A DNA stretch of 64,000 bases from Methanospirillum hungatei (GTDB lineage: Archaea; Halobacteriota; Methanomicrobia; Methanomicrobiales; Methanospirillaceae), in contig NZ_CP077107.1 of NCBI RefSeq assembly GCF_019263745.1, positions 744,001-808,000 on the forward strand, written 5' to 3'. Positions 1 through 64,000 of the stretch are shown one piece after another; position 1 is the first letter of the stretch, and each line of letters starts with the position of its first letter. Both the position numbers and the translations under genes were made by a program. The notes under the pieces were generated by a model, which worked only from the letters and a program-made list of their open reading frames with translations, was not told the DNA's origin and did not search any database.

Positions 1-499
1 AGGTAATTGCTTCCTGTAATGCACGATCAAATGCCTCACCTCCCAAAAAAAGGTTTGAAACTAAACTTACTGCCTCAAGAATCCCGTCACGACGCTTCAA
101 GGCATTGCGCGTGTTTCTCTGCTGAATGGCATAATTGACTTTATGATTGAGCTCGACAAAGAGAGCTTTTGTCTCGCCACCTTTTTGTATGTAAAAATCA
201 GCTCCGGAATTGATTGCATCAATGATAACTGTTTCTCTGCCTCTGCCGGAAAACAAAATGAAGGGAATATCTTTGTCTATATCACGAACAGCTTTTAAAA
301 AATCAAGTCCGTTCATCTGAGGCATTTCATAATCAGATATTATGCACGAATACGAACCGCTTTTGATTAGATCCAAGGCTACATGTGCAGAGGTTACCGC
401 ATCTACCTTGATTTTCCCATCTTTTTCCAGTAATAATTTTGTTAAATCACAAATAACCGGCTCATCATCTACATGGAGTACTCGGACTTCAGAAATCAC
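1..499 (-). CDS. Response regulator receiver protein, 3' part outside the window
   Basis: My own translation of the reverse strand gives 166 codons open to the window edge. The N-terminus is a CheY-like receiver domain: acidic pair in VDDEP (residues 11-12), phospho-acceptor Asp56 in IISDYEMPQMNG, and the conserved Lys in YIQKGG. After about residue 125 comes a helical linker and the start of a further region (GGEAFDRALQEA), typical of methanogen hybrid proteins that carry PAS or GAF domains and often a kinase after the receiver. I chose the GTG at 499 because it is preceded by a purine-rich GGTCGAGG and no ATG is in frame upstream. It probably relays a sensory signal in the cytoplasm; the output domain cannot be seen. 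Confidence 0.85.
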   Translation of the reverse strand, partial: MISEVRVLHVDDEPVICDLTKLLLEKDGKIKVDAVTSAHVALDLIKSGSYSCIISDYEMPQMNGLDFLKAVRDIDKDIPFILFSGRGRETVIIDAINSGADFYIQKGGETKALFVELNHKVNYAIQQRNTRNALKRRDGILEAVSLVSNLFLGGEAFDRALQEAIT

Positions 500-665
500 G
501 CCTCGACCTGCCCTTACATTTTGACACTGAATTTTCTTAATAGTATCATCTATCTAACTTGTCATACCGCTTCTTCGAAACACATCAGGGCATAGTGGGG
601 GTTGATACCTTCAAATGTCTCCAGAGTTAATCTCTTTATAACGTAGAAATTTATAGGAGATAATT

Positions 666-1217
666 ATGCGGTTATGCTCAACGAATTTGCTCATCACATC
701 CATTCTGCTATTCACCTTAACCGGTATTCTTCCCTGTTATGGGGAAGATATCGGAATGTCAGGTAATTTTACTGAAAATGATTCAGAATTTTTGTTTATG
801 ATGAATCAGTACTGGATCCCGGATCTCTACGAAATAAAAGGCAGAATCGATAATTCTGTCAGTTACACAATTCCGGATATGCTTAACTTATCAGTAGAAT
901 ACGCGAATATCCGTTTGAAAAAGAACCTGAATGAAACGCACTCCTATAATGTATCTCCAGATCTCGTGTATTTAAGATCCGCATACAACCAGACCGTACA
1001 ATCTGAACTCGTGAAATTAAACCTTCTTCCAGCGTTGAATCGATCTGATCCCCAGTATGTAACCAGGGTATCGGGAGTTACCGCACAGTTATCGCTTTAT
1101 GGTGCATGGCTTGAGTACCAGGTAATGCAGCGGTATTCAGTTCAAAACAGAACGTTTCCCGAACTTGCAAAGGTTCCGGCAGATGAATTTTTTAAAATTA
1201 TGGGTAACATGACCTGA
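666..1217 (+). CDS. Exported protein of unknown function
   Basis: A 183-residue protein with a clear signal peptide: a short basic start, a hydrophobic run (LLITSILLFTLTGILP) and a likely cut near CYGED. The mature part is polar with several N-x-S/T sequons, which suits a secreted or surface-attached archaeal protein. I recognise no family. An AGGAGAT ribosome binding site at about 655-661 fixes the ATG start. It stands alone, about 100 bp before the phosphate transport genes and divergent from the response regulator. Confidence 0.7.
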   Translation: MRLCSTNLLITSILLFTLTGILPCYGEDIGMSGNFTENDSEFLFMMNQYWIPDLYEIKGRIDNSVSYTIPDMLNLSVEYANIRLKKNLNETHSYNVSPDLVYLRSAYNQTVQSELVKLNLLPALNRSDPQYVTRVSGVTAQLSLYGAWLEYQVMQRYSVQNRTFPELAKVPADEFFKIMGNMT

Positions 1218-1320
1218 TTGAACCAATGCAGAATAACTCTCTCCTCCCTCTCTTTCAATGGCTATATGATAACGGTGAACAGCCGAATATCTCATATCCT
1301 TTCAGGTACTATCAGAGCAT

Positions 1321-1953
1321 ATGCGAATACGGGACATAATTCTCCCGGAAGATCAATTTTTTCTCCAGGTTTTTCGTGAAATATCTGATAAGACAGTTCA
1401 GGCTTCCGCTCATTTGACCGAACTGGTTTCTGATCTTGAACATAGAACAGGACAGACATGTCAGAAGATTCATCAACTTGAACATGAGTCAGACGAACTT
1501 CTCAGGAAGATTTTTGAGCGACTTGAGGAATCTTTAATAACTCCTCTTGAACCGGATGAGATACACCGGCTTGCCAAGGCACTTGATGATGTTATTGATA
1601 TCATTGACTGGGTAGCTCACCAGATTTGTAATTATCAACTCTCCGGATCATATCCACATCTGGGAAAATTTGCTGAATACATTGCCATTTCATCAATTGA
1701 AATACAAAAGGGGGTTCATCTTCTTGGATCCTGGGATGAGATCAGGGAGATAAAAAACGCCTGTGCTACCATAAACCAGGTCTGGAATAGGTCCAGCGAC
1801 CTGCTATCATCGGCAGTCACGGAACTATTCACCATGCAGGATCCGATTCAGGTGATAAAACTCAAAGATATTTATGAAAACCTGGAAGAGGTGTTACAGG
1901 AATGTAATGATGTCGGTCATGTTTTAAATGAGATCGTGATCAGGCATACCTGA
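1321..1953 (+). CDS. DUF47 family (PhoU-like) phosphate transport accessory protein, copy 1
   Basis: The 210 residues are almost entirely helical, with the DUF47/TIGR00153 pattern: an LPEDQFF start, E-x3-D charged helices (HQLEHESDELLRKI, FERLEESLITPLEPDEI) and the ALDDVIDIIDW segment. DUF47 proteins are distant PhoU relatives encoded next to PiT permeases and are thought to control or assist them. The stop lies 4 bases before the PiT gene at 1958, so the two are co-transcribed. A second DUF47-PiT pair follows directly; similar residues through both copies show tandem duplication followed by divergence. Confidence 0.9.
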   Translation: MRIRDIILPEDQFFLQVFREISDKTVQASAHLTELVSDLEHRTGQTCQKIHQLEHESDELLRKIFERLEESLITPLEPDEIHRLAKALDDVIDIIDWVAHQICNYQLSGSYPHLGKFAEYIAISSIEIQKGVHLLGSWDEIREIKNACATINQVWNRSSDLLSSAVTELFTMQDPIQVIKLKDIYENLEEVLQECNDVGHVLNEIVIRHT

Positions 1954-1957
1954 AATC

Positions 1958-3163
1958 ATGGAATACATCTTTATTATCGGGATATTTCTAGCATTCCTTT
2001 TTAATTTTGTAAATGGTCTGAATGATGCAGGAAATTCTATCGCAACAGTTGTGGCTACCCGAGCTCTTCGACCACTCTATGCCCTTCTCCTTGCCGCAGT
2101 GTGCAATATCGCCGGTCCTTTTTTATTAACGACTGCAATCGCAAAAACCATCGGAACCGGCGTTGTAGTTCCCGGAGCACTGACTCCGGATGTTCTGGTA
2201 GTGGCACTTTTTTGTGGAATTTTTCTTTTAAGTGTATTGACCGCAAAAGGCTTTCCGATTTCTGCAAGCCATGCATTGATCGGATGTATGGTAGGATCTA
2301 CTATCGCAGCCTTTGGCTTTTCAACAGTAATATGGCCTGATTTTGAGATGATTCGAGCAGTTGCACTGGCTGGCTTTTTTGGAGCAGTTTGTGGGAGCCT
2401 GTTTCTCGCGATTATTTTCTGGGCACTGAAAGGATCTGTCCGTCTGGGCATCATAGCTGGTGCTGTCGGCGGTTTTTCTCTCATGATCGTCTCTCTCATG
2501 GCAGCCGGCCTGCTACACGTGAGCGGTCTGCTTGCAATTTTTATCTTTATCATAATTTCACCAACAATCGGCTTTCTTGGGGGTTTTTTCCTTGATATCG
2601 TAGTATCATATATCTTTAGGTTTTCCCATCAATCCGCAAGAAACAAGATCTTCTTTCCTCTCCAGGTTGTTGCTGGAGGAGTCCAGGCAATTGGTCATGG
2701 AGCAAATGACGGGCTCCATGCGGTGGGTATAATCGCTGCGCTCTTCATCGCCGGGGGATTGAGCGAAGGATTTACTGCCCCATTCTGGGTAATGGCAGGA
2801 TCGGCACTTGCTATCGGAGCAGGTACCGTTTTTGGCGGATGGAATGTCATTACAAAAATGGCTAAAGGAATTACCAGAATCCGACCATATCAGGGATTTT
2901 GCGCATCCTCAGCAGGCGGTCTTGTCATTTCCGCTCTTACGATTACTGGTATTCCGACCTCCTCAACCCACATCATTAGTGGATCAATTGTTGGCGTTGG
3001 AGCGACACGAGGCAAAACTGCAGTTGACTGGAAAGTGGTCAGGGACATTGTTACCACCTGGATAGTAACATTTCCTCTTGCAGTATCAGCCTCTGCAATC
3101 CTGTATTTCATATATTCAGGTGTTATGAAGACCAGCCTGTTCATCCTTAACTATATGAGATAA
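1958..3163 (+). CDS. PiT family inorganic phosphate permease, copy 1
   Basis: A 401-residue polytopic membrane protein with the two PiT signature repeats: NGLNDAGNSIATVVATRAL near the N-terminus and GHGANDGLHAVG in the second half, plus the inverted-symmetry motifs PISASHALIG and PTSSTHIISG. PiT transporters carry phosphate, usually as a metal-phosphate complex, driven by H+ or Na+. The ATG at 1958 follows the DUF47 stop by 4 bases. Length and motifs are complete, so the gene looks functional. Confidence 0.93.
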   Translation: MEYIFIIGIFLAFLFNFVNGLNDAGNSIATVVATRALRPLYALLLAAVCNIAGPFLLTTAIAKTIGTGVVVPGALTPDVLVVALFCGIFLLSVLTAKGFPISASHALIGCMVGSTIAAFGFSTVIWPDFEMIRAVALAGFFGAVCGSLFLAIIFWALKGSVRLGIIAGAVGGFSLMIVSLMAAGLLHVSGLLAIFIFIIISPTIGFLGGFFLDIVVSYIFRFSHQSARNKIFFPLQVVAGGVQAIGHGANDGLHAVGIIAALFIAGGLSEGFTAPFWVMAGSALAIGAGTVFGGWNVITKMAKGITRIRPYQGFCASSAGGLVISALTITGIPTSSTHIISGSIVGVGATRGKTAVDWKVVRDIVTTWIVTFPLAVSASAILYFIYSGVMKTSLFILNYMR

Positions 3164-3211
3164 CAGACCGGTGTCTTTTTACGTATAGACGCAATATTTG
3201 TTCCGATTACT

Positions 3212-3841
3212 GTGGGAATTAAGGAATGGTTGGTACCACAGGACAAAGTATTTTTTGACCTTTTTGAACAACTGGCCGGTATTGTGGTGCAGGCGGCTGT
3301 CAAACTGGAACAGATTGTAACGAAAGAAAAAGATCCTGAAACAACCTATAAAGAAATTAAAGATCTGGAACATCAGGGTGATTTGATTACACATGAGATC
3401 TACGAACAGTTAAACCGGACTTTTATCACTCCACTTGATCCAATGGAGATATCCCGGCTCGCTTCAGCTCTGGATGATGTACTGGACTATATCGATGATT
3501 CTGCTGAAAAACTCCTTATCTATGGAATAAAGGATTTTGACAAAACCATGCAAAATTTTGCCCAGTTAATCCGCCTTTCTGCAGTTCAGCTGGAATGTGG
3601 TGTCAAAGGAATCAGGTCGTTTCGGAAAAACAACCCTCTTGAAAGTTGTGGCATTGAGGTTAACCGGCTTGAGAATATGGCAGATGATCTTCTTTCACAG
3701 GCGATACAGCGTCTCTTTGCCCAGGAAGACCCAATGACCACAATAAAATTAAAAGATATTTACGAGTGCCTGGAGACTGCTACTGACAAATGTGAAGATG
3801 TTGTGAACGTGTTATCAGATATCAGTATAAGGCATTCGTGA
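3212..3841 (+). CDS. DUF47 family (PhoU-like) phosphate transport accessory protein, copy 2
   Basis: A 209-residue helical protein paralogous to the one at 1321-1953: LVPQDKVFFDLF matches LPEDQFFLQVF, and ITPLDPMEISRLASALDDVLDYID matches ITPLEPDEIHRLAKALDDVIDIID (compared in short segments). The GTG at 3212 is the best start since it aligns with the paralogue. It overlaps or abuts the second PiT gene, so the pair is translationally coupled. It probably regulates or assists that permease. Confidence 0.9.
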   Translation: MGIKEWLVPQDKVFFDLFEQLAGIVVQAAVKLEQIVTKEKDPETTYKEIKDLEHQGDLITHEIYEQLNRTFITPLDPMEISRLASALDDVLDYIDDSAEKLLIYGIKDFDKTMQNFAQLIRLSAVQLECGVKGIRSFRKNNPLESCGIEVNRLENMADDLLSQAIQRLFAQEDPMTTIKLKDIYECLETATDKCEDVVNVLSDISIRHS

Positions 3842-3846
3842 TTTGT

Positions 3847-5022
3847 ATGGAAGTTATCCTCATCATTGGTATTGCAATTGCTCTCATCTTTAATTTTTTA
3901 AACGGTCTTCATGATGCGGCTAATTCCATTTCTACCATCGTCGCAACAAAGGTCTTAACACCGATACAGGCTGTATGTCTGGCAGCTTTTTTTAACCTCA
4001 TTGGACCGTTATTCTTCACAACTGCAATTGCAAAAACTATAGGAAAAGGAATTATTACACCTGGCTGGCTTACCCTGGAAGTGATAATTGTCGGAATATT
4101 AGTTGCATCATTTTGGATTTATGCAACAGCATATATCGGAATTCCAATATCATCCACCCATGCAATGATTGGAGGTCTGATTGGAACAGCTGTAGCATAT
4201 GGTGGGATAGATGTCGTTATCCTTCCTTCTCTTTCTCTTATCGGTGGTGTTATTCTCTATGGAATAATTGGAGCAATCATCGGAGCGATTTTTCTGACAG
4301 GGCTTGCGAAGATAAAAGATGAACCGGACATCAAAAGCTATCTTGGCATTGGTGGACTTTTCGGGTTTGTATTCACCATCCCCCTGTGTATTATTCTCCA
4401 GGTACTTCCTATAAGCGGACTACTTGGAATCATCCTATTCATCGTCATATCCCCTTCTCTTGGTTTTGCCGGAGCATTCCTCTTTGGATGTCTGACAATA
4501 CGACTCTGTAGAAATCAGGATCAACGATTGATGAACAAAATTTTTAATAAACTTCAGATAGTCTCCGCTTCATTTTACAGTATCGGCCATGGAAGCAATG
4601 ATGCCCAGCATGCTATGGGTATAATCACAGCAATGCTCGTGACCGCCGGTGTTTTATCTGATTTTCAGGTTCCTCTCTGGGTAATCCTGACATCAAGTGC
4701 TGCAATATCACTTGGAACCCTGACCGGGGGATGGAAGATAGTGCAGACTATGGCAAAGCGGATTACCCATCTTCGGCCATACCAGGGATTTTGTGCTGAA
4801 ACCGGAGGAGGACTTGTTCTGTTGTTTGTCACGATTTTTGGTGTCCCGGTGTCAAGCACTCATGCTATTAGCGGATGTATCATGGGTGTTGGCGCAACCC
4901 AGGGAAGTGCGGCAGTTCAATGGTCTATCGTGAGGCAAATTGTAACTGCCTGGATTATTACCATACCACTAACAGCAACATGCGCATATCTGGTGTACAT
5001 GATAATACTCCGGATATGGTAA
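3847..5022 (+). CDS. PiT family inorganic phosphate permease, copy 2
   Basis: About 391 residues, all membrane segments, with PiT signatures NGLHDAANSISTIVATKVL and GHGSNDAQHAMG and the mirrored PISSTHAMIGG and PVSSTHAISG motifs. I prefer the ATG at 3847 because its MEVILIIGIA start lines up with the MEYIFIIGIF start of copy 1; a GTG at 3838 in the same frame overlaps the DUF47 stop and cannot be excluded. It faces the glycosylase gene tail to tail with only 4 bases between the stops. Confidence 0.92.
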   Translation: MEVILIIGIAIALIFNFLNGLHDAANSISTIVATKVLTPIQAVCLAAFFNLIGPLFFTTAIAKTIGKGIITPGWLTLEVIIVGILVASFWIYATAYIGIPISSTHAMIGGLIGTAVAYGGIDVVILPSLSLIGGVILYGIIGAIIGAIFLTGLAKIKDEPDIKSYLGIGGLFGFVFTIPLCIILQVLPISGLLGIILFIVISPSLGFAGAFLFGCLTIRLCRNQDQRLMNKIFNKLQIVSASFYSIGHGSNDAQHAMGIITAMLVTAGVLSDFQVPLWVILTSSAAISLGTLTGGWKIVQTMAKRITHLRPYQGFCAETGGGLVLLFVTIFGVPVSSTHAISGCIMGVGATQGSAAVQWSIVRQIVTAWIITIPLTATCAYLVYMIILRIW

Positions 5023-5026
5023 TTTT

Positions 5027-5890
5027 TTAAAAATCCCTGGTCGCAAATAAAAATTGCTGAGCATATCCTGCATAAGGACCAAAGTATTCCTGACAAAACA
5101 GGGAGAGATCATCATACGAATATCTACCGGTTTTTTGAAATTTTATAATGGGGGCATACTGATGTTCAATGATGGATCGAATCCTTATATCAATGGGGAC
5201 CGCCTCAAGACGCTCAAATGCAAACAAAAGAACACAATCAGCAACCTTTGGACCTACACCAGATAACACCATCAGAGCTCTTTTTGCATCCAGATATGAC
5301 ATTTGTGCAATAGACGGTAAAAAATCCGGATGAGTACTGATGTATTTGGCAGTTTTAATAAGATATGGAGCCCGGTACCCAGCCAGACAATCACGAAGTT
5401 CCTGCTCACTACAAGATGCAAGCACACAGGGATCCGGAAATTTGCATTTTCCTTTACCGCATGAGGTACCGTGCCTGTCCAGGATGAGATTGATGCGTTT
5501 TCCTATCGTCCGGACATTTGAATTTGCTGAACAGATAAAACTGACCAGGCACTCCCAGGGATCCTGCCGTAAAATTCGAAGCCTTTTTGATAGTTCATAC
5601 TGCGTAGAAAAGAAGTTATCCGGTCCGTTTCGGTATGCGAAAATATGTTCCTCTATTGAGGAATGAATCTTTTTCATATCATCATGAAGTCCTAAAAACC
5701 GAAAAAGCGCTGACTCACTAATCCCGGAGTACACGATACCTTCATCATTTTGAATGAGAGAAACAATGCTCCCTTTATGGACTCCGCTCCACATATCACC
5801 GGTTTTTTTCCAGCCAAATATCTGTCCACAAGAAAGAGTAAGATCAAGGTCAAAGAGATCCTGTGACAAAGGAAGGATATGTGTATTCAC
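5027..5890 (-). CDS. ogg: 8-oxoguanine DNA glycosylase/AP lyase, OGG1 type
   Basis: A 287-residue HhH-GPD superfamily enzyme for base excision repair. It has an OGG-type N-terminal domain (DLTLSCGQIFGW), the glycosylase core, and a helix-hairpin-helix with the catalytic lysine K215 in SGVGPKVADC, followed by the essential aspartate D234 in VPIDIRIR. Archaeal and eukaryotic OGG1 share this order. It should remove 8-oxoguanine opposite C and nick the abasic site. The gene is complete and monocistronic, convergent with the PiT gene. Confidence 0.9.
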   Translation of the reverse strand: MNTHILPLSQDLFDLDLTLSCGQIFGWKKTGDMWSGVHKGSIVSLIQNDEGIVYSGISESALFRFLGLHDDMKKIHSSIEEHIFAYRNGPDNFFSTQYELSKRLRILRQDPWECLVSFICSANSNVRTIGKRINLILDRHGTSCGKGKCKFPDPCVLASCSEQELRDCLAGYRAPYLIKTAKYISTHPDFLPSIAQMSYLDAKRALMVLSGVGPKVADCVLLFAFERLEAVPIDIRIRSIIEHQYAPIIKFQKTGRYSYDDLSLFCQEYFGPYAGYAQQFLFATRDF

Positions 5891-5995
5891 AAAAGAGCAT
5901 TTGTCAGGCGTATATGATGAGAATATCTCATCATGACGACAGAAAGAAATATATTTACACAGAAATTTGTATCCAGACGATAAGGAATGGACGAG

Positions 5996-6655
5996 ATGAA
6001 AAAAATATGGTTACTCTGGTTTGGGTGCATTCTTCTATGCTTGTGCACCGGACTTGTATACGGAGAGGAAAATGCCAGTGCAGGAGAGATTACAACTCTT
6101 GCAGAACCTCCTGCTCTGAATATTGACACTGATTATTTAAGCGGTTCAATTGATCTCGTCCAGGGATGGAATTTTATGTCTGTCCCCCGCAGACTTGCTG
6201 ATGACTCAAATACTGCCGCGATTTTTACCGGTCTAGAATCAGCAGGTCATAGTATCTGGACATACAACCAGAAAGATGGTGGGTGGAATGACCTGACTGC
6301 AGATGAAAAAATTCTCCCGCTCGAAGGGTACTGGGTATATTCATCATCACCATCTACGGTAAAATTACAATTTTCCGATGATCCACTCCAGGTCCCACCT
6401 GTTAAGGATATGACAGCCGGTTGGAACATGTTTGGATTTACAGGAAATACTCCTGCTTCAGCACGTGATTCACTTCTTTCCATTCGAAATGCCTGGACAG
6501 AAGTTATCGGGTGGGATCCAGCAGTCCAGCAATTTGAGACCACCATAGTGAATGGCGGATCAAATGAACAGGCAGATTCACGGATGTTGCTCCCAACTCA
6601 CTCCTACTGGGTATATGTAACAGAATCCTGTAGTCTTGCAAGTATCGGAGCATAA
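5996..6655 (+). CDS. Exported protein with two GWN repeats
   Basis: About 219 residues. The signal peptide [23 protein letters not shown] argues for the ATG at 5996, which has AAGGA about 10 bases upstream; an in-frame ATG at 5987 lies too close to that site. The mature part holds two copies of one repeat of about 70 residues: [10 protein letters not shown] to EGYWVYSSS and [10 protein letters not shown] to HSYWVYVTE. Such GWN...YWVY units occur in secreted surface proteins of methanogens; the function is unknown. It ends 13 bases before the enolase start and may share its transcript. Confidence 0.75.
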
Positions 6656-6668
6656 TGAGGTTATTCGT

Positions 6669-7934
6669 ATGGTTCAGATTGAGAAAGTAATCGGAAGAGA
6701 AATTATTGATTCCCGTGGAAATCCCACGGTTGAAGTTGACGTAACACTGGTCGGAGGTTATTTTGGAAGGGCAGCTTGTCCATCCGGGGCCTCAACCGGA
6801 ACACATGAAGCAATTGAGAGACGCGATGGAGATTCCCGGTTCCTTGGGAAAGGTGTTCGGAAAGTCGTAGAAGCTATCAATACCGATATCCGGAAAGCAT
6901 TAACCGGAATGGATGGAACAGATCAAGCAGCGGTTGACAATTCCCTGATATCCATTGATGGAACAGAAAATAAAGGACGAATTGGTGCAAATGCTCTTCT
7001 TCCAGTATCAATGGCAGTTGCAAGAGCAGCTGCACAGGCGTTACAGGTTCCCCTGTATGAACACCTGTCAGAACGGAATTATCTTCTTCCGGTTCCCTAT
7101 ATGAACATCTTAAATGGGGGAGCACATGCAAACTGGCAGGGAGCTGATTTCCAAGAGTATATGATTGCTCCTGTTGGAGCCCCGAATTTTCCAGAAGCAG
7201 TCAGGTGGGGCTGTGAAGTTTATCATTCCTTAAAATCGATCCTGAAAAAACAAGGTCTCAGCACTGGTGTCGGCGATGAAGGGGGTTTTGCACCTAAAGT
7301 TCCATCAAACCGGGCTCCACTTGATTTTATCACAGAAGCAATAGAGGCAGCAGGATATAAACCAGGTTCTGATATTGCCCTTGCCCTTGATCCGGCATCA
7401 AGTGAATTTTTCATTGATGGAACATATGAACTAAAAAGTGAAGGGAAAAAACTTTCATCTGAAGAGATGGCAGGATATTACCAGGATCTTACCGCAGCAT
7501 ACCCGGTCATTTCTATCGAAGACGGGCTTGCAGAAGATGACTGGGATGGCTGGATTGCAATGACCAAAGCCATCGGAAAGAAGGTACAACTGGTCGGAGA
7601 TGACCTCTTTGTCACAAACACAAAAAGAATCTCCCGTGGTATATCAGAAAAAGCAGCAAATGCAGTACTTATTAAGCTCAACCAGATTGGAACCATCACA
7701 GAGACCATTGCAGCAGTAACCATGGCACGCAATGCCGGATGGAATTCAATGATATCACACCGAAGCGGTGAAACGGTAGATTCATTTATTGCCGACCTTT
7801 CAGTTAGCCTTGGGACCGGACAAATCAAAACCGGAGCACCATGCAGAGGAGAACGGGTTGAAAAATATAATCAGCTTATCAGAATTCACGAAGAACTCGG
7901 TTCAAAGGCAACCTACGCCGGAAAGAGACGATAA
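6669..7934 (+). CDS. eno: Enolase (phosphopyruvate hydratase)
   Basis: 421 residues interconverting 2-phosphoglycerate and phosphoenolpyruvate in the cytoplasm. Family marks are [14 protein letters not shown] at the N-terminus, the metal ligands in [25 protein letters not shown] and [11 protein letters not shown], and the C-terminal [15 protein letters not shown] and [15 protein letters not shown]. The open frame extends upstream to 6636, but that would overlap the preceding gene; the ATG at 6669 gives the usual [12 protein letters not shown] start and has TGAGGT about 10 bases before it. Confidence 0.97.
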
Positions 7935-7940
7935 GTCAAG

Positions 7941-8423
7941 TTAATTAATCTCGTTTATCACGTTCCATTTCTCAATTTTTTCCGAAAGCCGCACGGCATG
8001 TGCCGGACTTGAAGAAGGAAGATACCTAGTTGCAATAGAAATATCAGGAAAAAATTTTTTAAATCCTTTTTCTGCCTCACGACCATTTAGAAAAATTACA
8101 TCGATTGTTGGATATTGAGAGATAATCCACCGGATGTCATTTGGTTCTGGGTTTTTAATTCTAATATCTGCACTTCTCTCCCGATCGCAAGAGCTATACA
8201 CATCCCATAAGCCAACATTCCTGGCAAGAATGAGGGAAGTACGTTCTTTATAAGGCAGAGTAAGAGGTATCGAAAATATTGATTCGATAATGTTCCAGAA
8301 CATGTTTCGGGGATTTGCATAATACTCTCCAGCTTTTAGAGACAAAACAGATGGGTAACTCCCTAAAATAAGAATCCGACAACCAGGCGAAATCAGAGGA
8401 GAAAGCCCGCATCCTGATCGCAT
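7941..8423 (-). CDS. Hypoxanthine/uracil-DNA glycosylase-like protein (UDG superfamily, HDG type)
   Basis: 160 residues with the UDG-superfamily motif 1 in the form RILILGSYPSVLS, followed by EYYANPRNMFWNII (residues 33-46). The YYA-NPRN-FW signature is typical of the DNA-deoxyinosine glycosylase group (UDG family 6) known from Methanosarcina. The C-terminal motif SSSPAHAV matches the usual S-P-A/S loop. It probably removes deaminated adenine (hypoxanthine) from DNA. It is convergent with enolase, and the next gene on the same strand ends 14 bases upstream. Confidence 0.8.
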   Translation of the reverse strand: MRSGCGLSPLISPGCRILILGSYPSVLSLKAGEYYANPRNMFWNIIESIFSIPLTLPYKERTSLILARNVGLWDVYSSCDRERSADIRIKNPEPNDIRWIISQYPTIDVIFLNGREAEKGFKKFFPDISIATRYLPSSSPAHAVRLSEKIEKWNVINEIN

Positions 8424-8436
8424 ATTATTACAAAAA

Positions 8437-9480
8437 TCAGGAACAGGTCAGATGTTCCTGAACCTGGATAGATTGAAGACTGGTTTTGAAAGCATTCGCA
8501 ACTGTTGAATTATCCTGTAGTCTCATAGACGTATCATGAAGGGGATTATTATCATTCTTCCATGCTGCATTGAGCCAGATTAGGGCCTTTACCTGTGGCC
8601 ATACTTTTTCTGATAATGGGGAGAGTACATTCGTTACAAATGTGGACGGATCGGCAAACCGGCCCTGCACGTCTGTTCCTGTTATAAGCAGAATGGGTTT
8701 CTGTATCGATCCGTTCTGCAGGGTGTATATGGTAGCATCCAATGTCTCTTTAAATGGTTTCGTTCCAGCCTCAAAGGGTTTTTTTGTTCCAAACAAAGAG
8801 ATCGCTACCAAGTCACAGTATTCATCTCCAGGGTAATACAGGGACATATTATTCCATTCTTCTACAGGCTGGCTTTCTGCATTTACATGATATATCCAGA
8901 TCAGATTCGAAGCCCCCTCTTCTTTCATAATCGTGACGATGTGACGGTACGCATCACGGAAAGAATCCAGACCTTTTTTTTCTCCATTCCAGTATCCGTT
9001 CCAGGGATATCCCCACTGGTTTATCTCAGTCCCGTATTCAATCAGGATTGGCGAGCCAAACGAACGTGCCTCACGAGCCCATGCCCGAAGTTCTCCGTCA
9101 AACTTTCCAAGTGCAATATTATTCAGAGTATAGAGCGGTTCTTTCTGATATGGTGTATCTGTACTTCGCATCATAAGCCGGATATAAGGAACCATCCCCT
9201 CGTTTCGAAGGATTGAAGCACTTTCTGACGGAAATTTCCTATCCGTCATCCATTCATCAGAAAAAACACCAAGTGCCGGATTTTTTCCTGAGGAATCCCT
9301 GAAAGCCTGAATCTCATTAAGAAGAATACTCTCCTCCCCGGATGGTGTTTTTTGTGGGGCAAACACGCCAAGCGCAAGAGAACCATCATCACCAAGACAA
9401 AAACCCGGAGGCAGCCCTGATGTAATCCCACAAATCCCACACACAAACGTCAGAACAACCATCAGTGCTATTCCTCTCAT
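8437..9480 (-). CDS. Exported glycoside hydrolase family 26-like protein
   Basis: 347 residues with a signal peptide (MRGIALMVVLTFVCGICGIT). The mature domain resembles GH26 beta-mannanase TIM barrels: an early LGVFAPQ strand, RLMMRS, a possible acid/base site in SPILIEYGTEINQWGYPW, and later SLFGTKKPFE and ALIWLNAAWKND. It may act on a surface or external polysaccharide; activity is not certain. The frame opens at 9501, but a strong GGAGG (about 9488-9492) lies 8 bases before the ATG at 9480, which also gives the better signal peptide. Confidence 0.75.
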   Translation of the reverse strand: MRGIALMVVLTFVCGICGITSGLPPGFCLGDDGSLALGVFAPQKTPSGEESILLNEIQAFRDSSGKNPALGVFSDEWMTDRKFPSESASILRNEGMVPYIRLMMRSTDTPYQKEPLYTLNNIALGKFDGELRAWAREARSFGSPILIEYGTEINQWGYPWNGYWNGEKKGLDSFRDAYRHIVTIMKEEGASNLIWIYHVNAESQPVEEWNNMSLYYPGDEYCDLVAISLFGTKKPFEAGTKPFKETLDATIYTLQNGSIQKPILLITGTDVQGRFADPSTFVTNVLSPLSEKVWPQVKALIWLNAAWKNDNNPLHDTSMRLQDNSTVANAFKTSLQSIQVQEHLTCS

Positions 9481-9622
9481 CACCGTTCCTCCCCCATACA
9501 TATCTGCACAACTCTTCCGAGGTATTTACATCGTCACGTAAAAAGTCTGTCTCATGTGATCTTATGGTGGAAGAGATATTCGGATCACATTTATGTAGAT
9601 CGTGGTTCATGTCCTGAGACGT

Positions 9623-10612
9623 ATGCATCTGACCGGTTGGATTGAGCTGGAAGGTAAAAAATTATCACCAGAAGAATTAGAGCAGGTACTTGAGCGCAAT
9701 CCTTCTCTTGTTTCCCGGTTTAATGGTGAATTTTACCTGGAATATGGAACATGCTCTGCCCGGGATCAGTATGGAATTATCCCCGGTCCATGTCCGGCTG
9801 GGTCAATCATGTGTGATGGTAAAGCAGTTGGGACAGTCCATCCACCCTGCCAGAATCTCCCTCTGGCTGATGCAATTAGATCAGCTATTGAAATCAGGTC
9901 AGATACAGGAATTACTGCTCTATCCGGAGGGGTTGACTCAGCCCTTGTTGCTGCTGTAGCACAAAGACCATGCCTTGTTGTAGGAATGGAGGGGTGCCAT
10001 GATATCAGGCAGGCAACTGAAGTAGCAACGATACTTGACCTATCCCTCCACGTCCGAACCGTTACGCCACAAGATGTCGCAGATGCACTCCCGGTTGTCA
10101 TATCCCTTATTCATGATCCAAATCCGGTTGATGTTGCCATAGGAACGACGCTCTATTTTGTTGCAGAAACCGCACAAGACCTGGGGTATGAGCGTATACT
10201 TACCGGGCAGGGTGCAGACGAAGTCTTTGGTGGGTATGCCAGATATCTTGAAACTCCGCCTCACCTCCTTGATGAAGTATTCGCCCGTGATTTTGACTCA
10301 TTATCACGACAAGGCAAGCGGGATCAGGGTATTGCACGGTCAATGGGTGCCTACCTGTCAATGCCATACCTTGATATCAGGGTCGTATGCGCTGCACAGG
10401 CAATCCCCCCGACTGAACGGGTACAGGGTGGTGTCAGAAAAAAACCACTTCGTGAGGTCGCCAGCCTCTATATGCCTGAATCGTATGCATATTACGAGAA
10501 AAAAGCCATGCAGTACGGGACAGGGATCTGGAAAGAGATAAAACGGATTGCCCGGCAGAATGGTTATCACAGCTCTGTTTCAGATTTCATAACACATATC
10601 AGGAGGACATAA
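9623..10612 (+). CDS. Asparagine synthase-like ATP pyrophosphatase with a reduced N-terminus
   Basis: About 329 residues. The synthetase half carries the PP-loop SGGVDSA (residues 101-107), and GQGADEVFGGYARY and KKPLREVASLYMPE match AsnB. The N-terminal part is only about 95 residues and has no Cys at position 2, so the glutaminase domain is degenerate and glutamine hydrolysis is unlikely. The ATG at 9623 gives an MHLTGWIELEGKK start; a GTG at 9602 is possible. It is the first gene of a run that continues 7 bases later with gatC, which links it by position to asparagine or Asn-tRNA formation. It may be ammonia-dependent or act on another substrate. Confidence 0.75.
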   Translation: MHLTGWIELEGKKLSPEELEQVLERNPSLVSRFNGEFYLEYGTCSARDQYGIIPGPCPAGSIMCDGKAVGTVHPPCQNLPLADAIRSAIEIRSDTGITALSGGVDSALVAAVAQRPCLVVGMEGCHDIRQATEVATILDLSLHVRTVTPQDVADALPVVISLIHDPNPVDVAIGTTLYFVAETAQDLGYERILTGQGADEVFGGYARYLETPPHLLDEVFARDFDSLSRQGKRDQGIARSMGAYLSMPYLDIRVVCAAQAIPPTERVQGGVRKKPLREVASLYMPESYAYYEKKAMQYGTGIWKEIKRIARQNGYHSSVSDFITHIRRT

Positions 10613-10619
10613 AAGTACA

Positions 10620-10889
10620 ATGGTTACCGCAGAAGACGTCAGAAAAATAGCAAAACTCGCTGATGTCGGCATTGATGATTCAGAAATTTCAGAATTTACA
10701 TCTCAGTGCTCAGGCATCCTGGAATATTTTGCAGTTCTTGATACTCTTGACCAGAACCAGCCCTTCATTCGTGAACGATATAATATTCTTCGTGACGATG
10801 AAGTTCTTCCCTCCCTCACCCAGGAGGAATCCCTTCAGAATGCAGGTCAGACGGAAAAAGGATACTTTAAAGCTCCACGGGTGATGTAA
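10620..10889 (+). CDS. gatC: Asp/Glu-tRNA amidotransferase subunit C
   Basis: 89 residues with the usual GatC layout: an MVTAEDVRKIAKLADVGI start, a helical linker (FTSQCSGILEYFAVLDTLD) and a C-terminal DEVLPSLTQEESLQNA plus YFKAPRVM. GatC wraps around GatA and GatB and stabilises the transamidosome. The stop is one base before the gatA start, so the genes are coupled. In archaea GatCAB mainly converts Asp-tRNA(Asn) to Asn-tRNA(Asn). Confidence 0.92.
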   Translation: MVTAEDVRKIAKLADVGIDDSEISEFTSQCSGILEYFAVLDTLDQNQPFIRERYNILRDDEVLPSLTQEESLQNAGQTEKGYFKAPRVM

Positions 10890-10890
10890 C

Positions 10891-12186
10891 GTGAAGACCA
10901 TATCCTTTAAGCCGGATGATGCTGTTCATGCATTTATCACCACTATCCCGACGGTATCGTATGGCGATGGTCCGCTTTCCGGAGTTACCGTTGCAGTAAA
11001 AGACAATATCTCAACAAAAGGGATTGAAACGACATGTGCCTCAAAAATACTGAAGGGATATATCCCTCCCTATGATGCTCATGTGGTGACCCTTTTAAAA
11101 GATGCCGGAGCGGCAATTGTTGGAAAAACGAATATGGATGAGTTCGGGATGGGCACCACTACTGAAAATAGTGCCTTTGGTCCGACATTCAATCCTCTGG
11201 ACCATACCCGTGTTCCAGGTGGTTCCTCAGGGGGTTCTGCAGCTGCTGTTGCTGCACATCTTGTAGACTGTGCAATTGGTTCAGACACCGGAGGATCCAT
11301 CAGGTGTCCTGCAGCTTTTTGTGGCATAGTCGGTCTAAAGCCTACGTATGGCAGGGTGTCCAGGTTTGGACTTATCGCATATGCAAACTCTTTGGAACAG
11401 ATTGGTCCGATGGCTCGGGATGTAACAACTCTTTCAAAACTGTATGCTGTCATAGCCGGACATGACCCGCGTGATGCCACATCGGTAAACAAACCATATT
11501 CACATACCCCTTCATCAGACATGAATGGTCTGAAAATAGGAATGCCCGAAGAGTTTTTTGGAGAAGGAGTCAATCCAAAAGTTGCTGATGTTGTGAGAAC
11601 GGCAATAAAGACCCTGGAGTCTCTAGGTGCTGAAGCAGTGCCATGTACGATGCCTTCCATGAAATATGCTCTTTCAGCCTACTATGTTACCTGTACCAGT
11701 GAGGCATCCAGTAACCTTGCCAGGTTTGACGGGGTCAGGTATGGGCCGGCAATCGAGACACTGAAAAGTTGGCATGATGCCTACTCAGACCAGAGAAAAG
11801 ATGGATTTGGCAAAGAGGTCCGTCGCCGGATCATTCTGGGAACTTTCTCTCTTGCAGCCGGATATTATGGGAGATATTACCAGAAGGCACAGACAGCACG
11901 CCAGATGGTCAGGGATGATTTTGAGCGTATCTTCAGGGATGTTGATGTCATTGCAGGACCGACAATGCCAGACATTGCCTTCAAACTTGGTGAGAAGAGT
12001 GATCCACTGCAGATGTATCTTTCTGATATCCTCACCGTCCCGGCAAATCTTGCTGGCGTGCCGGCATTATCAGTCCCTTGTGGAACGGTTGATAATATGC
12101 CAGTCGGTCTTCAGTTGATTGGACGCTATTTCGAGGATGAGCGGATCATAGACACTGCATATGCTTTCGAGCAGGAGGTGTCATAA
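10891..12186 (+). CDS. gatA: Asp/Glu-tRNA amidotransferase subunit A
   Basis: 431 residues of the amidase-signature family. The Ser-cisSer-Lys triad is visible: Lys37 in VAVKDN, serine in PGGSSGGSA (about residues 112-113) and Ser136 in SDTGGSIRCPA. GatA releases ammonia from glutamine and passes it to GatB. The start is GTG at 10891, one base after gatC; the stop codon overlaps the gatB start (TAATG). Confidence 0.95.
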   Translation: MKTISFKPDDAVHAFITTIPTVSYGDGPLSGVTVAVKDNISTKGIETTCASKILKGYIPPYDAHVVTLLKDAGAAIVGKTNMDEFGMGTTTENSAFGPTFNPLDHTRVPGGSSGGSAAAVAAHLVDCAIGSDTGGSIRCPAAFCGIVGLKPTYGRVSRFGLIAYANSLEQIGPMARDVTTLSKLYAVIAGHDPRDATSVNKPYSHTPSSDMNGLKIGMPEEFFGEGVNPKVADVVRTAIKTLESLGAEAVPCTMPSMKYALSAYYVTCTSEASSNLARFDGVRYGPAIETLKSWHDAYSDQRKDGFGKEVRRRIILGTFSLAAGYYGRYYQKAQTARQMVRDDFERIFRDVDVIAGPTMPDIAFKLGEKSDPLQMYLSDILTVPANLAGVPALSVPCGTVDNMPVGLQLIGRYFEDERIIDTAYAFEQEVS

Positions 12187-13610
12187 TGGAAGAGCGGGAG
12201 ACGATCATCGGTCTGGAGATTCACTGTCAGTTGGACACGAAATCCAAGATGTTCTGCAGTTGTTCTACTGATTTTCGTGACAATGAACCGAACACTCATA
12301 CCTGTCCGGTCTGTCTGGGACTTCCTGGCAGTATGCCGATGGTAAACAAGCGAGCCATCGAATTTGCATTAAAGGTTGCAAAGGCATTAAACTGTACCAT
12401 CCGGGATGAATCTGAGTTCTCACGGAAAAATTACTTTTACCCTGATCTGAATAAAGCATACCAGATCACGCAGTATGATAAACCCCTTGCAGAGTGGGGA
12501 AAACTTCTCATCGATGGAGATGACGGGGAGAAAGAGATCCGTATCACCAGAATCCATCTCGAGGAGGATCCCGGCCGTTCAGTTCACATGGGTACCACTG
12601 ACCGGGGGAAATACACCCTTGTTGACTATAACCGAGCCGGAATTCCACTTATTGAGATTGTCACCGAACCAGATCTCCGGTCCCCGAAAGAGGCCAGAAA
12701 ATTCCTCAACAAACTTCGGGCAACCCTTGAATATCTGAACGTGTTTGACTCAGAAAAAGAAGGATCTCTTCGTGTAGATGCGAATATCTCATTAAAAGGG
12801 TCAGAACGGGTTGAGGTAAAAAATATCTCCTCATATAAGGGTGTTGAAAAGGCACTTACCTTTGAAGTGACCAGGCAGCGGAATGTTCTGCGACGTGGGC
12901 AAACCGTAGCCAGAGAGACCAGGCATTTTGTTGAAGCTCGAGGTGTTACGACTTCTTCACGGTCAAAAGAGGAAGAGAATGATTACCGGTACTTCCCTGA
13001 ACCTGATCTCCTCCCTCTCCGGGTAGCACCCTGGGTTGACACAATTGAGCTACCAGAACTTCCGGATGCACGGCGTGAACGCTTTATCGCCCAATACGGG
13101 GTATCTCCGGAACATGCAAAGACACTCACCGGAGGGCTGAAACTTGCAGAGTTCTATGAAGCTGTCGCATCTGAAGATCCAGCTCTTGCAGCGACCTGGA
13201 CAGCAGATTACCTGCTTGGAGAACTGAATTACCGTGACTTTTCTATCGACGCTATGCCTGCTGATCTCTTCAAGGAATTGCTGGCACTCATCAAGCATGA
13301 TACTATTACTGACAAATCAGCAGTTGAGATACTCAGGCTGATTCTTGATGCCGTCAAGGAAGGAAAGAAACCGGAACGCCCGCAGGAGATTGTGTCACGA
13401 CTTGGCCTTGCAAAGACCAGTGGCGATCAGGTAACTACGATGATACAGGAAGTAATTACTGAACAACCGGCAGCTGTTGCAGATTATTATGCTGGCAAGA
13501 TGCAGGCATTGAATTTCCTGGTCGGACAGGTTATGAAAAAATGTAGAGGACGTGCAGATCCCGGACACCTGAACACACTTCTAAAAGAAATACTCGATAA
13601 AAAGGTCTGA
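12186..13610 (+). CDS. gatB: Asp/Glu-tRNA amidotransferase subunit B
   Basis: 474 residues. The catalytic cradle begins with IGLEIHCQLDTKSKMF; zinc-type cysteines lie in CSCS and HTCPVCLGLPG; LVDYNRAGIPLIEIVTEPD and DANISL are the kinase-like ATP site; the C-terminal YqeY-like tail ends in QVMKKCRGRADP. GatB phosphorylates the misacylated tRNA and amidates it with ammonia from GatA. The ATG overlaps the gatA stop, so translation is coupled, and topA begins 4 bases after the stop. Confidence 0.96.
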   Translation: MEERETIIGLEIHCQLDTKSKMFCSCSTDFRDNEPNTHTCPVCLGLPGSMPMVNKRAIEFALKVAKALNCTIRDESEFSRKNYFYPDLNKAYQITQYDKPLAEWGKLLIDGDDGEKEIRITRIHLEEDPGRSVHMGTTDRGKYTLVDYNRAGIPLIEIVTEPDLRSPKEARKFLNKLRATLEYLNVFDSEKEGSLRVDANISLKGSERVEVKNISSYKGVEKALTFEVTRQRNVLRRGQTVARETRHFVEARGVTTSSRSKEEENDYRYFPEPDLLPLRVAPWVDTIELPELPDARRERFIAQYGVSPEHAKTLTGGLKLAEFYEAVASEDPALAATWTADYLLGELNYRDFSIDAMPADLFKELLALIKHDTITDKSAVEILRLILDAVKEGKKPERPQEIVSRLGLAKTSGDQVTTMIQEVITEQPAAVADYYAGKMQALNFLVGQVMKKCRGRADPGHLNTLLKEILDKKV

Positions 13611-13614
13611 TATC

Positions 13615-16410
13615 ATGCATCTGATTATTGCCGAAAAAAATATTGCCGCTAACCGGATTGCCCATATCCTTTCAGGGAAAGACAAAGTATCGGCAAAAAA
13701 AGAGGGAGGGGTGAATGTATACAATTTTGGCGACAAGACATCAATCGGACTTCGGGGGCATGTTGTTGAGGTTGATTTTGTCGAAGGGTATACCAACTGG
13801 CGGTCACAGGAACGACCTCCCCGGTCATTAATCGATGCAGGAACTATAAAGAGACCAACCGAACCCACCATTGTAAAGCTTATCCAGAAGATAGCCAAAA
13901 AGGCGAATCGGGTTACAATTGCCACTGATTTTGATACCGAAGGAGAACTTATCGGGAAAGAGGCCTATGAACTGGTCCGGGCAGTAAATCAAAAAGTTCC
14001 GATCGACCGGGCACGGTTCTCTGCGATAACCAAAGAAGAAATCAACCGTGCTTTTTCTGAACCGACTGATATTGATTTTGACCTTGCTGCTGCAGGAGAA
14101 GCACGGCAGGTTGTGGATCTCATCTGGGGAGCATCACTGACCAGGTTTATTAGTCTGGCAGCAAAGCGAGGCGGGGGGAACATTCTTTCAGTCGGTCGGG
14201 TTCAGTCTCCGACTCTGGCAATGATTGTTGACCGGGAACGTGAGATTGAGTCATTCATTCCTGAACCATACTGGGAGATCTCCCTGGTAACGGATAAAGA
14301 TGGCCAGCCTATCAACGCTCGACATGCTGCAGGCAGATTTACTGATAAAAAGGAAGCCGATGCAGCCTATGCCGGGACAAAAGATCCCCTGATCGTTACC
14401 GAAGTGAAAGAAGGGAAAAGGGTTGACCGGGCTCCGACACCTTTCGATACTACCCAGTTTATCGTCGCTGCGGCACGAATCGGATACTCTGCAGCAAATG
14501 CAATGCGTGTTGCTGAAGAACTGTATATGAACGGATTTATCTCATATCCGCGTACAGACAACACGATTTATCCACCCTCCTTAAACCTTGAAAGTATCCT
14601 GACAACCCTTGAAAAGACACAGTTTGCTCCTGATGTTGCATGGGTCAGGAAAAACAAACGTTCAAAGCCGACTGAGGGGAAAAAATCTTCAACTGACCAT
14701 CCGCCAATTCACCCGACTGGTGTTGCAACCCAGGAGCAGCTTGGTGAAAACTGGAAGTTATATGAGCTGGTTGTCAGAAGATTTCTCGCCACCCTGTCTC
14801 CGGATGCTGAATGGGCAACGATGCGTATTGGAATGGATGCATCAGGACAGAATTATATCTCAACCGGTTCACGACTGACTGAACCAGGATGGAGAACTGT
14901 TTACCCATACTCAGAGGCAAAAGATTCCATCCTTCCTGTAGTAAAAACCGGGGAGAAACTAAAGATCCAGGATCTGAATCTTGAAGAGAAACAGACCCAG
15001 CCCCCGCCGAGATATTCACAGAGTAAACTTATCCAGGTAATGGAAGAACTCGGCCTTGGGACCAAATCCACACGACATGAAGTTATCCAGAAACTCATCT
15101 CCAGAAAATACATCGAAGGCAACCCATTACGGCCAACCCTTGTGGGAAAGGCTGTAACCGATTCTCTTGAAGCACATGCCTCCACAATTACCAGGCCTGA
15201 CATGACCCAGAAACTTGAGCAGGCAATGGAGGCTATCAAGATTAAGGATAAATCCCGCGATGGCGTGGTGGATGATTCACGAAAGATGCTTCATCAGGTC
15301 TTTGACGAATTAGAACCGAATGAAGCGGTTATCGGCCAGGAGATCATGGGACAGACTGATGAAGAACTGACCATCGGCCCCTGTCCGGTATGTGGCAAAG
15401 ATCTTCGTATCCGTCGGAAAGGGGGTTCACAATTTATCGGATGCAATGGATATCCTGACTGTACCTGTAATATCTCGCTTCCTGGGACAATGTGGGGATC
15501 AGCTGTCAGAACAAAAAATGTCTGTGAGATCCATAACCTCTTTCATGTTAGTCTGATTGCAAAAGGAGCACGCCCCTGGGAGATGGGTTGTCCGCTTTGT
15601 CAGCTCATCGAACAACAAAAAGAGCATTATGCTAAAATGCCTTCTATGACCGGGGAACTTCAGCAAAAACTTCTTGATGCAAAGATCTTCTCCCTCTATG
15701 ATCTCTCAAAATTCGAGCAAGGTGATCTGGTTAAAAAACTTGGTATTACTAAGAAACTGGCAGAAATCATCATCAAAGAGGCAAATGAGGTTCTTGATCT
15801 GATCAGAAGACGATCAGAATGCAAAAAGTTCATGAAACAATTTGTCCCTCCAAAACGTGGCAGGAGTCATACCAAGGTCATGAACGGGTTTGCAGAATCC
15901 GGTATCAACTGTATCGGAGATATTGCTACCGCCACATTGGAATCTTTAAAAAAGACAGGGCTCTCTGATGAGGAAGCAAAAACACTCAAAGATGAGGCAA
16001 TATCCCTTATCGCAAAAAACCACCTGAGAGAGATTGGCATTCCCGCAGTCTCACTCAAACGGTACCAAGAGGCAGGATTTTTATCACCGGAAGAGATTGC
16101 TTCATCACATCCAGCATTTATCTCACTAAAAACTGGAATCTCAATTGAAACAGTAGGAAAGCATCTCTCCCTTATAACCCAGTCACTTGGAAAACCTGAC
16201 CCAGTAAAGATATCTAAGAAAGCCTTTGAGTCAGGAAAAGCAGAACTGATGAGTATCCCAGGGGTTGGACAATCAACCCTCGAACAACTGTATTCTGTGG
16301 GAATTTTTGATAAAAAATCATTAATAGGAGCAGATACAGCAAAAGCAGCGACAACCAGCGGATTATCAAAAGATCACCTGAAAAAGTTACAAGTTACTGC
16401 AAGGGCATAA
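13615..16410 (+). CDS. topA: DNA topoisomerase I (type IA) with long HhH C-terminus
   Basis: 931 residues. The N-terminal TOPRIM domain has IIAEKN and the D105/D107/E109 cluster in TDFDTEGE; the catalytic tyrosine is Y311 in FISYPRTDN; VQSPTLAMIVDRE and SYSAANAM-like segments complete the core. From about residue 589 comes a C4 zinc ribbon (CPVCGKDL ... CNGYPDCTC), then a second Cys group (CEIH ... CPLC). The last 260 residues hold several helix-hairpin-helix type segments (KLGITKKLAEIIIKE, KKTGLSDEEAKTLK, SIPGVGQSTLEQLYSVG). It relaxes negative supercoils. The gene follows gatB by 4 bases. Confidence 0.96.
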   Translation: MHLIIAEKNIAANRIAHILSGKDKVSAKKEGGVNVYNFGDKTSIGLRGHVVEVDFVEGYTNWRSQERPPRSLIDAGTIKRPTEPTIVKLIQKIAKKANRVTIATDFDTEGELIGKEAYELVRAVNQKVPIDRARFSAITKEEINRAFSEPTDIDFDLAAAGEARQVVDLIWGASLTRFISLAAKRGGGNILSVGRVQSPTLAMIVDREREIESFIPEPYWEISLVTDKDGQPINARHAAGRFTDKKEADAAYAGTKDPLIVTEVKEGKRVDRAPTPFDTTQFIVAAARIGYSAANAMRVAEELYMNGFISYPRTDNTIYPPSLNLESILTTLEKTQFAPDVAWVRKNKRSKPTEGKKSSTDHPPIHPTGVATQEQLGENWKLYELVVRRFLATLSPDAEWATMRIGMDASGQNYISTGSRLTEPGWRTVYPYSEAKDSILPVVKTGEKLKIQDLNLEEKQTQPPPRYSQSKLIQVMEELGLGTKSTRHEVIQKLISRKYIEGNPLRPTLVGKAVTDSLEAHASTITRPDMTQKLEQAMEAIKIKDKSRDGVVDDSRKMLHQVFDELEPNEAVIGQEIMGQTDEELTIGPCPVCGKDLRIRRKGGSQFIGCNGYPDCTCNISLPGTMWGSAVRTKNVCEIHNLFHVSLIAKGARPWEMGCPLCQLIEQQKEHYAKMPSMTGELQQKLLDAKIFSLYDLSKFEQGDLVKKLGITKKLAEIIIKEANEVLDLIRRRSECKKFMKQFVPPKRGRSHTKVMNGFAESGINCIGDIATATLESLKKTGLSDEEAKTLKDEAISLIAKNHLREIGIPAVSLKRYQEAGFLSPEEIASSHPAFISLKTGISIETVGKHLSLITQSLGKPDPVKISKKAFESGKAELMSIPGVGQSTLEQLYSVGIFDKKSLIGADTAKAATTSGLSKDHLKKLQVTARA

Positions 16411-16481
16411 TACCCTCATCTCCCGAACGTTTTTCAGTCAGAACTAATGAAGCTGTACAGCACTTTTGAGGACAGGCATAT

Positions 16482-17168
16482 ATGCATACAAAATGGAAGA
16501 CCTGGGCTCACGTTACCAAGCTTGACCCGGATAAACATCTCACCGAAGAGCAGATCGCAGAAATCGCAACAAGTGGGACAGATGCACTGATTCTTTCCGG
16601 TACACTCAATATCACCAAGGAAAATATGACTGAGCTGCGTGATCAGGTTAAGGAATATGGCCTTCCGCTTGTTGTTGAACCAGCAGGGCCTGAGTCTGTG
16701 GTTTTCCACGGAATTGACCTTTTGTACGTTGCAAGTGTAATGAACACATCAGATGCACGATGGATTGTCGGGAAACACCGCGACTGGGCGATGAATCCTG
16801 ACATTGTCTGGGACAAGGTCATCCCTGAAGCGTACATCGTGTTAAATCCCAATTCTGCTGTTGGAAAAGTGACAGGAGCAGACTGTGGAATTTCAGCTCA
16901 GGAAGTAGCAGCGTATGCCTCTGTTGCAGATCACTATTTCAAATTCCCGATTGTGTACATTGAATACAGTGGGATGTATGGAGATCCTGATGTGGTGTGC
17001 GAGGCTAGCAAAGCCATTGATCATGCCATCCTGTATTACGGAGGAGGCATCGATTCCGGTGCAAAAGCAGCGGAGATGGCCAAGTATGCTGACACTATTG
17101 TCGTTGGAAATGCAGTCTACGATAAGGGCGTAAAAACTCTTCTTGAGACCGTTCAGGCAGTTCAGTAA
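16482..17168 (+). CDS. Geranylgeranylglyceryl phosphate synthase
   Basis: 228 residues, TIM-barrel prenyltransferase of the PcrB/GGGPS family. It joins geranylgeranyl diphosphate to sn-glycerol-1-phosphate, the first committed step of archaeal ether lipids. Seen motifs: WKTWAHVTKLDPDK at the N-terminus, YIEYSGMYGDP, and the phosphate-binding YYGGGIDSG with TIVVGNAVYD at the end. TTGAGGAC lies upstream of the ATG. The 71-base gap after topA may hold its own promoter, but the direction and tight downstream spacing suggest the operon continues. Confidence 0.95.
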   Translation: MHTKWKTWAHVTKLDPDKHLTEEQIAEIATSGTDALILSGTLNITKENMTELRDQVKEYGLPLVVEPAGPESVVFHGIDLLYVASVMNTSDARWIVGKHRDWAMNPDIVWDKVIPEAYIVLNPNSAVGKVTGADCGISAQEVAAYASVADHYFKFPIVYIEYSGMYGDPDVVCEASKAIDHAILYYGGGIDSGAKAAEMAKYADTIVVGNAVYDKGVKTLLETVQAVQ

Positions 17169-17173
17169 TCATT

Positions 17174-17929
17174 ATGCCCCATATACGGATTGTCCTGGTC
17201 GAACCGCTATATGAGGGAAATGTTGGATTTGCTGCCAGGGTGATGAAGAATTTCGGTTTTACCGATATGGTTCTCATCAATCCCTGCACCATAGGAAATG
17301 AAGCAAAAATCCGGGCATCCCATGCTGATGATGTACTCCTGAATGCTACCACCATGACCCTTGATGAAGTTTTTGCCACATCACACCGCGTGGTTGCTAC
17401 GACCGGATCACTCTCCTATTCTGCTTGTCATCCGACGAGAATGCCATTTTATTCTCCAAAAGAACTCCGTCACCTGATTGGGGATCTTGAAGGCACGATT
17501 TCTATCTTATTTGGACGGGAAAACTGGGGACTGTCAAACGAAGAAGTCAGAAGGGCAGATATTATCTGTACCATTCCAACATCACCCATCTATCCGATTA
17601 TCAACCTCTCCCATGCGGTGGGTGTCATATGCTATGAACTGGCAAATCTGCCAAAAGCAGAAATCCCGCTTGCGACGGTAGAAGAGATGGATCATCTCTA
17701 CGATCATATTGATCAGTATCTCGATCTTGTCGACCACCCTGGGTTTAAGCGGGAATCAACGATGACCCTTATCAGACGGGTGCTTGGACGATGCAATCTG
17801 ACTTGGAGAGAATGCAGCACCATCCATGGACTTCTCAGGCGTTCTGAGTGGCACATTATTCCATCAGACAATGAAAACCTGGTCAGGTCTTCTGAAGATG
17901 AAGAACTGGAACATAATGATAAACTGTAA
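17174..17929 (+). CDS. TrmJ-like tRNA 2'-O-methyltransferase (SPOUT/TrmH family)
   Basis: 251 residues. The knotted SPOUT fold is shown by motif 1, [20 protein letters not shown], and motif 2/3, [15 protein letters not shown] followed by [14 protein letters not shown]. This matches TIGR00050/TrmJ enzymes that methylate the ribose of nucleotide 32 in the tRNA anticodon loop with SAM. The C-terminal extension after residue 165 is helical ([17 protein letters not shown]). It begins 5 bases after the GGGP synthase gene. Confidence 0.9.
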
Positions 17930-17949
17930 TCCGAACAACAGATTGGTAC

Positions 17950-18507
17950 ATGATCCTTGTTGACTGGCAGATAACGGATCGGATAGAACGTGGGTATATA
18001 AGTATAGATCCTTACAATCCTGAGTTAATCCAGCCAAATTCTATAGATATCCGGCTCGGTAATCATTTTGTCTGGTATACACCGGGAGAGGAAATTATTG
18101 ATCCTTATACCCGGGATTCTGTGACCAGTGGGACTGAAGAGATGACCGCAGAAAGTATTGTTCTACACCCCGGTCAATTTGTCCTTGCCGAAACAATGGA
18201 GGCTATCCAACTTCCTGACAATATTGTGGCCAGTATCGAAGGAAAAAGCAGTATCGCCCGACTGGGTATTGAATTACACCAGACCGGGGGGTGGATTGAT
18301 GCAGGTTTTGCCGGATCTATTACCCTTGAGATGTGCAACGTAAATCAGCGCCCGGTCCGGATGCATGCTGGTATGCCAATCGGCCAACTGGTCTTTTATA
18401 CAACCGAGCGGGCATTGTGTCCATATAATACCAAAAAGGATGCAAAATACTTAAATCAGCGTCAGGCCACACTCTCCCGATACTACGAGAATAAGAAAAG
18501 AACCTGA
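17950..18507 (+). CDS. dcd: dCTP deaminase
   Basis: 185 residues of the dUTPase-like trimeric fold. The family core [20 protein letters not shown] and [14 protein letters not shown] contains the active-site Ser, Arg and Glu; IDIRLGNHF near residue 35 and [12 protein letters not shown] near the end are also typical. It converts dCTP to dUTP; some archaeal members also hydrolyse dUTP, which cannot be decided here. It is the last gene of the co-directional run, 20 bases after the methylase gene. Confidence 0.95.
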
Positions 18508-18629
18508 ATACTTGATATTTTTCATAATTTTCTTCTTTCGGAAAAATTTCTCAGGATTGATGGTACCTACCTGGTTTTATACACAATAAACGTCAACATA
18601 TATGGATATTGTACGTGGAGACCTGATTC

Positions 18630-20462
18630 ATGCGCCTTCTTTTAATTCATTCAGATTTCATTGAATACGAAGCAAAGAAAAAAACAAAATTTGCAGAAGA
18701 ACCCTGTAATCCGTCAGACCGGCTTGATGATGCCTTGGTTGCATTTTGTGCTGTTGAGTCACCGGATGCTGATGATATTGACGATGTTATCAGCCAGACC
18801 GTAAACGCAATCAGTGAAATGGCTGGAAAAGTTGAGTGTAACCGGGTCATGGTGTACCCGTATGCACATCTTTCATCTGATCTTGCAGCTCCAGATCTTG
18901 CAGTTGGAGCCTTAAAATCCATAGAAGACTCTTTGGAAAAGGCTGGACATGAGGTCAAACGGGCGCCATTCGGATGGTACAAGTCCTTTTCTCTCTCATG
19001 CAAGGGTCACCCCTTATCCGAACTCTCCCGGTCAATTACCCCCTCTGAAGATGCGGTTAAACCGGAGAAGAAACATATCGAGCACAAATTCTTTGTAATG
19101 ACACCTGAAGGGACTGTTCATGACGTTAAAGAATACATGGATGATTCACCCTTTGCAGCTCTTATCAAAAAAGAGATGGGAACTGCAGTTCCGGTCGGCG
19201 GTGAACCAGTCCATGTTGACCTCATGCGGTCCAAGGAATTTGTGGACTATGAACCGGTATCTGATGTTGGGCACCTTCGCTGGCTCCCCCGTGGAAAGTT
19301 AGTACGTGATCTTCTTGCAGATTATGCTCTCTCACTAGTTCTTGATTACGGGGCAAGTCCGGTAGAGACCCCGGTTATGTACGACCTTGCAGATAAGGCC
19401 ATCTTTGAACACGCCGACAAGTTTGGAGAGCGTCAGTACAGGTTTAAATCAGGAAACCGGAGCATGATGCTCAGATTTGCTGCCTGTTTTGGTATGTTCA
19501 CCACCATGCGGAGTATGCATATCTCACCAAACCACCTGCCGATGAAGATGTATGAGCTCTCCACCTATTCATTCCGTCATGAACAGAAGGGTGAGGTTAT
19601 CGGTCTGAAACGGCTTCGTGCATTTACTATGCCGGATATGCATTCCCTGTGTAAGGATCTTGAGAATGCTCTTACCTGTTTTGAGGAACAACTTTCAATC
19701 GGGTGGAAGACAGGACGGGATTTCGGAACTCAACTGGTTGCGGTCTTCCGGTGTACAGAAGAGTTCTATAAAGACCATGAGACATGGATCAAAAAGATCG
19801 TCAAAGAATCTAATGTCCCAATCCTGATTGAAACACTCTCTGACCGGGTTCACTACTGGATTGCAAAGATTGACCTTGCAGCCATCGACGGGCAGAATCG
19901 TCCGATTGAAAACCCGACCGTCCAGATAGATGTGGAAAGCAGTAAGCGGTTCGGTATTAAATACCACCTTGCAGACGGAACTGAAGTATTCCCCCCGATT
20001 CTCCACTGTTCACCAACCGGATCGGTTGAGCGGGTATTTTGTGCAATTCTTGAGAATACAGTAAACCAGAAGGTCGCTCACCTTCCAACATGGCTTACAC
20101 CAACCCAGGTCCGGATTATTCCGGTTACTGATAATCACCTTGGATATGCCTCTGAACTGGCAGAAAAACTAACCAAAGCCCGCATCAGAGCTGATGTTGA
20201 TGACCGTGATGATTCACTGAATAAAAAGATCAGGGCGGCAGGTATGGACTGGGTATCATATGTAATTGTTATCGGTGACTCTGAGACGGCTTCCGGAAAC
20301 CTGACGGTAACGGTCAGATCATTATCTGAACCAAATAAACCACATAAAATTACCTGCACTGCAGAGAAACTTATAGAAATGATCGCCGAAGAGACTGCTG
20401 GAATGCCGTACCGGCCGATGTATACTCCCCGGATGTTATCTCTCAAACCGAGATATATCTAA
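18630..20462 (+). CDS. thrS: Threonyl-tRNA synthetase, archaeal type
   Basis: 610 residues charging tRNA(Thr). The N-terminal part (about 1-140, start [19 protein letters not shown]) is the archaea-specific editing domain related to D-aminoacyl-tRNA deacylase, which removes serine. The class II core follows with motif 2 around [11 protein letters not shown] and motif 3 in [13 protein letters not shown]. The C-terminal anticodon-binding domain contains [14 protein letters not shown] and [25 protein letters not shown] precedes the ATG, and a TATA-like TTTTATAC at about 18574 suggests its own promoter. Confidence 0.97.
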
Positions 20463-20480
20463 ATTCTTTTCTTTTTTTCG
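20463..20480 (+). terminator. T-rich terminator after thrS
   Basis: The stop codon of thrS is followed at once by CTTTTCTTTTTTTCG. Runs of T in the coding strand are the usual archaeal transcription stop. A second T-run (CTTTTTTCTTTG) follows at about 20492. Confidence 0.5.
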
Positions 20481-20512
20481 ATAAGGGGTTGCTTTTTTCT
20501 TTGTATTCTTTA

Positions 20513-20531
20513 GAGAATTCGGATAATTCTC
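20513..20531. promoter_or_regulatory. Perfect palindrome upstream of the ferredoxin-AOR genes
   Basis: GAGAATT and AATTCTC are separated by five bases (CGGAT), a perfect 7-bp inverted repeat 126 bases before the ferredoxin start. It could be an operator for a dimeric regulator or part of the thrS terminator. No T-run follows at once, so I lean towards a protein site. Confidence 0.3.
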
Positions 20532-20656
20532 GCTAATAGTTCAGGTTAGGTCAACAATCAATATAGCAAAACAAGGAGCGAATTAGTATTTCTTTACAGT
20601 AATAATTCAGATCACTGTCAGGTACAATTAATAAACTCTCACTTCGATTACCAGAT

Positions 20657-21076
20657 ATGGCAAAGAAACGACTCTCCGTAATCGATGCTGACCGGTGTGT
20701 CGGGTGTCAGTCATGTATGTTTGCCTGCACCCGAAGGCTGGGATATGGAGGAGTTGCCAAATCTGCAATACATGTCAGTTCTGTCGGAGGAATTGAACGC
20801 GGATTCTCTGTGCGGGTCTGCCGGGCATGCCAGGATCCCCCTTGTATCCGCCTCTGTCCTGAAAATGCCCTGGTTCCCAGGCCGGGTGGCGGAGTAACCC
20901 TGAAAAAAGATCTGTGCACCGGATGCAGAAAATGCCTGGACGGATGTATCCTTGGTGCAATATCATGGGATGAAGAAGAAAATCACCCCATTATCTGCAT
21001 ATATTGTGGATATTGTGCTCAGTATTGTCCGTATGAAGTCATTGCACTGGAGGAACTGATGCCGGATGAATCCTGA
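20657..21076 (+). CDS. Polyferredoxin subunit with four [4Fe-4S] motifs
   Basis: 139 residues with 16 cysteines in four groups: CVGCQSCMFAC, CRACQDPPCIRLC, CTGCRKCLDGC and CIYCGYCAQYC. This is the layout of the HycB/DMSO-reductase-type electron transfer subunits found beside aldehyde oxidoreductases. It overlaps the next gene by 11 bases, so the two proteins are made together and very likely work as one complex, taking electrons from the tungsten site. Confidence 0.9.
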   Translation: MAKKRLSVIDADRCVGCQSCMFACTRRLGYGGVAKSAIHVSSVGGIERGFSVRVCRACQDPPCIRLCPENALVPRPGGGVTLKKDLCTGCRKCLDGCILGAISWDEEENHPIICIYCGYCAQYCPYEVIALEELMPDES

Positions 21077-22838
21077 TCCAGTCCTTTCAAAAGTTCTCTT
21101 TATTGATCTCTCTTCCTGGTCATTTCACATAGAGGAGCGACCTGATCTATTCTCAACACGGCTTGGTGGGGCCGGAGCAGCAATCAGACTTCTGGATGAA
21201 AATTGTCCAAAGGGAGCTGATCCACTCGGACCAGATAACCCGATAATCCTTACAGTCGGAACTGCGACTGCCCTCTTTCCTCTTGCTTCAAAATGTGTTG
21301 CAATGTTTAAATCCCCACTGACTGGAAATCTGGGGGAGAGTCATGCCGGCGGTAGAACAGCTGTTGCTATCAGATCAGCAAGTTATGGAGCGATTGTCAT
21401 CACTGGAAAAGCATCTCATCCGGTGTATCTTTCAATAACAAAGGACGGAGTGGCATTCCGGGATGCCCGGGCACTTTGGGGAACTGGCCGAAGTGATACA
21501 GCAGCCAGAATTATCAGATCAAAAGACGGAACTCCAGGAACACGAACCATCCTCAGAATTGGTCGTGCAGGTGAGAATCTTGTGAGATATGCAAATGTCA
21601 CCTCTGAAACATACCGGCATTTTGGAAGGATGGGACTTGGGGCAGTATTTGGATCGAAAAAACTAAAAGCAGTACTGATTTCCGGAGATGATCTCATCCA
21701 CGTCTCTGACCGGAAAAAATACCGTGAACTCTATGACCGGCTTTTTGACCAGGTGACAAAATCTCCTCTTATGCAAAAATACCATGAGATAGGAACTCCT
21801 GTTAACGTGAAATCGCTCTCTGCCATGGGATCTCTTCCGGTCAAAAATCTCACCGAACAAAGACTTACCGGAGGAGAAAACCTGTCCGGAGAGGAGTTTG
21901 CACGGCTCTTTCTTTCCCGTCGTGTAGCCTGTTCACATTGCCCAGTGAGTTGTATTCATATCGGACAGATACGGATACCCTACCCGAATGATCCCTATTT
22001 TTACAAAACTATTCCGGTGAGTTATGATTATGAACTCATCTATGCTCTTGGATTCATGCTCGGAGTATCAAACCCGACTGATGTCCTGACACTGATTGAT
22101 GTCATTGAACATACCGGACTTGATGCGATGTCAGCCGGTGTGTGTGCAGCCTGGGCAACAGAAGCCATGGCACATAAAATTATCACCGAATATGAGACCG
22201 GAGGAATCAGACTTTCGTTTGGTGACACAAATCAATATCTCGCCTTTTTTGAGGCACTTACCAGGCAGCAGGGAGAATTTTACAAAGACCTTGGCATGGG
22301 AGCAGAATATGCTGCTACAAAATATGGTGGTACTGAATATGCCCTTGCCTTTGGTAAAAACGAAATGCCAGGTTACCACACCGGTCCTGCAACATATATC
22401 GGATATATCTGTGGAGCCAGGCACAGCCATCTTGATAATGCCGGATATAGTATTGATCAGAAACCTGATGAAAAATTTCCAAAAGATCCGGAGGGAATTG
22501 CAGATGAACTCTATCATGAAGAAGCATATCGCCAGATCCTCTCAAGTCTTGTGGTCTGTTTCTTCGCACGCGGGCTGTATACTCCGGAAATTATCCAGGA
22601 AGTCTTGTCGGTCTGTGGAATTTCGATGAGCCTGAAAGAACTGGATGGTCTTGGAAGATCAATTCTTAGAGAAAAATACCTGTTTAAAATCCGGGAAGGA
22701 TTTTCTCTGGAACCTGAATCTGTACCGATTCCAAAAAGAATCCTTGAGCTCCCATCAGGGAGGGGACTCATTGAAGCAGAGAGTATCAGAAGGGGAATTG
22801 AAAGATATAAAGTTCTTCTTGAAAATGATAAACTTTAA
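21066..22838 (+). CDS. Tungsten-dependent aldehyde:ferredoxin oxidoreductase family enzyme
   Basis: 590 residues of the AOR family. The N-terminal domain has RLGGAGAAIRLLDE and GNLGESHAGG, which bind the bis-pterin cofactor; the Fe-S cluster cysteines lie in CSHCPVSC, with a later single Cys in VCGIS; the AARHSH-like GARHSHLDNAGYS is also present. It probably oxidises an aldehyde to an acid, passing electrons to the ferredoxin subunit encoded just before. AOR subfamilies differ in substrate and I cannot name it. The ATG at 21066 lies inside the ferredoxin gene. Confidence 0.92.
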   Translation: MNPDPVLSKVLFIDLSSWSFHIEERPDLFSTRLGGAGAAIRLLDENCPKGADPLGPDNPIILTVGTATALFPLASKCVAMFKSPLTGNLGESHAGGRTAVAIRSASYGAIVITGKASHPVYLSITKDGVAFRDARALWGTGRSDTAARIIRSKDGTPGTRTILRIGRAGENLVRYANVTSETYRHFGRMGLGAVFGSKKLKAVLISGDDLIHVSDRKKYRELYDRLFDQVTKSPLMQKYHEIGTPVNVKSLSAMGSLPVKNLTEQRLTGGENLSGEEFARLFLSRRVACSHCPVSCIHIGQIRIPYPNDPYFYKTIPVSYDYELIYALGFMLGVSNPTDVLTLIDVIEHTGLDAMSAGVCAAWATEAMAHKIITEYETGGIRLSFGDTNQYLAFFEALTRQQGEFYKDLGMGAEYAATKYGGTEYALAFGKNEMPGYHTGPATYIGYICGARHSHLDNAGYSIDQKPDEKFPKDPEGIADELYHEEAYRQILSSLVVCFFARGLYTPEIIQEVLSVCGISMSLKELDGLGRSILREKYLFKIREGFSLEPESVPIPKRILELPSGRGLIEAESIRRGIERYKVLLENDKL

Positions 22839-23106
22839 TCTTTCCTTATATTATCTTTACCGGGATTGTCCAGGATGGGCTCAATATAGGCCTCAATATT
22901 CATGTATAACATTTCAACGGACCTGGTCTTCAGCACTGATTGTAAAATCTTTGAGCATACCGCATCATATTCAAAATGATTCGTTTCGATGAAATATGAC
23001 TTATAATTTATTTCTATACTTATCATACCCAATATCATTTTATACTGTAAATCGGAATTACACCATTACAGACCCATGATACAGGTCTGCAGGACTCAGG
23101 TGCAGT

Positions 23107-23841
23107 ATGAACATTATTGCTTTTAATGGAAGCCCCCGGGCAGAACAGAGCACTACCCATATTATGGTAGCTGCTTTTCTCGCCGGAGCAGAAGAAACAG
23201 GGGCAAAAACCGAACAAATATACCTTGCTCATAAAAAAATCGGTCATTGTCTTGGTTGTTTTTCATGTTGGCTGAAAACTCCAGGAAAATGCATTCAATC
23301 TGATGATATGGCTGATCTCATTCAAAAATATCTCAGTTCAGATGTAGCAATATTTGCATCTCCTTTGTACATGGACAATGTATCTGGCATTATGAAAAAT
23401 TTCATGGACCGGCTATTACCCGTTGGCGATCCACATTTTGAGAAAGATAATCATGGCGATGTACGTCATATAAAAGGAAAAGCAAATAATCCAAAGTTTA
23501 TCATGATATCAAATTCCGGATTTCCGGAACAGAGCAATTTCCAGGTATTAAAACTGCTTGCAAAAAGGCTAGCACGTAATTACCAGACAGAGTTTATCAC
23601 CGAGATATATCTGGGAGCCGGAGGTATGCTTCAGGTTGAAGAGATGAAACCACTCGCAGATGAATATACAAAACTCCTAAAAACAGCCGGGGCAGAAGTT
23701 GTCAGAACCGGAACCCTATCTTCTGAAACCAGCAGGATGCTCGATAAACCACTTATCAAGGATCCAGGGTTTGTTGATACTTTTATTGCAAACATGAATG
23801 AATATATGGATTCCATGATTGCTGCAAACAAACCAATATAA
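23107..23841 (+). CDS. Flavodoxin-like oxidoreductase with an Isf-type cysteine motif
   Basis: 244 residues, NADPH-dependent FMN reductase/WrbA-like fold. FMN phosphate loop: NIIAFNGSPRAEQSTT. Residues about 44-58 contain CLGCFSCWLKTPGKC, a compact C-x2-C-x2-C-x7-C like the cluster motif of methanogen iron-sulfur flavoproteins; SPLYMDNVSGIMKNFMDR is the usual second FMN loop. It may act in oxidative-stress defence or electron transfer. The gene stands alone after a 268-base gap with no other coding signal. Confidence 0.85.
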   Translation: MNIIAFNGSPRAEQSTTHIMVAAFLAGAEETGAKTEQIYLAHKKIGHCLGCFSCWLKTPGKCIQSDDMADLIQKYLSSDVAIFASPLYMDNVSGIMKNFMDRLLPVGDPHFEKDNHGDVRHIKGKANNPKFIMISNSGFPEQSNFQVLKLLAKRLARNYQTEFITEIYLGAGGMLQVEEMKPLADEYTKLLKTAGAEVVRTGTLSSETSRMLDKPLIKDPGFVDTFIANMNEYMDSMIAANKPI

Positions 23842-23914
23842 ACAGCGTCACTCATGTTAGAATGACATCGTCCCAGAAATATGTCTGAAAAAGGGAATAA
23901 TATCAGGTGACCAT

Positions 23915-24628
23915 GTGCAGGAAATAATCTCAACGAAAAATCTTACGAAATTGTATGGTGATCTGACCGCGGTTAATATTGTAACCCTTTCAGTCCAAAA
24001 AGGCTCTCTCTTTGGGCTTTTAGGTCCGAACGGTTCAGGAAAAACCACGATGATCAAAATGTTGACCGGACAGATATCTCCATCAACAGGAAATGCCATC
24101 ATTCTTGGTATTGACGTGAACACCGACCCGATCGGAGTCAGAAAACTGGTTGGAATTATTCCTGAGCAGGAATCACCACCGAGTTTTCTAACATGTATGG
24201 AGTATCTGGAATTTATCGGCAATATCAGAAAGATTCCTGATCTTGAAAAAAGAGCAGACTGGTGGTTTGAGTTCCTTGAATTCGAAGATAAAAAAAATGT
24301 TCTCTGTAAAGATCTGTCGAGGGGGACGAGACAGAAATTAATGCTCACACAGGCATTTATTCATGAACCTGAACTTGCTCTGATTGATGAGCCACTCATC
24401 AATTTTGATCCAATCATGCAGGATAAAGTTAAATCTTTCTTTGTAACTTATGCTCAAAAGGGAAATACTCTTTTTATTTCCACCCACCTTCTCGAGACTG
24501 CTGAAGAGATCTGTTCAGAAGTTGCAATCCTTCAATCAGGAACCCTCCTTTTTACGGGAACAATCAAATCAGTCAGAGAAGGGTATGGTCACCTGCAGGA
24601 CTTGTTCCTCTCCCTTGTCAGGAGATAA
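23915..24628 (+). CDS. ABC transporter ATP-binding protein
   Basis: 237 residues. Walker A GPNGSGKTT, Q-loop in GIIPEQESPPSF, signature LSRGTRQKLML (a variant of LSGGQ), Walker B LALIDEPLINFDP and the switch His in ISTHLLE are all present. This is the ABC-2 exporter class of nucleotide-binding subunits. The start is GTG at 23915. The membrane partner begins 2 bases after the stop, so the pair forms one exporter of unknown substrate. Confidence 0.93.
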   Translation: MQEIISTKNLTKLYGDLTAVNIVTLSVQKGSLFGLLGPNGSGKTTMIKMLTGQISPSTGNAIILGIDVNTDPIGVRKLVGIIPEQESPPSFLTCMEYLEFIGNIRKIPDLEKRADWWFEFLEFEDKKNVLCKDLSRGTRQKLMLTQAFIHEPELALIDEPLINFDPIMQDKVKSFFVTYAQKGNTLFISTHLLETAEEICSEVAILQSGTLLFTGTIKSVREGYGHLQDLFLSLVRR

Positions 24629-24630
24629 CG

Positions 24631-26037
24631 ATGGCAGGACTCTTTTATAATATGATGAAAGAAGAATGGCGGGTTCATTCGACCATGTTCGGGAGTCTGA
24701 ATTTTGCCCTCTTTCCGGTTATGATCCTGGCAATCGGATTTATGGGAACATTTCTTCTTCCTCTCATCAGTGCTTCAATGCCACTGGGAGATCTTGTGAT
24801 CCTAATTCATGCTCAATATTTGATGCTCGGATTCATGGTCGGAGCATTCGGGCTTCTTGGAAATGAGGTGATGAACCGGCGATTTGGACAAGCCAGCCTT
24901 CTTGCATTCTCTGCCCGGACCTTGCCCCTCAGCCCCCGGTATATTTTCTCGATTTTTGTCCTCAAAGATACTTTGTATTACTTTATCCTTTGGATATTTC
25001 CATTAGGTGCCGGATTTCTAATTGGATCATTTTTCACGGGAATACCGGTTTACTACCCGGTAATTGTCCTTCTGACACTAACCTTATCTTTTCTGACCGG
25101 AATGTCAGTTGTATTCTTCCTGTCGTCCCTGTATCAGCGATCGGTAAAAGTCCTCTTTATCTTTCTGATTTTTGCAGGTTTGGTATTTCTGGGATGGTTC
25201 ATGTTCACCGGAACAAACCCGGCGACCCTCTTTCCACCGCTTATACTCTTTTACCAATTTTCCTGGGATATTCTTATCGGAAGCTGTACGGTAGTTCTGG
25301 TTCCATGTTGCATCTCTCTTCTTCTGTTTTCACCAGATATTCAATCCGGAACAAAAATTTATCCGAATCGGATGAAACCACTCATTTGTCATCTGAACCG
25401 ATTTCCAAACCCGCCCCTTGCTGCAAAAGATGTGATTGATCTCTGGCGGTCCGGGAGTATTGTCGGTCAGACTATCTTTTCATTTCTGGTACCACTTATC
25501 ATCATCTGGTTCTTTCTCTCCCTGCTTGATGAGTATGTTTCAACCATTCATCTTCTTCTGACCTTTGCGATGATAACCGGCATAATCGCGTCAACCATGT
25601 ACACCTGGCTGTGTATGTTTGATTCATTCAGTGTGTATGCTCTTCTTCCGCTTCATGTCAAAGACGTCATTTCCAGTAAAATCACATCTTTTACGCTCCT
25701 TCAGGTAATACCAGTTTTCTTCATAGGGGTGATTACTTTTCTTTCCGGTCAGGGAGAATTTCTGTTACCGGTGCTGGTATTGACCTTGTCAGTGTCATAT
25801 TATGTCCTTTCGGTGTCCATCTGGCTAACCGGATTATCGCCAAGCGTCCTGGTGTATAATGTCCGTGTAATGGTTCAGTATTTCCTGCTCATCGGACTCG
25901 CTTTGTCGATATTTGGTTCCCTAACTTCGATAAATCTCTGGTTTGGTCTTGCTGGAGTGATATTATTTATTCCAGCATATGGTTTCATTCAATTAGGTAT
26001 CAGAAAATGGGAGAATGAGGAAATGGTTGGAAATTAG
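24631..26037 (+). CDS. ABC exporter membrane protein
   Basis: 468 residues with about ten to twelve hydrophobic segments in two halves, split by a polar stretch at about 240-270 (SPDIQSGTKIYPNRMKPL). No sequence family is obvious beyond the ABC-2 type. The tight coupling to the ATP-binding gene (2 bases) identifies it as the permease of that exporter. The substrate could be a lipid, peptide or drug. Confidence 0.8.
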   Translation: MAGLFYNMMKEEWRVHSTMFGSLNFALFPVMILAIGFMGTFLLPLISASMPLGDLVILIHAQYLMLGFMVGAFGLLGNEVMNRRFGQASLLAFSARTLPLSPRYIFSIFVLKDTLYYFILWIFPLGAGFLIGSFFTGIPVYYPVIVLLTLTLSFLTGMSVVFFLSSLYQRSVKVLFIFLIFAGLVFLGWFMFTGTNPATLFPPLILFYQFSWDILIGSCTVVLVPCCISLLLFSPDIQSGTKIYPNRMKPLICHLNRFPNPPLAAKDVIDLWRSGSIVGQTIFSFLVPLIIIWFFLSLLDEYVSTIHLLLTFAMITGIIASTMYTWLCMFDSFSVYALLPLHVKDVISSKITSFTLLQVIPVFFIGVITFLSGQGEFLLPVLVLTLSVSYYVLSVSIWLTGLSPSVLVYNVRVMVQYFLLIGLALSIFGSLTSINLWFGLAGVILFIPAYGFIQLGIRKWENEEMVGN

Positions 26038-26193
26038 AGAGAAATAAATCGCCCATTTTCATATCCAATATTTCAGGACACCCCGATAGACATAATACTT
26101 GAATTTCCTCTATTTACTTTATCATCACTACATAAAAAACAGGGAAAGTGACTTATTATTCTGGAGAAGGATATAATACTCAGGGAGAGAGTA

Positions 26194-27924
26194 ATGGACA
26201 GGCGAATACCGTACGGGATCATGAATTATGGTGAGATGATCCAAAAAAATGGATATTTTATCGACAAAACCAGGTATATTGAAAAACTTGAGAGAGTTCA
26301 AAATCCCGTTTTTCTTCGCCCCCGCCGATTTGGAAAGTCTCTTTTCTGCTCTATGCTTGCATATTATTATGATATTTGTGAGGCTCACCGGTTTGATGAA
26401 CTGTTCGGACATACCTGGATAGGACAGAATCCAACGGAAACACATAACCAATATATCGTTCTGAAATTTGATTTTTCTGTAATTGCTGTGTCTGAAAACA
26501 TAAAAGAAACAGAATATGCCTTTAACCGTCATTGTACCGGCCGGATTCTTGAGACCAGATATTCATATCCAAATTATATGCAGGATGCTCCAGAATTTGT
26601 CCCTGATGAAAAAGCCTCAATTGCTCTTTCCCTCTGGCTTGGTTTTCTACAGAAAACTGGCGCTCCCCAGGTATTTGTTATTATTGATGAGTATGACAAC
26701 TTTGTAAATCAGTATATCACCAGTCACCAGGATCATATTTATGAAGAGATTACTACAGGAGACAGTTTTCTCCGGACTTTCTTCAAAGCTCTCAAGGAAG
26801 GACGACAAACCGGTGCTCTTGCAAATGTATTCATCACCGGGGTGCTTCCCATTGCTATTGATGATCTGACCTCCAGTTATAATATAGCATCATTTATCAC
26901 TCTGGATCCAGTCTTTGAACATATGCTGGGATTTACTCAGGTTGAGGTTACTGAACTGGTGGATAAGGTTTATCAGGATTTTCATCTTGATCCAAACACA
27001 CGGGGAGAGGTGAAGGATCTGATTAAGAATCAGTATAATGGGTATCATTTTGTGAATACTGATTCTGAATCGGTGTATAACCCCAATATGCTCATGTACT
27101 TTCTCCGGCAGTTGAGTGAGCATAAAATGATTCCTGCAGATCTCTTTGACCTGAATATGAGAACAGATCTAACCTGGATACGAAGACTTACCAGAGGGAA
27201 TGAGAAAAATACCCGTGAATTGGTTCGTCAACTGACAACAGATGAAGCAATCCCTTTTAACCGTAAGGCACTTGTATCACAATTTAACCTGAATGAATTC
27301 TTCGATCCGGCGTTTTATCCCGTCTCACTCTTTTATCTTGGTCTCCTTACAAGAAAAGATGAATTTGATCTGATGATTCCGAATCTCTCAATGAAAGAGA
27401 TTGCTGTTGAATACTTTAATGAAGTGTTCCGTATTGATCTTGGGCAAGAAAAATACACCTCTATGATGCAGGGGTTTATCAGAAACCCTGATCTTACTCA
27501 GCTCTTCTCCGATTATTGGCGACTCTATGTGAGTCAGCTCCCAGAAGCAATCTTCTCTCAGGTGAATGAGAACTTTTATCGGACGACATTCTTTGAACTT
27601 TGTAGTCGCTATCTTTCCACCTGGTTTGTCTGGAACGTTGAACGTTCATACCCAAAGGGCCGGACTGACCTTGAATTTGTTGGTAAGTTCAATGAGAAGT
27701 TTGCCGGACTTCGGTGGGTAATTGAGTTTAAATATTTCTCAAATACTGAATGGACCGGGATGAAAACGTCTATTGAAGATTTTTCCGTCAGGGAAGAGGA
27801 TACAGTCCAAATCCGGGGGTATGCAGAAGGGCTCAGGAATGAGTATCCTGAAGCAGATATCCGGCTTTTTGTGATATATTGTATCGGAAACCAGGGATTC
27901 TCAGTTTTTGATGTGACAATGTGA
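26194..27924 (+). CDS. AAA-ATPase-like protein with C-terminal PD-(D/E)XK nuclease domain
   Basis: 576 residues of the PF09820 plus PF08011 (DUF1703) architecture. N-terminus: IPYGIMNYGEMI, FIDKTRYIEKLE, and Walker A in RPRRFGKSL. Walker B is in VFVIIDEYDNFV. The C-terminal nuclease-like domain shows an Asp in GRTDLEFVGKF and E-x-K in WVIEFKYF. These genes occur in many copies in methanogens and Bacteroides; they are suspected mobile or defence elements, but their role is not established. It is monocistronic, with GGAGAG before the ATG. Confidence 0.88.
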   Translation: MDRRIPYGIMNYGEMIQKNGYFIDKTRYIEKLERVQNPVFLRPRRFGKSLFCSMLAYYYDICEAHRFDELFGHTWIGQNPTETHNQYIVLKFDFSVIAVSENIKETEYAFNRHCTGRILETRYSYPNYMQDAPEFVPDEKASIALSLWLGFLQKTGAPQVFVIIDEYDNFVNQYITSHQDHIYEEITTGDSFLRTFFKALKEGRQTGALANVFITGVLPIAIDDLTSSYNIASFITLDPVFEHMLGFTQVEVTELVDKVYQDFHLDPNTRGEVKDLIKNQYNGYHFVNTDSESVYNPNMLMYFLRQLSEHKMIPADLFDLNMRTDLTWIRRLTRGNEKNTRELVRQLTTDEAIPFNRKALVSQFNLNEFFDPAFYPVSLFYLGLLTRKDEFDLMIPNLSMKEIAVEYFNEVFRIDLGQEKYTSMMQGFIRNPDLTQLFSDYWRLYVSQLPEAIFSQVNENFYRTTFFELCSRYLSTWFVWNVERSYPKGRTDLEFVGKFNEKFAGLRWVIEFKYFSNTEWTGMKTSIEDFSVREEDTVQIRGYAEGLRNEYPEADIRLFVIYCIGNQGFSVFDVTM

Positions 27925-28250
27925 GGGCCGGGTAATTAGCAAAACACAGTTCTATCAATCTTCAGACATTTATAAAGAAATAAAAATATATCTCTGATTT
28001 GATTTTACTATCTATCCCGTCTCATACTGGTAAAATATCATGGCATTTACTGATCTCTTGGAGATGGGATATGGTTTTATTATTCGAAGCTCCTGATGAA
28101 ATGGTTCCGATGAAGAGTTTGATGAAACGACTTGACCGGATACATATTCAAATCATTGTTGATGTTCATGCAGAGGGAAAAAACCATATGGCCCTAAAAC
28201 AAGGTCAATTTTCCTAAAAATAGTTATTTATAATTCAGATACTTCTGACA
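27925..28250. other. Intergenic stretch without a convincing gene
   Basis: It contains a TATA-like ATTTATAAAG at about 27969 and a 72-codon open frame at 27999-28217 with no recognisable family, no ribosome binding site and two other frames of similar quality. I treat it as non-coding or as an old gene remnant. Confidence 0.4.
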
Positions 28251-28670
28251 TCACCTTATGGTAAGAATAGCTGTTGCGATAACCTGCCATAAGACACCAT
28301 TTTGAAAAAATAATGAAAACTGAATCAATACGGGTTTGCCAACAAATGCAACTTTTTCAAAAACATATGGCATAATGAACAATCCGACTAAAAAAGCTAT
28401 GACCATTGTCCCAAAACTAAATGTAAAGTCAATTACTCCATTGTTTGAATAATTCATTACCGTTGAACTAAATATCACTCCAAGGACAATTCCAAGGTAC
28501 ATAACTATCTGTTCAATGAATGACATCTGATTAGGATGAGCAGCAGGCTGTGTTGGAGTTGATGCGCCCTCGCTCCGGAGGGAATATAGCCTAAATCCTT
28601 CGAGATTATTCTTGATATTCGTTTCATACGCCTTCTCCATTCGACTGTTTAAGTCAAAATAATTTGACAT
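28251..28670 (-). CDS. Small membrane protein of unknown function
   Basis: 139 residues: a polar N-terminus of about 50 residues (MSNYFDLNSRMEKAYETN) followed by three hydrophobic stretches (IVMYLGIVLGVIFSSTVM, FGTMVIAFLVGLFIMPYVF and a C-terminal one). No family recognised. A perfect AGGAGGT at 28677-28683 stands 7 bases before the ATG, so it is surely translated. It is divergent from the VWA protein gene. Confidence 0.75.
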   Translation of the reverse strand: MSNYFDLNSRMEKAYETNIKNNLEGFRLYSLRSEGASTPTQPAAHPNQMSFIEQIVMYLGIVLGVIFSSTVMNYSNNGVIDFTFSFGTMVIAFLVGLFIMPYVFEKVAFVGKPVLIQFSLFFQNGVLWQVIATAILTIR

Positions 28671-28803
28671 GAATGAACCTCCTGTTGGTTGAGGGTACCC
28701 GTTTATAGTATATATAAGTTACATCTTACGAATTTTTTAAAGAACGTTCTATACTAATTATGTAAGATATCCTCTCATACTCGGTGAGGTTTATACCATA
28801 TCG

Positions 28804-28814
28804 AAATTTATATG
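28804..28814 (+). promoter_or_regulatory. TATA box for the VWA protein gene
   Basis: CGAAATTTATATG is a good archaeal TATA element. Transcription would start about 25 bases on, near 28836. This places the true start codon at 28850 or 28859 and rules out the GTG at 28784 that opens the frame. Confidence 0.5.
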
Positions 28815-28858
28815 CAGAAGATCATCAATTAACCTACAATACACCCCGGATGATACTC

Positions 28859-30874
28859 ATGAAAATTCGATTTATTTCAATCCTTTTTCTATGTACGTGC
28901 ATATTGATTGGTACATTAACTGTGGGAGTTTTCGCCGGACCTACCAGCGGAGACATCCCCTCTCCCGGAACAGATGAACAGAGTACTGTATCATACCCAA
29001 ATAATGGAAACTCGATAAGCATACCGGGAATGTCTGTTGTTGACATAACCGGAATTAACGCCGTAAACTATCCAACAGTAATCACGTATGTAACAGTGAA
29101 CACCCCTGCAGGAAGAGCCGGTGAGCTCACAAAAGACGATTTTCATGTTTTCGAGAACGGCGATCCCATGGAGATCACCTCAGTATCATTCCCGGATAAG
29201 GCAACAAGAACCAAACTGGATTTGGCAATTCTGTTTGATGATACCGGGAGTATGAGCGACGAAATCGCTGATATGAAAGAGAAAGTGAAAGGGCTGACAG
29301 ACAGTATTGATGTTGCGAATATTGATTGTCGATATGCATTAATCAGTTTCAATGATGCGGTATCACTGAAGCAAGGATGGACGTCAAACCCTTCAATTAT
29401 CAAAAGTGCGATAGACAGTCTGGTAGCAGATGGTGGTGATGATGCCCCTGAAGCAGACCTAGATGCAATAGAAGCTGCCCTGGCACTCGGATTCAGACCT
29501 GATGCCCAACATATGATACTGGATATTACCGATGAAAAGACACATTACAGAGATGACGGAACACCATTTTCACAATTCACAATTCCAGAGACAGCAAGCC
29601 ATCTTCTCAGTAATGGAACGAGTTACATATTGGTGGGTCCGGCATCGACATCCGGACTTTTTAATGTTCATAATGATAAAAAAGAATTAGTAAAGGCCCT
29701 TGGTGGAAGCGGACTTTTCATTGATATTCATAGTGATGAATTCTCCTCAATTCTTGATAAAATACAGTCAATTATCACGCAAACCTACACTATTGGCTAT
29801 TATACACCTCATGTATATGGAGAAGATCGGAAAATTGCACTTGAGGTTCAGGTAGGAAACGATTCAGACAGCGGATTATACACTGCAACCAGACAACAGC
29901 AGACATTTACCCCGGAAACAGGATCAGATAGGATCATACCATCCATTGAACAGGATGCTGAAGATTACAGCAGCACGGATGATAGTATGAGCATTCTTGG
30001 ATCAAAGGTGGTAGATATCACCGGAATTAATGGGGTCAATTTCCCTTACGTTATTACCTATGTTACTGTGAACACAACAAAAGGGAGATCTGGCGGCCTT
30101 GGAAAAGATGATTTCCAGGTATATGAAGATGGAAAACTAATGAATATCACTGAGTTCTCATTTACCGGAGATTCATCTCAATCTAAACTTGACCTGGCAA
30201 TTGTTTTTGACGACACCGGAAGTATGCGGGATGAGATCAATGATCTCAAAGAAAAGGTCCTTGAACTCACCGATCGGATTGCTACAGCAAATATTGACTG
30301 CAGATATGCCCTCATCACGTTCAAAGATTCAGTAACGGTAAAGCAGGACTGGACTTCAGATGCAGCAGCAATAAAAGAAGCAATAGACGGGTTAAACGCA
30401 AGTGAAGGATTTGATGCTCCGGAGGCAAACCTTGATGCTATTGAAGCAGCCCTTGGGTTACGATTCAGATCTGACGCCCAGCATATGATACTGGACATCA
30501 CCGATGATATGACTCATTACCGAAATGATGGAACGCCATTTTCGAAATACACCATTCCTGAAACAGCAGGAAATCTCCTGAACAATGGTACGAGCTTTAT
30601 CCTAGTAGGACCTACCATGGTTTCAGGTTCATTTAATCAGGACAATGATAAACGAGAGTTAGTTAAGGCTCTTGGTGGAAGCGGGCTTTTCATTGACGTC
30701 CATGGAAATGAATTTATTAAAATCCTTGACAGTATTCAGGGAATTATTACCCAGACATACACCATCGGATATTATACTCCAGATCCTAATCCGGATGGAG
30801 TAAAACGAACCGTGGAGATCCATGTAGGCAGTGATTCAGATAGCGGACAGTATATAGCTGCAGCATCTGAATGA
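28859..30874 (+). CDS. Exported protein with two tandem VWA domains
   Basis: About 671 residues. The ATG at 28859 gives a clean signal peptide (MKIRFISILFLCTCILIGTL, cut near VFAGP). The mature protein is an internal duplication. Each half starts with a VVDITGIN strand, a beta-rich KDDFHVFENG or KDDFQVYEDG domain, then a VWA domain with the MIDAS motif FDDTGSM (near residues 126 and 450), IDCRYALI and ALGGSGLFID. VWA domains bind metal and mediate adhesion. It is probably a surface adhesion or matrix protein. It faces the secreted subtilase tail to tail. Confidence 0.88.
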   Translation: MKIRFISILFLCTCILIGTLTVGVFAGPTSGDIPSPGTDEQSTVSYPNNGNSISIPGMSVVDITGINAVNYPTVITYVTVNTPAGRAGELTKDDFHVFENGDPMEITSVSFPDKATRTKLDLAILFDDTGSMSDEIADMKEKVKGLTDSIDVANIDCRYALISFNDAVSLKQGWTSNPSIIKSAIDSLVADGGDDAPEADLDAIEAALALGFRPDAQHMILDITDEKTHYRDDGTPFSQFTIPETASHLLSNGTSYILVGPASTSGLFNVHNDKKELVKALGGSGLFIDIHSDEFSSILDKIQSIITQTYTIGYYTPHVYGEDRKIALEVQVGNDSDSGLYTATRQQQTFTPETGSDRIIPSIEQDAEDYSSTDDSMSILGSKVVDITGINGVNFPYVITYVTVNTTKGRSGGLGKDDFQVYEDGKLMNITEFSFTGDSSQSKLDLAIVFDDTGSMRDEINDLKEKVLELTDRIATANIDCRYALITFKDSVTVKQDWTSDAAAIKEAIDGLNASEGFDAPEANLDAIEAALGLRFRSDAQHMILDITDDMTHYRNDGTPFSKYTIPETAGNLLNNGTSFILVGPTMVSGSFNQDNDKRELVKALGGSGLFIDVHGNEFIKILDSIQGIITQTYTIGYYTPDPNPDGVKRTVEIHVGSDSDSGQYIAAASE

Positions 30875-30881
30875 AGAACCT

Positions 30882-30895
30882 AAAAAAATTTTTTT
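30882..30895. terminator. A7-T7 bidirectional terminator
   Basis: Seven A followed by seven T lies between the converging VWA and protease genes, 8 bases after the VWA stop, and gives a T-run at the end of both transcripts. Confidence 0.6.
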
Positions 30896-33149
30896 ATTGG
30901 GGAATATATTCGGCAGAAGGAACTGGTATTTCCTTTCCGGATGGGAAAATCCCAGAATCTTTTGATGCGACGATAATTGGAGTATTTCCTGGACACTTGT
31001 AACTATTCATTTTAAGTGTATAATACCCGTTTCCAGTTCTGGCATATATCATGACAAAGTACGTCGAGCCAGAGTTTGGTGGGGTGATTGAAATATATGG
31101 ATTCTGACCGGTTGCATAATATTGGGCGTAGCAATACGAATTCTTCGGATTGCAGTCTTTACAGACATATATATCAAATACCGAGGTATCTGCACATGCA
31201 TTGTTGTTTTCTCTGATACTTCCCATTCCCTGATTATTCAATCCTTTACCGCTGCCACAAGTTCCAAACGTCTGTTCAGACCATTCAATTTTTGAACGCC
31301 CATCTGATGGAATAAAATATCCATATACGGCTGCCTGTCCCTGCTTTAAGAATCCGGTTTGGGTATCTGTTTTATAGACCCCACAGGGAGTTGGAGGCAG
31401 GGGCGGAGAATCGGGCACAATTGTTGGGACCGGAGTAGGAGTACGGGTAACGGTTGGAGTGGGAATGGGAGTAGAGGTTGGAACAGGAGTGGGAGGACGA
31501 GTCACAGTAGGGGTGGGAACGGGAGTAGAGGTTGGAACAGGAGTGGGAGGACGAGTCACAGTAGGGGTGGGAACGGGAGTAGAGGTTGGAACAGGAGTGG
31601 GAGGACGAGTCACAGTAGGGGTGGGAATGGGAGTAGAGGTTGGAACAGGAGTGGGAGTACGGGTAACGGTTGGAGTGGGAACGGGATTAGTCGGGGTAGG
31701 AGTTGGTGTACTTATCCCTAATGCCTTTGCAGCGTTTAATCTTCCCCCGGTTGCGACTTTTCCTGAGAGAGAAGGGAGATTATCACAGGATCCAAGGATT
31801 TTACTTTTTATCTGTGCACCAGTCAGAGAAGGAGACTGGGATTTTAAAAGGGCTGCAACTCCGGTAACGTACGGTGCTGCCATCGATGTCCCATTCAGAT
31901 AGGAATATCCACCGGATTTCGTTGTGCTGTAAATGCTGACGCCAGGAGCGGCCAAATCAACTGAACTTGCCCCATAATTAGAAAATGAAGCAAGGGCATC
32001 ATGATAATTTGTAGCAGCAACGGAAATGATATTGCTACTCGTATAAGCTGCAGGATAAATCGGATTAATTTCAGAACTTCCGCCGCTGTTTCCTGCTGCA
32101 CAGATTATAACCGCCTGCGATGCATCAATTGCATCTTTCAGGGATTGTGAATACCCGGTCCCACTCCAGGAGTTCGAGATTATCGGAACGCCCATCTTAT
32201 TTGCATATAATATTGCAGAAATTGCATCAGAGGTATATCCGGATCCCCTGGAATCGAGAAATTTCAATGGCATAATCTTCGTCTTCCATGTCACTCCTGC
32301 AATGCCAATTCCATTATTTCCGACTGCTGCTATCGTTCCTGCACAATGAGTACCATGCCCGTTATCATCCATCGGATCATTATTCTTGGATACAAAATTC
32401 CATCCCCGGACATCATCGATGTATCCATTACCATCATCATCGACTCCGTTTATGGATTCACCTGAATTCTGCCAGATGTTTGCAGCAAGATCCGGATGTG
32501 AGTAATCAACTCCGGTGTCAATAACAGCAACTGTTACTCCTGATGAACCAGTCGTTTTAGTCCATGCAAGAGGAGCTTTCATGTCAGCTCCAGGAGTGCC
32601 ATAAAACGGGGCCTGGCCAGTATTTTGGAGTCCCCAAAGGTTTGAATACCCGGGATCATTCGGATAAGAAGAACCTGATGCCTGAAAACTTTGAATAGGT
32701 ACAGTTTTTTGGACATTTTCAATAGGACTGAGAGATATCTTATAATCCGGTTCAACATAGAGAACATCAGGATTTGCTTTATATGCTGCCATCGCATTCT
32801 CAAGACTCGTGCCTGATACCTGGACAACCTGCATTCCAGCGACTCCGTTTGAACTGAGATCACGGACCACCTGAGTTCCGGCCATCGCATTTGCTGATGA
32901 TTGAACAGACATCAGGGATGAACGTGATTGTGCTGAATTTGGATTATACCGAACAATAAGACGGTCAGTGGCATGTTCTTCTGATACCTGAATGGTATTC
33001 TGATTGTGTGTACCCGTAATCTGCTCTATCCACTGATTATCCGGGAACCAGTTATCAGAAGGCCCTGCCAATACAGCCGGGACCGAAAAACAAAGCAGGA
33101 TGGCGATTCCAATTCCTGCATAAAAGATATTTTTATCTGAAAAATACAT
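30894..33149 (-). CDS. Secreted subtilisin-like serine protease with Pro/Thr linker
   Basis: About 751 residues. I take the ATG at 33149 (MYFSDKNIFYAGIGIA), which gives a good signal peptide and has GCGGGGAAG upstream. Order: signal; propeptide of about 100 residues (RLIVRYNPNS ... VLYVEPDY); S8 domain with Asp211 (VIDTGVDYSHPD), His265 (NGHGTHCAGT), oxyanion Asn353 (AAGNSGG) and Ser422 (GTSMAAPYV); a Pro/Thr linker of 18-residue repeats; a C-terminal domain with many cysteines (PCGVYKT ... CKDCNP ... CYAQYY). It is an extracellular endopeptidase; the linker may be glycosylated and the last domain may anchor it or bind substrate. Confidence 0.93.
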   Translation of the reverse strand: MYFSDKNIFYAGIGIAILLCFSVPAVLAGPSDNWFPDNQWIEQITGTHNQNTIQVSEEHATDRLIVRYNPNSAQSRSSLMSVQSSANAMAGTQVVRDLSSNGVAGMQVVQVSGTSLENAMAAYKANPDVLYVEPDYKISLSPIENVQKTVPIQSFQASGSSYPNDPGYSNLWGLQNTGQAPFYGTPGADMKAPLAWTKTTGSSGVTVAVIDTGVDYSHPDLAANIWQNSGESINGVDDDGNGYIDDVRGWNFVSKNNDPMDDNGHGTHCAGTIAAVGNNGIGIAGVTWKTKIMPLKFLDSRGSGYTSDAISAILYANKMGVPIISNSWSGTGYSQSLKDAIDASQAVIICAAGNSGGSSEINPIYPAAYTSSNIISVAATNYHDALASFSNYGASSVDLAAPGVSIYSTTKSGGYSYLNGTSMAAPYVTGVAALLKSQSPSLTGAQIKSKILGSCDNLPSLSGKVATGGRLNAAKALGISTPTPTPTNPVPTPTVTRTPTPVPTSTPIPTPTVTRPPTPVPTSTPVPTPTVTRPPTPVPTSTPVPTPTVTRPPTPVPTSTPIPTPTVTRTPTPVPTIVPDSPPLPPTPCGVYKTDTQTGFLKQGQAAVYGYFIPSDGRSKIEWSEQTFGTCGSGKGLNNQGMGSIRENNNACADTSVFDIYVCKDCNPKNSYCYAQYYATGQNPYISITPPNSGSTYFVMIYARTGNGYYTLKMNSYKCPGNTPIIVASKDSGIFPSGKEIPVPSAEYIPQ
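31435..31700. repeat. 54-bp tandem repeats coding the Pro/Thr linker
   Basis: Four or more near-identical 54-bp units (key words GTAGAGGTTGG, AGTGGGAGGACGAG, CACAGTAGGGGTGGG) encode 18-residue units of the type PTPVPTSTPVP-TPTVTRP. Outer units differ slightly, inner ones are nearly identical, so copy number has changed recently. Confidence 0.9.
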
Positions 33150-33274
33150 GGATACTTCCCCGCACTTTTTATGAATACCAGATATCTGATGTGCTGAATC
33201 ATGAAGTTTCTTCACTGGTCAGAAGAAACTTCATAAGGAACATCGGATTTTCAAAAAAAAGGATAATCAGGATC

Positions 33275-33829
33275 TTAACATTTCATATAGCACTGACCAT
33301 TGGGGCCTTCAAAGCAACATTGAAAAGGTGGACTCCAGGCATTTTCAGCAACCTGATTATTAATTTCGAGATAGAGAGCAGAAAGGTCTGTTTTCTTTTC
33401 GATTGCCGATTCCAGATCTCCCAGTTCATCAAAATAGGGGTTGAGAAGTTCCCCGGAGTAAAATTCGAGAGGATGTGCCTCGAAGGTAATGGTATTCAGT
33501 TCAGTATCAATTGAAAGATTGGATATCTCAATCAGAGATGTGAGATCTATTTCAGAACCGGCAAGAATAAGAACTGCGTTCATTGGATAGGATTCATTTG
33601 CAAGATGTTTTATTGGAACAAGGAAGAACTCATCTCCATCTTTAATCGAGGAGAATGGAATGATTTCCTGAATGGTAATTTCATACAAACCATCTGTTGT
33701 GCTTTCAATGGTGCTCTGCTCTCCCTGTACATACACGGTGTATCCGGGAGATTCTGCTCCAATAACAATTCCTATGATAGATAGAAGAATGAGTAAACCA
33801 AAAAGCCCTTTTCTCAGATATTCGATCAT
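33275..33829 (-). CDS. Small exported protein with C-terminal cysteines, family member 1
   Basis: 184 residues with a signal peptide (KGLFGLLILLSIIGIVIGAES). It shares layout with two proteins at 53.5-54.9 kb: GYTVYVQGEQS, ITIQEIIPF, PMNAVLILAG, then TITFEAHPLEFYSGELL and a coiled ESAIEKKTDLSALYLE, and a cysteine-rich end (CCFEG-PNGQC-YMKC). The HPLEFY motif is the clearest shared mark. I do not know the family. It lies upstream of, and on the same strand as, the protease gene. Confidence 0.75.
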   Translation of the reverse strand: MIEYLRKGLFGLLILLSIIGIVIGAESPGYTVYVQGEQSTIESTTDGLYEITIQEIIPFSSIKDGDEFFLVPIKHLANESYPMNAVLILAGSEIDLTSLIEISNLSIDTELNTITFEAHPLEFYSGELLNPYFDELGDLESAIEKKTDLSALYLEINNQVAENAWSPPFQCCFEGPNGQCYMKC

Positions 33830-34162
33830 TCTTTCTACTATTATTTTGATTGGTCAAAAATATACTGCTTTACAGGAGATCAGATCGACATAAAAAAACG
33901 ATTTACTCATAATTTGAAATGAGAGATTATACACCACTATTAACCGTATATTCTCGGATTTAGAAAAATATCAGAATTTATAAAGCGCAAATTCCAGATA
34001 CAAAAAAACAATGGTAAACTGACTTCCCAAAAATTACCTTTTCATCAAAAAATGAATATTGTTATCCCAGGCAATTTAGGAAAAATCAGAGATTATACAG
34101 AGAATGATGGATTATTCTTCCTCCAATATCTTCTTAACCTTCAGATTGATATCTATATTTAT
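33830..34162. other. Divergent promoter region before mmp14
   Basis: No gene seen. AGAATTTATAAAGCG at about 33970-33984 is a good TATA element reading towards mmp14; a second, CTATATTTATATGG, lies directly on the chosen mmp14 start. The frame of mmp14 is open back to an ATG at 34052. Confidence 0.4.
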
Positions 34163-35650
34163 ATGGTATTCAGCCGGTCACAGGCAAAAAACATTTGCAT
34201 AGTCCATGATGTCCCTGTCCCCATAATAATTGCACCGGGAAATGTACCTGAACCGGAATATAAACAAAAAACCTACCATATTGTTCTTTCAATAGATGTA
34301 GGAAATACTACAACCGATTGTATTATTACCGGAACAAACCTTGAGACTGGAATTACCTATCTTATCAACAGAAATGTCAGACTTATGAAGGACATTCCAA
34401 AACCAGAGTCAGGGGAAGAAATATTTGGTCAGACACTTGATGGTCACATACTTTCAAAAAAAGCAGTAGAAGCTCTGGTAAAAGATATCATTTACAAAAC
34501 AATATCCGAATGCTCTCTTGATCTCAATAAGGAATTAGATTTTGCAGTCCATTCAACAGGAATCGTTGCAGAATGGGAATCACCTGACCACATCAATAAT
34601 TACCTGGGTTCTATTACAAAAGGATGTCTTGACGCCGGTATCCCCATGGCAAAAATGAGACCGGTCATGACGAAATCTTCACTTCCGGAAGATGATAGAA
34701 AATTCAGTATGCTTGATAAAGTCCAGTATACCGGATCAGTGGCAGGAGTGATTCCGGCGACCGGACTCTCTGGTGAGGATTTAATTGCAAATGATATGGA
34801 AGGAGACCTCTCATTAGCCGGAATAAAACAGGCAGCAGTGAATACCCCTATTGATTTTAGAAATCCCTGCGTTTCAATTGACATGGGAACCATTCTTGAT
34901 GGCCGGATAACAGAAAATGTCCCGAAAGACCGGAAAGATCCCTATGCACGAACAATTGGATGCTTCATTGGTCTTGGTGGAGCGATTGCAGATACATTAG
35001 TTAAAGGAACAGGGCAGGTTGATAAAAAGTATGGAACTGCTCAGGAATTCCTTGGTGATGATGTAAAAACCGGATTCTTTTCAAAGAAAGAATCGGGTTT
35101 GTGTAAAGATTATTCAAATAAGATTCATAACCTGATTCAGGTTGAGATGGTCCCCCATCACAGAAAGAAATTTGGACAGGTACCAATCGATCCCCAGATT
35201 GCAGAAAATGAAAAAATTGCAATTATCGGGGTTGACTGTGGTGAAGATTTTTCTCATTATCATGAACTTCAGGAGATCGGACGAGAAATCTACGAAAATA
35301 AGGGATTAAAGAATTTTACTGAAGTAATAGACCGAGTGTGTGCCCAATTGTCTCTTCGAATGATTGACGTTGCTCATAAAGAAGGATTACTACATGAAAA
35401 TTCTGTACTTGGGTTTTCAGGGAGAGCCATCATGTCAGGAAGAAAGCCAGAATATGTACTTGAAGGGATAATCCAGAGAAACCTCTATCCGGATCCCTAT
35501 GACAGACTCATCTTTGTATCAAGTGCTCTCCCTCGTGGTGCATCAGTCATGGCCCGGTGTATGGGAAGTCTCGGAAATCCAAAACGCCCAATTGGGGGAA
35601 ATCGAGGAGAAGGATGTATTCTAGGCCGAAGAAAAGCCTTTAACGCATAA
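34163..35650 (+). CDS. mmp14: Methanogenesis marker protein 14
   Basis: About 495 residues matching TIGR03285, a protein found in practically all methanogens. The N-terminal half has an actin/HSP70-like phosphate loop (SIDVGNTTTDCIITGTNLETG) and FGQTLDGHIL; later VDFRN-type NPCVSIDMGTILDGRI, GCFIGLGGAIAD and SGRAIMSGRKPEYV. The fold suggests an ASKHA ATPase related to activators such as MtxX/RamA-linked proteins, but the function is unproven. The start is uncertain: ATG at 34052 is in frame, but the ATG at 34163 leaves a leader of about 40 residues, nearer the family norm. Confidence 0.88.
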   Translation: MVFSRSQAKNICIVHDVPVPIIIAPGNVPEPEYKQKTYHIVLSIDVGNTTTDCIITGTNLETGITYLINRNVRLMKDIPKPESGEEIFGQTLDGHILSKKAVEALVKDIIYKTISECSLDLNKELDFAVHSTGIVAEWESPDHINNYLGSITKGCLDAGIPMAKMRPVMTKSSLPEDDRKFSMLDKVQYTGSVAGVIPATGLSGEDLIANDMEGDLSLAGIKQAAVNTPIDFRNPCVSIDMGTILDGRITENVPKDRKDPYARTIGCFIGLGGAIADTLVKGTGQVDKKYGTAQEFLGDDVKTGFFSKKESGLCKDYSNKIHNLIQVEMVPHHRKKFGQVPIDPQIAENEKIAIIGVDCGEDFSHYHELQEIGREIYENKGLKNFTEVIDRVCAQLSLRMIDVAHKEGLLHENSVLGFSGRAIMSGRKPEYVLEGIIQRNLYPDPYDRLIFVSSALPRGASVMARCMGSLGNPKRPIGGNRGEGCILGRRKAFNA

Positions 35651-36572
35651 TTTTTTCGTATGAACCAGGATTTGACGTTGGAACGATAGATATTGTGCTT
35701 TTATCAATTTTTTGTTCAATTGATGATTTCATCCGGTTAATTACTGCCTGAACATCACCCATTTTTCTATCACCATCAAACTCAAGAAAGATCTCAATAA
35801 ATACCCTGTTTCCAGACCTCCTTGATTTTACACCATGAAAAGCCACATATTCATCAAAAAACTCTGCCAGATCCTGGAGGATTAGAAACTGGTAGGATTC
35901 ATCTATTGTTTTATCAAGCAAATCCTGAAATGATGAGAATATTATGTGATATCCAGATAATAGCAGAATGATTCCAATGATGAATGATGATATCGGATCA
36001 AAGAAATCAGACCACCAGAACTCCTGAAACACTGTTGAGGCAACAAGAGTTCCTAAAACGAGGATATCAGAAATTGTTTTTATTCTAAATAATCGCCATT
36101 GGGACTCGAGGATAGGAGAATGCTCTTTTTTTGACTCCTGGTGCATTTTTCGCCATTGCCTGGCAGTTGCCGATATTGAAATAATGTATAAAATAATCCC
36201 CAAAATCGCCCCTTCTTCATGTATCTGGGCGGGAACAAGGATTCTCGAAATACTAGAGTAAAAGACCAAAAAAAGCGAGATAAACATAACAATTCCGGTG
36301 ATTAATCCAGTAATTGTTTCGAATTTTCCCATGCCATAATCATAGGTAGAATGATCACCTTTTGAGAGTTTTCGAATGATCATCCATGCCATGAAAGTAG
36401 AAAGGAGTTCATTTCCATCTTTTACAACGTCGGCCAGCATAGTTACTGATCCGGACAGCATTACTGCTATGATATTGGGTATCCAAATCAGAATTGCAAC
36501 AAGAAAACTATGAAATATCGTTTTTTCTTTAGAAGAGGGTAATGAAGGTTCTGATGAAGGACTCATTTCCAT
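35640..36572 (-). CDS. Cation diffusion facilitator family transporter
   Basis: 310 residues with six membrane segments and a cytoplasmic C-terminal domain. Motifs: SGSVTMLADVVKDGNELLSTF in helix 2 and WWSDFFDPISSFIIG in helix 5, the metal sites of CDF proteins; the His of the usual helix-2 site is replaced by Lys/Asn, so the metal may not be zinc. The C-terminal part (HGVKSRRSGNRVFIEIFLEFDG) is the usual CDF ferredoxin-like domain. It exports a divalent metal in exchange for protons. Its end overlaps the mmp14 end by 11 bases in opposite orientation. Confidence 0.85.
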   Translation of the reverse strand: MEMSPSSEPSLPSSKEKTIFHSFLVAILIWIPNIIAVMLSGSVTMLADVVKDGNELLSTFMAWMIIRKLSKGDHSTYDYGMGKFETITGLITGIVMFISLFLVFYSSISRILVPAQIHEEGAILGIILYIISISATARQWRKMHQESKKEHSPILESQWRLFRIKTISDILVLGTLVASTVFQEFWWSDFFDPISSFIIGIILLLSGYHIIFSSFQDLLDKTIDESYQFLILQDLAEFFDEYVAFHGVKSRRSGNRVFIEIFLEFDGDRKMGDVQAVINRMKSSIEQKIDKSTISIVPTSNPGSYEKIMR

Positions 36573-36769
36573 GATAATTAGAATTACTATGTATAGATAC
36601 TGTGATTATATCATCTATCTTTTGGTATTTTAATCCTGTAGAGTTAGCAATGATATTTTCTAATAATTTAAAGGTTTGAATTAGGATTTTTTTGAAATAA
36701 ATGAAATTAATGAAATTTGAAACATAATCTGGGACAAAATTATTGACAATGATTTTTTAATTCCACAAT

Positions 36770-36779
36770 ACTTTTATAG
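36770..36779 (+). promoter_or_regulatory. TATA box of the thermosome gene
   Basis: ACTTTTATAG lies 41-50 bases before the ATG, with an A-rich element just upstream (CCACAAT). It gives a short leader containing an AGGGATC Shine-Dalgarno-like site. Confidence 0.55.
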
Positions 36780-36819
36780 AACAGTACATCAATGATACCC
36801 TACACAACCAGGGATCAAT

Positions 36820-38451
36820 ATGTCAACACAACTTACCGGGCAACCAATCTATATCCTTCAACAAGGATCTTCCCGAAACCGTGGAAGGGATGCACAAAGT
36901 ATGAACATTACTGCAGCAAAAGCGGTAGCAAATGCAGTAAGAAGCACCCTCGGTCCGAAAGGGATGGATAAGATGCTGGTTGACTCAATGGGTAACATTG
37001 TCATCACGAATGATGGAGCCACTATCCTCAAAGAGATGGATATTGAACATCCGGCTGCCAAAATGCTTGTAGAAATTGCAAAAACACAGGATGATGAAGT
37101 GGGTGATGGAACCACCACTGCAGTCATTATTGCAGGGGAATTGCTTAGACAGGCTGAGAATCTTATAGAACAGGGTATTCATCCGACGATAATTGTTCAT
37201 GGGTACCGGATGGCAGGGGAAAAATCCAAGGAGCTACTCAAAGGGATCGCTATAGATATCAAACGATCCGACACGAAAATTCTTAAAAACCTTGCTCTGA
37301 CTGCAATGGCCGGAAAGGGAGTTGAAGCTTCAAGAACCCTGCTCAGTGACCTTGTCGTAAAAGCAGCGACCAGTGTTGCTGAAATTGACGGAACAGTTGA
37401 TATGGACAATATCAAAGTTGAGAAAAAAGTAGGAGGATTTCTCGAAGATTCTGAAATTGTCCAGGGCATTGTTATTGATAAAGAACGGGTCCATCCAGGA
37501 ATGCCCACAAAAATTACGAATGCAAAAGTTATGCTCATCAATGCCCCGATAGAATATACAAAACCAGAGGTGGATGCTCAGCTTCTGATAACCAGTCCTG
37601 ATCAATTACAGGCATTCGTAAACGAAGAAGAACGGATGACGAAGGTTATTGTTGAGAAAATTATTAAAACCGGGGCAAATGTTGTAATTTGTCAGAACGC
37701 AATCGGTGATATTGCCCAGCACTATCTTTCAAAAGCAAAAATCCTGGCTGTCAGACGGGTAAAATATAGTGATATGAATAATCTGGTCAGGGCAACTGGT
37801 GCCAGTATCATTTCAAGTATTGATGCCATCTCTTCAAATGATTTGGGATATGCCGGTCTTGTGGAAGAGCGAAAAGTTTCCGGAGAAGAGATGATCTTTA
37901 TCGAGAAATGTAAAAATCCAAAAGCGATTTCTCTCATCATCCGGGGCGGAACCGAGCATGTCGTCGACGGATATGAGCGGGCGATTGAAGATGCAATCCG
38001 GGTTGTTTCCACAGTATTAGAAGATAAACAATATGTCGCTGGTGGTGGTGCACCGGAGATTGAATTATCACTTCGTCTTCGGGATTATGCAAATACGGTA
38101 GGGGGACGTGTTCAGATGGCAATTGAAGCATTCGCGACCGCACTGGAAATAATTCCAAGAACATTAGCCGAAAATGCCGGTCTTGATCCGATAGATATGG
38201 TAGTTGCTCTTCGTACATCTCATGATTCAGGCGAGAGTACATATGGACTCCATGTGTTTGAAGGAAAACCTGTCGATATGCTCAAAGAGGGTGTAGTAGA
38301 ACCCCTTCAGGTAAAAATTCAGGCAATTTCAAGTGCAGTCGAGACTGCAGATATGATACTGAGAATTGACGATAATATTTCATCAGCAAAATCAGCACCA
38401 CCATCAATGCCACCAGGTGGAATGGGCGATATGGGCGGCATGGGAATGTAA
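36820..38451 (+). CDS. Thermosome subunit (group II chaperonin)
   Basis: 543 residues. ATP site: [13 protein letters not shown] and [13 protein letters not shown]; apical and hinge parts complete ([32 protein letters not shown]); C-terminal Gly/Met tail [11 protein letters not shown], typical of thermosomes. Subunits form double eight- or nine-membered rings that fold proteins with ATP and a built-in lid. It is monocistronic with its own promoter. Confidence 0.97.
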
Positions 38452-38631
38452 ATCCCAAAATTAAAATTTTTAACCTCTTTTATACCCTTTTTCATCGCCT
38501 ATGTGCTGAGCGATTTATCAAATATTTACGAATGTAATGCCTGGGTACCTATCGTTTCATGTTGCCTTCTGAATGAAAACACCGACGGAAAAAATAGTAT
38601 TCCTTTATCAGTTATAAAAAGACATAAATAT

Positions 38632-39342
38632 ATGGATTCATCCTTTTCAGACATTCTTGAGAACATATTTGAAAAACAAAAAAAGGATTATCTCACCTTT
38701 ACTTCTCTTAAAAGCAGATTACCGGCGTCAATAAAATCTGTTGTTTCAATAGATGTTAAAAAGACCTCAAATAAAGATCTTGAAGAAATAATCAAACCGT
38801 ATCTCCCAGCCGGATACATTATCTATGTAAAAGGAAATACCAGATATCTCTTCAGGAAATCTCTTCAGGAAGTTATCATCTCATATTTGAAGGCAAATCC
38901 CAATCTTTCACTCAATCAGGTAAAAGCCAACCTTCCATTTAAACGTGAAGAACTGGCTGAAATAATAAACAACCTGGTTGATACTGGAAATGCAAAGACA
39001 TTCATTATAGCGAAGAAAGATGGTTTTGGTACCCGGATATCCATAATAGATAAAAATCCCGATATAAAGAAAAACGAAAATATTGCCTATACTCCGGAAG
39101 CATTCAAAGAAGGATTTAATGCTATCAACAAAGGGAAACCATATATTAAGATTTTTGAACTCCGCAGATTTCTGGCCTGGCCTTCTTCTTCATTTGATAC
39201 CTGTATGCAGGTACTATGGGATGCTGGAGTAATTGAACTACAGGCAAGCGATCCATCGCTCTTAACCGCCGATCAACAGAGAGATTCCTATAGGGATAAA
39301 TCAAACACACTTCGAATTCTTCTGTTCTGGAGGGGAGAATGA
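38632..39342 (+). CDS. Winged-helix-like protein, first gene of the Cas4-FtsK cassette
   Basis: About 236 residues, no known family. Predicted content is a series of small helical domains with strand hairpins: about 1-75 (FTSLKSRLPASI ... GYIIYVKGNTRYLF), 76-140 (LSLNQVKANLPFKREELAEII ... LVDTGNAKTFII) and 160-236 (FELRRFLAWP ... VLWDAGVIELQ), which I read as up to three winged helices. A TATA-like GTTATAAAAAG at about 38611 sits just before the ATG at 38632; the frame is open back to a GTG at 38503. Its stop overlaps the next start (ATGA at 39339). It is likely the DNA-binding or regulatory partner of the cassette. Confidence 0.7.
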   Translation: MDSSFSDILENIFEKQKKDYLTFTSLKSRLPASIKSVVSIDVKKTSNKDLEEIIKPYLPAGYIIYVKGNTRYLFRKSLQEVIISYLKANPNLSLNQVKANLPFKREELAEIINNLVDTGNAKTFIIAKKDGFGTRISIIDKNPDIKKNENIAYTPEAFKEGFNAINKGKPYIKIFELRRFLAWPSSSFDTCMQVLWDAGVIELQASDPSLLTADQQRDSYRDKSNTLRILLFWRGE

Positions 39343-41348
39343 GTTCAGGAATAGAGAGCTTACGGGAAAATAATCCATTTTATTCCAGTTCACACCCCGA
39401 TCCCTGGGTAAGACAATTTCCAAATATTACATCTATTAATGGAGAGGTTTTTTCTTCAATAGTCAGAATCATTCAAAAAAAGCAAAACCAGGCATCAAAT
39501 CCTGTCGGATTACTCATAAAAGGAGAGTCTGGATCAGGAAAAACACACATGATAGCAAGGATTCGAGAACATTGTGAAAAAACAAACTTCGAGATTAAAT
39601 TTGCTACAATTAAACCTATTATTGATTATCAGACGCCGTTACGACGTGTTTTAAAAGGGATCATAACCAATCTGGCACACCCTGTTTCAGATCAATGCAG
39701 ATATACACAAATTCATGGCATAGTCTTCTCTATAATCTGTGATTACTATGCTCATCAACCAGAAAACAAATCAATGGCGAACGATCTTGGTAGTGATGTC
39801 AATAAATTTTTTGACCATGTATACCGGAAACAGGAACATGTGGAGGCCTTATTGAAAGGTGTACAGGGGTGGACAATAAAAGAGATTCCAACAATAAATC
39901 CCCTCTTTGTCAGACTTCTCTTCTCATTTTGTAATCCGGAACTCCAACATATTGCACATATGCGACTTATCGGTGAAATAGGTGACCCGGAAGAAGCACA
40001 ACTCTTACATGTCCCTTTCCAGGAATCCTCTTCAGATCCTGCAATGGAAGAAGAAGCACGTGAATTTCTGATCTCATTAGGGCTTCTCCTTTCACGTTAT
40101 AACCAAAGCCTTATTGTCTGTTTTGATCAACTTGAAAACCTTAAAAATAAAGAACTTGTTGAGGCATTTGGCCAGATTATCTTTACAATCATCAATGATT
40201 GCCGGTCAATTATCCCGCTAACCTTTATGAGGACTTTATTCTGGGAGGAAGTCTTTTCTCCTGCTCTTGATCAGTCGATATCAGAAAGACTTGCAATGAA
40301 TCAGTGGATACTCCGGGGTTGTAATGACGATGAGGTTGAAGAGATAATAAGAACCAGAATACAGGAAATTCTTCCGGATAACTGGAGTGAACCATATTCA
40401 TGGCTTATCAAGAAAGTCAGAGAGACGATTAATAAAAATCCATCTCCACGAGAAGTTATCAGATGTGCAAATACAATTATACTACAATCCGATTCATCGT
40501 CTGTTCATATTCCCAAAGTTACACCTGAAGAAGTGATTCATGCGGCATACACAAATGAACGAGAATTAATAATATCTGATCTGGATTCATGGCCGCCAGA
40601 TTATGAAGAACTTTCTGAAGCGATAATAACTTATCTTACCTCTCGAAAATACCAGATTTCTCGGAAAAAACTCGCACGAAAATCCATTCTGACGGTATCA
40701 AAGAATAACTCCACGTGTTGCATCATAGTCAATACAAACCGAAATCATAGTGCAATTGGATCAAGTTTTGGGAAAGGAACGGAATTTTTACAGAAAAACC
40801 CAGGAGCGACATGCATATACCTGACTGATCCACGCTGTCTTATCACAAAAGAATCTTGGAACCAGGCCAACGTAAAAAAAGATAATTTCATACGTGCAGG
40901 GGGAATAATCCTCCAGCCATCAACAAGTGAAATTGCACGATTTTATGCACTATATTCAATTTCATGCAAGATATGCGAACAGGATATATTAATTGATACT
41001 GCTTCTGGAATACGACCATTAACTCAAGAAGAACTTATTGAATATCTCAAAGAACCGGCAACTTTTAAGCCATTGATTCATCGAATACCGGAAAATATCC
41101 CTGAAACAGCGAAACGAACATATTATCAGGATGATCACATTTACCAGGCATTATGTCGAATATTAACCCAGAAATCAATGCATATCATGGGGGCTGAAAC
41201 TCTGTCAGGTCAACTTACAAGCCAGGGTATCACCATGAGTCATGATGATCTGATTATCTGGTGTGGAAGACATTCTGATACGTTCCGGATAATTCAATCA
41301 CAGCAGGGATCGATGATCATTCTCCATGGAAAGGATCATGTATGCTGA
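39339..41348 (+). CDS. P-loop ATPase of the Cas4-FtsK cassette
   Basis: 669 residues. Walker A GESGSGKT (62-69), Walker B SLIVCFDQLE (about 257-266), a sensor-like FMRTLFWEE and an AAA lid (DEVEEIIRTRIQEIL ... NPSPREVIRCANTI). This resembles Orc1/Cdc6-, KAP- or BREX-type ATPases rather than a motor. The C-terminal 250 residues hold an alpha/beta region (CCIIVNTNRNHSAIG ... CIYLTDPRC) and a helical end I cannot assign. It overlaps both neighbours (4 bases upstream, 7 downstream), so the three proteins are made in fixed ratio. I see no close known family. Confidence 0.8.
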   Translation: MSSGIESLRENNPFYSSSHPDPWVRQFPNITSINGEVFSSIVRIIQKKQNQASNPVGLLIKGESGSGKTHMIARIREHCEKTNFEIKFATIKPIIDYQTPLRRVLKGIITNLAHPVSDQCRYTQIHGIVFSIICDYYAHQPENKSMANDLGSDVNKFFDHVYRKQEHVEALLKGVQGWTIKEIPTINPLFVRLLFSFCNPELQHIAHMRLIGEIGDPEEAQLLHVPFQESSSDPAMEEEAREFLISLGLLLSRYNQSLIVCFDQLENLKNKELVEAFGQIIFTIINDCRSIIPLTFMRTLFWEEVFSPALDQSISERLAMNQWILRGCNDDEVEEIIRTRIQEILPDNWSEPYSWLIKKVRETINKNPSPREVIRCANTIILQSDSSSVHIPKVTPEEVIHAAYTNERELIISDLDSWPPDYEELSEAIITYLTSRKYQISRKKLARKSILTVSKNNSTCCIIVNTNRNHSAIGSSFGKGTEFLQKNPGATCIYLTDPRCLITKESWNQANVKKDNFIRAGGIILQPSTSEIARFYALYSISCKICEQDILIDTASGIRPLTQEELIEYLKEPATFKPLIHRIPENIPETAKRTYYQDDHIYQALCRILTQKSMHIMGAETLSGQLTSQGITMSHDDLIIWCGRHSDTFRIIQSQQGSMIILHGKDHVC

Positions 41349-43303
41349 AATGTACCGTAACTGACCTTCATTTGTGCCAGCATTGTCCACGCCTGTTTGC
41401 ATATTCATGGGTAAAGAAGAAAAATGCCGCATTTATAGGACATCGGGGAACGGGTAATCTTCCCGGAACACTCTTTCATACCTTTGCCCACATGGTTTTA
41501 CAAGATATCTCATCAAAAGGAGCAGGCAGACAAGCACTTGTTCATGCACTATCCCAAAATCCACACGCAATATCCTTTCATATTCATGAAACCATTAAAG
41601 AAGAATACCTTATCCCTTTTTTAGCAGAACACGGATCTACCCTAACCATTGAAAAAATAGAAGCATTCGCGACTGCATGTGAACGCTGGATTAAATATCT
41701 TGAGGAATTTATAAATCCACACATTTCCAGTTTTCAGGATTTGGACATATTATTTGAGAGTATCTTTCACAATACTGAATACCTGATGACCTCATCATAT
41801 GTTTTTGATGATGGAGAATCAATGTCAATTTCAGGGAAACCAGACGCCCTGATTTTCGATCCCAAGACAAAAGAACCGGTTGTTCTGGAATATAAAGGCC
41901 GGAAAGAATCTGATGCCATGCAGGATTTGGCACAGACATCTCTCTATGCCTGGTTGGTACGGCAGTCAATAGGAATTATTCCACGGGTTGACATTTTGTA
42001 CCTTGAGGAGAATATGCCACTTGTCCGATATCCTCTACCAGCAATAGAGAACCTAATCGAGAATCATCCTTCTCTTTTTCAAATAGCCAGAAAAATCATG
42101 GAAGGAGAGAAGCGAATTCCAAAATGTAGTGATAATGCTCTCTGCCAGGTATGTCCATTCATACCATCATGCGACAACGATTTTGGAGAAATGATCCCGG
42201 CTGTTATTCATACGGATAAAATTGTTCCTCAAGAAAAAGAGCATACACCACAACAGGATGCAGAAGAATTACTGAGCACCCTTACTGAAAAGCTGAACCT
42301 TCTTTCCATCCCAGTCATCCCTTCGGGATATACAATCGGGCCACGATTTATCAGATTGAAAATAATTCCGGATATCAGAAAGAAGGTAACTTTTGCAAAA
42401 ATCGTAAATCGAACGGTGGATATTCAATTGGGATTATCACTCTCAATTCCTCCTTTGATTCAGGCACAGGGTGGGTATATCAGTTGTGATGTTCAACGCA
42501 ACGACTGGGAATCTTTTGATGTCAGCTCTCTTGTACAGGATGGAGGAATTCAAACCAAACACACATGTCCATATCCATTAGGAAGGAGAATTGATGGATC
42601 GGTTTTCGTAGGTGATCTGGCAGATCCGAATATGACAAGTTGTCTTATTGGGGGAACTTCCGGATCTGGAAAAAGTGAACTCATTCGCTCCATGGTTGTA
42701 GGTATTGCTTTACATAACCGGCAAACTATGCTCTCGTTTACTTTGATTGATCCAAAACGAGTTACATTTACAGATTTTTTTTCATTCCCTTATCTTTCAC
42801 AACCGGTCATTATGGATCCAAATACAGCAATGAATATTCTGAATGCCTGTGTTCATGAGATGGAAGAACGGTATAAAGTTCTTGAAAAGTCAGGCTATTC
42901 AAATATATCAGAATATAATGGCAAGGAAAATATCCAGATGGTCAGACGGATTATTGTTATTGATGAATATGCTGACCTTATCATGAACAAGGCTACAAAG
43001 GAAGCTCTTGAGAACGCAATTCAAAAGATCGGCCAAAAAGGAAGAGCAGCCGGATTTCATCTTATCCTTGCTACTCAAAGGCCAGATGCAAAGATTGTAA
43101 CAGGTGTTATCAAGGCAAACCTGCAACTGAAGATTGCTTTAAAAGTGACATCATCCACAAATTCCCGTATTATTCTTGATGAAACAGGAGCAGAATGTCT
43201 TGCCGGATATGGAGATATGCTGATAGGAGGAAGTGTACCTATACAGCGACTGCAATCTTCAAAAGTCTCTGAACGGGATTTAAAAGCATTATATGGTAAC
43301 TAG
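41342..43303 (+). CDS. Cas4-like Fe-S nuclease fused to an FtsK-type DNA translocase
   Basis: 653 residues in two parts. Residues 1-285 look like a Cas4/RecB nuclease: H46/H50 in LFHTFAH, D168 in GKPDALIF, E183-x-K185 in VLEYKGRK, Q198-x3-Y202, and Fe-S cysteines C12/C15 plus C268-x2-C271-x5-C277. Residues 325-653 follow FtsK: a GPRFIRLKIIP and FAKIVNRTVDIQLGLS alpha-like segment, Walker A GGTSGSGKSE (437-446), Walker B IIVIDEYADL (537-546), GFHLILATQRPD and SRIILDETGAECLAGYGDML. The gamma DNA-reading domain is missing. It should pump and cut DNA. The fusion is unusual, and the cassette ends here. Confidence 0.85.
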   Translation: MLKCTVTDLHLCQHCPRLFAYSWVKKKNAAFIGHRGTGNLPGTLFHTFAHMVLQDISSKGAGRQALVHALSQNPHAISFHIHETIKEEYLIPFLAEHGSTLTIEKIEAFATACERWIKYLEEFINPHISSFQDLDILFESIFHNTEYLMTSSYVFDDGESMSISGKPDALIFDPKTKEPVVLEYKGRKESDAMQDLAQTSLYAWLVRQSIGIIPRVDILYLEENMPLVRYPLPAIENLIENHPSLFQIARKIMEGEKRIPKCSDNALCQVCPFIPSCDNDFGEMIPAVIHTDKIVPQEKEHTPQQDAEELLSTLTEKLNLLSIPVIPSGYTIGPRFIRLKIIPDIRKKVTFAKIVNRTVDIQLGLSLSIPPLIQAQGGYISCDVQRNDWESFDVSSLVQDGGIQTKHTCPYPLGRRIDGSVFVGDLADPNMTSCLIGGTSGSGKSELIRSMVVGIALHNRQTMLSFTLIDPKRVTFTDFFSFPYLSQPVIMDPNTAMNILNACVHEMEERYKVLEKSGYSNISEYNGKENIQMVRRIIVIDEYADLIMNKATKEALENAIQKIGQKGRAAGFHLILATQRPDAKIVTGVIKANLQLKIALKVTSSTNSRIILDETGAECLAGYGDMLIGGSVPIQRLQSSKVSERDLKALYGN

Positions 43304-43351
43304 ATAAGTGAACGAAAACACTGGTCCGGCATATTCTATCCCGAGGGTGCA

Positions 43352-44310
43352 TTACCTGAAACAATGCACATATTTTTGAAATATTATGGGAGCACCACCT
43401 GTTATCCAAATCCCTGCAAGTATGGATCTGAGGTATTCCACACCATATCCGATTCCCTCTATCTGTGTATATCCTTTCAGGGAATACCAAATTCCTAGCA
43501 AAATTATCATTCCGATAACATAATTAAGAATACGAACCGATATCGACGTTTTTTGAATGGTTGGGATATATCGTGAAGCTAAAATTGCACCTACAGCAGA
43601 ACCAAAGAAGAGTCCTGCACCGGTGAGTGTGTCGTGCGGTATCAGAGGAGCTATCGGATACTACTCTGCTGGAAGGCAAGGGTAGACCAGGAAAGAGGTA
43701 CCTGCCAGGATCCGAGAGAAAGGAGTGCCATAAATGATAAAAGAATCAGAATGAGAGATCCCATACATGAAAGAGTAATTTGCATAGAGATTGATTGATT
43801 TTTCACGAATTTTCCAACCGGTTTTTCAAATTTGACATATAAAAGCAGGAGGAGAAGCCCGACTGCAAACCCACCGGCAATATCAAGGGGATAATGAACT
43901 GCCTGATACACTCTGGAAAGCCCGATGAGCAGGATGAAGATAACACATACCACAGAAATCCAGGCCTTTTTCATCCATGTTGCAATAAGTCCAAAGAGGA
44001 GAACTGCATTTTGTGCATGTCCGGAAGGAAAACCAAATGACGGGTAATTACCAAGAGCTTTCACTTCTGTAGTCACCCAGTATGGTCGAGGCGTGTGAAA
44101 TGCTATCTTTATTATGTCGCAGATAGCCCCGCTCAATGATACAAGGAGAAGTATCCTGATTCCAAGTTGACGATCCAGGCACCATACAATAAGCGGTATG
44201 AGGAGCAGGGAAAATTCTGGTTGTCCGATGAATGCAAAAAACTGCATGAGTGGATCGATTATTGCTGCATGAGACTGGAGACTGGTTATGAAGGTAATCT
44301 GTGGATCCAT
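43352..44310 (-). pseudogene. PAP2 family membrane phosphatase, frameshifted
   Basis: The open frame from 44310 codes 219 residues with the phosphatase signature: KIAFHTPRPYW, PSFGFPSGHAQNAV and SRVYQAVHYPLDIAGG, between membrane helices. It stops at 43651. In the -1 frame the sequence continues without a break for 99 more codons, from APLIPHDTLTGAGLFFGS through further hydrophobic helices to a stop at 43352-43354. This continuation resembles the second half of longer PAP2 proteins. The shift lies within about 43650-43664. The catalytic half is intact, so a shortened enzyme might still work; a sequencing error is also possible. Confidence 0.75.
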
Positions 44311-44736
44311 GAGTTATGTGTTCCAAAAGATATGAGGCATTTTCGAACGGCTTGTAATTTGAAAGTGAAACGAAGGTTATTCTGATGCGTACTCACTTAT
44401 CGTTGGTTATTGTTCTCATTAAACATTCTACATAATTACAGATAGTTAGGTATATACTATACGGATCAGTTCAATACCAATAGATGGTGGAGTAAACCAC
44501 ACCTCTGTTTTGAATATGAAGAGCCCAAAAGTCAATTTATCAATATATAGAACCCATATTTTCATTTGCATCGCGTGTAGCAGTTGTAACAGTTGTAGCA
44601 GCTCTAGAAGAGAGACCTGACATATTTTTTTTTGATCAAAGGGATAGGATTCATTCACATTTTCAGACCGGAGAATCCAAATTTATAACCTATACAAAAA
44701 TTTAACTAATTCAATGCTGATCATTGAACGATACGT
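44311..44736. other. Intergenic region with one arm of an inverted repeat and a promoter
   Basis: No gene seen. It contains one arm of the repeat described at 44576-44634 and, at 44678-44687, AAATTTATAA, a TATA element about 55 bases before the DUF4405 gene. Confidence 0.5.
44576..44634 (+). repeat. Inverted repeat, left arm
   Basis: Starts TGTAGCAGTTGTAACAGTTG, continues through TAGCAGCTCTAGAAG and AGAGACCTGACAT, and ends in a run of T. The reverse complement of 48372-48434 matches it at about 55 of 61 positions. The T-run end looks like a terminator or the 3' end of a small RNA. Confidence 0.7.
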
Positions 44737-45012
44737 ATGAAACGGTTTACTCTCAATGCAATAGTAGATATTGCTGCTTTGGTATTTTTTATCCCTTCAC
44801 TTATATCAGGAGTAATATTATATCTATTTCTACCATCAGGAGGCGGGAGAGGAGTGGGTGGAAGAGCATATCTGGATATCTCTCGTGACCAATGGTTAAA
44901 TATGCATGATTATTCAAGTCTGATTTTTGCAGGTCTGATTATTATCCATATATTCCTGCACTGGAAATATTTCCGGAACATCAAAAAACCAATATTTCCA
45001 AAGGAAAAATAA
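44737..45012 (+). CDS. DUF4405-type small membrane protein
   Basis: 91 residues, two membrane helices (IAALVFFIPSLISGVILYLFL and YSSLIFAGLIIIHIFLHW) joined by a Gly/Arg-rich loop. His in NMHDYS and HIFLHW, and the KYFRNI end, match DUF4405, whose histidines may bind haem as in small cytochrome b-like proteins. The substrate or partner is unknown. It stands upstream of the NosD-like gene on the same strand but 230 bases apart. Confidence 0.75.
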   Translation: MKRFTLNAIVDIAALVFFIPSLISGVILYLFLPSGGGRGVGGRAYLDISRDQWLNMHDYSSLIFAGLIIIHIFLHWKYFRNIKKPIFPKEK

Positions 45013-45247
45013 GAAACAATACTGACAGGTACTGGATAAAACGGATACTTCATAAAGGAGAGAGAAAAAAAATCTTCGTTACACCATTCATGACACCAGA
45101 TATCTTGTGGGGGTAATTCCTGAAATATCAAAGGCGATTAAAAATTTATGAATCCATTGCCTCCCTTTGTTCATTTAGCCCTGTTCCCATCAGATAGCCA
45201 TAATTTTTATTCTCTTTGTACATAGGTACATATCGGGATTGAATGAT

Positions 45248-47875
45248 ATGGGGAGTGAAAACCATTACTGGAAGGTGGGGATATGTCTCATAGTTCTGCT
45301 ACTTGTTGCTCAATCAGGGGCAGAACTGATCACGCCGAGAGAAGAAAAAACCGGCCTTATTCCTGCACCAGACATATTAGATCTGAAAAATGTTGTTATT
45401 CAGAACAAAACAATAGAATCAATGTTTACTTCTTTTTCGGCCCTGCAGCAGAAAATTCTTTCTGAAGATAAGTATGCAAAAGCAGCAGCAGGAACCGGAT
45501 GGCATGAAGTGTCTATGCCGGTTGTGATCACCTCTCCAGGTATGTACCGCATCAAAAATGATTATACAGCAACAGGTGCGGAGATTGGAGTTTCGATAAA
45601 CTGTTCAGATGTATATCTTGATGGAAACGGCCATACATTCAGTGGTTCTCCTGACAGTGAAAGTATCGGCGTCGGAATGAGCAATGAACAAACCTTATCA
45701 AATATTTCCATAACCAATTTTTCAACCAGGGATTGCACCGGAGGGATAGTATTTGAACGTGTTTCCGACATGATTATCACAAACACCCACCATATCAGAA
45801 CAACTGGTGGGATTGCAGGAAACTCGGTAATAAATCTTGAAATTTCAAACAACACGATCACCGATTCCATCGCTACCAGCTATCAGGGATCTACATTCGG
45901 TATAACAATCATGCAGGGATCCAGTATCAGGATAGAAGGAAACAGCATAAGAAATCTATCACATAGCATGACCGATACTGATTCTGCGGCTATTGCCCTC
46001 TTTCAAAGCAGGGACATGGAAATAATACGAAATGAAATAACCGGACCTGTATCAGGAGGCATCATGAGTAATGCAGGATTTGATGCAGAAAAGATATCTG
46101 TTGATATTGCTGATAACCTGATTACCAATACGGGACTGTATGGGATATATATTGATAATGGTCTTGGAAAAATTTCGAATAACACGGTTCGCAACGGAAA
46201 AGTCGGTATTGAACTTCACATGGATGATTCGACTGTTATTCATAATAGTATCCATGGAAATCTACAAAGAGGGCTCTCTATCCTGGGAGAAAACCTGACA
46301 TTATCCGGAAATATCCTTACCGAAAACAAATGCCATCTCTATATTGAGGGAGACTCTGATGAAAATTTTCTCCATCATATCGATCACACGAATCTGCTTG
46401 ATGGGAAATCCCTGATTTACATCAGGGATCAGGATGGAATGGATATTGGACCGACTGAAGACCCGGCTATGGTCCTGGCTGTTCGGAGTCGGAACCTCTC
46501 TATTCATGATGTGACAACCGGGAACACCATGGCAGGCATTCTTCTCATCAACTGTTCTGATGTATCGGTATCAAAGGCCCATGATTTGGGATCTATAAAC
46601 GGATTTATTGCGACAAATGTGAACAGATGTAGTATAACTGACTCATCTGTGATTAATAGTTCATTATATGGATTTATTGCCCGCAATAGCAGAGAAATGG
46701 ATATGGAACGATGCCATTCTTCCGGCTCATCAGGGAATGCATTCTACCTGCTCAATTCAGAGGATATTCTCATCAATGGCAGTTATTCTTATGATTTCAA
46801 TCCTCCATACATGGAAGATGATACATTTGGAGCGTATATCGATTACTGCAGAAATATATCTTTTCAAAATTCCATCTTCGCAAAATCTCCGGATTCGGGT
46901 ATGTATGTAACCAATTCTGAAGGAGTTCTTGTAAAAAAGGCATATCTTATGGAAAACCAGAACCATGGTATCGCCATGATGCAATGCACAAACTCTTCAA
47001 TTGAGGAATCACTTATCATAAATAATAGCAGAGTAGGTATCACGCTTGATTTTCTTACCGGATTTACCATACGTCGCAATATGCTCATCAATAACACACA
47101 GGCCGGTCTTCTGTTTCTGGATGTGTTCAATGGGACGATTACCGATAACGTCTTCAAAAACACAGAAAATGTACAATTTGTATGGGACTCCTCACCGCTT
47201 GTGTGGAATACGACACTAACACCAGGTAATAATATTGTTCATGGCCCAAACCTGGGAGGAAATTTCTGGGCCACCCCAGACGGACAAGGATTTTCTGAAA
47301 CACATGCAAATCGGGGAGATGGTATATGCAATGCTACCTATGCTATAAACCATGAGAATGTGGATTATCTTCCCCTGGCTATCCCACCGGATGAATTGAT
47401 CGTCAATTTTACTGCAAACCAGACATCAGGAGTTCCACCACTCACTGTTCAGTTTCAAGACCTCTCCAACGGGTATCCAGAATCCTGGAACTGGACCTTT
47501 GGTGACGGAACCACATCGTCTGAACAGAATCCGGTTCACACCTACACCGGGACTGGTCGGTATACGGTGACACTTGAAGCAACTGAAGAGGACGGGCAGG
47601 GTATTCACCGGAAATTTGCGTACATTGATGTAAATCATGGAAGAGTGACCGGTCCAAGCGGAGTGCTTATGATGAATTCAACTCCGGAGAATGGATCAGT
47701 ATTCATTGACGGAGAGTTGATAGGTTCTACACCACTGGAGGGGGCTGGCATTCCTGCAGGAATCCATGAGATTATGATAACCCATGACGGGTACATGACC
47801 TGGTCTCACCAGATAACGGTGCAACAGGGACAGATTACATTAGTTCCGACTGTCCGGTTACGAAAGATCGGATAA
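45248..47875 (+). CDS. Exported NosD-like beta-helix protein with PKD and PEGA domains
   Basis: About 875 residues. Signal peptide VGICLIVLLLVAQSGAEL. Residues about 70-720 are a right-handed parallel beta-helix of NosD/PbH1 type with many short repeats (ISNNTITDS, ISNNTVRNG, INNTQAGLLFLDVFNGTI). A PKD domain follows (VNFTANQTSGVPPLTVQF ... WNWTFGDGTTSSEQNPVHTY), then a PEGA domain (GSVFIDGELIGSTPLEGAGI). This is a typical methanogen surface protein, probably carbohydrate-binding or structural. I take the ATG at 45248; a TTG at 45239 is also in frame. Confidence 0.9.
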   Translation: MGSENHYWKVGICLIVLLLVAQSGAELITPREEKTGLIPAPDILDLKNVVIQNKTIESMFTSFSALQQKILSEDKYAKAAAGTGWHEVSMPVVITSPGMYRIKNDYTATGAEIGVSINCSDVYLDGNGHTFSGSPDSESIGVGMSNEQTLSNISITNFSTRDCTGGIVFERVSDMIITNTHHIRTTGGIAGNSVINLEISNNTITDSIATSYQGSTFGITIMQGSSIRIEGNSIRNLSHSMTDTDSAAIALFQSRDMEIIRNEITGPVSGGIMSNAGFDAEKISVDIADNLITNTGLYGIYIDNGLGKISNNTVRNGKVGIELHMDDSTVIHNSIHGNLQRGLSILGENLTLSGNILTENKCHLYIEGDSDENFLHHIDHTNLLDGKSLIYIRDQDGMDIGPTEDPAMVLAVRSRNLSIHDVTTGNTMAGILLINCSDVSVSKAHDLGSINGFIATNVNRCSITDSSVINSSLYGFIARNSREMDMERCHSSGSSGNAFYLLNSEDILINGSYSYDFNPPYMEDDTFGAYIDYCRNISFQNSIFAKSPDSGMYVTNSEGVLVKKAYLMENQNHGIAMMQCTNSSIEESLIINNSRVGITLDFLTGFTIRRNMLINNTQAGLLFLDVFNGTITDNVFKNTENVQFVWDSSPLVWNTTLTPGNNIVHGPNLGGNFWATPDGQGFSETHANRGDGICNATYAINHENVDYLPLAIPPDELIVNFTANQTSGVPPLTVQFQDLSNGYPESWNWTFGDGTTSSEQNPVHTYTGTGRYTVTLEATEEDGQGIHRKFAYIDVNHGRVTGPSGVLMMNSTPENGSVFIDGELIGSTPLEGAGIPAGIHEIMITHDGYMTWSHQITVQQGQITLVPTVRLRKIG

Positions 47876-48052
47876 TGGGTGTATTAAAGATCCATTCAGA
47901 TATACATGGCACAAGATAATCCGGGCTGTGTGGATTGAATCAACCCGAAGTTTTTTTTTATCACATGCACCCCCAGCCATAGCAACAGGTAGCTGCACCG
48001 AGAACATTGAACATTTATAATGTACCGATAACCAAACGGACCGCCATTTCTC

Positions 48053-48292
48053 ATGAAGAAAAAGCATGCTCCGGAGTCAGATGAGAAGAGGTTTGCCATA
48101 ATGGTTGATGCCGCTATTCTTCTTCATATTGGATGGCTCTTTTTGTCAAACCTTGTCCAATCCTCGAAGATCTTGATAAATCTTTACGGGTATCTGGGAC
48201 GAATGTTGTGGTCACGTAAGTGCGTATACCATGAATGGAACTGGTATAATAGTTGCACTAAATCAGGAAAGGGGGGTGTAACCCCACTATGA
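48053..48292 (+). CDS. Doubtful small protein
   Basis: 79 codons starting MKKKHAPESDEKRFAIMVDA with one hydrophobic stretch (AAILLHIGWLFLSNLV). A plausible TATA element lies about 40 bases upstream, but there is no ribosome binding site, no family, and the C-terminal third (RKCVYHEWNWYNSC) looks random. It may be a leftover of a larger gene. Confidence 0.25.
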   Translation: MKKKHAPESDEKRFAIMVDAAILLHIGWLFLSNLVQSSKILINLYGYLGRMLWSRKCVYHEWNWYNSCTKSGKGGVTPL

Positions 48293-48371
48293 GGAATCCT
48301 TTTCTATAAAAAAGGGTTTATTCACATTCAGAGAAGAAGGAGCGTGATTTTTCGTTCCCGAATATTTCCCA

Positions 48372-48434
48372 TCCAAAAAAAAATACTGACAGGTCTCTTT
48401 CCTAAAGCTGCTACAAGTGTTACAACTGCTACAT
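48372..48434 (-). repeat. Inverted repeat, right arm
   Basis: Read on the minus strand it begins ATGTAGCAGTTGTAACACTT, has GTAGCAGCTTTAGG and AAGAGACCTGTCAG, and ends in a long T-run. About 90 percent match to the left arm at 44576-44634, in opposite orientation; 3.7 kb with the DUF4405 and NosD-like genes lies between. Confidence 0.7.
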
Positions 48435-48547
48435 AGTCATTAATTTTATAATTGAACCCAAAATGGTCAGTGTTTTAAAAAATGCCTATTTTCATGAAGA
48501 ACTGAATATACTGAGCTCCTCAGGAGTCGAATCAGGCATACTCCATA

Positions 48548-49672
48548 TCACTGATCTTGCATCATCCACTCATATTGCTCGAATGTGCCATTTCGGATAA
48601 TTTTGAATTCAAGGGGATAATAGGCAACCCGGTTTTCATCAAACCGAACGTCCCCAAGTGACCCAGGGTACTCTGTTTCTGTAAACCAGGATGAGAGACA
48701 TTTCTGATCATCGCCACATGCCTGAACTGCATCATAGAGAATTGTCATAGCATCATACCCCTCGGCTCCGTAAAATGTTGCTTCTTCCCCATATTTTTCA
48801 CGGTACCGGGAGAAGAAGGGTTCAGATCTATTAAGGGCAGGGGTGGTAAATATCAGGCCTTCTGTAACCGGAGATTCAAGAAGGGTATTTCGTTCAATGA
48901 CCCGTGTTCCTACCAGCGGTGTTGATATATTATTATTTCGTATCATTTCTACAACCGCTCCGGCTTCAGATACACTGAGCAGGAGTATTATGTCCGGATT
49001 GTTTTCTTTGACTGATGTAAGATCCAGACTGCCTGACAGGTTATCAGGATCATATTGGACAATATTCACGATTTTTTCAGGAATCAGTGATTTCAGAGCG
49101 TTGATATATCCGAGTGCGTAGTCGTTGTTCCCACCTAAAATTACAACGCGGTCGTACTGATCCAGGTACTCTGCAAGGACCGGGGATTCCTGTTCCACCC
49201 CTGGAGTGAACCGAACCAGATAATCATCAAGACGACTCCGATTTACGACAGCGGATCCGAGAGCTATCTGAACCATTTCTTCATCAGCTGCATCCGGGTA
49301 TACAACATTCGTTGTCCAGCTCGCTACGGTAACTACGATGGAACTATTTGGATAAGAAGATTTCAGGGTTTTCCAGGCAGATAACCCCGTCGTTGTATTA
49401 CTTCCGGCATCGATTACAACTGGCAGGAGGAAGGAACCAGGATTATCCTCCTGTACCATCTCAAAAGCCCTAACATATTCTTCTCCAATATCGGATATAA
49501 ATCCACTTTGCATCGGCAGAATCCCAACCGGTATTATTTCATTATTTTCCGGTAATAAAGGAGTGATCGGGATATCTGGGGTATTTTCCAGAAAATTCAT
49601 CGCAGATGTTACAGAACACAGGCCAATACAGAGTATACAAAAAAGGGTGAATCCATACCCCTCGCGATACAT
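48548..49672 (-). CDS. Exported receptor-type ligand-binding protein (LivK-like)
   Basis: About 374 residues. Signal peptide in YGFTLFCILCIGLCSVTSA. The mature protein is a type I periplasmic-binding fold of the branched-chain amino acid/urea class: IPVGILPMQSGF, VVILGGNNDYALGYINAL, ENNPDIILLLSVSEAGAV and TFYGAEGYDAMTILYDAV. No permease or ATPase gene is near, so it may feed a distant transporter or a sensor kinase. I chose the ATG at 49672 rather than 49681 for a better signal peptide. Confidence 0.82.
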   Translation of the reverse strand: MYREGYGFTLFCILCIGLCSVTSAMNFLENTPDIPITPLLPENNEIIPVGILPMQSGFISDIGEEYVRAFEMVQEDNPGSFLLPVVIDAGSNTTTGLSAWKTLKSSYPNSSIVVTVASWTTNVVYPDAADEEMVQIALGSAVVNRSRLDDYLVRFTPGVEQESPVLAEYLDQYDRVVILGGNNDYALGYINALKSLIPEKIVNIVQYDPDNLSGSLDLTSVKENNPDIILLLSVSEAGAVVEMIRNNNISTPLVGTRVIERNTLLESPVTEGLIFTTPALNRSEPFFSRYREKYGEEATFYGAEGYDAMTILYDAVQACGDDQKCLSSWFTETEYPGSLGDVRFDENRVAYYPLEFKIIRNGTFEQYEWMMQDQ

Positions 49673-49808
49673 ATCACACATATTTATGATAATAAGCGTA
49701 AAATTTTTGTTAATTGAATACTGGATGCGTTTTTATCCTAAAAAAACGACATGATGTAGCCATCAGGCTCAACCTATGAAAAACAGTTAAGGTACCGAGC
49801 TTTACAGA

Positions 49809-49949
49809 ATAATGGGCAGAGCAGGCTGTTCAAATTTTAGGATATAATCCTGGGAAAAAAACTAACCGTTAAATTGCTCTCGCAGGCTAAAGTGCGACTT
49901 TGATCGCGGATGACAAATTGGCCTGTTAGGCAATTCATCTGCCCATTAT
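49809..49949 (+). ncRNA. Putative IS110 bridge RNA
   Basis: A perfect 12-bp long-range stem closes the segment: ATAATGGGCAGA (49809-49820) with TCTGCCCATTAT (49938-49949). Inside are three hairpins: AGGAT/ATCCT with loop ATA (49839-49851), TCGCA/TGCGA with an 8-base loop (49880-49897) and GCCT/AGGC with loop GTT (49921-49931). IS110 elements are known to express a bridge RNA from the non-coding end before the transposase that guides target and donor choice. Size, place and folding fit; the loops have not been matched to the ends. Confidence 0.5.
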
Positions 49950-49960
49950 CAGTGATAACT

Positions 49961-51205
49961 ATGACTGAGCAACTTCATATAGCCGCTGGTCTTGACCTTC
50001 ACAAGTCTTTTCTAATTGCCACAATCCTGACATTAACTGGCGAAAAAATTGTTGACCGCTTTAACCGAACACAGCCTGGATTAATGGCATTAAAGAATTG
50101 GATCGTGACCCATAATGTTCAGGCAGTAGGATGTGAATCAACAAGTGATTATTGGATTCAGATTTACGATCTTCTAAGTCCAATCTGTGATGTGATTGTT
50201 GGAAATGCACGGGACATGAAAGCTCTCTCACATAAAAAAACAGATAAGATCGATTCTGAGTTTATTGCTACAATTACTCTGAAAGGAATGATTCATCCCT
50301 CTCGAATATTTCCACGAGAACATCGTGAATTTCGTTCAACGATTCGATTAAGACATAAATTAGTTCAAAAGCGTTCATCCATCAAGAATGAAATTCATCA
50401 TATTCTTGATTCAGAGTTATTCCGACTCTCTTCAGTTTTATCGGACATTTTTGGTAAATCGGGTAGTTTAATCATGAGAGGGATTCTCAATAATATTGCA
50501 ATTGACGACATTGTGAGTCTTCTCCCTGCATCAGTTACGAAGAAAGAAGAAGCATTAAGAGAAGTTTTAGAAACTACACTCTCTGAAGGTGCACTAGAAC
50601 GACTTGCTTCATGTCTTCAGATAATAAAGATTCTGAATGAGGAAATTGCCAGTTTAACAAAAATTTCAACGAGCTATGCAGTAACTAATTTTCCAAGGGA
50701 ATTTGGAATACTTAAATCCGTTCCAGGAATTGGAGATATTGTTGCAATCACCCTTCTTGCAGAAATTGGAGATGTAAGAGATTTTTCCTCAGGTGATAAA
50801 TTATCAAGTTGGTTAGGGATGGTACCCAGAGTATACCAATCTGCTGATAAACTTCGGACCGGATCAATCACTAAGCGGGGTTCGAAGATTGCTAGATGGA
50901 TCCTTATTCAAGCAGCACATGCAGCAGTCAAGTCAAGGGATAACGATCTCAAAACGTTCTATTCCTCAAAAAAGGACATTATTGGTGCAGGGAAAGCTAT
51001 TGTTAGTGTCGCAAGAAAGATGGTAGTCATTATCTGGCATCTTTTGACGAATGATGAAATTTACGAAGACACTCAGTATCAATCAATGAAGCAGTCAAAA
51101 AAAGTCTATATTAAGGTTCCGAAAAAAACTTCGATTGAGGAAGTTTTACGATTATTAAGTGAGGCAGCAGTAATTCTTAAAGAACCAGACCCAGAAACTG
51201 GTTAA
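49961..51205 (+). CDS. IS110 family transposase (DEDD recombinase)
   Basis: About 415 residues. The N-terminal RuvC-like DEDD domain starts IAAGLDLHKSFLIA with Asp12, then VGCESTSDYW and NARDMKALSHKKTDKIDSEFIA supply the other acidic residues. A central coiled region is followed by the Tnp_20 domain with LKSVPGIGDIVAITLLAEIGD and MVPRVYQSADKLRTGSITKRGSK, whose Ser in YQS is the conserved serine. The ATG at 49961 aligns with relatives; the frame opens at 49910 inside the RNA segment. The gene is complete and may be active. Confidence 0.92.
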   Translation: MTEQLHIAAGLDLHKSFLIATILTLTGEKIVDRFNRTQPGLMALKNWIVTHNVQAVGCESTSDYWIQIYDLLSPICDVIVGNARDMKALSHKKTDKIDSEFIATITLKGMIHPSRIFPREHREFRSTIRLRHKLVQKRSSIKNEIHHILDSELFRLSSVLSDIFGKSGSLIMRGILNNIAIDDIVSLLPASVTKKEEALREVLETTLSEGALERLASCLQIIKILNEEIASLTKISTSYAVTNFPREFGILKSVPGIGDIVAITLLAEIGDVRDFSSGDKLSSWLGMVPRVYQSADKLRTGSITKRGSKIARWILIQAAHAAVKSRDNDLKTFYSSKKDIIGAGKAIVSVARKMVVIIWHLLTNDEIYEDTQYQSMKQSKKVYIKVPKKTSIEEVLRLLSEAAVILKEPDPETG

Positions 51206-51230
51206 CCCGATCTTAGTTGACCGGGTTTTT
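51204..51230 (+). terminator. Hairpin terminator of the transposase gene
   Basis: AACCCG and CGGGTT (51204-51209 and 51222-51227) form a 6-bp stem with a 12-base loop, followed by T; the stem begins within the stop codon. Confidence 0.55.
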
Positions 51231-51286
51231 CATGACAAATTATTTCGAATTACTTATTGTTCTTCGACACCAATATCACCAAAGAA

Positions 51287-52198
51287 ATGGCAATCCCGGA
51301 TTATCAGACAGTTATGCTTCCCGTCCTACTTGCGGTAAAAGATGGAAAAGAACACCCAGTCCAAGAGATTTATCGCAACATATCTTTATCTTTCAATCTT
51401 TCTGCCGATGAACTGAACCAAAAACTCCCAAGTGGAGTACAGTCAACCTTTGATAACCGGGTCGGTTGTGCGAAAACATACCTCAAAAAAGCAGGCTTAG
51501 TTACCACTCCTTCACGAGGGAAGGTAAAAATCACCGAACGAGGATTAGTAGTACTCAGTCAAAATCCAAAACGTATCGATCAAAATTTTCTCAAACTATT
51601 TCCAGAATTTCTTGATTTTAAAGACTTTCGAACTAACAACCAAACACCACTTATTGAAAAATCAGATACTCCTGAGAGCACTCTGACTCCGCAGGAAATT
51701 CTGGAGAATAGTTATCAGGATGTTCGTAATAAACTTGCACATGAACTATTATCACAGGTTATGAGTAGTTCACCGGAATTTTTTGAGCGATTGGTCGTAG
51801 ATCTTCTGGTTGCCATGGGATATGGAGGATCACGGAGCGAAGCTGGGGAGAGGGTTGGAAAGACAGGTGATGATGGAATTGATGGTATTATAAAAGAAGA
51901 CAAACTGGGACTTGATACCGTATGTATTCAAGCCAAGAGATGGCAGAATACTGTAGGTAGACCGGAGATACAGGCGTTTGTTGGCAGTCTTGCAGGTAAC
52001 CGAGCCCGAAAAGGAGTTTTTATTACTACATCCCGTTTCTCAAGGGAAGCTCGGGAATATGTCCAGCGAATTGAACAGAAAGTCGTGTTGATTGATGGGG
52101 AAACATTAGCTGAGCTTATGATAGATCATAATGTTGGAGTTTCAGAGGAGTCTCGATATATAGTGAAAAAGATTGATATGGATTATTTTGAGGAGTGA
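51287..52198 (+). CDS. mrr: Mrr-type restriction endonuclease
   Basis: 303 residues. The N-terminal winged-helix (Mrr_N) domain spans about 1-95 (MAIPDYQTVMLPVL ... GLVTTPSRGKVKITERG). The C-terminal Mrr_cat PD-(D/E)XK domain shows FFERLVVDLLVAMGYGG, catalytic Asp in TGDDGIDGII and Q-x-K in CIQAKRW, then GVFITTSRFSREA. Mrr enzymes cut foreign or methylated DNA. I prefer the ATG at 51287, the usual family start, over 51257. The IS110 element sits directly upstream, so expression may have changed. Confidence 0.92.
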   Translation: MAIPDYQTVMLPVLLAVKDGKEHPVQEIYRNISLSFNLSADELNQKLPSGVQSTFDNRVGCAKTYLKKAGLVTTPSRGKVKITERGLVVLSQNPKRIDQNFLKLFPEFLDFKDFRTNNQTPLIEKSDTPESTLTPQEILENSYQDVRNKLAHELLSQVMSSSPEFFERLVVDLLVAMGYGGSRSEAGERVGKTGDDGIDGIIKEDKLGLDTVCIQAKRWQNTVGRPEIQAFVGSLAGNRARKGVFITTSRFSREAREYVQRIEQKVVLIDGETLAELMIDHNVGVSEESRYIVKKIDMDYFEE

Positions 52199-52608
52199 AC
52201 GTTCGTTTCATCAGAACTTATATCTCGATTTTCTTAGTCAGGTATAGATCAAAATCTCGGTTATTTTTCAATTTAGGGCATAAATTGTCGACATTAATAT
52301 TGCCTGGAACATACCATAGAAAAGAAGGACATTTATTGTCCTAAATAATTAAAACCGAAAGGATACTGATTCTTTCAAAGGCCGCTATCAGACCTTTGAT
52401 CATAGCTATATAAATTATCGACTTTTTAAAGATACCACAATACCGGCCATCTATGAGAAGATCTTAAAATATTAACTAATTCGACCTAAATCAAATTTTA
52501 GGGCATTAAACTGAATAATACCGGCAATCAACGATTTCAGCCTCTTCCAAGATAAGGGAGAGAGATATTCTCCCACCGCCAAACCTAAAACTCCTGATGT
52601 GCTCGAGG
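52199..52608. other. Non-coding stretch after mrr
   Basis: No coding signal. Two hairpins are visible: AGGACA/TGTCCT with loop TTTAT at about 52327-52343 and TCAAAGG/CCTTTGA with an 11-base loop at about 52375-52399. The phrase AGGGCAT-AAA occurs twice (about 52275 and 52501). It may be decayed DNA. Confidence 0.4.
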
Positions 52609-53376
52609 TTATCTCTTTTTCCCGGTGATTACCAGCAATAATGCAGAATGATCATAGGGACTCCCGTCAAAATCGCCGAATACCCGGATATCTGAAAAAC
52701 CTGCCAACTCACAGAGCCTGATAAGATCACTGGCTGCATAGAGGCTGTGTTCAAACGTGAAGGTTTTGACATTCCCTTCTTTGATAAGAGTCCATTCCGT
52801 TCTGATTCTGTTCCAGTTCTCAAGGATCTCATGAGCCTGGACAAATAATCCGTCTCCGGTCTTTGACGCTGTAATCGGTTCAAAGTCCTTAGCCATCACC
52901 TCTTTTCCCATCACCTCAATAACAAATGACCCACCTGGCCGAAGACTATTGGCGATATTTTTCAGAACCAGGAGATCCTCTGCAGGATCTTTAAAATACC
53001 CAAAAGAGGTGTAGAGGTTTAAGACCAGATCGTATGATTCCTGCCTGACAAACTCCCGCATGTCGGAAAGAACCCATTCCACATTTTTTGTATCAGCATA
53101 CTCCCTCTTTGCTATCTCGAGGAGAAATGGCGTCCTGTCAACACCGGTTACCTGATATCCCTCCCGTGCGAGCAGACCTGCAAACCGTCCCGGACCGCAA
53201 CAGAGATCAAGGACCGAATGTACCGGGTGATCAATGAGATCAAAGATCTTCTCCATCTCTTCCTGCGCCTGTTCAAACAGTTCATCCGGAAACAATACTG
53301 GATAGAAGTCTTCCCAGAAGGACTCATTCTCAAACCACTCCTCTTTGGTACCATGGGTAGCAGGATGCATATACAC
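52609..53376 (-). CDS. SAM-dependent methyltransferase, class I
   Basis: 255 residues. Rossmann motif I VLDLCCGPGRFAGLLA, motif II VTGVDRTPFLLEIA, NVEWVLSDMREF and motif IV DLVLNLYTSFGYF give a standard small-molecule methyltransferase of the Methyltransf_25 type; the N-terminal FYPVLFPDELFEQAQEEM is shared by many relatives. The substrate is unknown. It is isolated, with no clear partner gene. Confidence 0.85.
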   Translation of the reverse strand: MYMHPATHGTKEEWFENESFWEDFYPVLFPDELFEQAQEEMEKIFDLIDHPVHSVLDLCCGPGRFAGLLAREGYQVTGVDRTPFLLEIAKREYADTKNVEWVLSDMREFVRQESYDLVLNLYTSFGYFKDPAEDLLVLKNIANSLRPGGSFVIEVMGKEVMAKDFEPITASKTGDGLFVQAHEILENWNRIRTEWTLIKEGNVKTFTFEHSLYAASDLIRLCELAGFSDIRVFGDFDGSPYDHSALLLVITGKKR

Positions 53377-53516
53377 ATGTTATCCTGTATCATTAGTCAC
53401 TTCTCTCTCAATCCTACATGAGAATGAAGTAGTTGGACGATAAAAAAACCTGAAGAACTCTTTGTGAAAAATTAAAAAATATGAGTGAAATAAAAATAAT
53501 CCGGAAATTTCAGAAA

Positions 53517-54089
53517 TTATATCACACATTTCATCTCACATAAAAACCGGGTTGATTTATCATTATATCTTTCACACTTATCCTTGCACCGAAGTTCATC
53601 CTCATTTTCAGAAACAGACAAACCTTTCTCTAAAAATATTCTGGTGGCGTGTGCTTTTCTGGCAATTTCTGAATTCATGTTTTCTGACTGGTCTTTCAGA
53701 TCAGCGAGAATACTGCCCTCATAGAATTCCAGAGGATGGATGACGAAGGTCAGATTCCTGGTTTCAACAGAATAATCCGGATTTGAAACCTGAACAAGTG
53801 AAACATTGTTCCCATCCGGGCTACTAAAAATCACCCCGGCATTCATGGTAGTATTATTATCAGGGAACACCGATTCCAGGAGAGTAATGTATTCCGGATC
53901 ATCAAAAATAACTCCATATGGGATTATATCCAGTATCGTCAGAATCATACTCCCGTCTTCATTCTCCGTTAGAATACTCTCACCACCCTCGACCAGAATT
54001 TTATGCCCTGAAGATTCATCAGCAGAACAGATAGATATGAGCGAAAAAATAACAATACAAATAATAATCCAAATTCCTTTCATAACCAT
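53517..54089 (-). CDS. Small exported protein with C-terminal cysteines, family member 2
   Basis: About 190 residues with a signal peptide (MKGIWIIICIVIFSLISICSA). Mature part: GHKILVEGGES, MILTILDIIPYGVI, then NLTFVIHPLEFYEGSIL, a helical DLKDQSENMNSEIARKA and a cysteine end, CKDKC ... CEMKC. It is a close paralogue of the next gene upstream and a distant one of 33275-33829. The ATG at 54089 is preferred; an in-frame TTG at 54095 is possible. Confidence 0.72.
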   Translation of the reverse strand: MVMKGIWIIICIVIFSLISICSADESSGHKILVEGGESILTENEDGSMILTILDIIPYGVIFDDPEYITLLESVFPDNNTTMNAGVIFSSPDGNNVSLVQVSNPDYSVETRNLTFVIHPLEFYEGSILADLKDQSENMNSEIARKAHATRIFLEKGLSVSENEDELRCKDKCERYNDKSTRFLCEMKCVI

Positions 54090-54288
54090 TATCAATGACT
54101 ATTAGAAAGGGGAAGCATTATAGTTACTGGCATAACATGCATTCTCATTGCCCTTCATAATCTAAAGTAAACGTTTTGAATAATTTTTGAAAAATTCGGA
54201 TTATTATATAATATCTGGGATAGTAATTTTAAGGTTCGAACAGCCGAGGTAGGTTATCTTAACCTGGCTTTTAGAAAAAAATCGGTAG

Positions 54289-54873
54289 TTATTGCTTACA
54301 TACCCAATCACAAATTAACCATTCAGGTTTTCCAGGTTTTTCACAATTATTTAAACACCTGTCAAATTTATCATCATTTTCAGGAACAGAAACCCCTTTC
54401 TCTAAAAATATTCTAGTGACCTGTGCTTTTCTGACGATTTCAGGATTCATGTTTTCTGACTGGTCTTTCAGATCAGCGAGAATACTGCCCTCATAGAATT
54501 CCAGAGGATGGATGAAGAAGGTTAGATTCCTGGTATCAGCAGAATAATCCGAATTTGAAACCTGAACAAGGGAAATATTACTACCTTCCGGGGTACTAAA
54601 AATCATCCCGGCATTCATGATGGTATTGTTATCAGGGAATACCGTTTCCAGGAGAGTAATGTATTCCGGATCATCAAGAATAACTCCATATGGGATTGTA
54701 TTCTGGATCGTCAGGATCCTACTTCCATCATCCTTTTCCGTTAGAACACTCTCTCCACCCTCTAACAGAATTTTATACCCTGAAAATTCATCAGCATAAC
54801 AGACAGATATAAGCGAAAAAAGGCCAACACAAATAATAAAACAAATATTTTTTATCCACATTATAATTGACAT
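54289..54873 (-). CDS. Small exported protein with C-terminal cysteines, family member 3
   Basis: 194 residues; signal peptide IKNICFIICVGLFSLISVCYA. Nearly the same as member 2 through EGGES, IPYGVILDDPEYITLLE, HPLEFYEGSILADLKDQSENMN, but the tail differs while keeping its cysteines (CLNNC ... CDWVCK). No Shine-Dalgarno site is clear, so it may be leaderless. Function unknown. Confidence 0.72.
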   Translation of the reverse strand: MSIIMWIKNICFIICVGLFSLISVCYADEFSGYKILLEGGESVLTEKDDGSRILTIQNTIPYGVILDDPEYITLLETVFPDNNTIMNAGMIFSTPEGSNISLVQVSNSDYSADTRNLTFFIHPLEFYEGSILADLKDQSENMNPEIVRKAQVTRIFLEKGVSVPENDDKFDRCLNNCEKPGKPEWLICDWVCKQ

Positions 54874-55447
54874 TGGATAAGGAGAGGTATTATAGTTAAT
54901 GGGATGCTGTTCTGGGAATTGTACCTCATCCTATGATGAACAATGAGAGTGTTATTCTAGAATAATAATAGCTGAATCCATATGGATTTGCCCAAGGTAA
55001 GATAGCGGACCTTTTCAGAAAGGAACGGAATTCATATTATTACATCCAAAAAAATCAGATGATATATTATCATCTCCAAAAATCTGGAGCTTAATATCCA
55101 TAATTTTCATGGTCTTTTCATGAACGGTCAGATTTATTGTAACCTCATTTTTTCCAAGATAGGAAATATTGAGGGGTCGTATCTTTCCATCGAGAAGATT
55201 ACCAAGTTGTATCGATACTACCGGTACAGACTGTGAACCAAGATCAACACTTGTATTTGTTCTAGACCGGTTAGATCTCTATTGGTAATCAGCTGTATGC
55301 CGGTTAATAATCACTTAGTTATCAGCATTTTTCTTGTCCCATTAACCCGAAATCGAAAGGCAGAATAATCGTAATGTGAGGGTCAGACCAGAGAGAGGTG
55401 AAGTAATCATCGGTCTCCCAAGTAAAAAAAGTAACAAATCAGGGTTT
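54874..55447. other. Gap holding a gene remnant
   Basis: Apart from the remnant at 55015-55275 nothing coding is visible. The rest is AT-rich spacer. Confidence 0.4.
55015..55275 (-). pseudogene. Remnant of an exported protein gene
   Basis: Reverse-strand frame of about 86 codons with good coding character (TSVDLGSQSVPVVSIQLG, GKIRPLNISYLGKNEVTINL, IMDIKLQIFGDDN) bounded by a stop upstream and lacking a start codon. It looks like the C-terminal half of a beta-rich secreted protein. Family unknown. Confidence 0.4.
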
Positions 55448-55915
55448 TTATTCTGATCTTTCTCTGACAAGGTCAACCTTTGATACACCTGGATTTTCTT
55501 TTCCTAACGGTCCAATATCAAAGAGATTATACAATGTCATGGTATCAGGAGATGTAATATCAGCAAATGAGACTCCATTCGTATATTGCTTTATATACGC
55601 ATGGGTATTATCGTCATTAATAATTCCGGCAAATCCCTCTTTGATAACAGATTCATTATTCATAAGTGTAGTTACGATATACCCTTCAAATATCTGTCCG
55701 GTCTGAGTCTCAACAACAACTGTACTCATATGAATACTGGTTTGTGATTCATCGATATGATCAGATAAGAAAGACTGACCTTCATACGTGACTACTGTCC
55801 AGTTTCCTTCCAGATTTGGAACATCGTTGTTCACTGCTCCAACACTTACCACCAGGAGGAAAATCGCAATTATTCCCCCAATCATCATACCTTTCATGCC
55901 ATTCATGATCTTCAT
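55448..55915 (-). CDS. Exported lipocalin-like small protein A
   Basis: 155 residues; signal peptide GMMIGGIIAIFLLVVSVGAVN. The mature part begins VPNLEGNWTVVTYEG and continues with alternating strands (GQIFEGYIVTTLMNNESV, EGFAGIINDDNTHAYIKQY, DTMTLYNLFD). The VPNLxGxWT start and strand pattern are shared with the protein at 56150-56575, so the two are paralogues. They resemble small beta-barrel proteins; the ligand is unknown. Confidence 0.7.
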   Translation of the reverse strand: MKIMNGMKGMMIGGIIAIFLLVVSVGAVNNDVPNLEGNWTVVTYEGQSFLSDHIDESQTSIHMSTVVVETQTGQIFEGYIVTTLMNNESVIKEGFAGIINDDNTHAYIKQYTNGVSFADITSPDTMTLYNLFDIGPLGKENPGVSKVDLVRERSE

Positions 55916-56149
55916 TCATTCTCATGAAACCATTACCAGATGTACAAATATAATATTATCGAAACACGGCTCTAATATTTTTATAGTACTCTAATAATCC
56001 TCATATCAACTCCAAGAATGTCTGGTAATATCCGAATAAAGGGTAAAATTCTTTCAGAAGCAAAATGTGGGCAAAATTTTAAAAAGATAAGAATCAGTAT
56101 GTGAAACTTCCTGAAAATTATTTATTCTCTCCATTTTTACAAAAAAGGA

Positions 56150-56575
56150 TTATGCCTTCTTTCTCATGATTTCAGTGAGAGTCCATGCATATCCAGCATC
56201 TTCTTTCATAACTCCTGTATTCAGGTAATTGATAGTAAGGGTGTCATCATCAGTGATGTACACAATATACAAGTCCCCATTCATATCAACAACATGTGCG
56301 GTTGTTCCATCAGGGCTGATCACTCCGGCGATTTTCTCTTCGACCAGTCCGTTTTTACCGGGGAACTGGTTTATTCCCTGAATAATCCTTCCCTGCTGGG
56401 AAATAGTCCATGCACTCTCATTAGAGACATCTTCAATTATTTCTCCTGAATACTGCAGATATTCAATTTTCTCGAGTGTCCATGTTCCGGTCAGATTTGG
56501 CACTGAATCTGCAGTGACATTGCCTGCTATGAGTAGCAGGAATAATCCGAGAATGAGAAACAGAATGTGCTTCAT
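56150..56575 (-). CDS. Exported lipocalin-like small protein B
   Basis: 141 residues; signal peptide LFLILGLFLLLIAGNVTA. Mature start VPNLTGTWTLEKIEY, later QQGRIIQGINQF, EEKIAGVISPDGTTAHVV and DDTLTINYLNTG. Same order of strands as protein A at 55448-55915. Unknown function. Confidence 0.72.
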   Translation of the reverse strand: MKHILFLILGLFLLLIAGNVTADSVPNLTGTWTLEKIEYLQYSGEIIEDVSNESAWTISQQGRIIQGINQFPGKNGLVEEKIAGVISPDGTTAHVVDMNGDLYIVYITDDDTLTINYLNTGVMKEDAGYAWTLTEIMRKKA

Positions 56576-56708
56576 ATCAGGTATTTTTATTCTTATCGCA
56601 GATATCTATTTTGAAATGGGTATTCGGATTAAGAGGGATAAAAAATTGAATGAGATAACTACTCACAATGAACCTGTTTAATAGCCTGAATACTGATAAT
56701 GTCTATAA

Positions 56709-56759
56709 ATTAGATGACTCATAAGATATATTATGTGATCAATCTAATGATATATTATG
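56709..56759 (+). promoter_or_regulatory. Operator-like repeats before the PIN toxin-antitoxin pair
   Basis: ATTAGAT (56709-56715) and ATCTAAT (56742-56748) form an inverted repeat, and GATATATTATG occurs twice as a direct repeat (56725-56735 and 56749-56759), the second on the start codon. Toxin-antitoxin genes usually repress themselves through such sites. Confidence 0.45.
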
Positions 56760-57041
56760 AGATATATTTCATCAGCAGAACTTCGATCCAATCCGGCATT
56801 GTTATGGAAAGAGGGTGAAGATAAAGATACCATCATCACGGTGAATGGAAAACCAAAAGTCATTTCAATATCAATTAACGGAGAACCGGAAGAAGTACTT
56901 GACCTTATCCGGAGATTACGAGCTGAACAGGCAATTGAACATATGTGGCAGAAAAGTACGAAATTGGGTTTAGAAAAACTGAAATTATCAGATATTAATA
57001 AAGAAATTCATAAAGTCAGAAATGAGATGATTCATGAATGA
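56757..57041 (+). CDS. Antitoxin of a PIN-type toxin-antitoxin pair
   Basis: 94 residues with a Phd/YefM-like N-terminus (MRYISSAELRSNPALLW ... ITVNGKPKVISISI) that would bind DNA, and a helical C-terminus (LIRRLRAEQAIEHMWQKS) to wrap the toxin. The end overlaps the toxin start by 8 bases. Confidence 0.82.
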   Translation: MRYISSAELRSNPALLWKEGEDKDTIITVNGKPKVISISINGEPEEVLDLIRRLRAEQAIEHMWQKSTKLGLEKLKLSDINKEIHKVRNEMIHE

Positions 57042-57435
57042 TATCATTGTCATCGATACAAATGTCCTGGTTTCTGGCCTCTTAAACCCACAGGGGAATC
57101 CTGCAACAATAATCCGGATGATAATTGCCAGAACCATTCGAATCATACTAGATAGCAGGATTTTTCATGAATACGATGTGGTTCTGAAAAGACCCAGGTT
57201 TGGTTTTTCTCCTGATGATGTGAATGCTCTCCTCTCCTTCTTTAAGCATGATGGATTATGGATTGTCCCCCCTCCGATTTTAAAAAATCTTCCAGACCCT
57301 TCTGATCGACCTTTTTATGAACTGGCATATCACAGCAGGGTTCCACTCATTACAGGGAATACCAAACATTTTCCAGATGATATCATGGTAATGACACCTG
57401 CTGAATTTGTTAAAAGGAAAGAATCACAGACCTAA
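57034..57435 (+). CDS. PIN domain ribonuclease toxin
   Basis: 133 residues of the TIGR00305 putative-toxin family. Acidic residues of the active site: D8 in IVIDTNVLVSG, Glu in HEYDVVLKRP, and the aspartates in LPDPSDRPFYELA. It would cut RNA when not held by the antitoxin. Confidence 0.85.
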   Translation: MNDIIVIDTNVLVSGLLNPQGNPATIIRMIIARTIRIILDSRIFHEYDVVLKRPRFGFSPDDVNALLSFFKHDGLWIVPPPILKNLPDPSDRPFYELAYHSRVPLITGNTKHFPDDIMVMTPAEFVKRKESQT

Positions 57436-57612
57436 TGAGATTAAATCCCGGCAATATTTTCAAGTGGTACATGGGAAGGTACACCTGAAAAGGCTCTTGA
57501 TTAGGTGATGAGGATGTATTATCCTGAATCTGTGAAAGGGATAATCACAGAATCCGATGTGGAAAAGAACTGAAACGGGATAAAAACAATATCTATTTAA
57601 AAGAAGATTGAA

Positions 57613-58647
57613 TTAGCTCTGTTCCGGTTCAGAACTAACTGGCTCAGTCCACAAGGACCCGTTCAGATATGCATCAAGATTTGCTGAATCTATGACAATT
57701 GCCGGAGTTTCCAGATAGATCGGAACTCTTTCCCCATCCAGGATCTTCTTCGCCTGTATAATCAGGGTCTCTCCCATCTTCTCCGGATAAACCCCAAGAG
57801 TGGCTGTCATTGTCTTGTTCCGGATCATTTCAAGAGTTGGCATGTTTCCATCAATACCAAGGCATAATATCTCATCGTTCACCTTCTTTCCGAATTCCTG
57901 CACCGCTAATGCTGCACCGATAGCCATCTCATCACTATTGCCATAAAAGATGTCAATTGTTGGATCCTCTTTCAGGACATCTTTGGTAATACTCCTGGCA
58001 GTTTCACGGTCCCATCCGGCAACCTGTTCACCCACAATCTCTATTCCCGGGCTGGTGGATAGACCATCAATAAACCCAGCAGTTCGTTGGTCTGCATGGA
58101 ATCCTGGGAGTCCCCGGAGAATAAAGGCCCGGCCCTGAACGGTTTCCTGCGTTTCATTCTTCAGATCTGCAAGGGTCCGTGCAGCATATACACCCATAGT
58201 ATACGCTCCGGTATACTGGTCGTACCCGATATATTCGGTGATATTCTGGGTTTTGGCTGGAACAAGTGTATTGTATAGAAAGACCGGAATGTTTACAGAT
58301 CCAGCTTCCAGGATCTCATCGGCCAGTTTATCCGTGTCAAGGGTATTCAGACATATAAGATCCACATCTCCGGAGATCAGCGTATTCATGGCATCTTCCT
58401 GAAATGAGATGTTTGTCTCCTCGTCCGGTGTGAGTATAATTACAGTCCAATTGCTCTCACTTGCGGTTTTATTTGCAGCATGTATCAGTTCCTGGTGAAA
58501 GGGGCTGCTGCTCCCTGAGGGAATAATCCCGATATTATAAGAAGAGTCTGGAACTGAAAGGATGTTATCTGATAAAACTCCGGTACCTGCCATAAAAAGG
58601 AGAATACTTATCAGAAGAAGATGAATGAAAAGGTTTTGAGATCTCAT
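57613..58647 (-). CDS. Exported sugar-type ligand-binding protein (RbsB-like)
   Basis: 344 residues; signal peptide NLFIHLLLISILLFMAGTGVLS. Peripla_BP_4 fold: YNIGIIPSGSSSPFHQELIHAANKTA, VDLICLNTLD, YIGYDQYTGAYTMG, GWDRETA, IFYGNSDEMAIGAALAVQ and LGIDGNMPTLEMIRN. Normally a sugar or autoinducer receptor, here without transporter genes, so it may serve a sensor or a distant permease. Confidence 0.82.
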   Translation of the reverse strand: MRSQNLFIHLLLISILLFMAGTGVLSDNILSVPDSSYNIGIIPSGSSSPFHQELIHAANKTASESNWTVIILTPDEETNISFQEDAMNTLISGDVDLICLNTLDTDKLADEILEAGSVNIPVFLYNTLVPAKTQNITEYIGYDQYTGAYTMGVYAARTLADLKNETQETVQGRAFILRGLPGFHADQRTAGFIDGLSTSPGIEIVGEQVAGWDRETARSITKDVLKEDPTIDIFYGNSDEMAIGAALAVQEFGKKVNDEILCLGIDGNMPTLEMIRNKTMTATLGVYPEKMGETLIIQAKKILDGERVPIYLETPAIVIDSANLDAYLNGSLWTEPVSSEPEQS

Positions 58648-58846
58648 ATCTCATTATCAGACTAGCAGAAGAAAAATTCTATTATTCATGATGAGTGAAA
58701 TAGTATTCCGAATTAGAAACGTTGATATAAAATTTGGAAAACCGGATTTCCGGAACTCATAATTCGTATTCTCTTTTCATTACCACCAAGATGATTCCAG
58801 ATATTTTATTATCTTCTTTATCAAATGATCATTCTGGTTTATAAAC

Positions 58847-60655
58847 TTGAATGCTATCATCATTTTAATTATTTCTCTTTGTATTTTTGCCCTGGCATAT
58901 CGATATTACGGGCTGTTTATTGCGACACGAGTCCTGGAACTGGATGAAAATAGAGAAACTCCGGCAGAATCTTTAAATGACATGCATGATTTTCATCCGA
59001 CGAATAAATTTGTACTCTTCGGGCATCATTTCGCTGCCATAGCCGGAGCCGGACCATTAATCGGACCAGTTCTTGCAGCCCAGTTTGGATACCTTCCCGG
59101 TCTCATCTGGATTCTTATCGGTGCAGTCGTTGCCGGAGCGGTACATGATATGGTGGTGCTCTTTGCTTCGGCGAGGTATGACGGGAAAAGTCTCTCCCTG
59201 ATAGCCAGTGAACTCATCGGAAAGCGGGCCGGACTCATTGCATCTCTTTCGATTCTGTTCATTCTTATGCTTACCCTGGCCGGATTGTCACTTGCTGTAG
59301 TAAAAGCACTTTACATGAGCCCGGTAAATACGTTTACCGTTCTCGTCACCATTCCTATCGCCCTTCTTATGGGAATATACCTGTACCGATTCAGACCAGA
59401 TGACATTCTCGGGGCTTCACTCATCGGGCTGGTCCTCCTTCTTATTGTCATTCTTGCCGGACCATTCCTGAGCCAGATACCTATTATATCCACATATCTG
59501 ACCCTTGGGGAGATCCCACTCCGGGTTATGATCCCAGTATATGGATTTATTGCAGCTGCTCTTCCGGTCTGGCTTTTACTCTGTCCCCGGAATTATCTTT
59601 CTACTTTTTTAAAGATCGGGACTATCGTTGTTCTTGCAATCGGTGTTTTCATTATCCATCCCGAGATCCAGATGCCTGCCGTAACTGAATATTTCGATGG
59701 CGGTGGTCCGGTTATTCCGGGATCAGCGATCCCGTTCCTGTTTATTACTATTGCCTGTGGTGCTCTTTCCGGGTTTCACTCGACTATCGGTACTGGAACT
59801 ACTCCGAAGATGATCGCTAATGAACGGGATATTTACTTTGTCGGGTACGGGGCCATGCTCATGGAAGGGTTTGTCGCGATAATGGCCCTCATTGTAGCAT
59901 GTTCATTAATTCCAGCAGATTATTTTGCAATCAATGTTGCCCCTGCGGTCTATAGTACACTTGGGATGGTTCCAGTCCAGCTTCCTGAGCTCGAAAGTCT
60001 GATTGGGGAGAGCCTTACCGGAAGGACTGGTGGTGCAGTCGCCCTTGCGGTAGGAATGGCATCAATATTCGCACGAATACCTTATTTTGAGGGATTGCTG
60101 TCATACTGGTATCATTTTGCCATTATGTTCGAAGCTGTCTTTGTCCTTACTGCAATAGATACCGGGACCAGGGTTGGAAGATATCTTCTGCAGGAGTTGT
60201 TCGGACAAGTCATTCCAAAGTTTCACGACCGGAAATGGATTCCAGGTGTTATCATAACGGGTTTTGTCTTTACCTTTGCATGGGGATATCTCTTGTATAC
60301 CGGTGAGATATCTACCATTTGGCCATTATTTGGAATGTCAAACCAGCTCCTGGCAGCAACCGGGCTTATCATCGGGACAACGCTCCTCATAAAAATGGGT
60401 AAAAGGAAATACATGTGGATAACAGCAATTCCGGGTCTTGCAATGATACCAATTACCTTTTATGCCGGGTACCTGAATATTCTGAATTATCTTCAAATGC
60501 ATTCTCCACAGGGATACCTTCTTACCGGAATATCCATAATCCTGATGATACTTCTGGCTCTCGTTCTTTTTGAAGCGATATACAAATGGTATGACCTTTT
60601 GGTCGGTGAAAAAAAGGATCCCAGGCGGCCAACCCCGGCAGTATTAGTCCAATGA
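58847..60655 (+). CDS. cstA: CstA family transporter (carbon starvation protein)
   Basis: 602 residues, about sixteen membrane helices. Family marks: HHFAAIAGAGPLIGPVLAAQFGYLPG, VAGAVHDMVVLFASARYDGKSL, GALSGFHSTIGTGTTPKM and WPLFGMSNQLLAATGLI. CstA proteins take up pyruvate or peptides. The start is TTG at 58847; the first ATG downstream is in another frame. A TATA-like GGTTTATAAAC lies directly at the start. Confidence 0.9.
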   Translation: MNAIIILIISLCIFALAYRYYGLFIATRVLELDENRETPAESLNDMHDFHPTNKFVLFGHHFAAIAGAGPLIGPVLAAQFGYLPGLIWILIGAVVAGAVHDMVVLFASARYDGKSLSLIASELIGKRAGLIASLSILFILMLTLAGLSLAVVKALYMSPVNTFTVLVTIPIALLMGIYLYRFRPDDILGASLIGLVLLLIVILAGPFLSQIPIISTYLTLGEIPLRVMIPVYGFIAAALPVWLLLCPRNYLSTFLKIGTIVVLAIGVFIIHPEIQMPAVTEYFDGGGPVIPGSAIPFLFITIACGALSGFHSTIGTGTTPKMIANERDIYFVGYGAMLMEGFVAIMALIVACSLIPADYFAINVAPAVYSTLGMVPVQLPELESLIGESLTGRTGGAVALAVGMASIFARIPYFEGLLSYWYHFAIMFEAVFVLTAIDTGTRVGRYLLQELFGQVIPKFHDRKWIPGVIITGFVFTFAWGYLLYTGEISTIWPLFGMSNQLLAATGLIIGTTLLIKMGKRKYMWITAIPGLAMIPITFYAGYLNILNYLQMHSPQGYLLTGISIILMILLALVLFEAIYKWYDLLVGEKKDPRRPTPAVLVQ

Positions 60656-61135
60656 GAAATATTTTTTAGTCAATATAGTGGGTGTTGCATAAGTGCGATA
60701 CCCTCTTCATTTATACAGAATTTTCATAGACTGTTAAGAAATCATCGTGGGTTATCCAGGTCTGGGTGCTTATCATCCGAGGTATCGACCCTTTATTTTG
60801 AATGACCAGGCATAGTATGAGGTGTTTTTTTTCTGTCAGGATTCTGCCGTTCTATCGATATATGATTGCCTGAATGAACGACCTGAAAACCCAATAATTT
60901 TTACCTTTTTAATGATATTCTCATCTAACATGCTCGATCAATCTGTGAACGGAATCCCAATATCTCATTTATTATGAAAATACTACACGTTTTCATTTAC
61001 AAAAGCCTGATACTTCGGTATCATGGTTTTTTTTAATATTCTTTGTTCATGAAGACTTTTTGATGTTTTATGTAGGTGTGAGTATTTTTCTGTTCTTCGT
61101 CAGTTTTATTGGTTTTTCAGTCACTACTTGTACTT
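60656..61135. other. Intergenic region with a UUCG hairpin
   Basis: No gene found. It starts with GGGTGTTGCATAAGTG (about 60679), which looks like an insertion-element end, without a partner in view. A strong hairpin with T-run lies at 61008-61034. Confidence 0.45.
61008..61034 (+). terminator. UUCG tetraloop hairpin with T-run
   Basis: TGATAC-TTCG-GTATCA, a perfect 6-bp stem with the very stable UUCG loop, followed by TGG and eight T. A classic intrinsic terminator shape, yet no gene ends within 350 bases upstream. Confidence 0.6.
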
Positions 61136-61369
61136 ATGTCAGTATCAACAATCGAAATATCAGTATCAACGAGTGAGGCCTTTGATTCTCTCAAGATTTA
61201 TCCGGATGAAGAGTATGGAAAGATAATCGAAAGGCTCATCACTCTCTTTTATGAAGAACAAAAACTCACTTCTTAAGAATGGTCACGGATTCAGAAATCT
61301 GAAGAAGAGTATAATAGTGGAGATACATACTCCCTTGAAGAAGTTAGGCAAAGACTGGGGGATAAATGA
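61136..61369 (+). pseudogene. RelB-like antitoxin gene with an in-frame stop
   Basis: ATG at 61136 opens MSVSTIEISVSTSEAFDSL ... KIIERLITLFYEEQKLTS, then TAA at 61274-61276, then in the same frame EWSRIQKSEEEYNSGDTYSL and EEVRQRLGDK to a TGA at 61367. The second part is the usual end of RelB-type antitoxins. So one base change has cut the gene; the toxin that should follow at 61366 is reduced to about 20 codons. Confidence 0.65.
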
Positions 61370-61408
61370 ACATATTCGAATGTACTACAACTCTTAACTG
61401 GCTTAATT

Positions 61409-61744
61409 TTAATCTTTTTGAATTATAGAAACTATCGTATTGACCACGGTCTGCATTATCGGGTCTGAGATATGACCCAGAGTATACTGAATCATTGATA
61501 CGTCGGCGGTGAACAGTTTCTCTGGTCTGATATAACTCATATCCTTCAGAGTCCCTGTAATTAAATCGGATGGTCTGAGAGGGATACTATAATTATCGGC
61601 ATGGTATTTTGAAGTGATTTGACAGAGAATCAGATCTTCACATGATACAGGTGCAATTACTAAAGCCGGACGCCTCTTTATTGAACTAAGATCAGAGAAC
61701 GGAAATGGAATAACGACAATGTCGCCTTTTACAGGTAATCCCAC
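61409..61744 (-). CDS. MazF/PemK-like toxin
   Basis: 111 residues. KGDIVVIPFPFSDLSSIKRRPALVI is the MazF start with the conserved RPALV; LILCQITSKYH and TLKDMSYIRPEKLFTADVS match PemK-like growth inhibitors. Start GTG at 61744, overlapping the antitoxin gene by 16 bases. It would be an mRNA endonuclease. Confidence 0.85.
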   Translation of the reverse strand: MGLPVKGDIVVIPFPFSDLSSIKRRPALVIAPVSCEDLILCQITSKYHADNYSIPLRPSDLITGTLKDMSYIRPEKLFTADVSMIQYTLGHISDPIMQTVVNTIVSIIQKD

Positions 61745-61971
61745 GCTTCATCCTCTTCAGAAGTAAGCCATTCACGGGCAAGAACCCGCTCACTCATAAT
61801 GGCGGTTTCACAACTATGACTGTTTTTAGAAATATCCTCTATTTGGGATTCATCAGGGGGAATATCCTCGATAATAAGATGATATTTCTTACCCGCCTTT
61901 AGTTCAACCGGTTGATCAGGAATGAGAACTTTTCCATCATATACTGCAGAAACTGAAGTTTCGATAATCAT
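61729..61971 (-). CDS. Antitoxin partner of the MazF-like toxin
   Basis: 80 residues. An N-terminal AbrB/AF2212-like strand pair (VSAVYDGKVLIPDQPVELKAGKKYHLII), then a disordered linker, then a C-terminal toxin-binding helix (MSERVLAREWLTSEEDEAWDYL). It has a near-identical relative at 63458-63700. Confidence 0.8.
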   Translation of the reverse strand: MIIETSVSAVYDGKVLIPDQPVELKAGKKYHLIIEDIPPDESQIEDISKNSHSCETAIMSERVLAREWLTSEEDEAWDYL

Positions 61972-62051
61972 GATAGTACTTCTTTCTCTTATATTGTTAT
62001 AGGTTTAATCATAACCTTCATTTATTGAAGGAAATTAGAATAAATAAAATT

Positions 62052-62226
62052 TTACCAGAATATTTTCCCTCCAAAAGACTCAAGATGAAATACTATCGCG
62101 GATTTTTATGTCATCCAAAGCTTCCTGATAGGTATCGCCCTGTCCAATAATGATGCCCTTCTTTCCAACTGGATATGCAATAAAACAGTCATGATTTTGC
62201 TCTACAAAAATTTTATATTGATTCAT
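62052..62226 (-). pseudogene. HicB-like antitoxin gene, frameshifted, copy 1
   Basis: Starts MNQYKIFVEQNHDCFIAYPVG ... IIIGQGDTYQEALDDIK, then an extra A in the run (ATAAAAATCC instead of ATAAAATC) shifts the frame and ends it after 48 codons at 62080. The old frame continues SAIVFHLESFGGKIFW to a stop at 62052. The copy at 63786-63947 keeps the intact frame. Confidence 0.7.
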
Positions 62227-62276
62227 AAATCTTACCCTTTGAATTTTTTTAAATACATATGATTATCATGTAAAAC

Positions 62277-62520
62277 TCATATCTTCAATTCAAATATTTC
62301 CGGAGTAATTGTTTCCGGATTATTTTTCAGAAACCTGACTGAAGAGATGCCTTCCGGTGCATATCCTGACCGAATGATCTCTTCTATCATTAAAAGGAGG
62401 AGAATTTCATAGACTACCGGATGTGGAATGCATCCATGAATATCTCCTGATTCAATACGATAGATAAGGTTCCTACATACTGACCCAAATCCGAATGAGA
62501 GGCGGATATCCTCAAAAATG
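62277..62520 (-). pseudogene. PIN domain toxin fragment
   Basis: About 80 open codons without start: FGSVCRNLIYRIESGDIHG, VVYEILLLLMIEEIIRSGY and SSVRFLKNNPETITPEI match the middle and end of PIN toxins. The N-terminal part with the first Asp is broken by stops (TAA and TGA in frame). It would be inactive. Confidence 0.55.
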
Positions 62521-62564
62521 TGTTTTCAACGATAATCCAGGTTTCTGAAGGGATATCCCATGTA

Positions 62565-62726
62565 TTATACAAGATAGTCACTTTCAGCAATCTCTTCTAT
62601 AACAGTACCATCCTGAATCTGAAATATTCCGTAGATGCGGTTTGTAAGGGAGGTACTAAGGATTATTGAATATGAAGCAGGGGTTGTTAGATCCTGGGGT
62701 GTTTTGGTAATTCCTTCACCTGTCAT
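62565..62726 (-). CDS. Small open frame within the toxin-antitoxin remnants
   Basis: 53 codons, MTGEGITKTPQDLTTP ... NRIYGIFQIQDGTVIEEIAESDYLV. The C-terminal half has coding character and may come from an antitoxin or another small gene next to the PIN fragment. No family assigned. Confidence 0.3.
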   Translation of the reverse strand: MTGEGITKTPQDLTTPASYSIILSTSLTNRIYGIFQIQDGTVIEEIAESDYLV

Positions 62727-62827
62727 TATGCCTCTTATTCGTTTACGTAGGTTGAAATTATCTCCTTTATGGTGATGGTTAAGAACATTACATCAGGGAT
62801 AGAACCAATGCTTACTCATCTAAACCG

Positions 62828-63023
62828 CTACTTCATTCCTTGTCCATACTGACTCTTTTGTGCCCTTTCATGGAGAACTGTAAGGCATCCCTGTATGGCG
62901 TCCTTAATATTGGCAAGAGCTTCCTACCCTCTCACCCTCGGAATGGCAGCCCGGAAGAGCAGGGCAGCTGACAATAAAACCGCCATCTTCAGTATCTTCT
63001 TCGATGACGACTTTCAAATTCAT
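62828..63023 (-). pseudogene. HicB antitoxin gene, frameshifted
   Basis: Starts MNLKVVIEEDTEDGGFIVSC and PALPGCHSEGE, the canonical HicB fold, then the frame shifts; the other frame continues EALANIKDAIQGCLTVLHER to a stop at 62828. A short hicA-like trace (ATGAGTAAGC ... ATCCCTGATGTAATG) follows directly. Confidence 0.65.
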
Positions 63024-63087
63024 GCTTTATTTACGGGAGGCTTTGACTTAATAGGTTCTGGATACTTGAGGGTTTGGGATCAGATAT

Positions 63088-63330
63088 ATGCCCAGATATA
63101 AGATTACTCTCACAAAAAAATGTAAACGAGGCACCATCTCTTCCTGTTCAGGAGAGATTAGCACTCATCGATCAGCTCGTTGTAAGTCTGAATTTACCAA
63201 AGAACCACCTATTGATGGTATGTGGGCTGGCATTGCAAAAGAACAATTGAATGAGATACATGAAGGAATAGTCTCCCCAGTGCCTGGACAACAGGTCTTT
63301 TCAAAATTACAGGCTGAACCTTATAAGTAA
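63088..63330 (+). pseudogene. Addiction-module antitoxin (TIGR02574-like), frameshifted
   Basis: In one frame VNEAPSLPVQERLALIDQLV and VSLN; the next frame continues PPIDGMWAGIAKEQLNEIHE, GIVSPVPGQQVFSKLQ to a stop at 63328. Together they make a typical antitoxin of this family (PVEERLxLIDxLxxSL ... DxxWAxxAxxRLxE). One shift near 63185-63205 breaks it. Confidence 0.6.
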
Positions 63331-63332
63331 AA

Positions 63333-63473
63333 TTACCCTGAAGCAGGATTTGACATAGAATCAGATCTACACAGGATCTCGGTGCAATTACTAATGCTGG
63401 GTGACTCTACCGAACTAAGTTCAGAGAACGGGAACAGTATAACGACAATATCGCCTTTTACAGGTAATCCCAC
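63333..63473 (-). pseudogene. Truncated MazF-like toxin gene, copy 2
   Basis: Starts GTG with GLPVKGDIVVILFPFSELSS, like the intact toxin at 61409-61744, then loses frame and ends after 46 codons. DNA similarity to the intact copy covers only its first 130 bases. Non-functional. Confidence 0.65.
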
Positions 63474-63700
63474 GCTTCAGCCTCTTCAGGAGTAAGCCAA
63501 TCACGGGCAAGGATCTGTTCACTCAATTCAGAGGTTTCACACCCGTAACTATTGTCAGGTATCCCTTCTTTTTGGGTGGTATCAGGAGGAATATCCTCAA
63601 TAATGAGATGATACTTCTTTCCGGCCTTTAGTTCAATCGGTTGATCAGGAATGAGATCTTTTCCATCATAAGCTGCAGAAACAGAGATTTTGTAAGTCAT
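63458..63700 (-). CDS. Orphan antitoxin, copy 2
   Basis: 80 residues, intact: VSAAYDGKDLIPDQPIELKA, GKKYHLIIEDIPPD and SEQILARDWLTPEEAEAWDYL. It is the duplicate of 61729-61971, and its toxin is broken. It might still bind and neutralise the intact toxin. Confidence 0.75.
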   Translation of the reverse strand: MTYKISVSAAYDGKDLIPDQPIELKAGKKYHLIIEDIPPDTTQKEGIPDNSYGCETSELSEQILARDWLTPEEAEAWDYL

Positions 63701-63785
63701 AAAAGTGCTTCTTTCTTTTCTGTTGATATTGTTTTAATCAAATACTTCATCCGATATGAGGAAAAGGAATATTTTTTGAGAAAAA

Positions 63786-63947
63786 TTACTTTCCAAATGT
63801 CTCGAGATGAAATACTATCGCTGATTTTATGTCCTCTAACGCTTCCTGATAGGTATCGCCTTGTCCGATTACGATACCCTTCATTCCGACCGGATATGCA
63901 ACAAAACCATCCGGGTATTGCTCAACCGTAATTTTGTACCTATTCAT
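63786..63947 (-). CDS. HicB-like antitoxin, copy 2 (intact)
   Basis: 53 residues: MNRYKITVEQYPDGFVAYPV, GMKGIVIGQGDTYQEALEDI and KSAIVFHLETFGK. This is a short HicB-type fold without a DNA-binding tail and without a hicA toxin nearby. TATA-like GTATTTATAAAAAG is just upstream (about 63960-63975), so the transcript is nearly leaderless. Confidence 0.7.
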   Translation of the reverse strand: MNRYKITVEQYPDGFVAYPVGMKGIVIGQGDTYQEALEDIKSAIVFHLETFGK

Positions 63948-64000
63948 AACTTTTTTTTAACTTTTTATAAATACATATGATTTCTGCAATTAATTCAAAT

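Follow-up and report, generated by a model that had tools for sequence, protein, structure and literature searches.

Gene organization of the locus

The DNA analyzed here, a window of 64,000 nucleotides, belongs to the methane-producing archaeon Methanospirillum hungatei, whose genome is assembled as a single contig of 3.39 Mb. The window carries three genes (Table 1) that overlap by 4 bases (genes 1 and 2) and by 7 bases (genes 2 and 3), and the ORF coordinates agree with the original prediction of three overlapping genes. A GTG codon at 38503 was considered as the start of gene 1 and rejected, having no support in the homologue alignment. Genes for methanogenesis marker 14 and for a thermosome subunit are also found in the window, and the neighbor of the trio is a thermosome gene. 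A PADLOC scan of ten window neighbors gave matches only to an Mrr-like enzyme and to a subtilase profile, and no cas genes were found among these ten. The Mrr-like ORF (51257-52198, plus strand), located 8 kb downstream of the trio, resembles type IV methyl-directed restriction enzymes (PADLOC mREase_IV, E = 3e-92).

Table 1. Genes of the trio in the window and domains predicted in their products.
Feature	Position	Strand	Assignment	Basis
Gene 1	38632-39342	+	236 aa, predicted winged-helix-type DNA-binding protein	ORF starting with ATG
Gene 2	39339-41348	+	669 aa, Orc/Cdc6-like AAA+ ATPase	
Gene 3	41342-43303	+	653 aa, predicted Cas4/RecB-type Fe-S nuclease and FtsK alpha-beta motor	
Gene 2, AAA+ core	about residues 30-390		predicted AAA+ core	AF2 model
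Gene 2, insert	about residues 422-546		putative REase-like insert without ExK motif	AF2 model
Gene 2, C-terminus	about residues 598-662		predicted winged helix	AF2 model
Gene 3, nuclease	residues 1-281		predicted nuclease	Pfam, PADLOC Cas4 profile, AF2 model, invariant catalytic and Cys residues
Gene 3, motor	about residues 303-653		predicted FtsK alpha-beta motor	Pfam, AF2 model, Foldseek/VIA-align to FtsK 2iut/6t8o

Gene 3 joins a predicted Cas4-like nuclease to an FtsK motor

Profile searches found PF12705 PDDEXK_1 (residues 5-278, E = 7e-11) followed by PF01580 FtsK_SpoIIIE (residues 406-581, E = 3e-35) in the same chain, bearing out the fusion that had been proposed from sequence motifs. 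PADLOC Cas4 profiles matched gene 3 with E-values down to 3e-10. The residues named in the original prediction are at the expected places, namely C15, H46, D168, E183-x-K185, Q198-x3-Y202 and C268-x2-C271-x5-C277, and they are essentially invariant: C15, H46, D168, K185, Q198 and Y202 are present in 52 of 52 homologues, position 183 is E in 51 and D in one of them, and the three C-terminal cysteines occur in all 50 homologues having that position. Judged from these invariant catalytic residues, gene 3 is predicted to encode an active nuclease of the REase fold that is Cas4-like. The Walker A and B motifs of the FtsK domain are intact in the homologues as well. The E-values together with the conservation in three phyla exclude a chance similarity.

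In the AF2 model of gene 3 (mean pLDDT 85), residues 300-653 align to the alpha-beta motor of P. aeruginosa FtsK (2iut) over 346 residues at 2.2 Å (VIA-align, Z 40.9). Since the chain ends where this alignment ends, the protein has no gamma domain, in line with the motor architecture that had been proposed. It thereby differs from the cellular FtsK/SpoIIIE proteins with their membrane N-terminus and gamma domain, as its N-terminus is the nuclease and the chain stops after the beta domain. Nevertheless, Foldseek and VIA-align assign the motor to the cellular FtsK type, and the FtsK-like coupling protein TcpA is a structural relative; Foldseek additionally matched the Fe-S nuclease Dna2. The Pfam score for the FtsK alpha domain exceeds the cut-off in two homologues (L081 and L099), whereas the window protein scores 17.7 against a cut-off of 22.9, although it is structurally aligned from residue 300 onward. 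A dN/dS value of 0.11 for the FtsK part in one pair of genomes (G002 and G005) suggests that this part is under purifying selection. Values of 0.13-0.33 were obtained for other close pairs, which are of low divergence, and synonymous sites are at or near saturation in the pairs between the window and G011.

The ATPase and the putative DNA-binding protein

Gene 2 matched Pfam KAP_NTPase with E = 1.2e-7 and 31.7 bits (cut-off 20). Its AF2 model (mean pLDDT 84) gave Cdc6/Orc proteins as best Foldseek matches (E = 2e-5), and VIA-align returned Z scores of 13-15 to Orc/Cdc6 and TnsC (1fnn: Z 14.3, 244 residues, 4.1 Å). The fold of the model is that of Orc/Cdc6, although Pfam scores the protein as a KAP NTPase, a family characterized by membrane helices within the P-loop domain, and both results uphold the Orc/KAP-like P-loop ATPase of the original prediction. 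Ahead of the C-terminal winged helix the model contains an insert without any Pfam match, in which the strand order of residues 422-525 is alpha-beta-beta-beta-alpha-beta, as in the restriction-endonuclease fold. Judged by this topology alone, the insert may be REase-like, which agrees with the 'iREase' of a published class as far as its main text describes it (PMC10853773).

No Pfam or NCBIfam family matched gene 1. Its N-terminal part is fast-evolving and its C-terminal module is conserved (...ELRRFLxW...ELQASDPSLLT...). A protein of the winged-helix type is suggested by its sequence pattern and by comparison with the published class, and on this footing we retain the earlier assignment of a winged-helix gene beside the ATPase. 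In a comparison with solved structures only calmodulin was retrieved (E 0.002-0.03), which we judged to be a chance match. Two small isolated ORFs in the genome G020 (L062, 8592-8837; L063, about 3218-3433) show similarity to gene 1 in its C-terminal module alone and are possibly remnants of other copies.

Distribution, gene order and fusions

Relatives of the ATPase were sought by a contig scan and by six-frame searches, with Cyanobacteriia and Synergistota among the matches listed. Strong matches (E<=1e-84) were obtained in 65 of 390 Cyanobacteriia genomes, and 54 of 188 Synergistota genomes had a match at E<=1e-20, with a clustered occurrence. In the ATPase tree the Synergistota sequences form one group, and the archaeal sequences are closer to them than to those of Cyanobacteria. 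Seven of the 12 Methanospirillum genomes contain gene 3, which is absent from three 99%-complete genomes of the genus; a further 295 genomes of the host phylum yielded matches in G000 and G020 only. No relatives of the ATPase were found in phage records or in IMG/VR. Copies of the trio are mostly single and chromosomal, and a plasmid search located one in Pseudanabaena sp. PCC 7367, where the conjugative plasmid pPSE7367.01 carries it next to SWIM and SNF2-type genes.

Gene order was examined around 62 ATPase genes of Methanomicrobia, Synergistota and Cyanobacteria, the loci being picked via the ATPase and not via its neighbors. A member of the gene-1 family lies directly upstream in 55 of the 62 cases and a nuclease-bearing ORF directly downstream in 48. 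The downstream ORFs encode the nuclease alone (22, some at contig ends), exonuclease-nuclease-FtsK (17), nuclease-FtsK (8) or a truncated exonuclease-nuclease (1). In Cyanobacteria, an extra N-terminal 3'-5' exonuclease (DNA_pol_A_exo1, E = 3e-27) gives rise to the triple fusion, and its DEDDy motifs are invariant in 19 sequences. One Synergistota genome (L100) encodes the ATPase and the FtsK motor in a single chain that lacks the nuclease, which argues that these two act together, and in another locus (L013) the gene-1 module is fused to an ATPase. The trio is a real, intact and conserved unit, and this conservation and the fusions speak for the DNA translocating and cutting machine that had been suggested.

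Some loci depart from this arrangement. In G010 the ATPase is broken and an ORF is situated between its pieces and gene 3. Outside the genus, G012 encodes the nuclease as a separate gene of 292 aa beside two ATPases, one of which carries the gene-1 module at its C-terminus. In one Synergistaceae genome a 525-aa ORF without Pfam match (L069, 12209-13786) separates the ATPase from the nuclease-FtsK gene.

Genomic neighborhoods

The flanks of the trio vary within Methanospirillum: the window has the thermosome gene there, G002 and G008 have SNF2 and SWIM genes, and G011 has other genes. An attempt to define the empty site failed, as there were no shared flanks; genomes of the genus without the trio keep the thermosome orthologue with other neighbors. 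Among the clustered flanking genes of the surveyed loci no recurrent defence family was detected, the exception being SNF2 and SWIM genes in Methanospirillum and on one cyanobacterial plasmid. The expectation of a conserved trio near defence genes was therefore borne out for the gene order (55/62 and 48/62) but not for the flanks. The pair of an SNF2-type helicase and a SWIM protein adjoins the trio in two Methanospirillum genomes (L012, 2754-6301; L016, 3643-7667) and on the Pseudanabaena plasmid (L065, 6815-10952), and it is not found beside the trio in the window.

In most sampled Synergistaceae loci the trio occupies a constant cell-wall and pilus locus; in 13-17 loci its neighbors are mraW, ftsL, ftsI, YceG, FtsK and pilin/PilM-like genes. 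The nuclease gene of this clade is not fused to FtsK, and an ordinary FtsK gene is located a few kb downstream. Prepilin-like and PilM-like genes follow the nuclease gene, sometimes with a 4-base overlap. In three loci the Cas4-like nuclease ORF continues into a prepilin-like segment (L085, 10016-11962; L071, 11997-13394; L073, 7758-9194), where relatives have two adjacent ORFs. No pilus genes were seen beside the trio in the examined archaea or cyanobacteria.

A ParA-like gene is present near the trio in 11 cyanobacterial loci. In two loci a ParA-type ATPase near the trio carries an N-terminal HSDR_N-like nuclease domain (L079, 14943-17265, minus strand; a similar pair in L080, 9100-11442), and in L079 the gene adjoining it matches ParB_N weakly. 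Integrase, relaxase and replication genes did not accompany the trio in the surveyed loci.

Relation to described systems

The architecture of the trio corresponds to that of the Orc/CDC6-coupled HerA/FtsK capture systems, a class predicted computationally by Rakesh, Aravind and Krishnan (NAR 2024, section 22), who argued for an anti-invader role from associations (PMC10853773). According to the main text, these systems combine a wHTH gene and an active REase with an Orc/CDC6 ATPase, into which an inactive REase is inserted, and with an FtsK that has or lacks the alpha domain; in some a 3'-5' exonuclease is fused as well. The proposed mechanism is localization to invading DNA followed by pumping and cutting. 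The trio shares with this description the Orc/Cdc6 ATPase with an insert before the C-terminal winged helix, the nuclease, FtsK with the alpha domain, the predicted wHTH protein and the optional FtsK-fused 3'-5' exonuclease, and because of this match it very probably belongs to the class. The nuclease differs, being Cas4-like here, whereas the two REase families given in the main text include one of the AbiJ type, and neither Cas4, RecB or an Fe-S nuclease nor cyanobacteria, Synergistota or Methanospirillum are mentioned there. What is new relative to that main text is that the nuclease is Cas4-like, that methanogens carry the trio and that the ATPase can be fused to FtsK, together with a caution about the defence role. 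In the literature searched, no experimental test of the class was found. That the original prediction could not match the trio to a named defence system was fair insofar as it is not a PADLOC system, but its architecture had already been described in 2024.

PADLOC itself gave matches to shared domains only (SspH, mad8, Cas4 and HerA for gene 3, weak ATPase matches for gene 2), and the named defence systems were rejected as an identity. DndFGH and SspFGH resemble the trio in combining an ATPase, a wHTH protein and a nuclease-FtsK/HerA protein, and the FtsK domain of gene 3 matches SspH profiles (2e-54) and DndH-C (Z 20.5). However, gene 3 has 653 aa compared to about 1700, the nuclease is from another family, and none of the trio proteins matched the NCBIfam models DptF, DptG or DptH at E<=1. 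In HerA-NurA, HerA-DUF4297 and HerA-Sir2, too, an effector or nuclease is paired with a translocase of the HerA/FtsK class that forms hexamers. The trio differs in its motor, which is of the FtsK type (Z about 40 versus 16-20 for HerA) and has an alpha domain, and in its Cas4-like nuclease, which is fused. Gene 3 shares H, D, ExK, QxxxY and four cysteines with the Cas4/AddB/Dna2 Fe-S nucleases. A classification as a CRISPR Cas4 equivalog was rejected in view of the FtsK fusion, a TIGR00372 score of 35.8 bits (cut-off 65) and the ten neighbors free of cas genes. BREX, through BrxC, and the BREX-related capture systems, in which the theme recurs (NAR 2026, PMC12839542), also contain an Orc/Cdc6-like ATPase with wHTH domains, and HerA/FtsK is recruited in the related capture system. 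In contrast to BREX, the trio is devoid of PglZ and methyltransferase, and the similarity of gene 2 to BrxC_BrxD is weak (E = 0.08).

Proposed function

Sequences and models show the domain composition, preserved active sites, conservation of the trio, and fusions of FtsK with the ATPase and with the nuclease. We infer that the proteins form a complex in which gene 1 and the winged helix and AAA+ ring of gene 2 would recognize certain double-stranded DNA, probably that of invaders, and load onto it. Assembled into a hexamer of the FtsK type, gene 3 would pump this DNA past the Cas4/RecB-type Fe-S nuclease at its own N-terminus, to be degraded there; in cyanobacteria the 3'-5' exonuclease on the same chain may help in the degradation. 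As a motor without gamma domain lacks the sequence reader of FtsK itself, direction and target choice would be set by genes 1 and 2. The purpose would be anti-plasmid or anti-phage.

Anti-invader defence by this capture mechanism is the most likely role of the trio, with a probability of roughly 60%, and it is best supported because of the patchy occurrence, the differing loci, the plasmid carriage and the published associations. Speaking against it are flanks in which no defence genes recurred among the loci surveyed, the fixed Synergistaceae locus, the ParA-like gene near 11 cyanobacterial loci and the lack of an ATPase match in phage records and IMG/VR. The constant locus and clustered presence make the Synergistaceae pattern look more resident than that of a typical defence system, and this fixed locus is a genuine alternative to be weighed against defence. 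That the trio is primarily a resident nuclease machine, loaded by the Orc-like ATPase, driven by FtsK and working on own or incoming DNA (for segregation, uptake or the processing of ends), kept at one locus in Synergistaceae and sporadic in cyanobacteria and methanogens, is unlikely but to be taken seriously. If own DNA were the substrate, the Orc-like ATPase would load the FtsK-Cas4-type nuclease for chromosome or plasmid segregation or for dimer or end processing. The place beside mraW, ftsL, ftsI and pilin, PilM, YceG and FtsK genes, the clustered presence in Synergistota, the ParA-like neighbors and the cellular type of the motor are consistent with such a role, which nonetheless appears rather doubtful given the patchiness in Cyanobacteria and Methanospirillum, the differing archaeal loci and the plasmid-borne Pseudanabaena copy. 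Moreover, at least 14 Synergistota genomes with the trio also encode an AddA-like protein, as do genomes without the trio; because of this co-occurrence the trio is not a simple AddAB replacement.

The prepilin-like and PilM-like genes that follow the Synergistaceae nuclease gene, sometimes overlapping it or continuing its ORF, would fit a nuclease and pump that work alongside components of type IV pili and process DNA entering by natural transformation or conjugation. We regard this as improbable, as the archaeal and cyanobacterial copies have no such neighbors and the pilus and wall genes may be a native cluster of the Synergistaceae lineage. Least probable is a selfish or mobile-element gene set for replication, partition or transfer instead of a host system. 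The copy on a conjugative plasmid and the structural relationship to TcpA point in that direction; the mostly single chromosomal copies, the lack of integrase, relaxase and replication genes with the trio and the failure to match the ATPase in phage records or viral contigs disfavor it. If the capture reading is true, the trio combines a double-stranded DNA pump and an Fe-S nuclease in one compact chain with an Orc/Cdc6-like loader, and would be a small model for the choice and destruction of DNA. Since the cyanobacterial members include cultured species, the question of defence is directly testable.

Further relatives of the ATPase

Cyanobacteria also contain a second, more distant family resembling gene 1 and the ATPase, with ORFs of about 600-850 aa (second matches in G237-G244; many genomes at E 1e-20 to 1e-50). 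On two cyanobacterial plasmids a related ATPase is part of a protein annotated as exonuclease (L066, 14551-16953, with a DEDDh match; L067, 14551-16950). In L066 this gene is preceded by helicase and phospholipase D genes that are DISARM-like by annotation.
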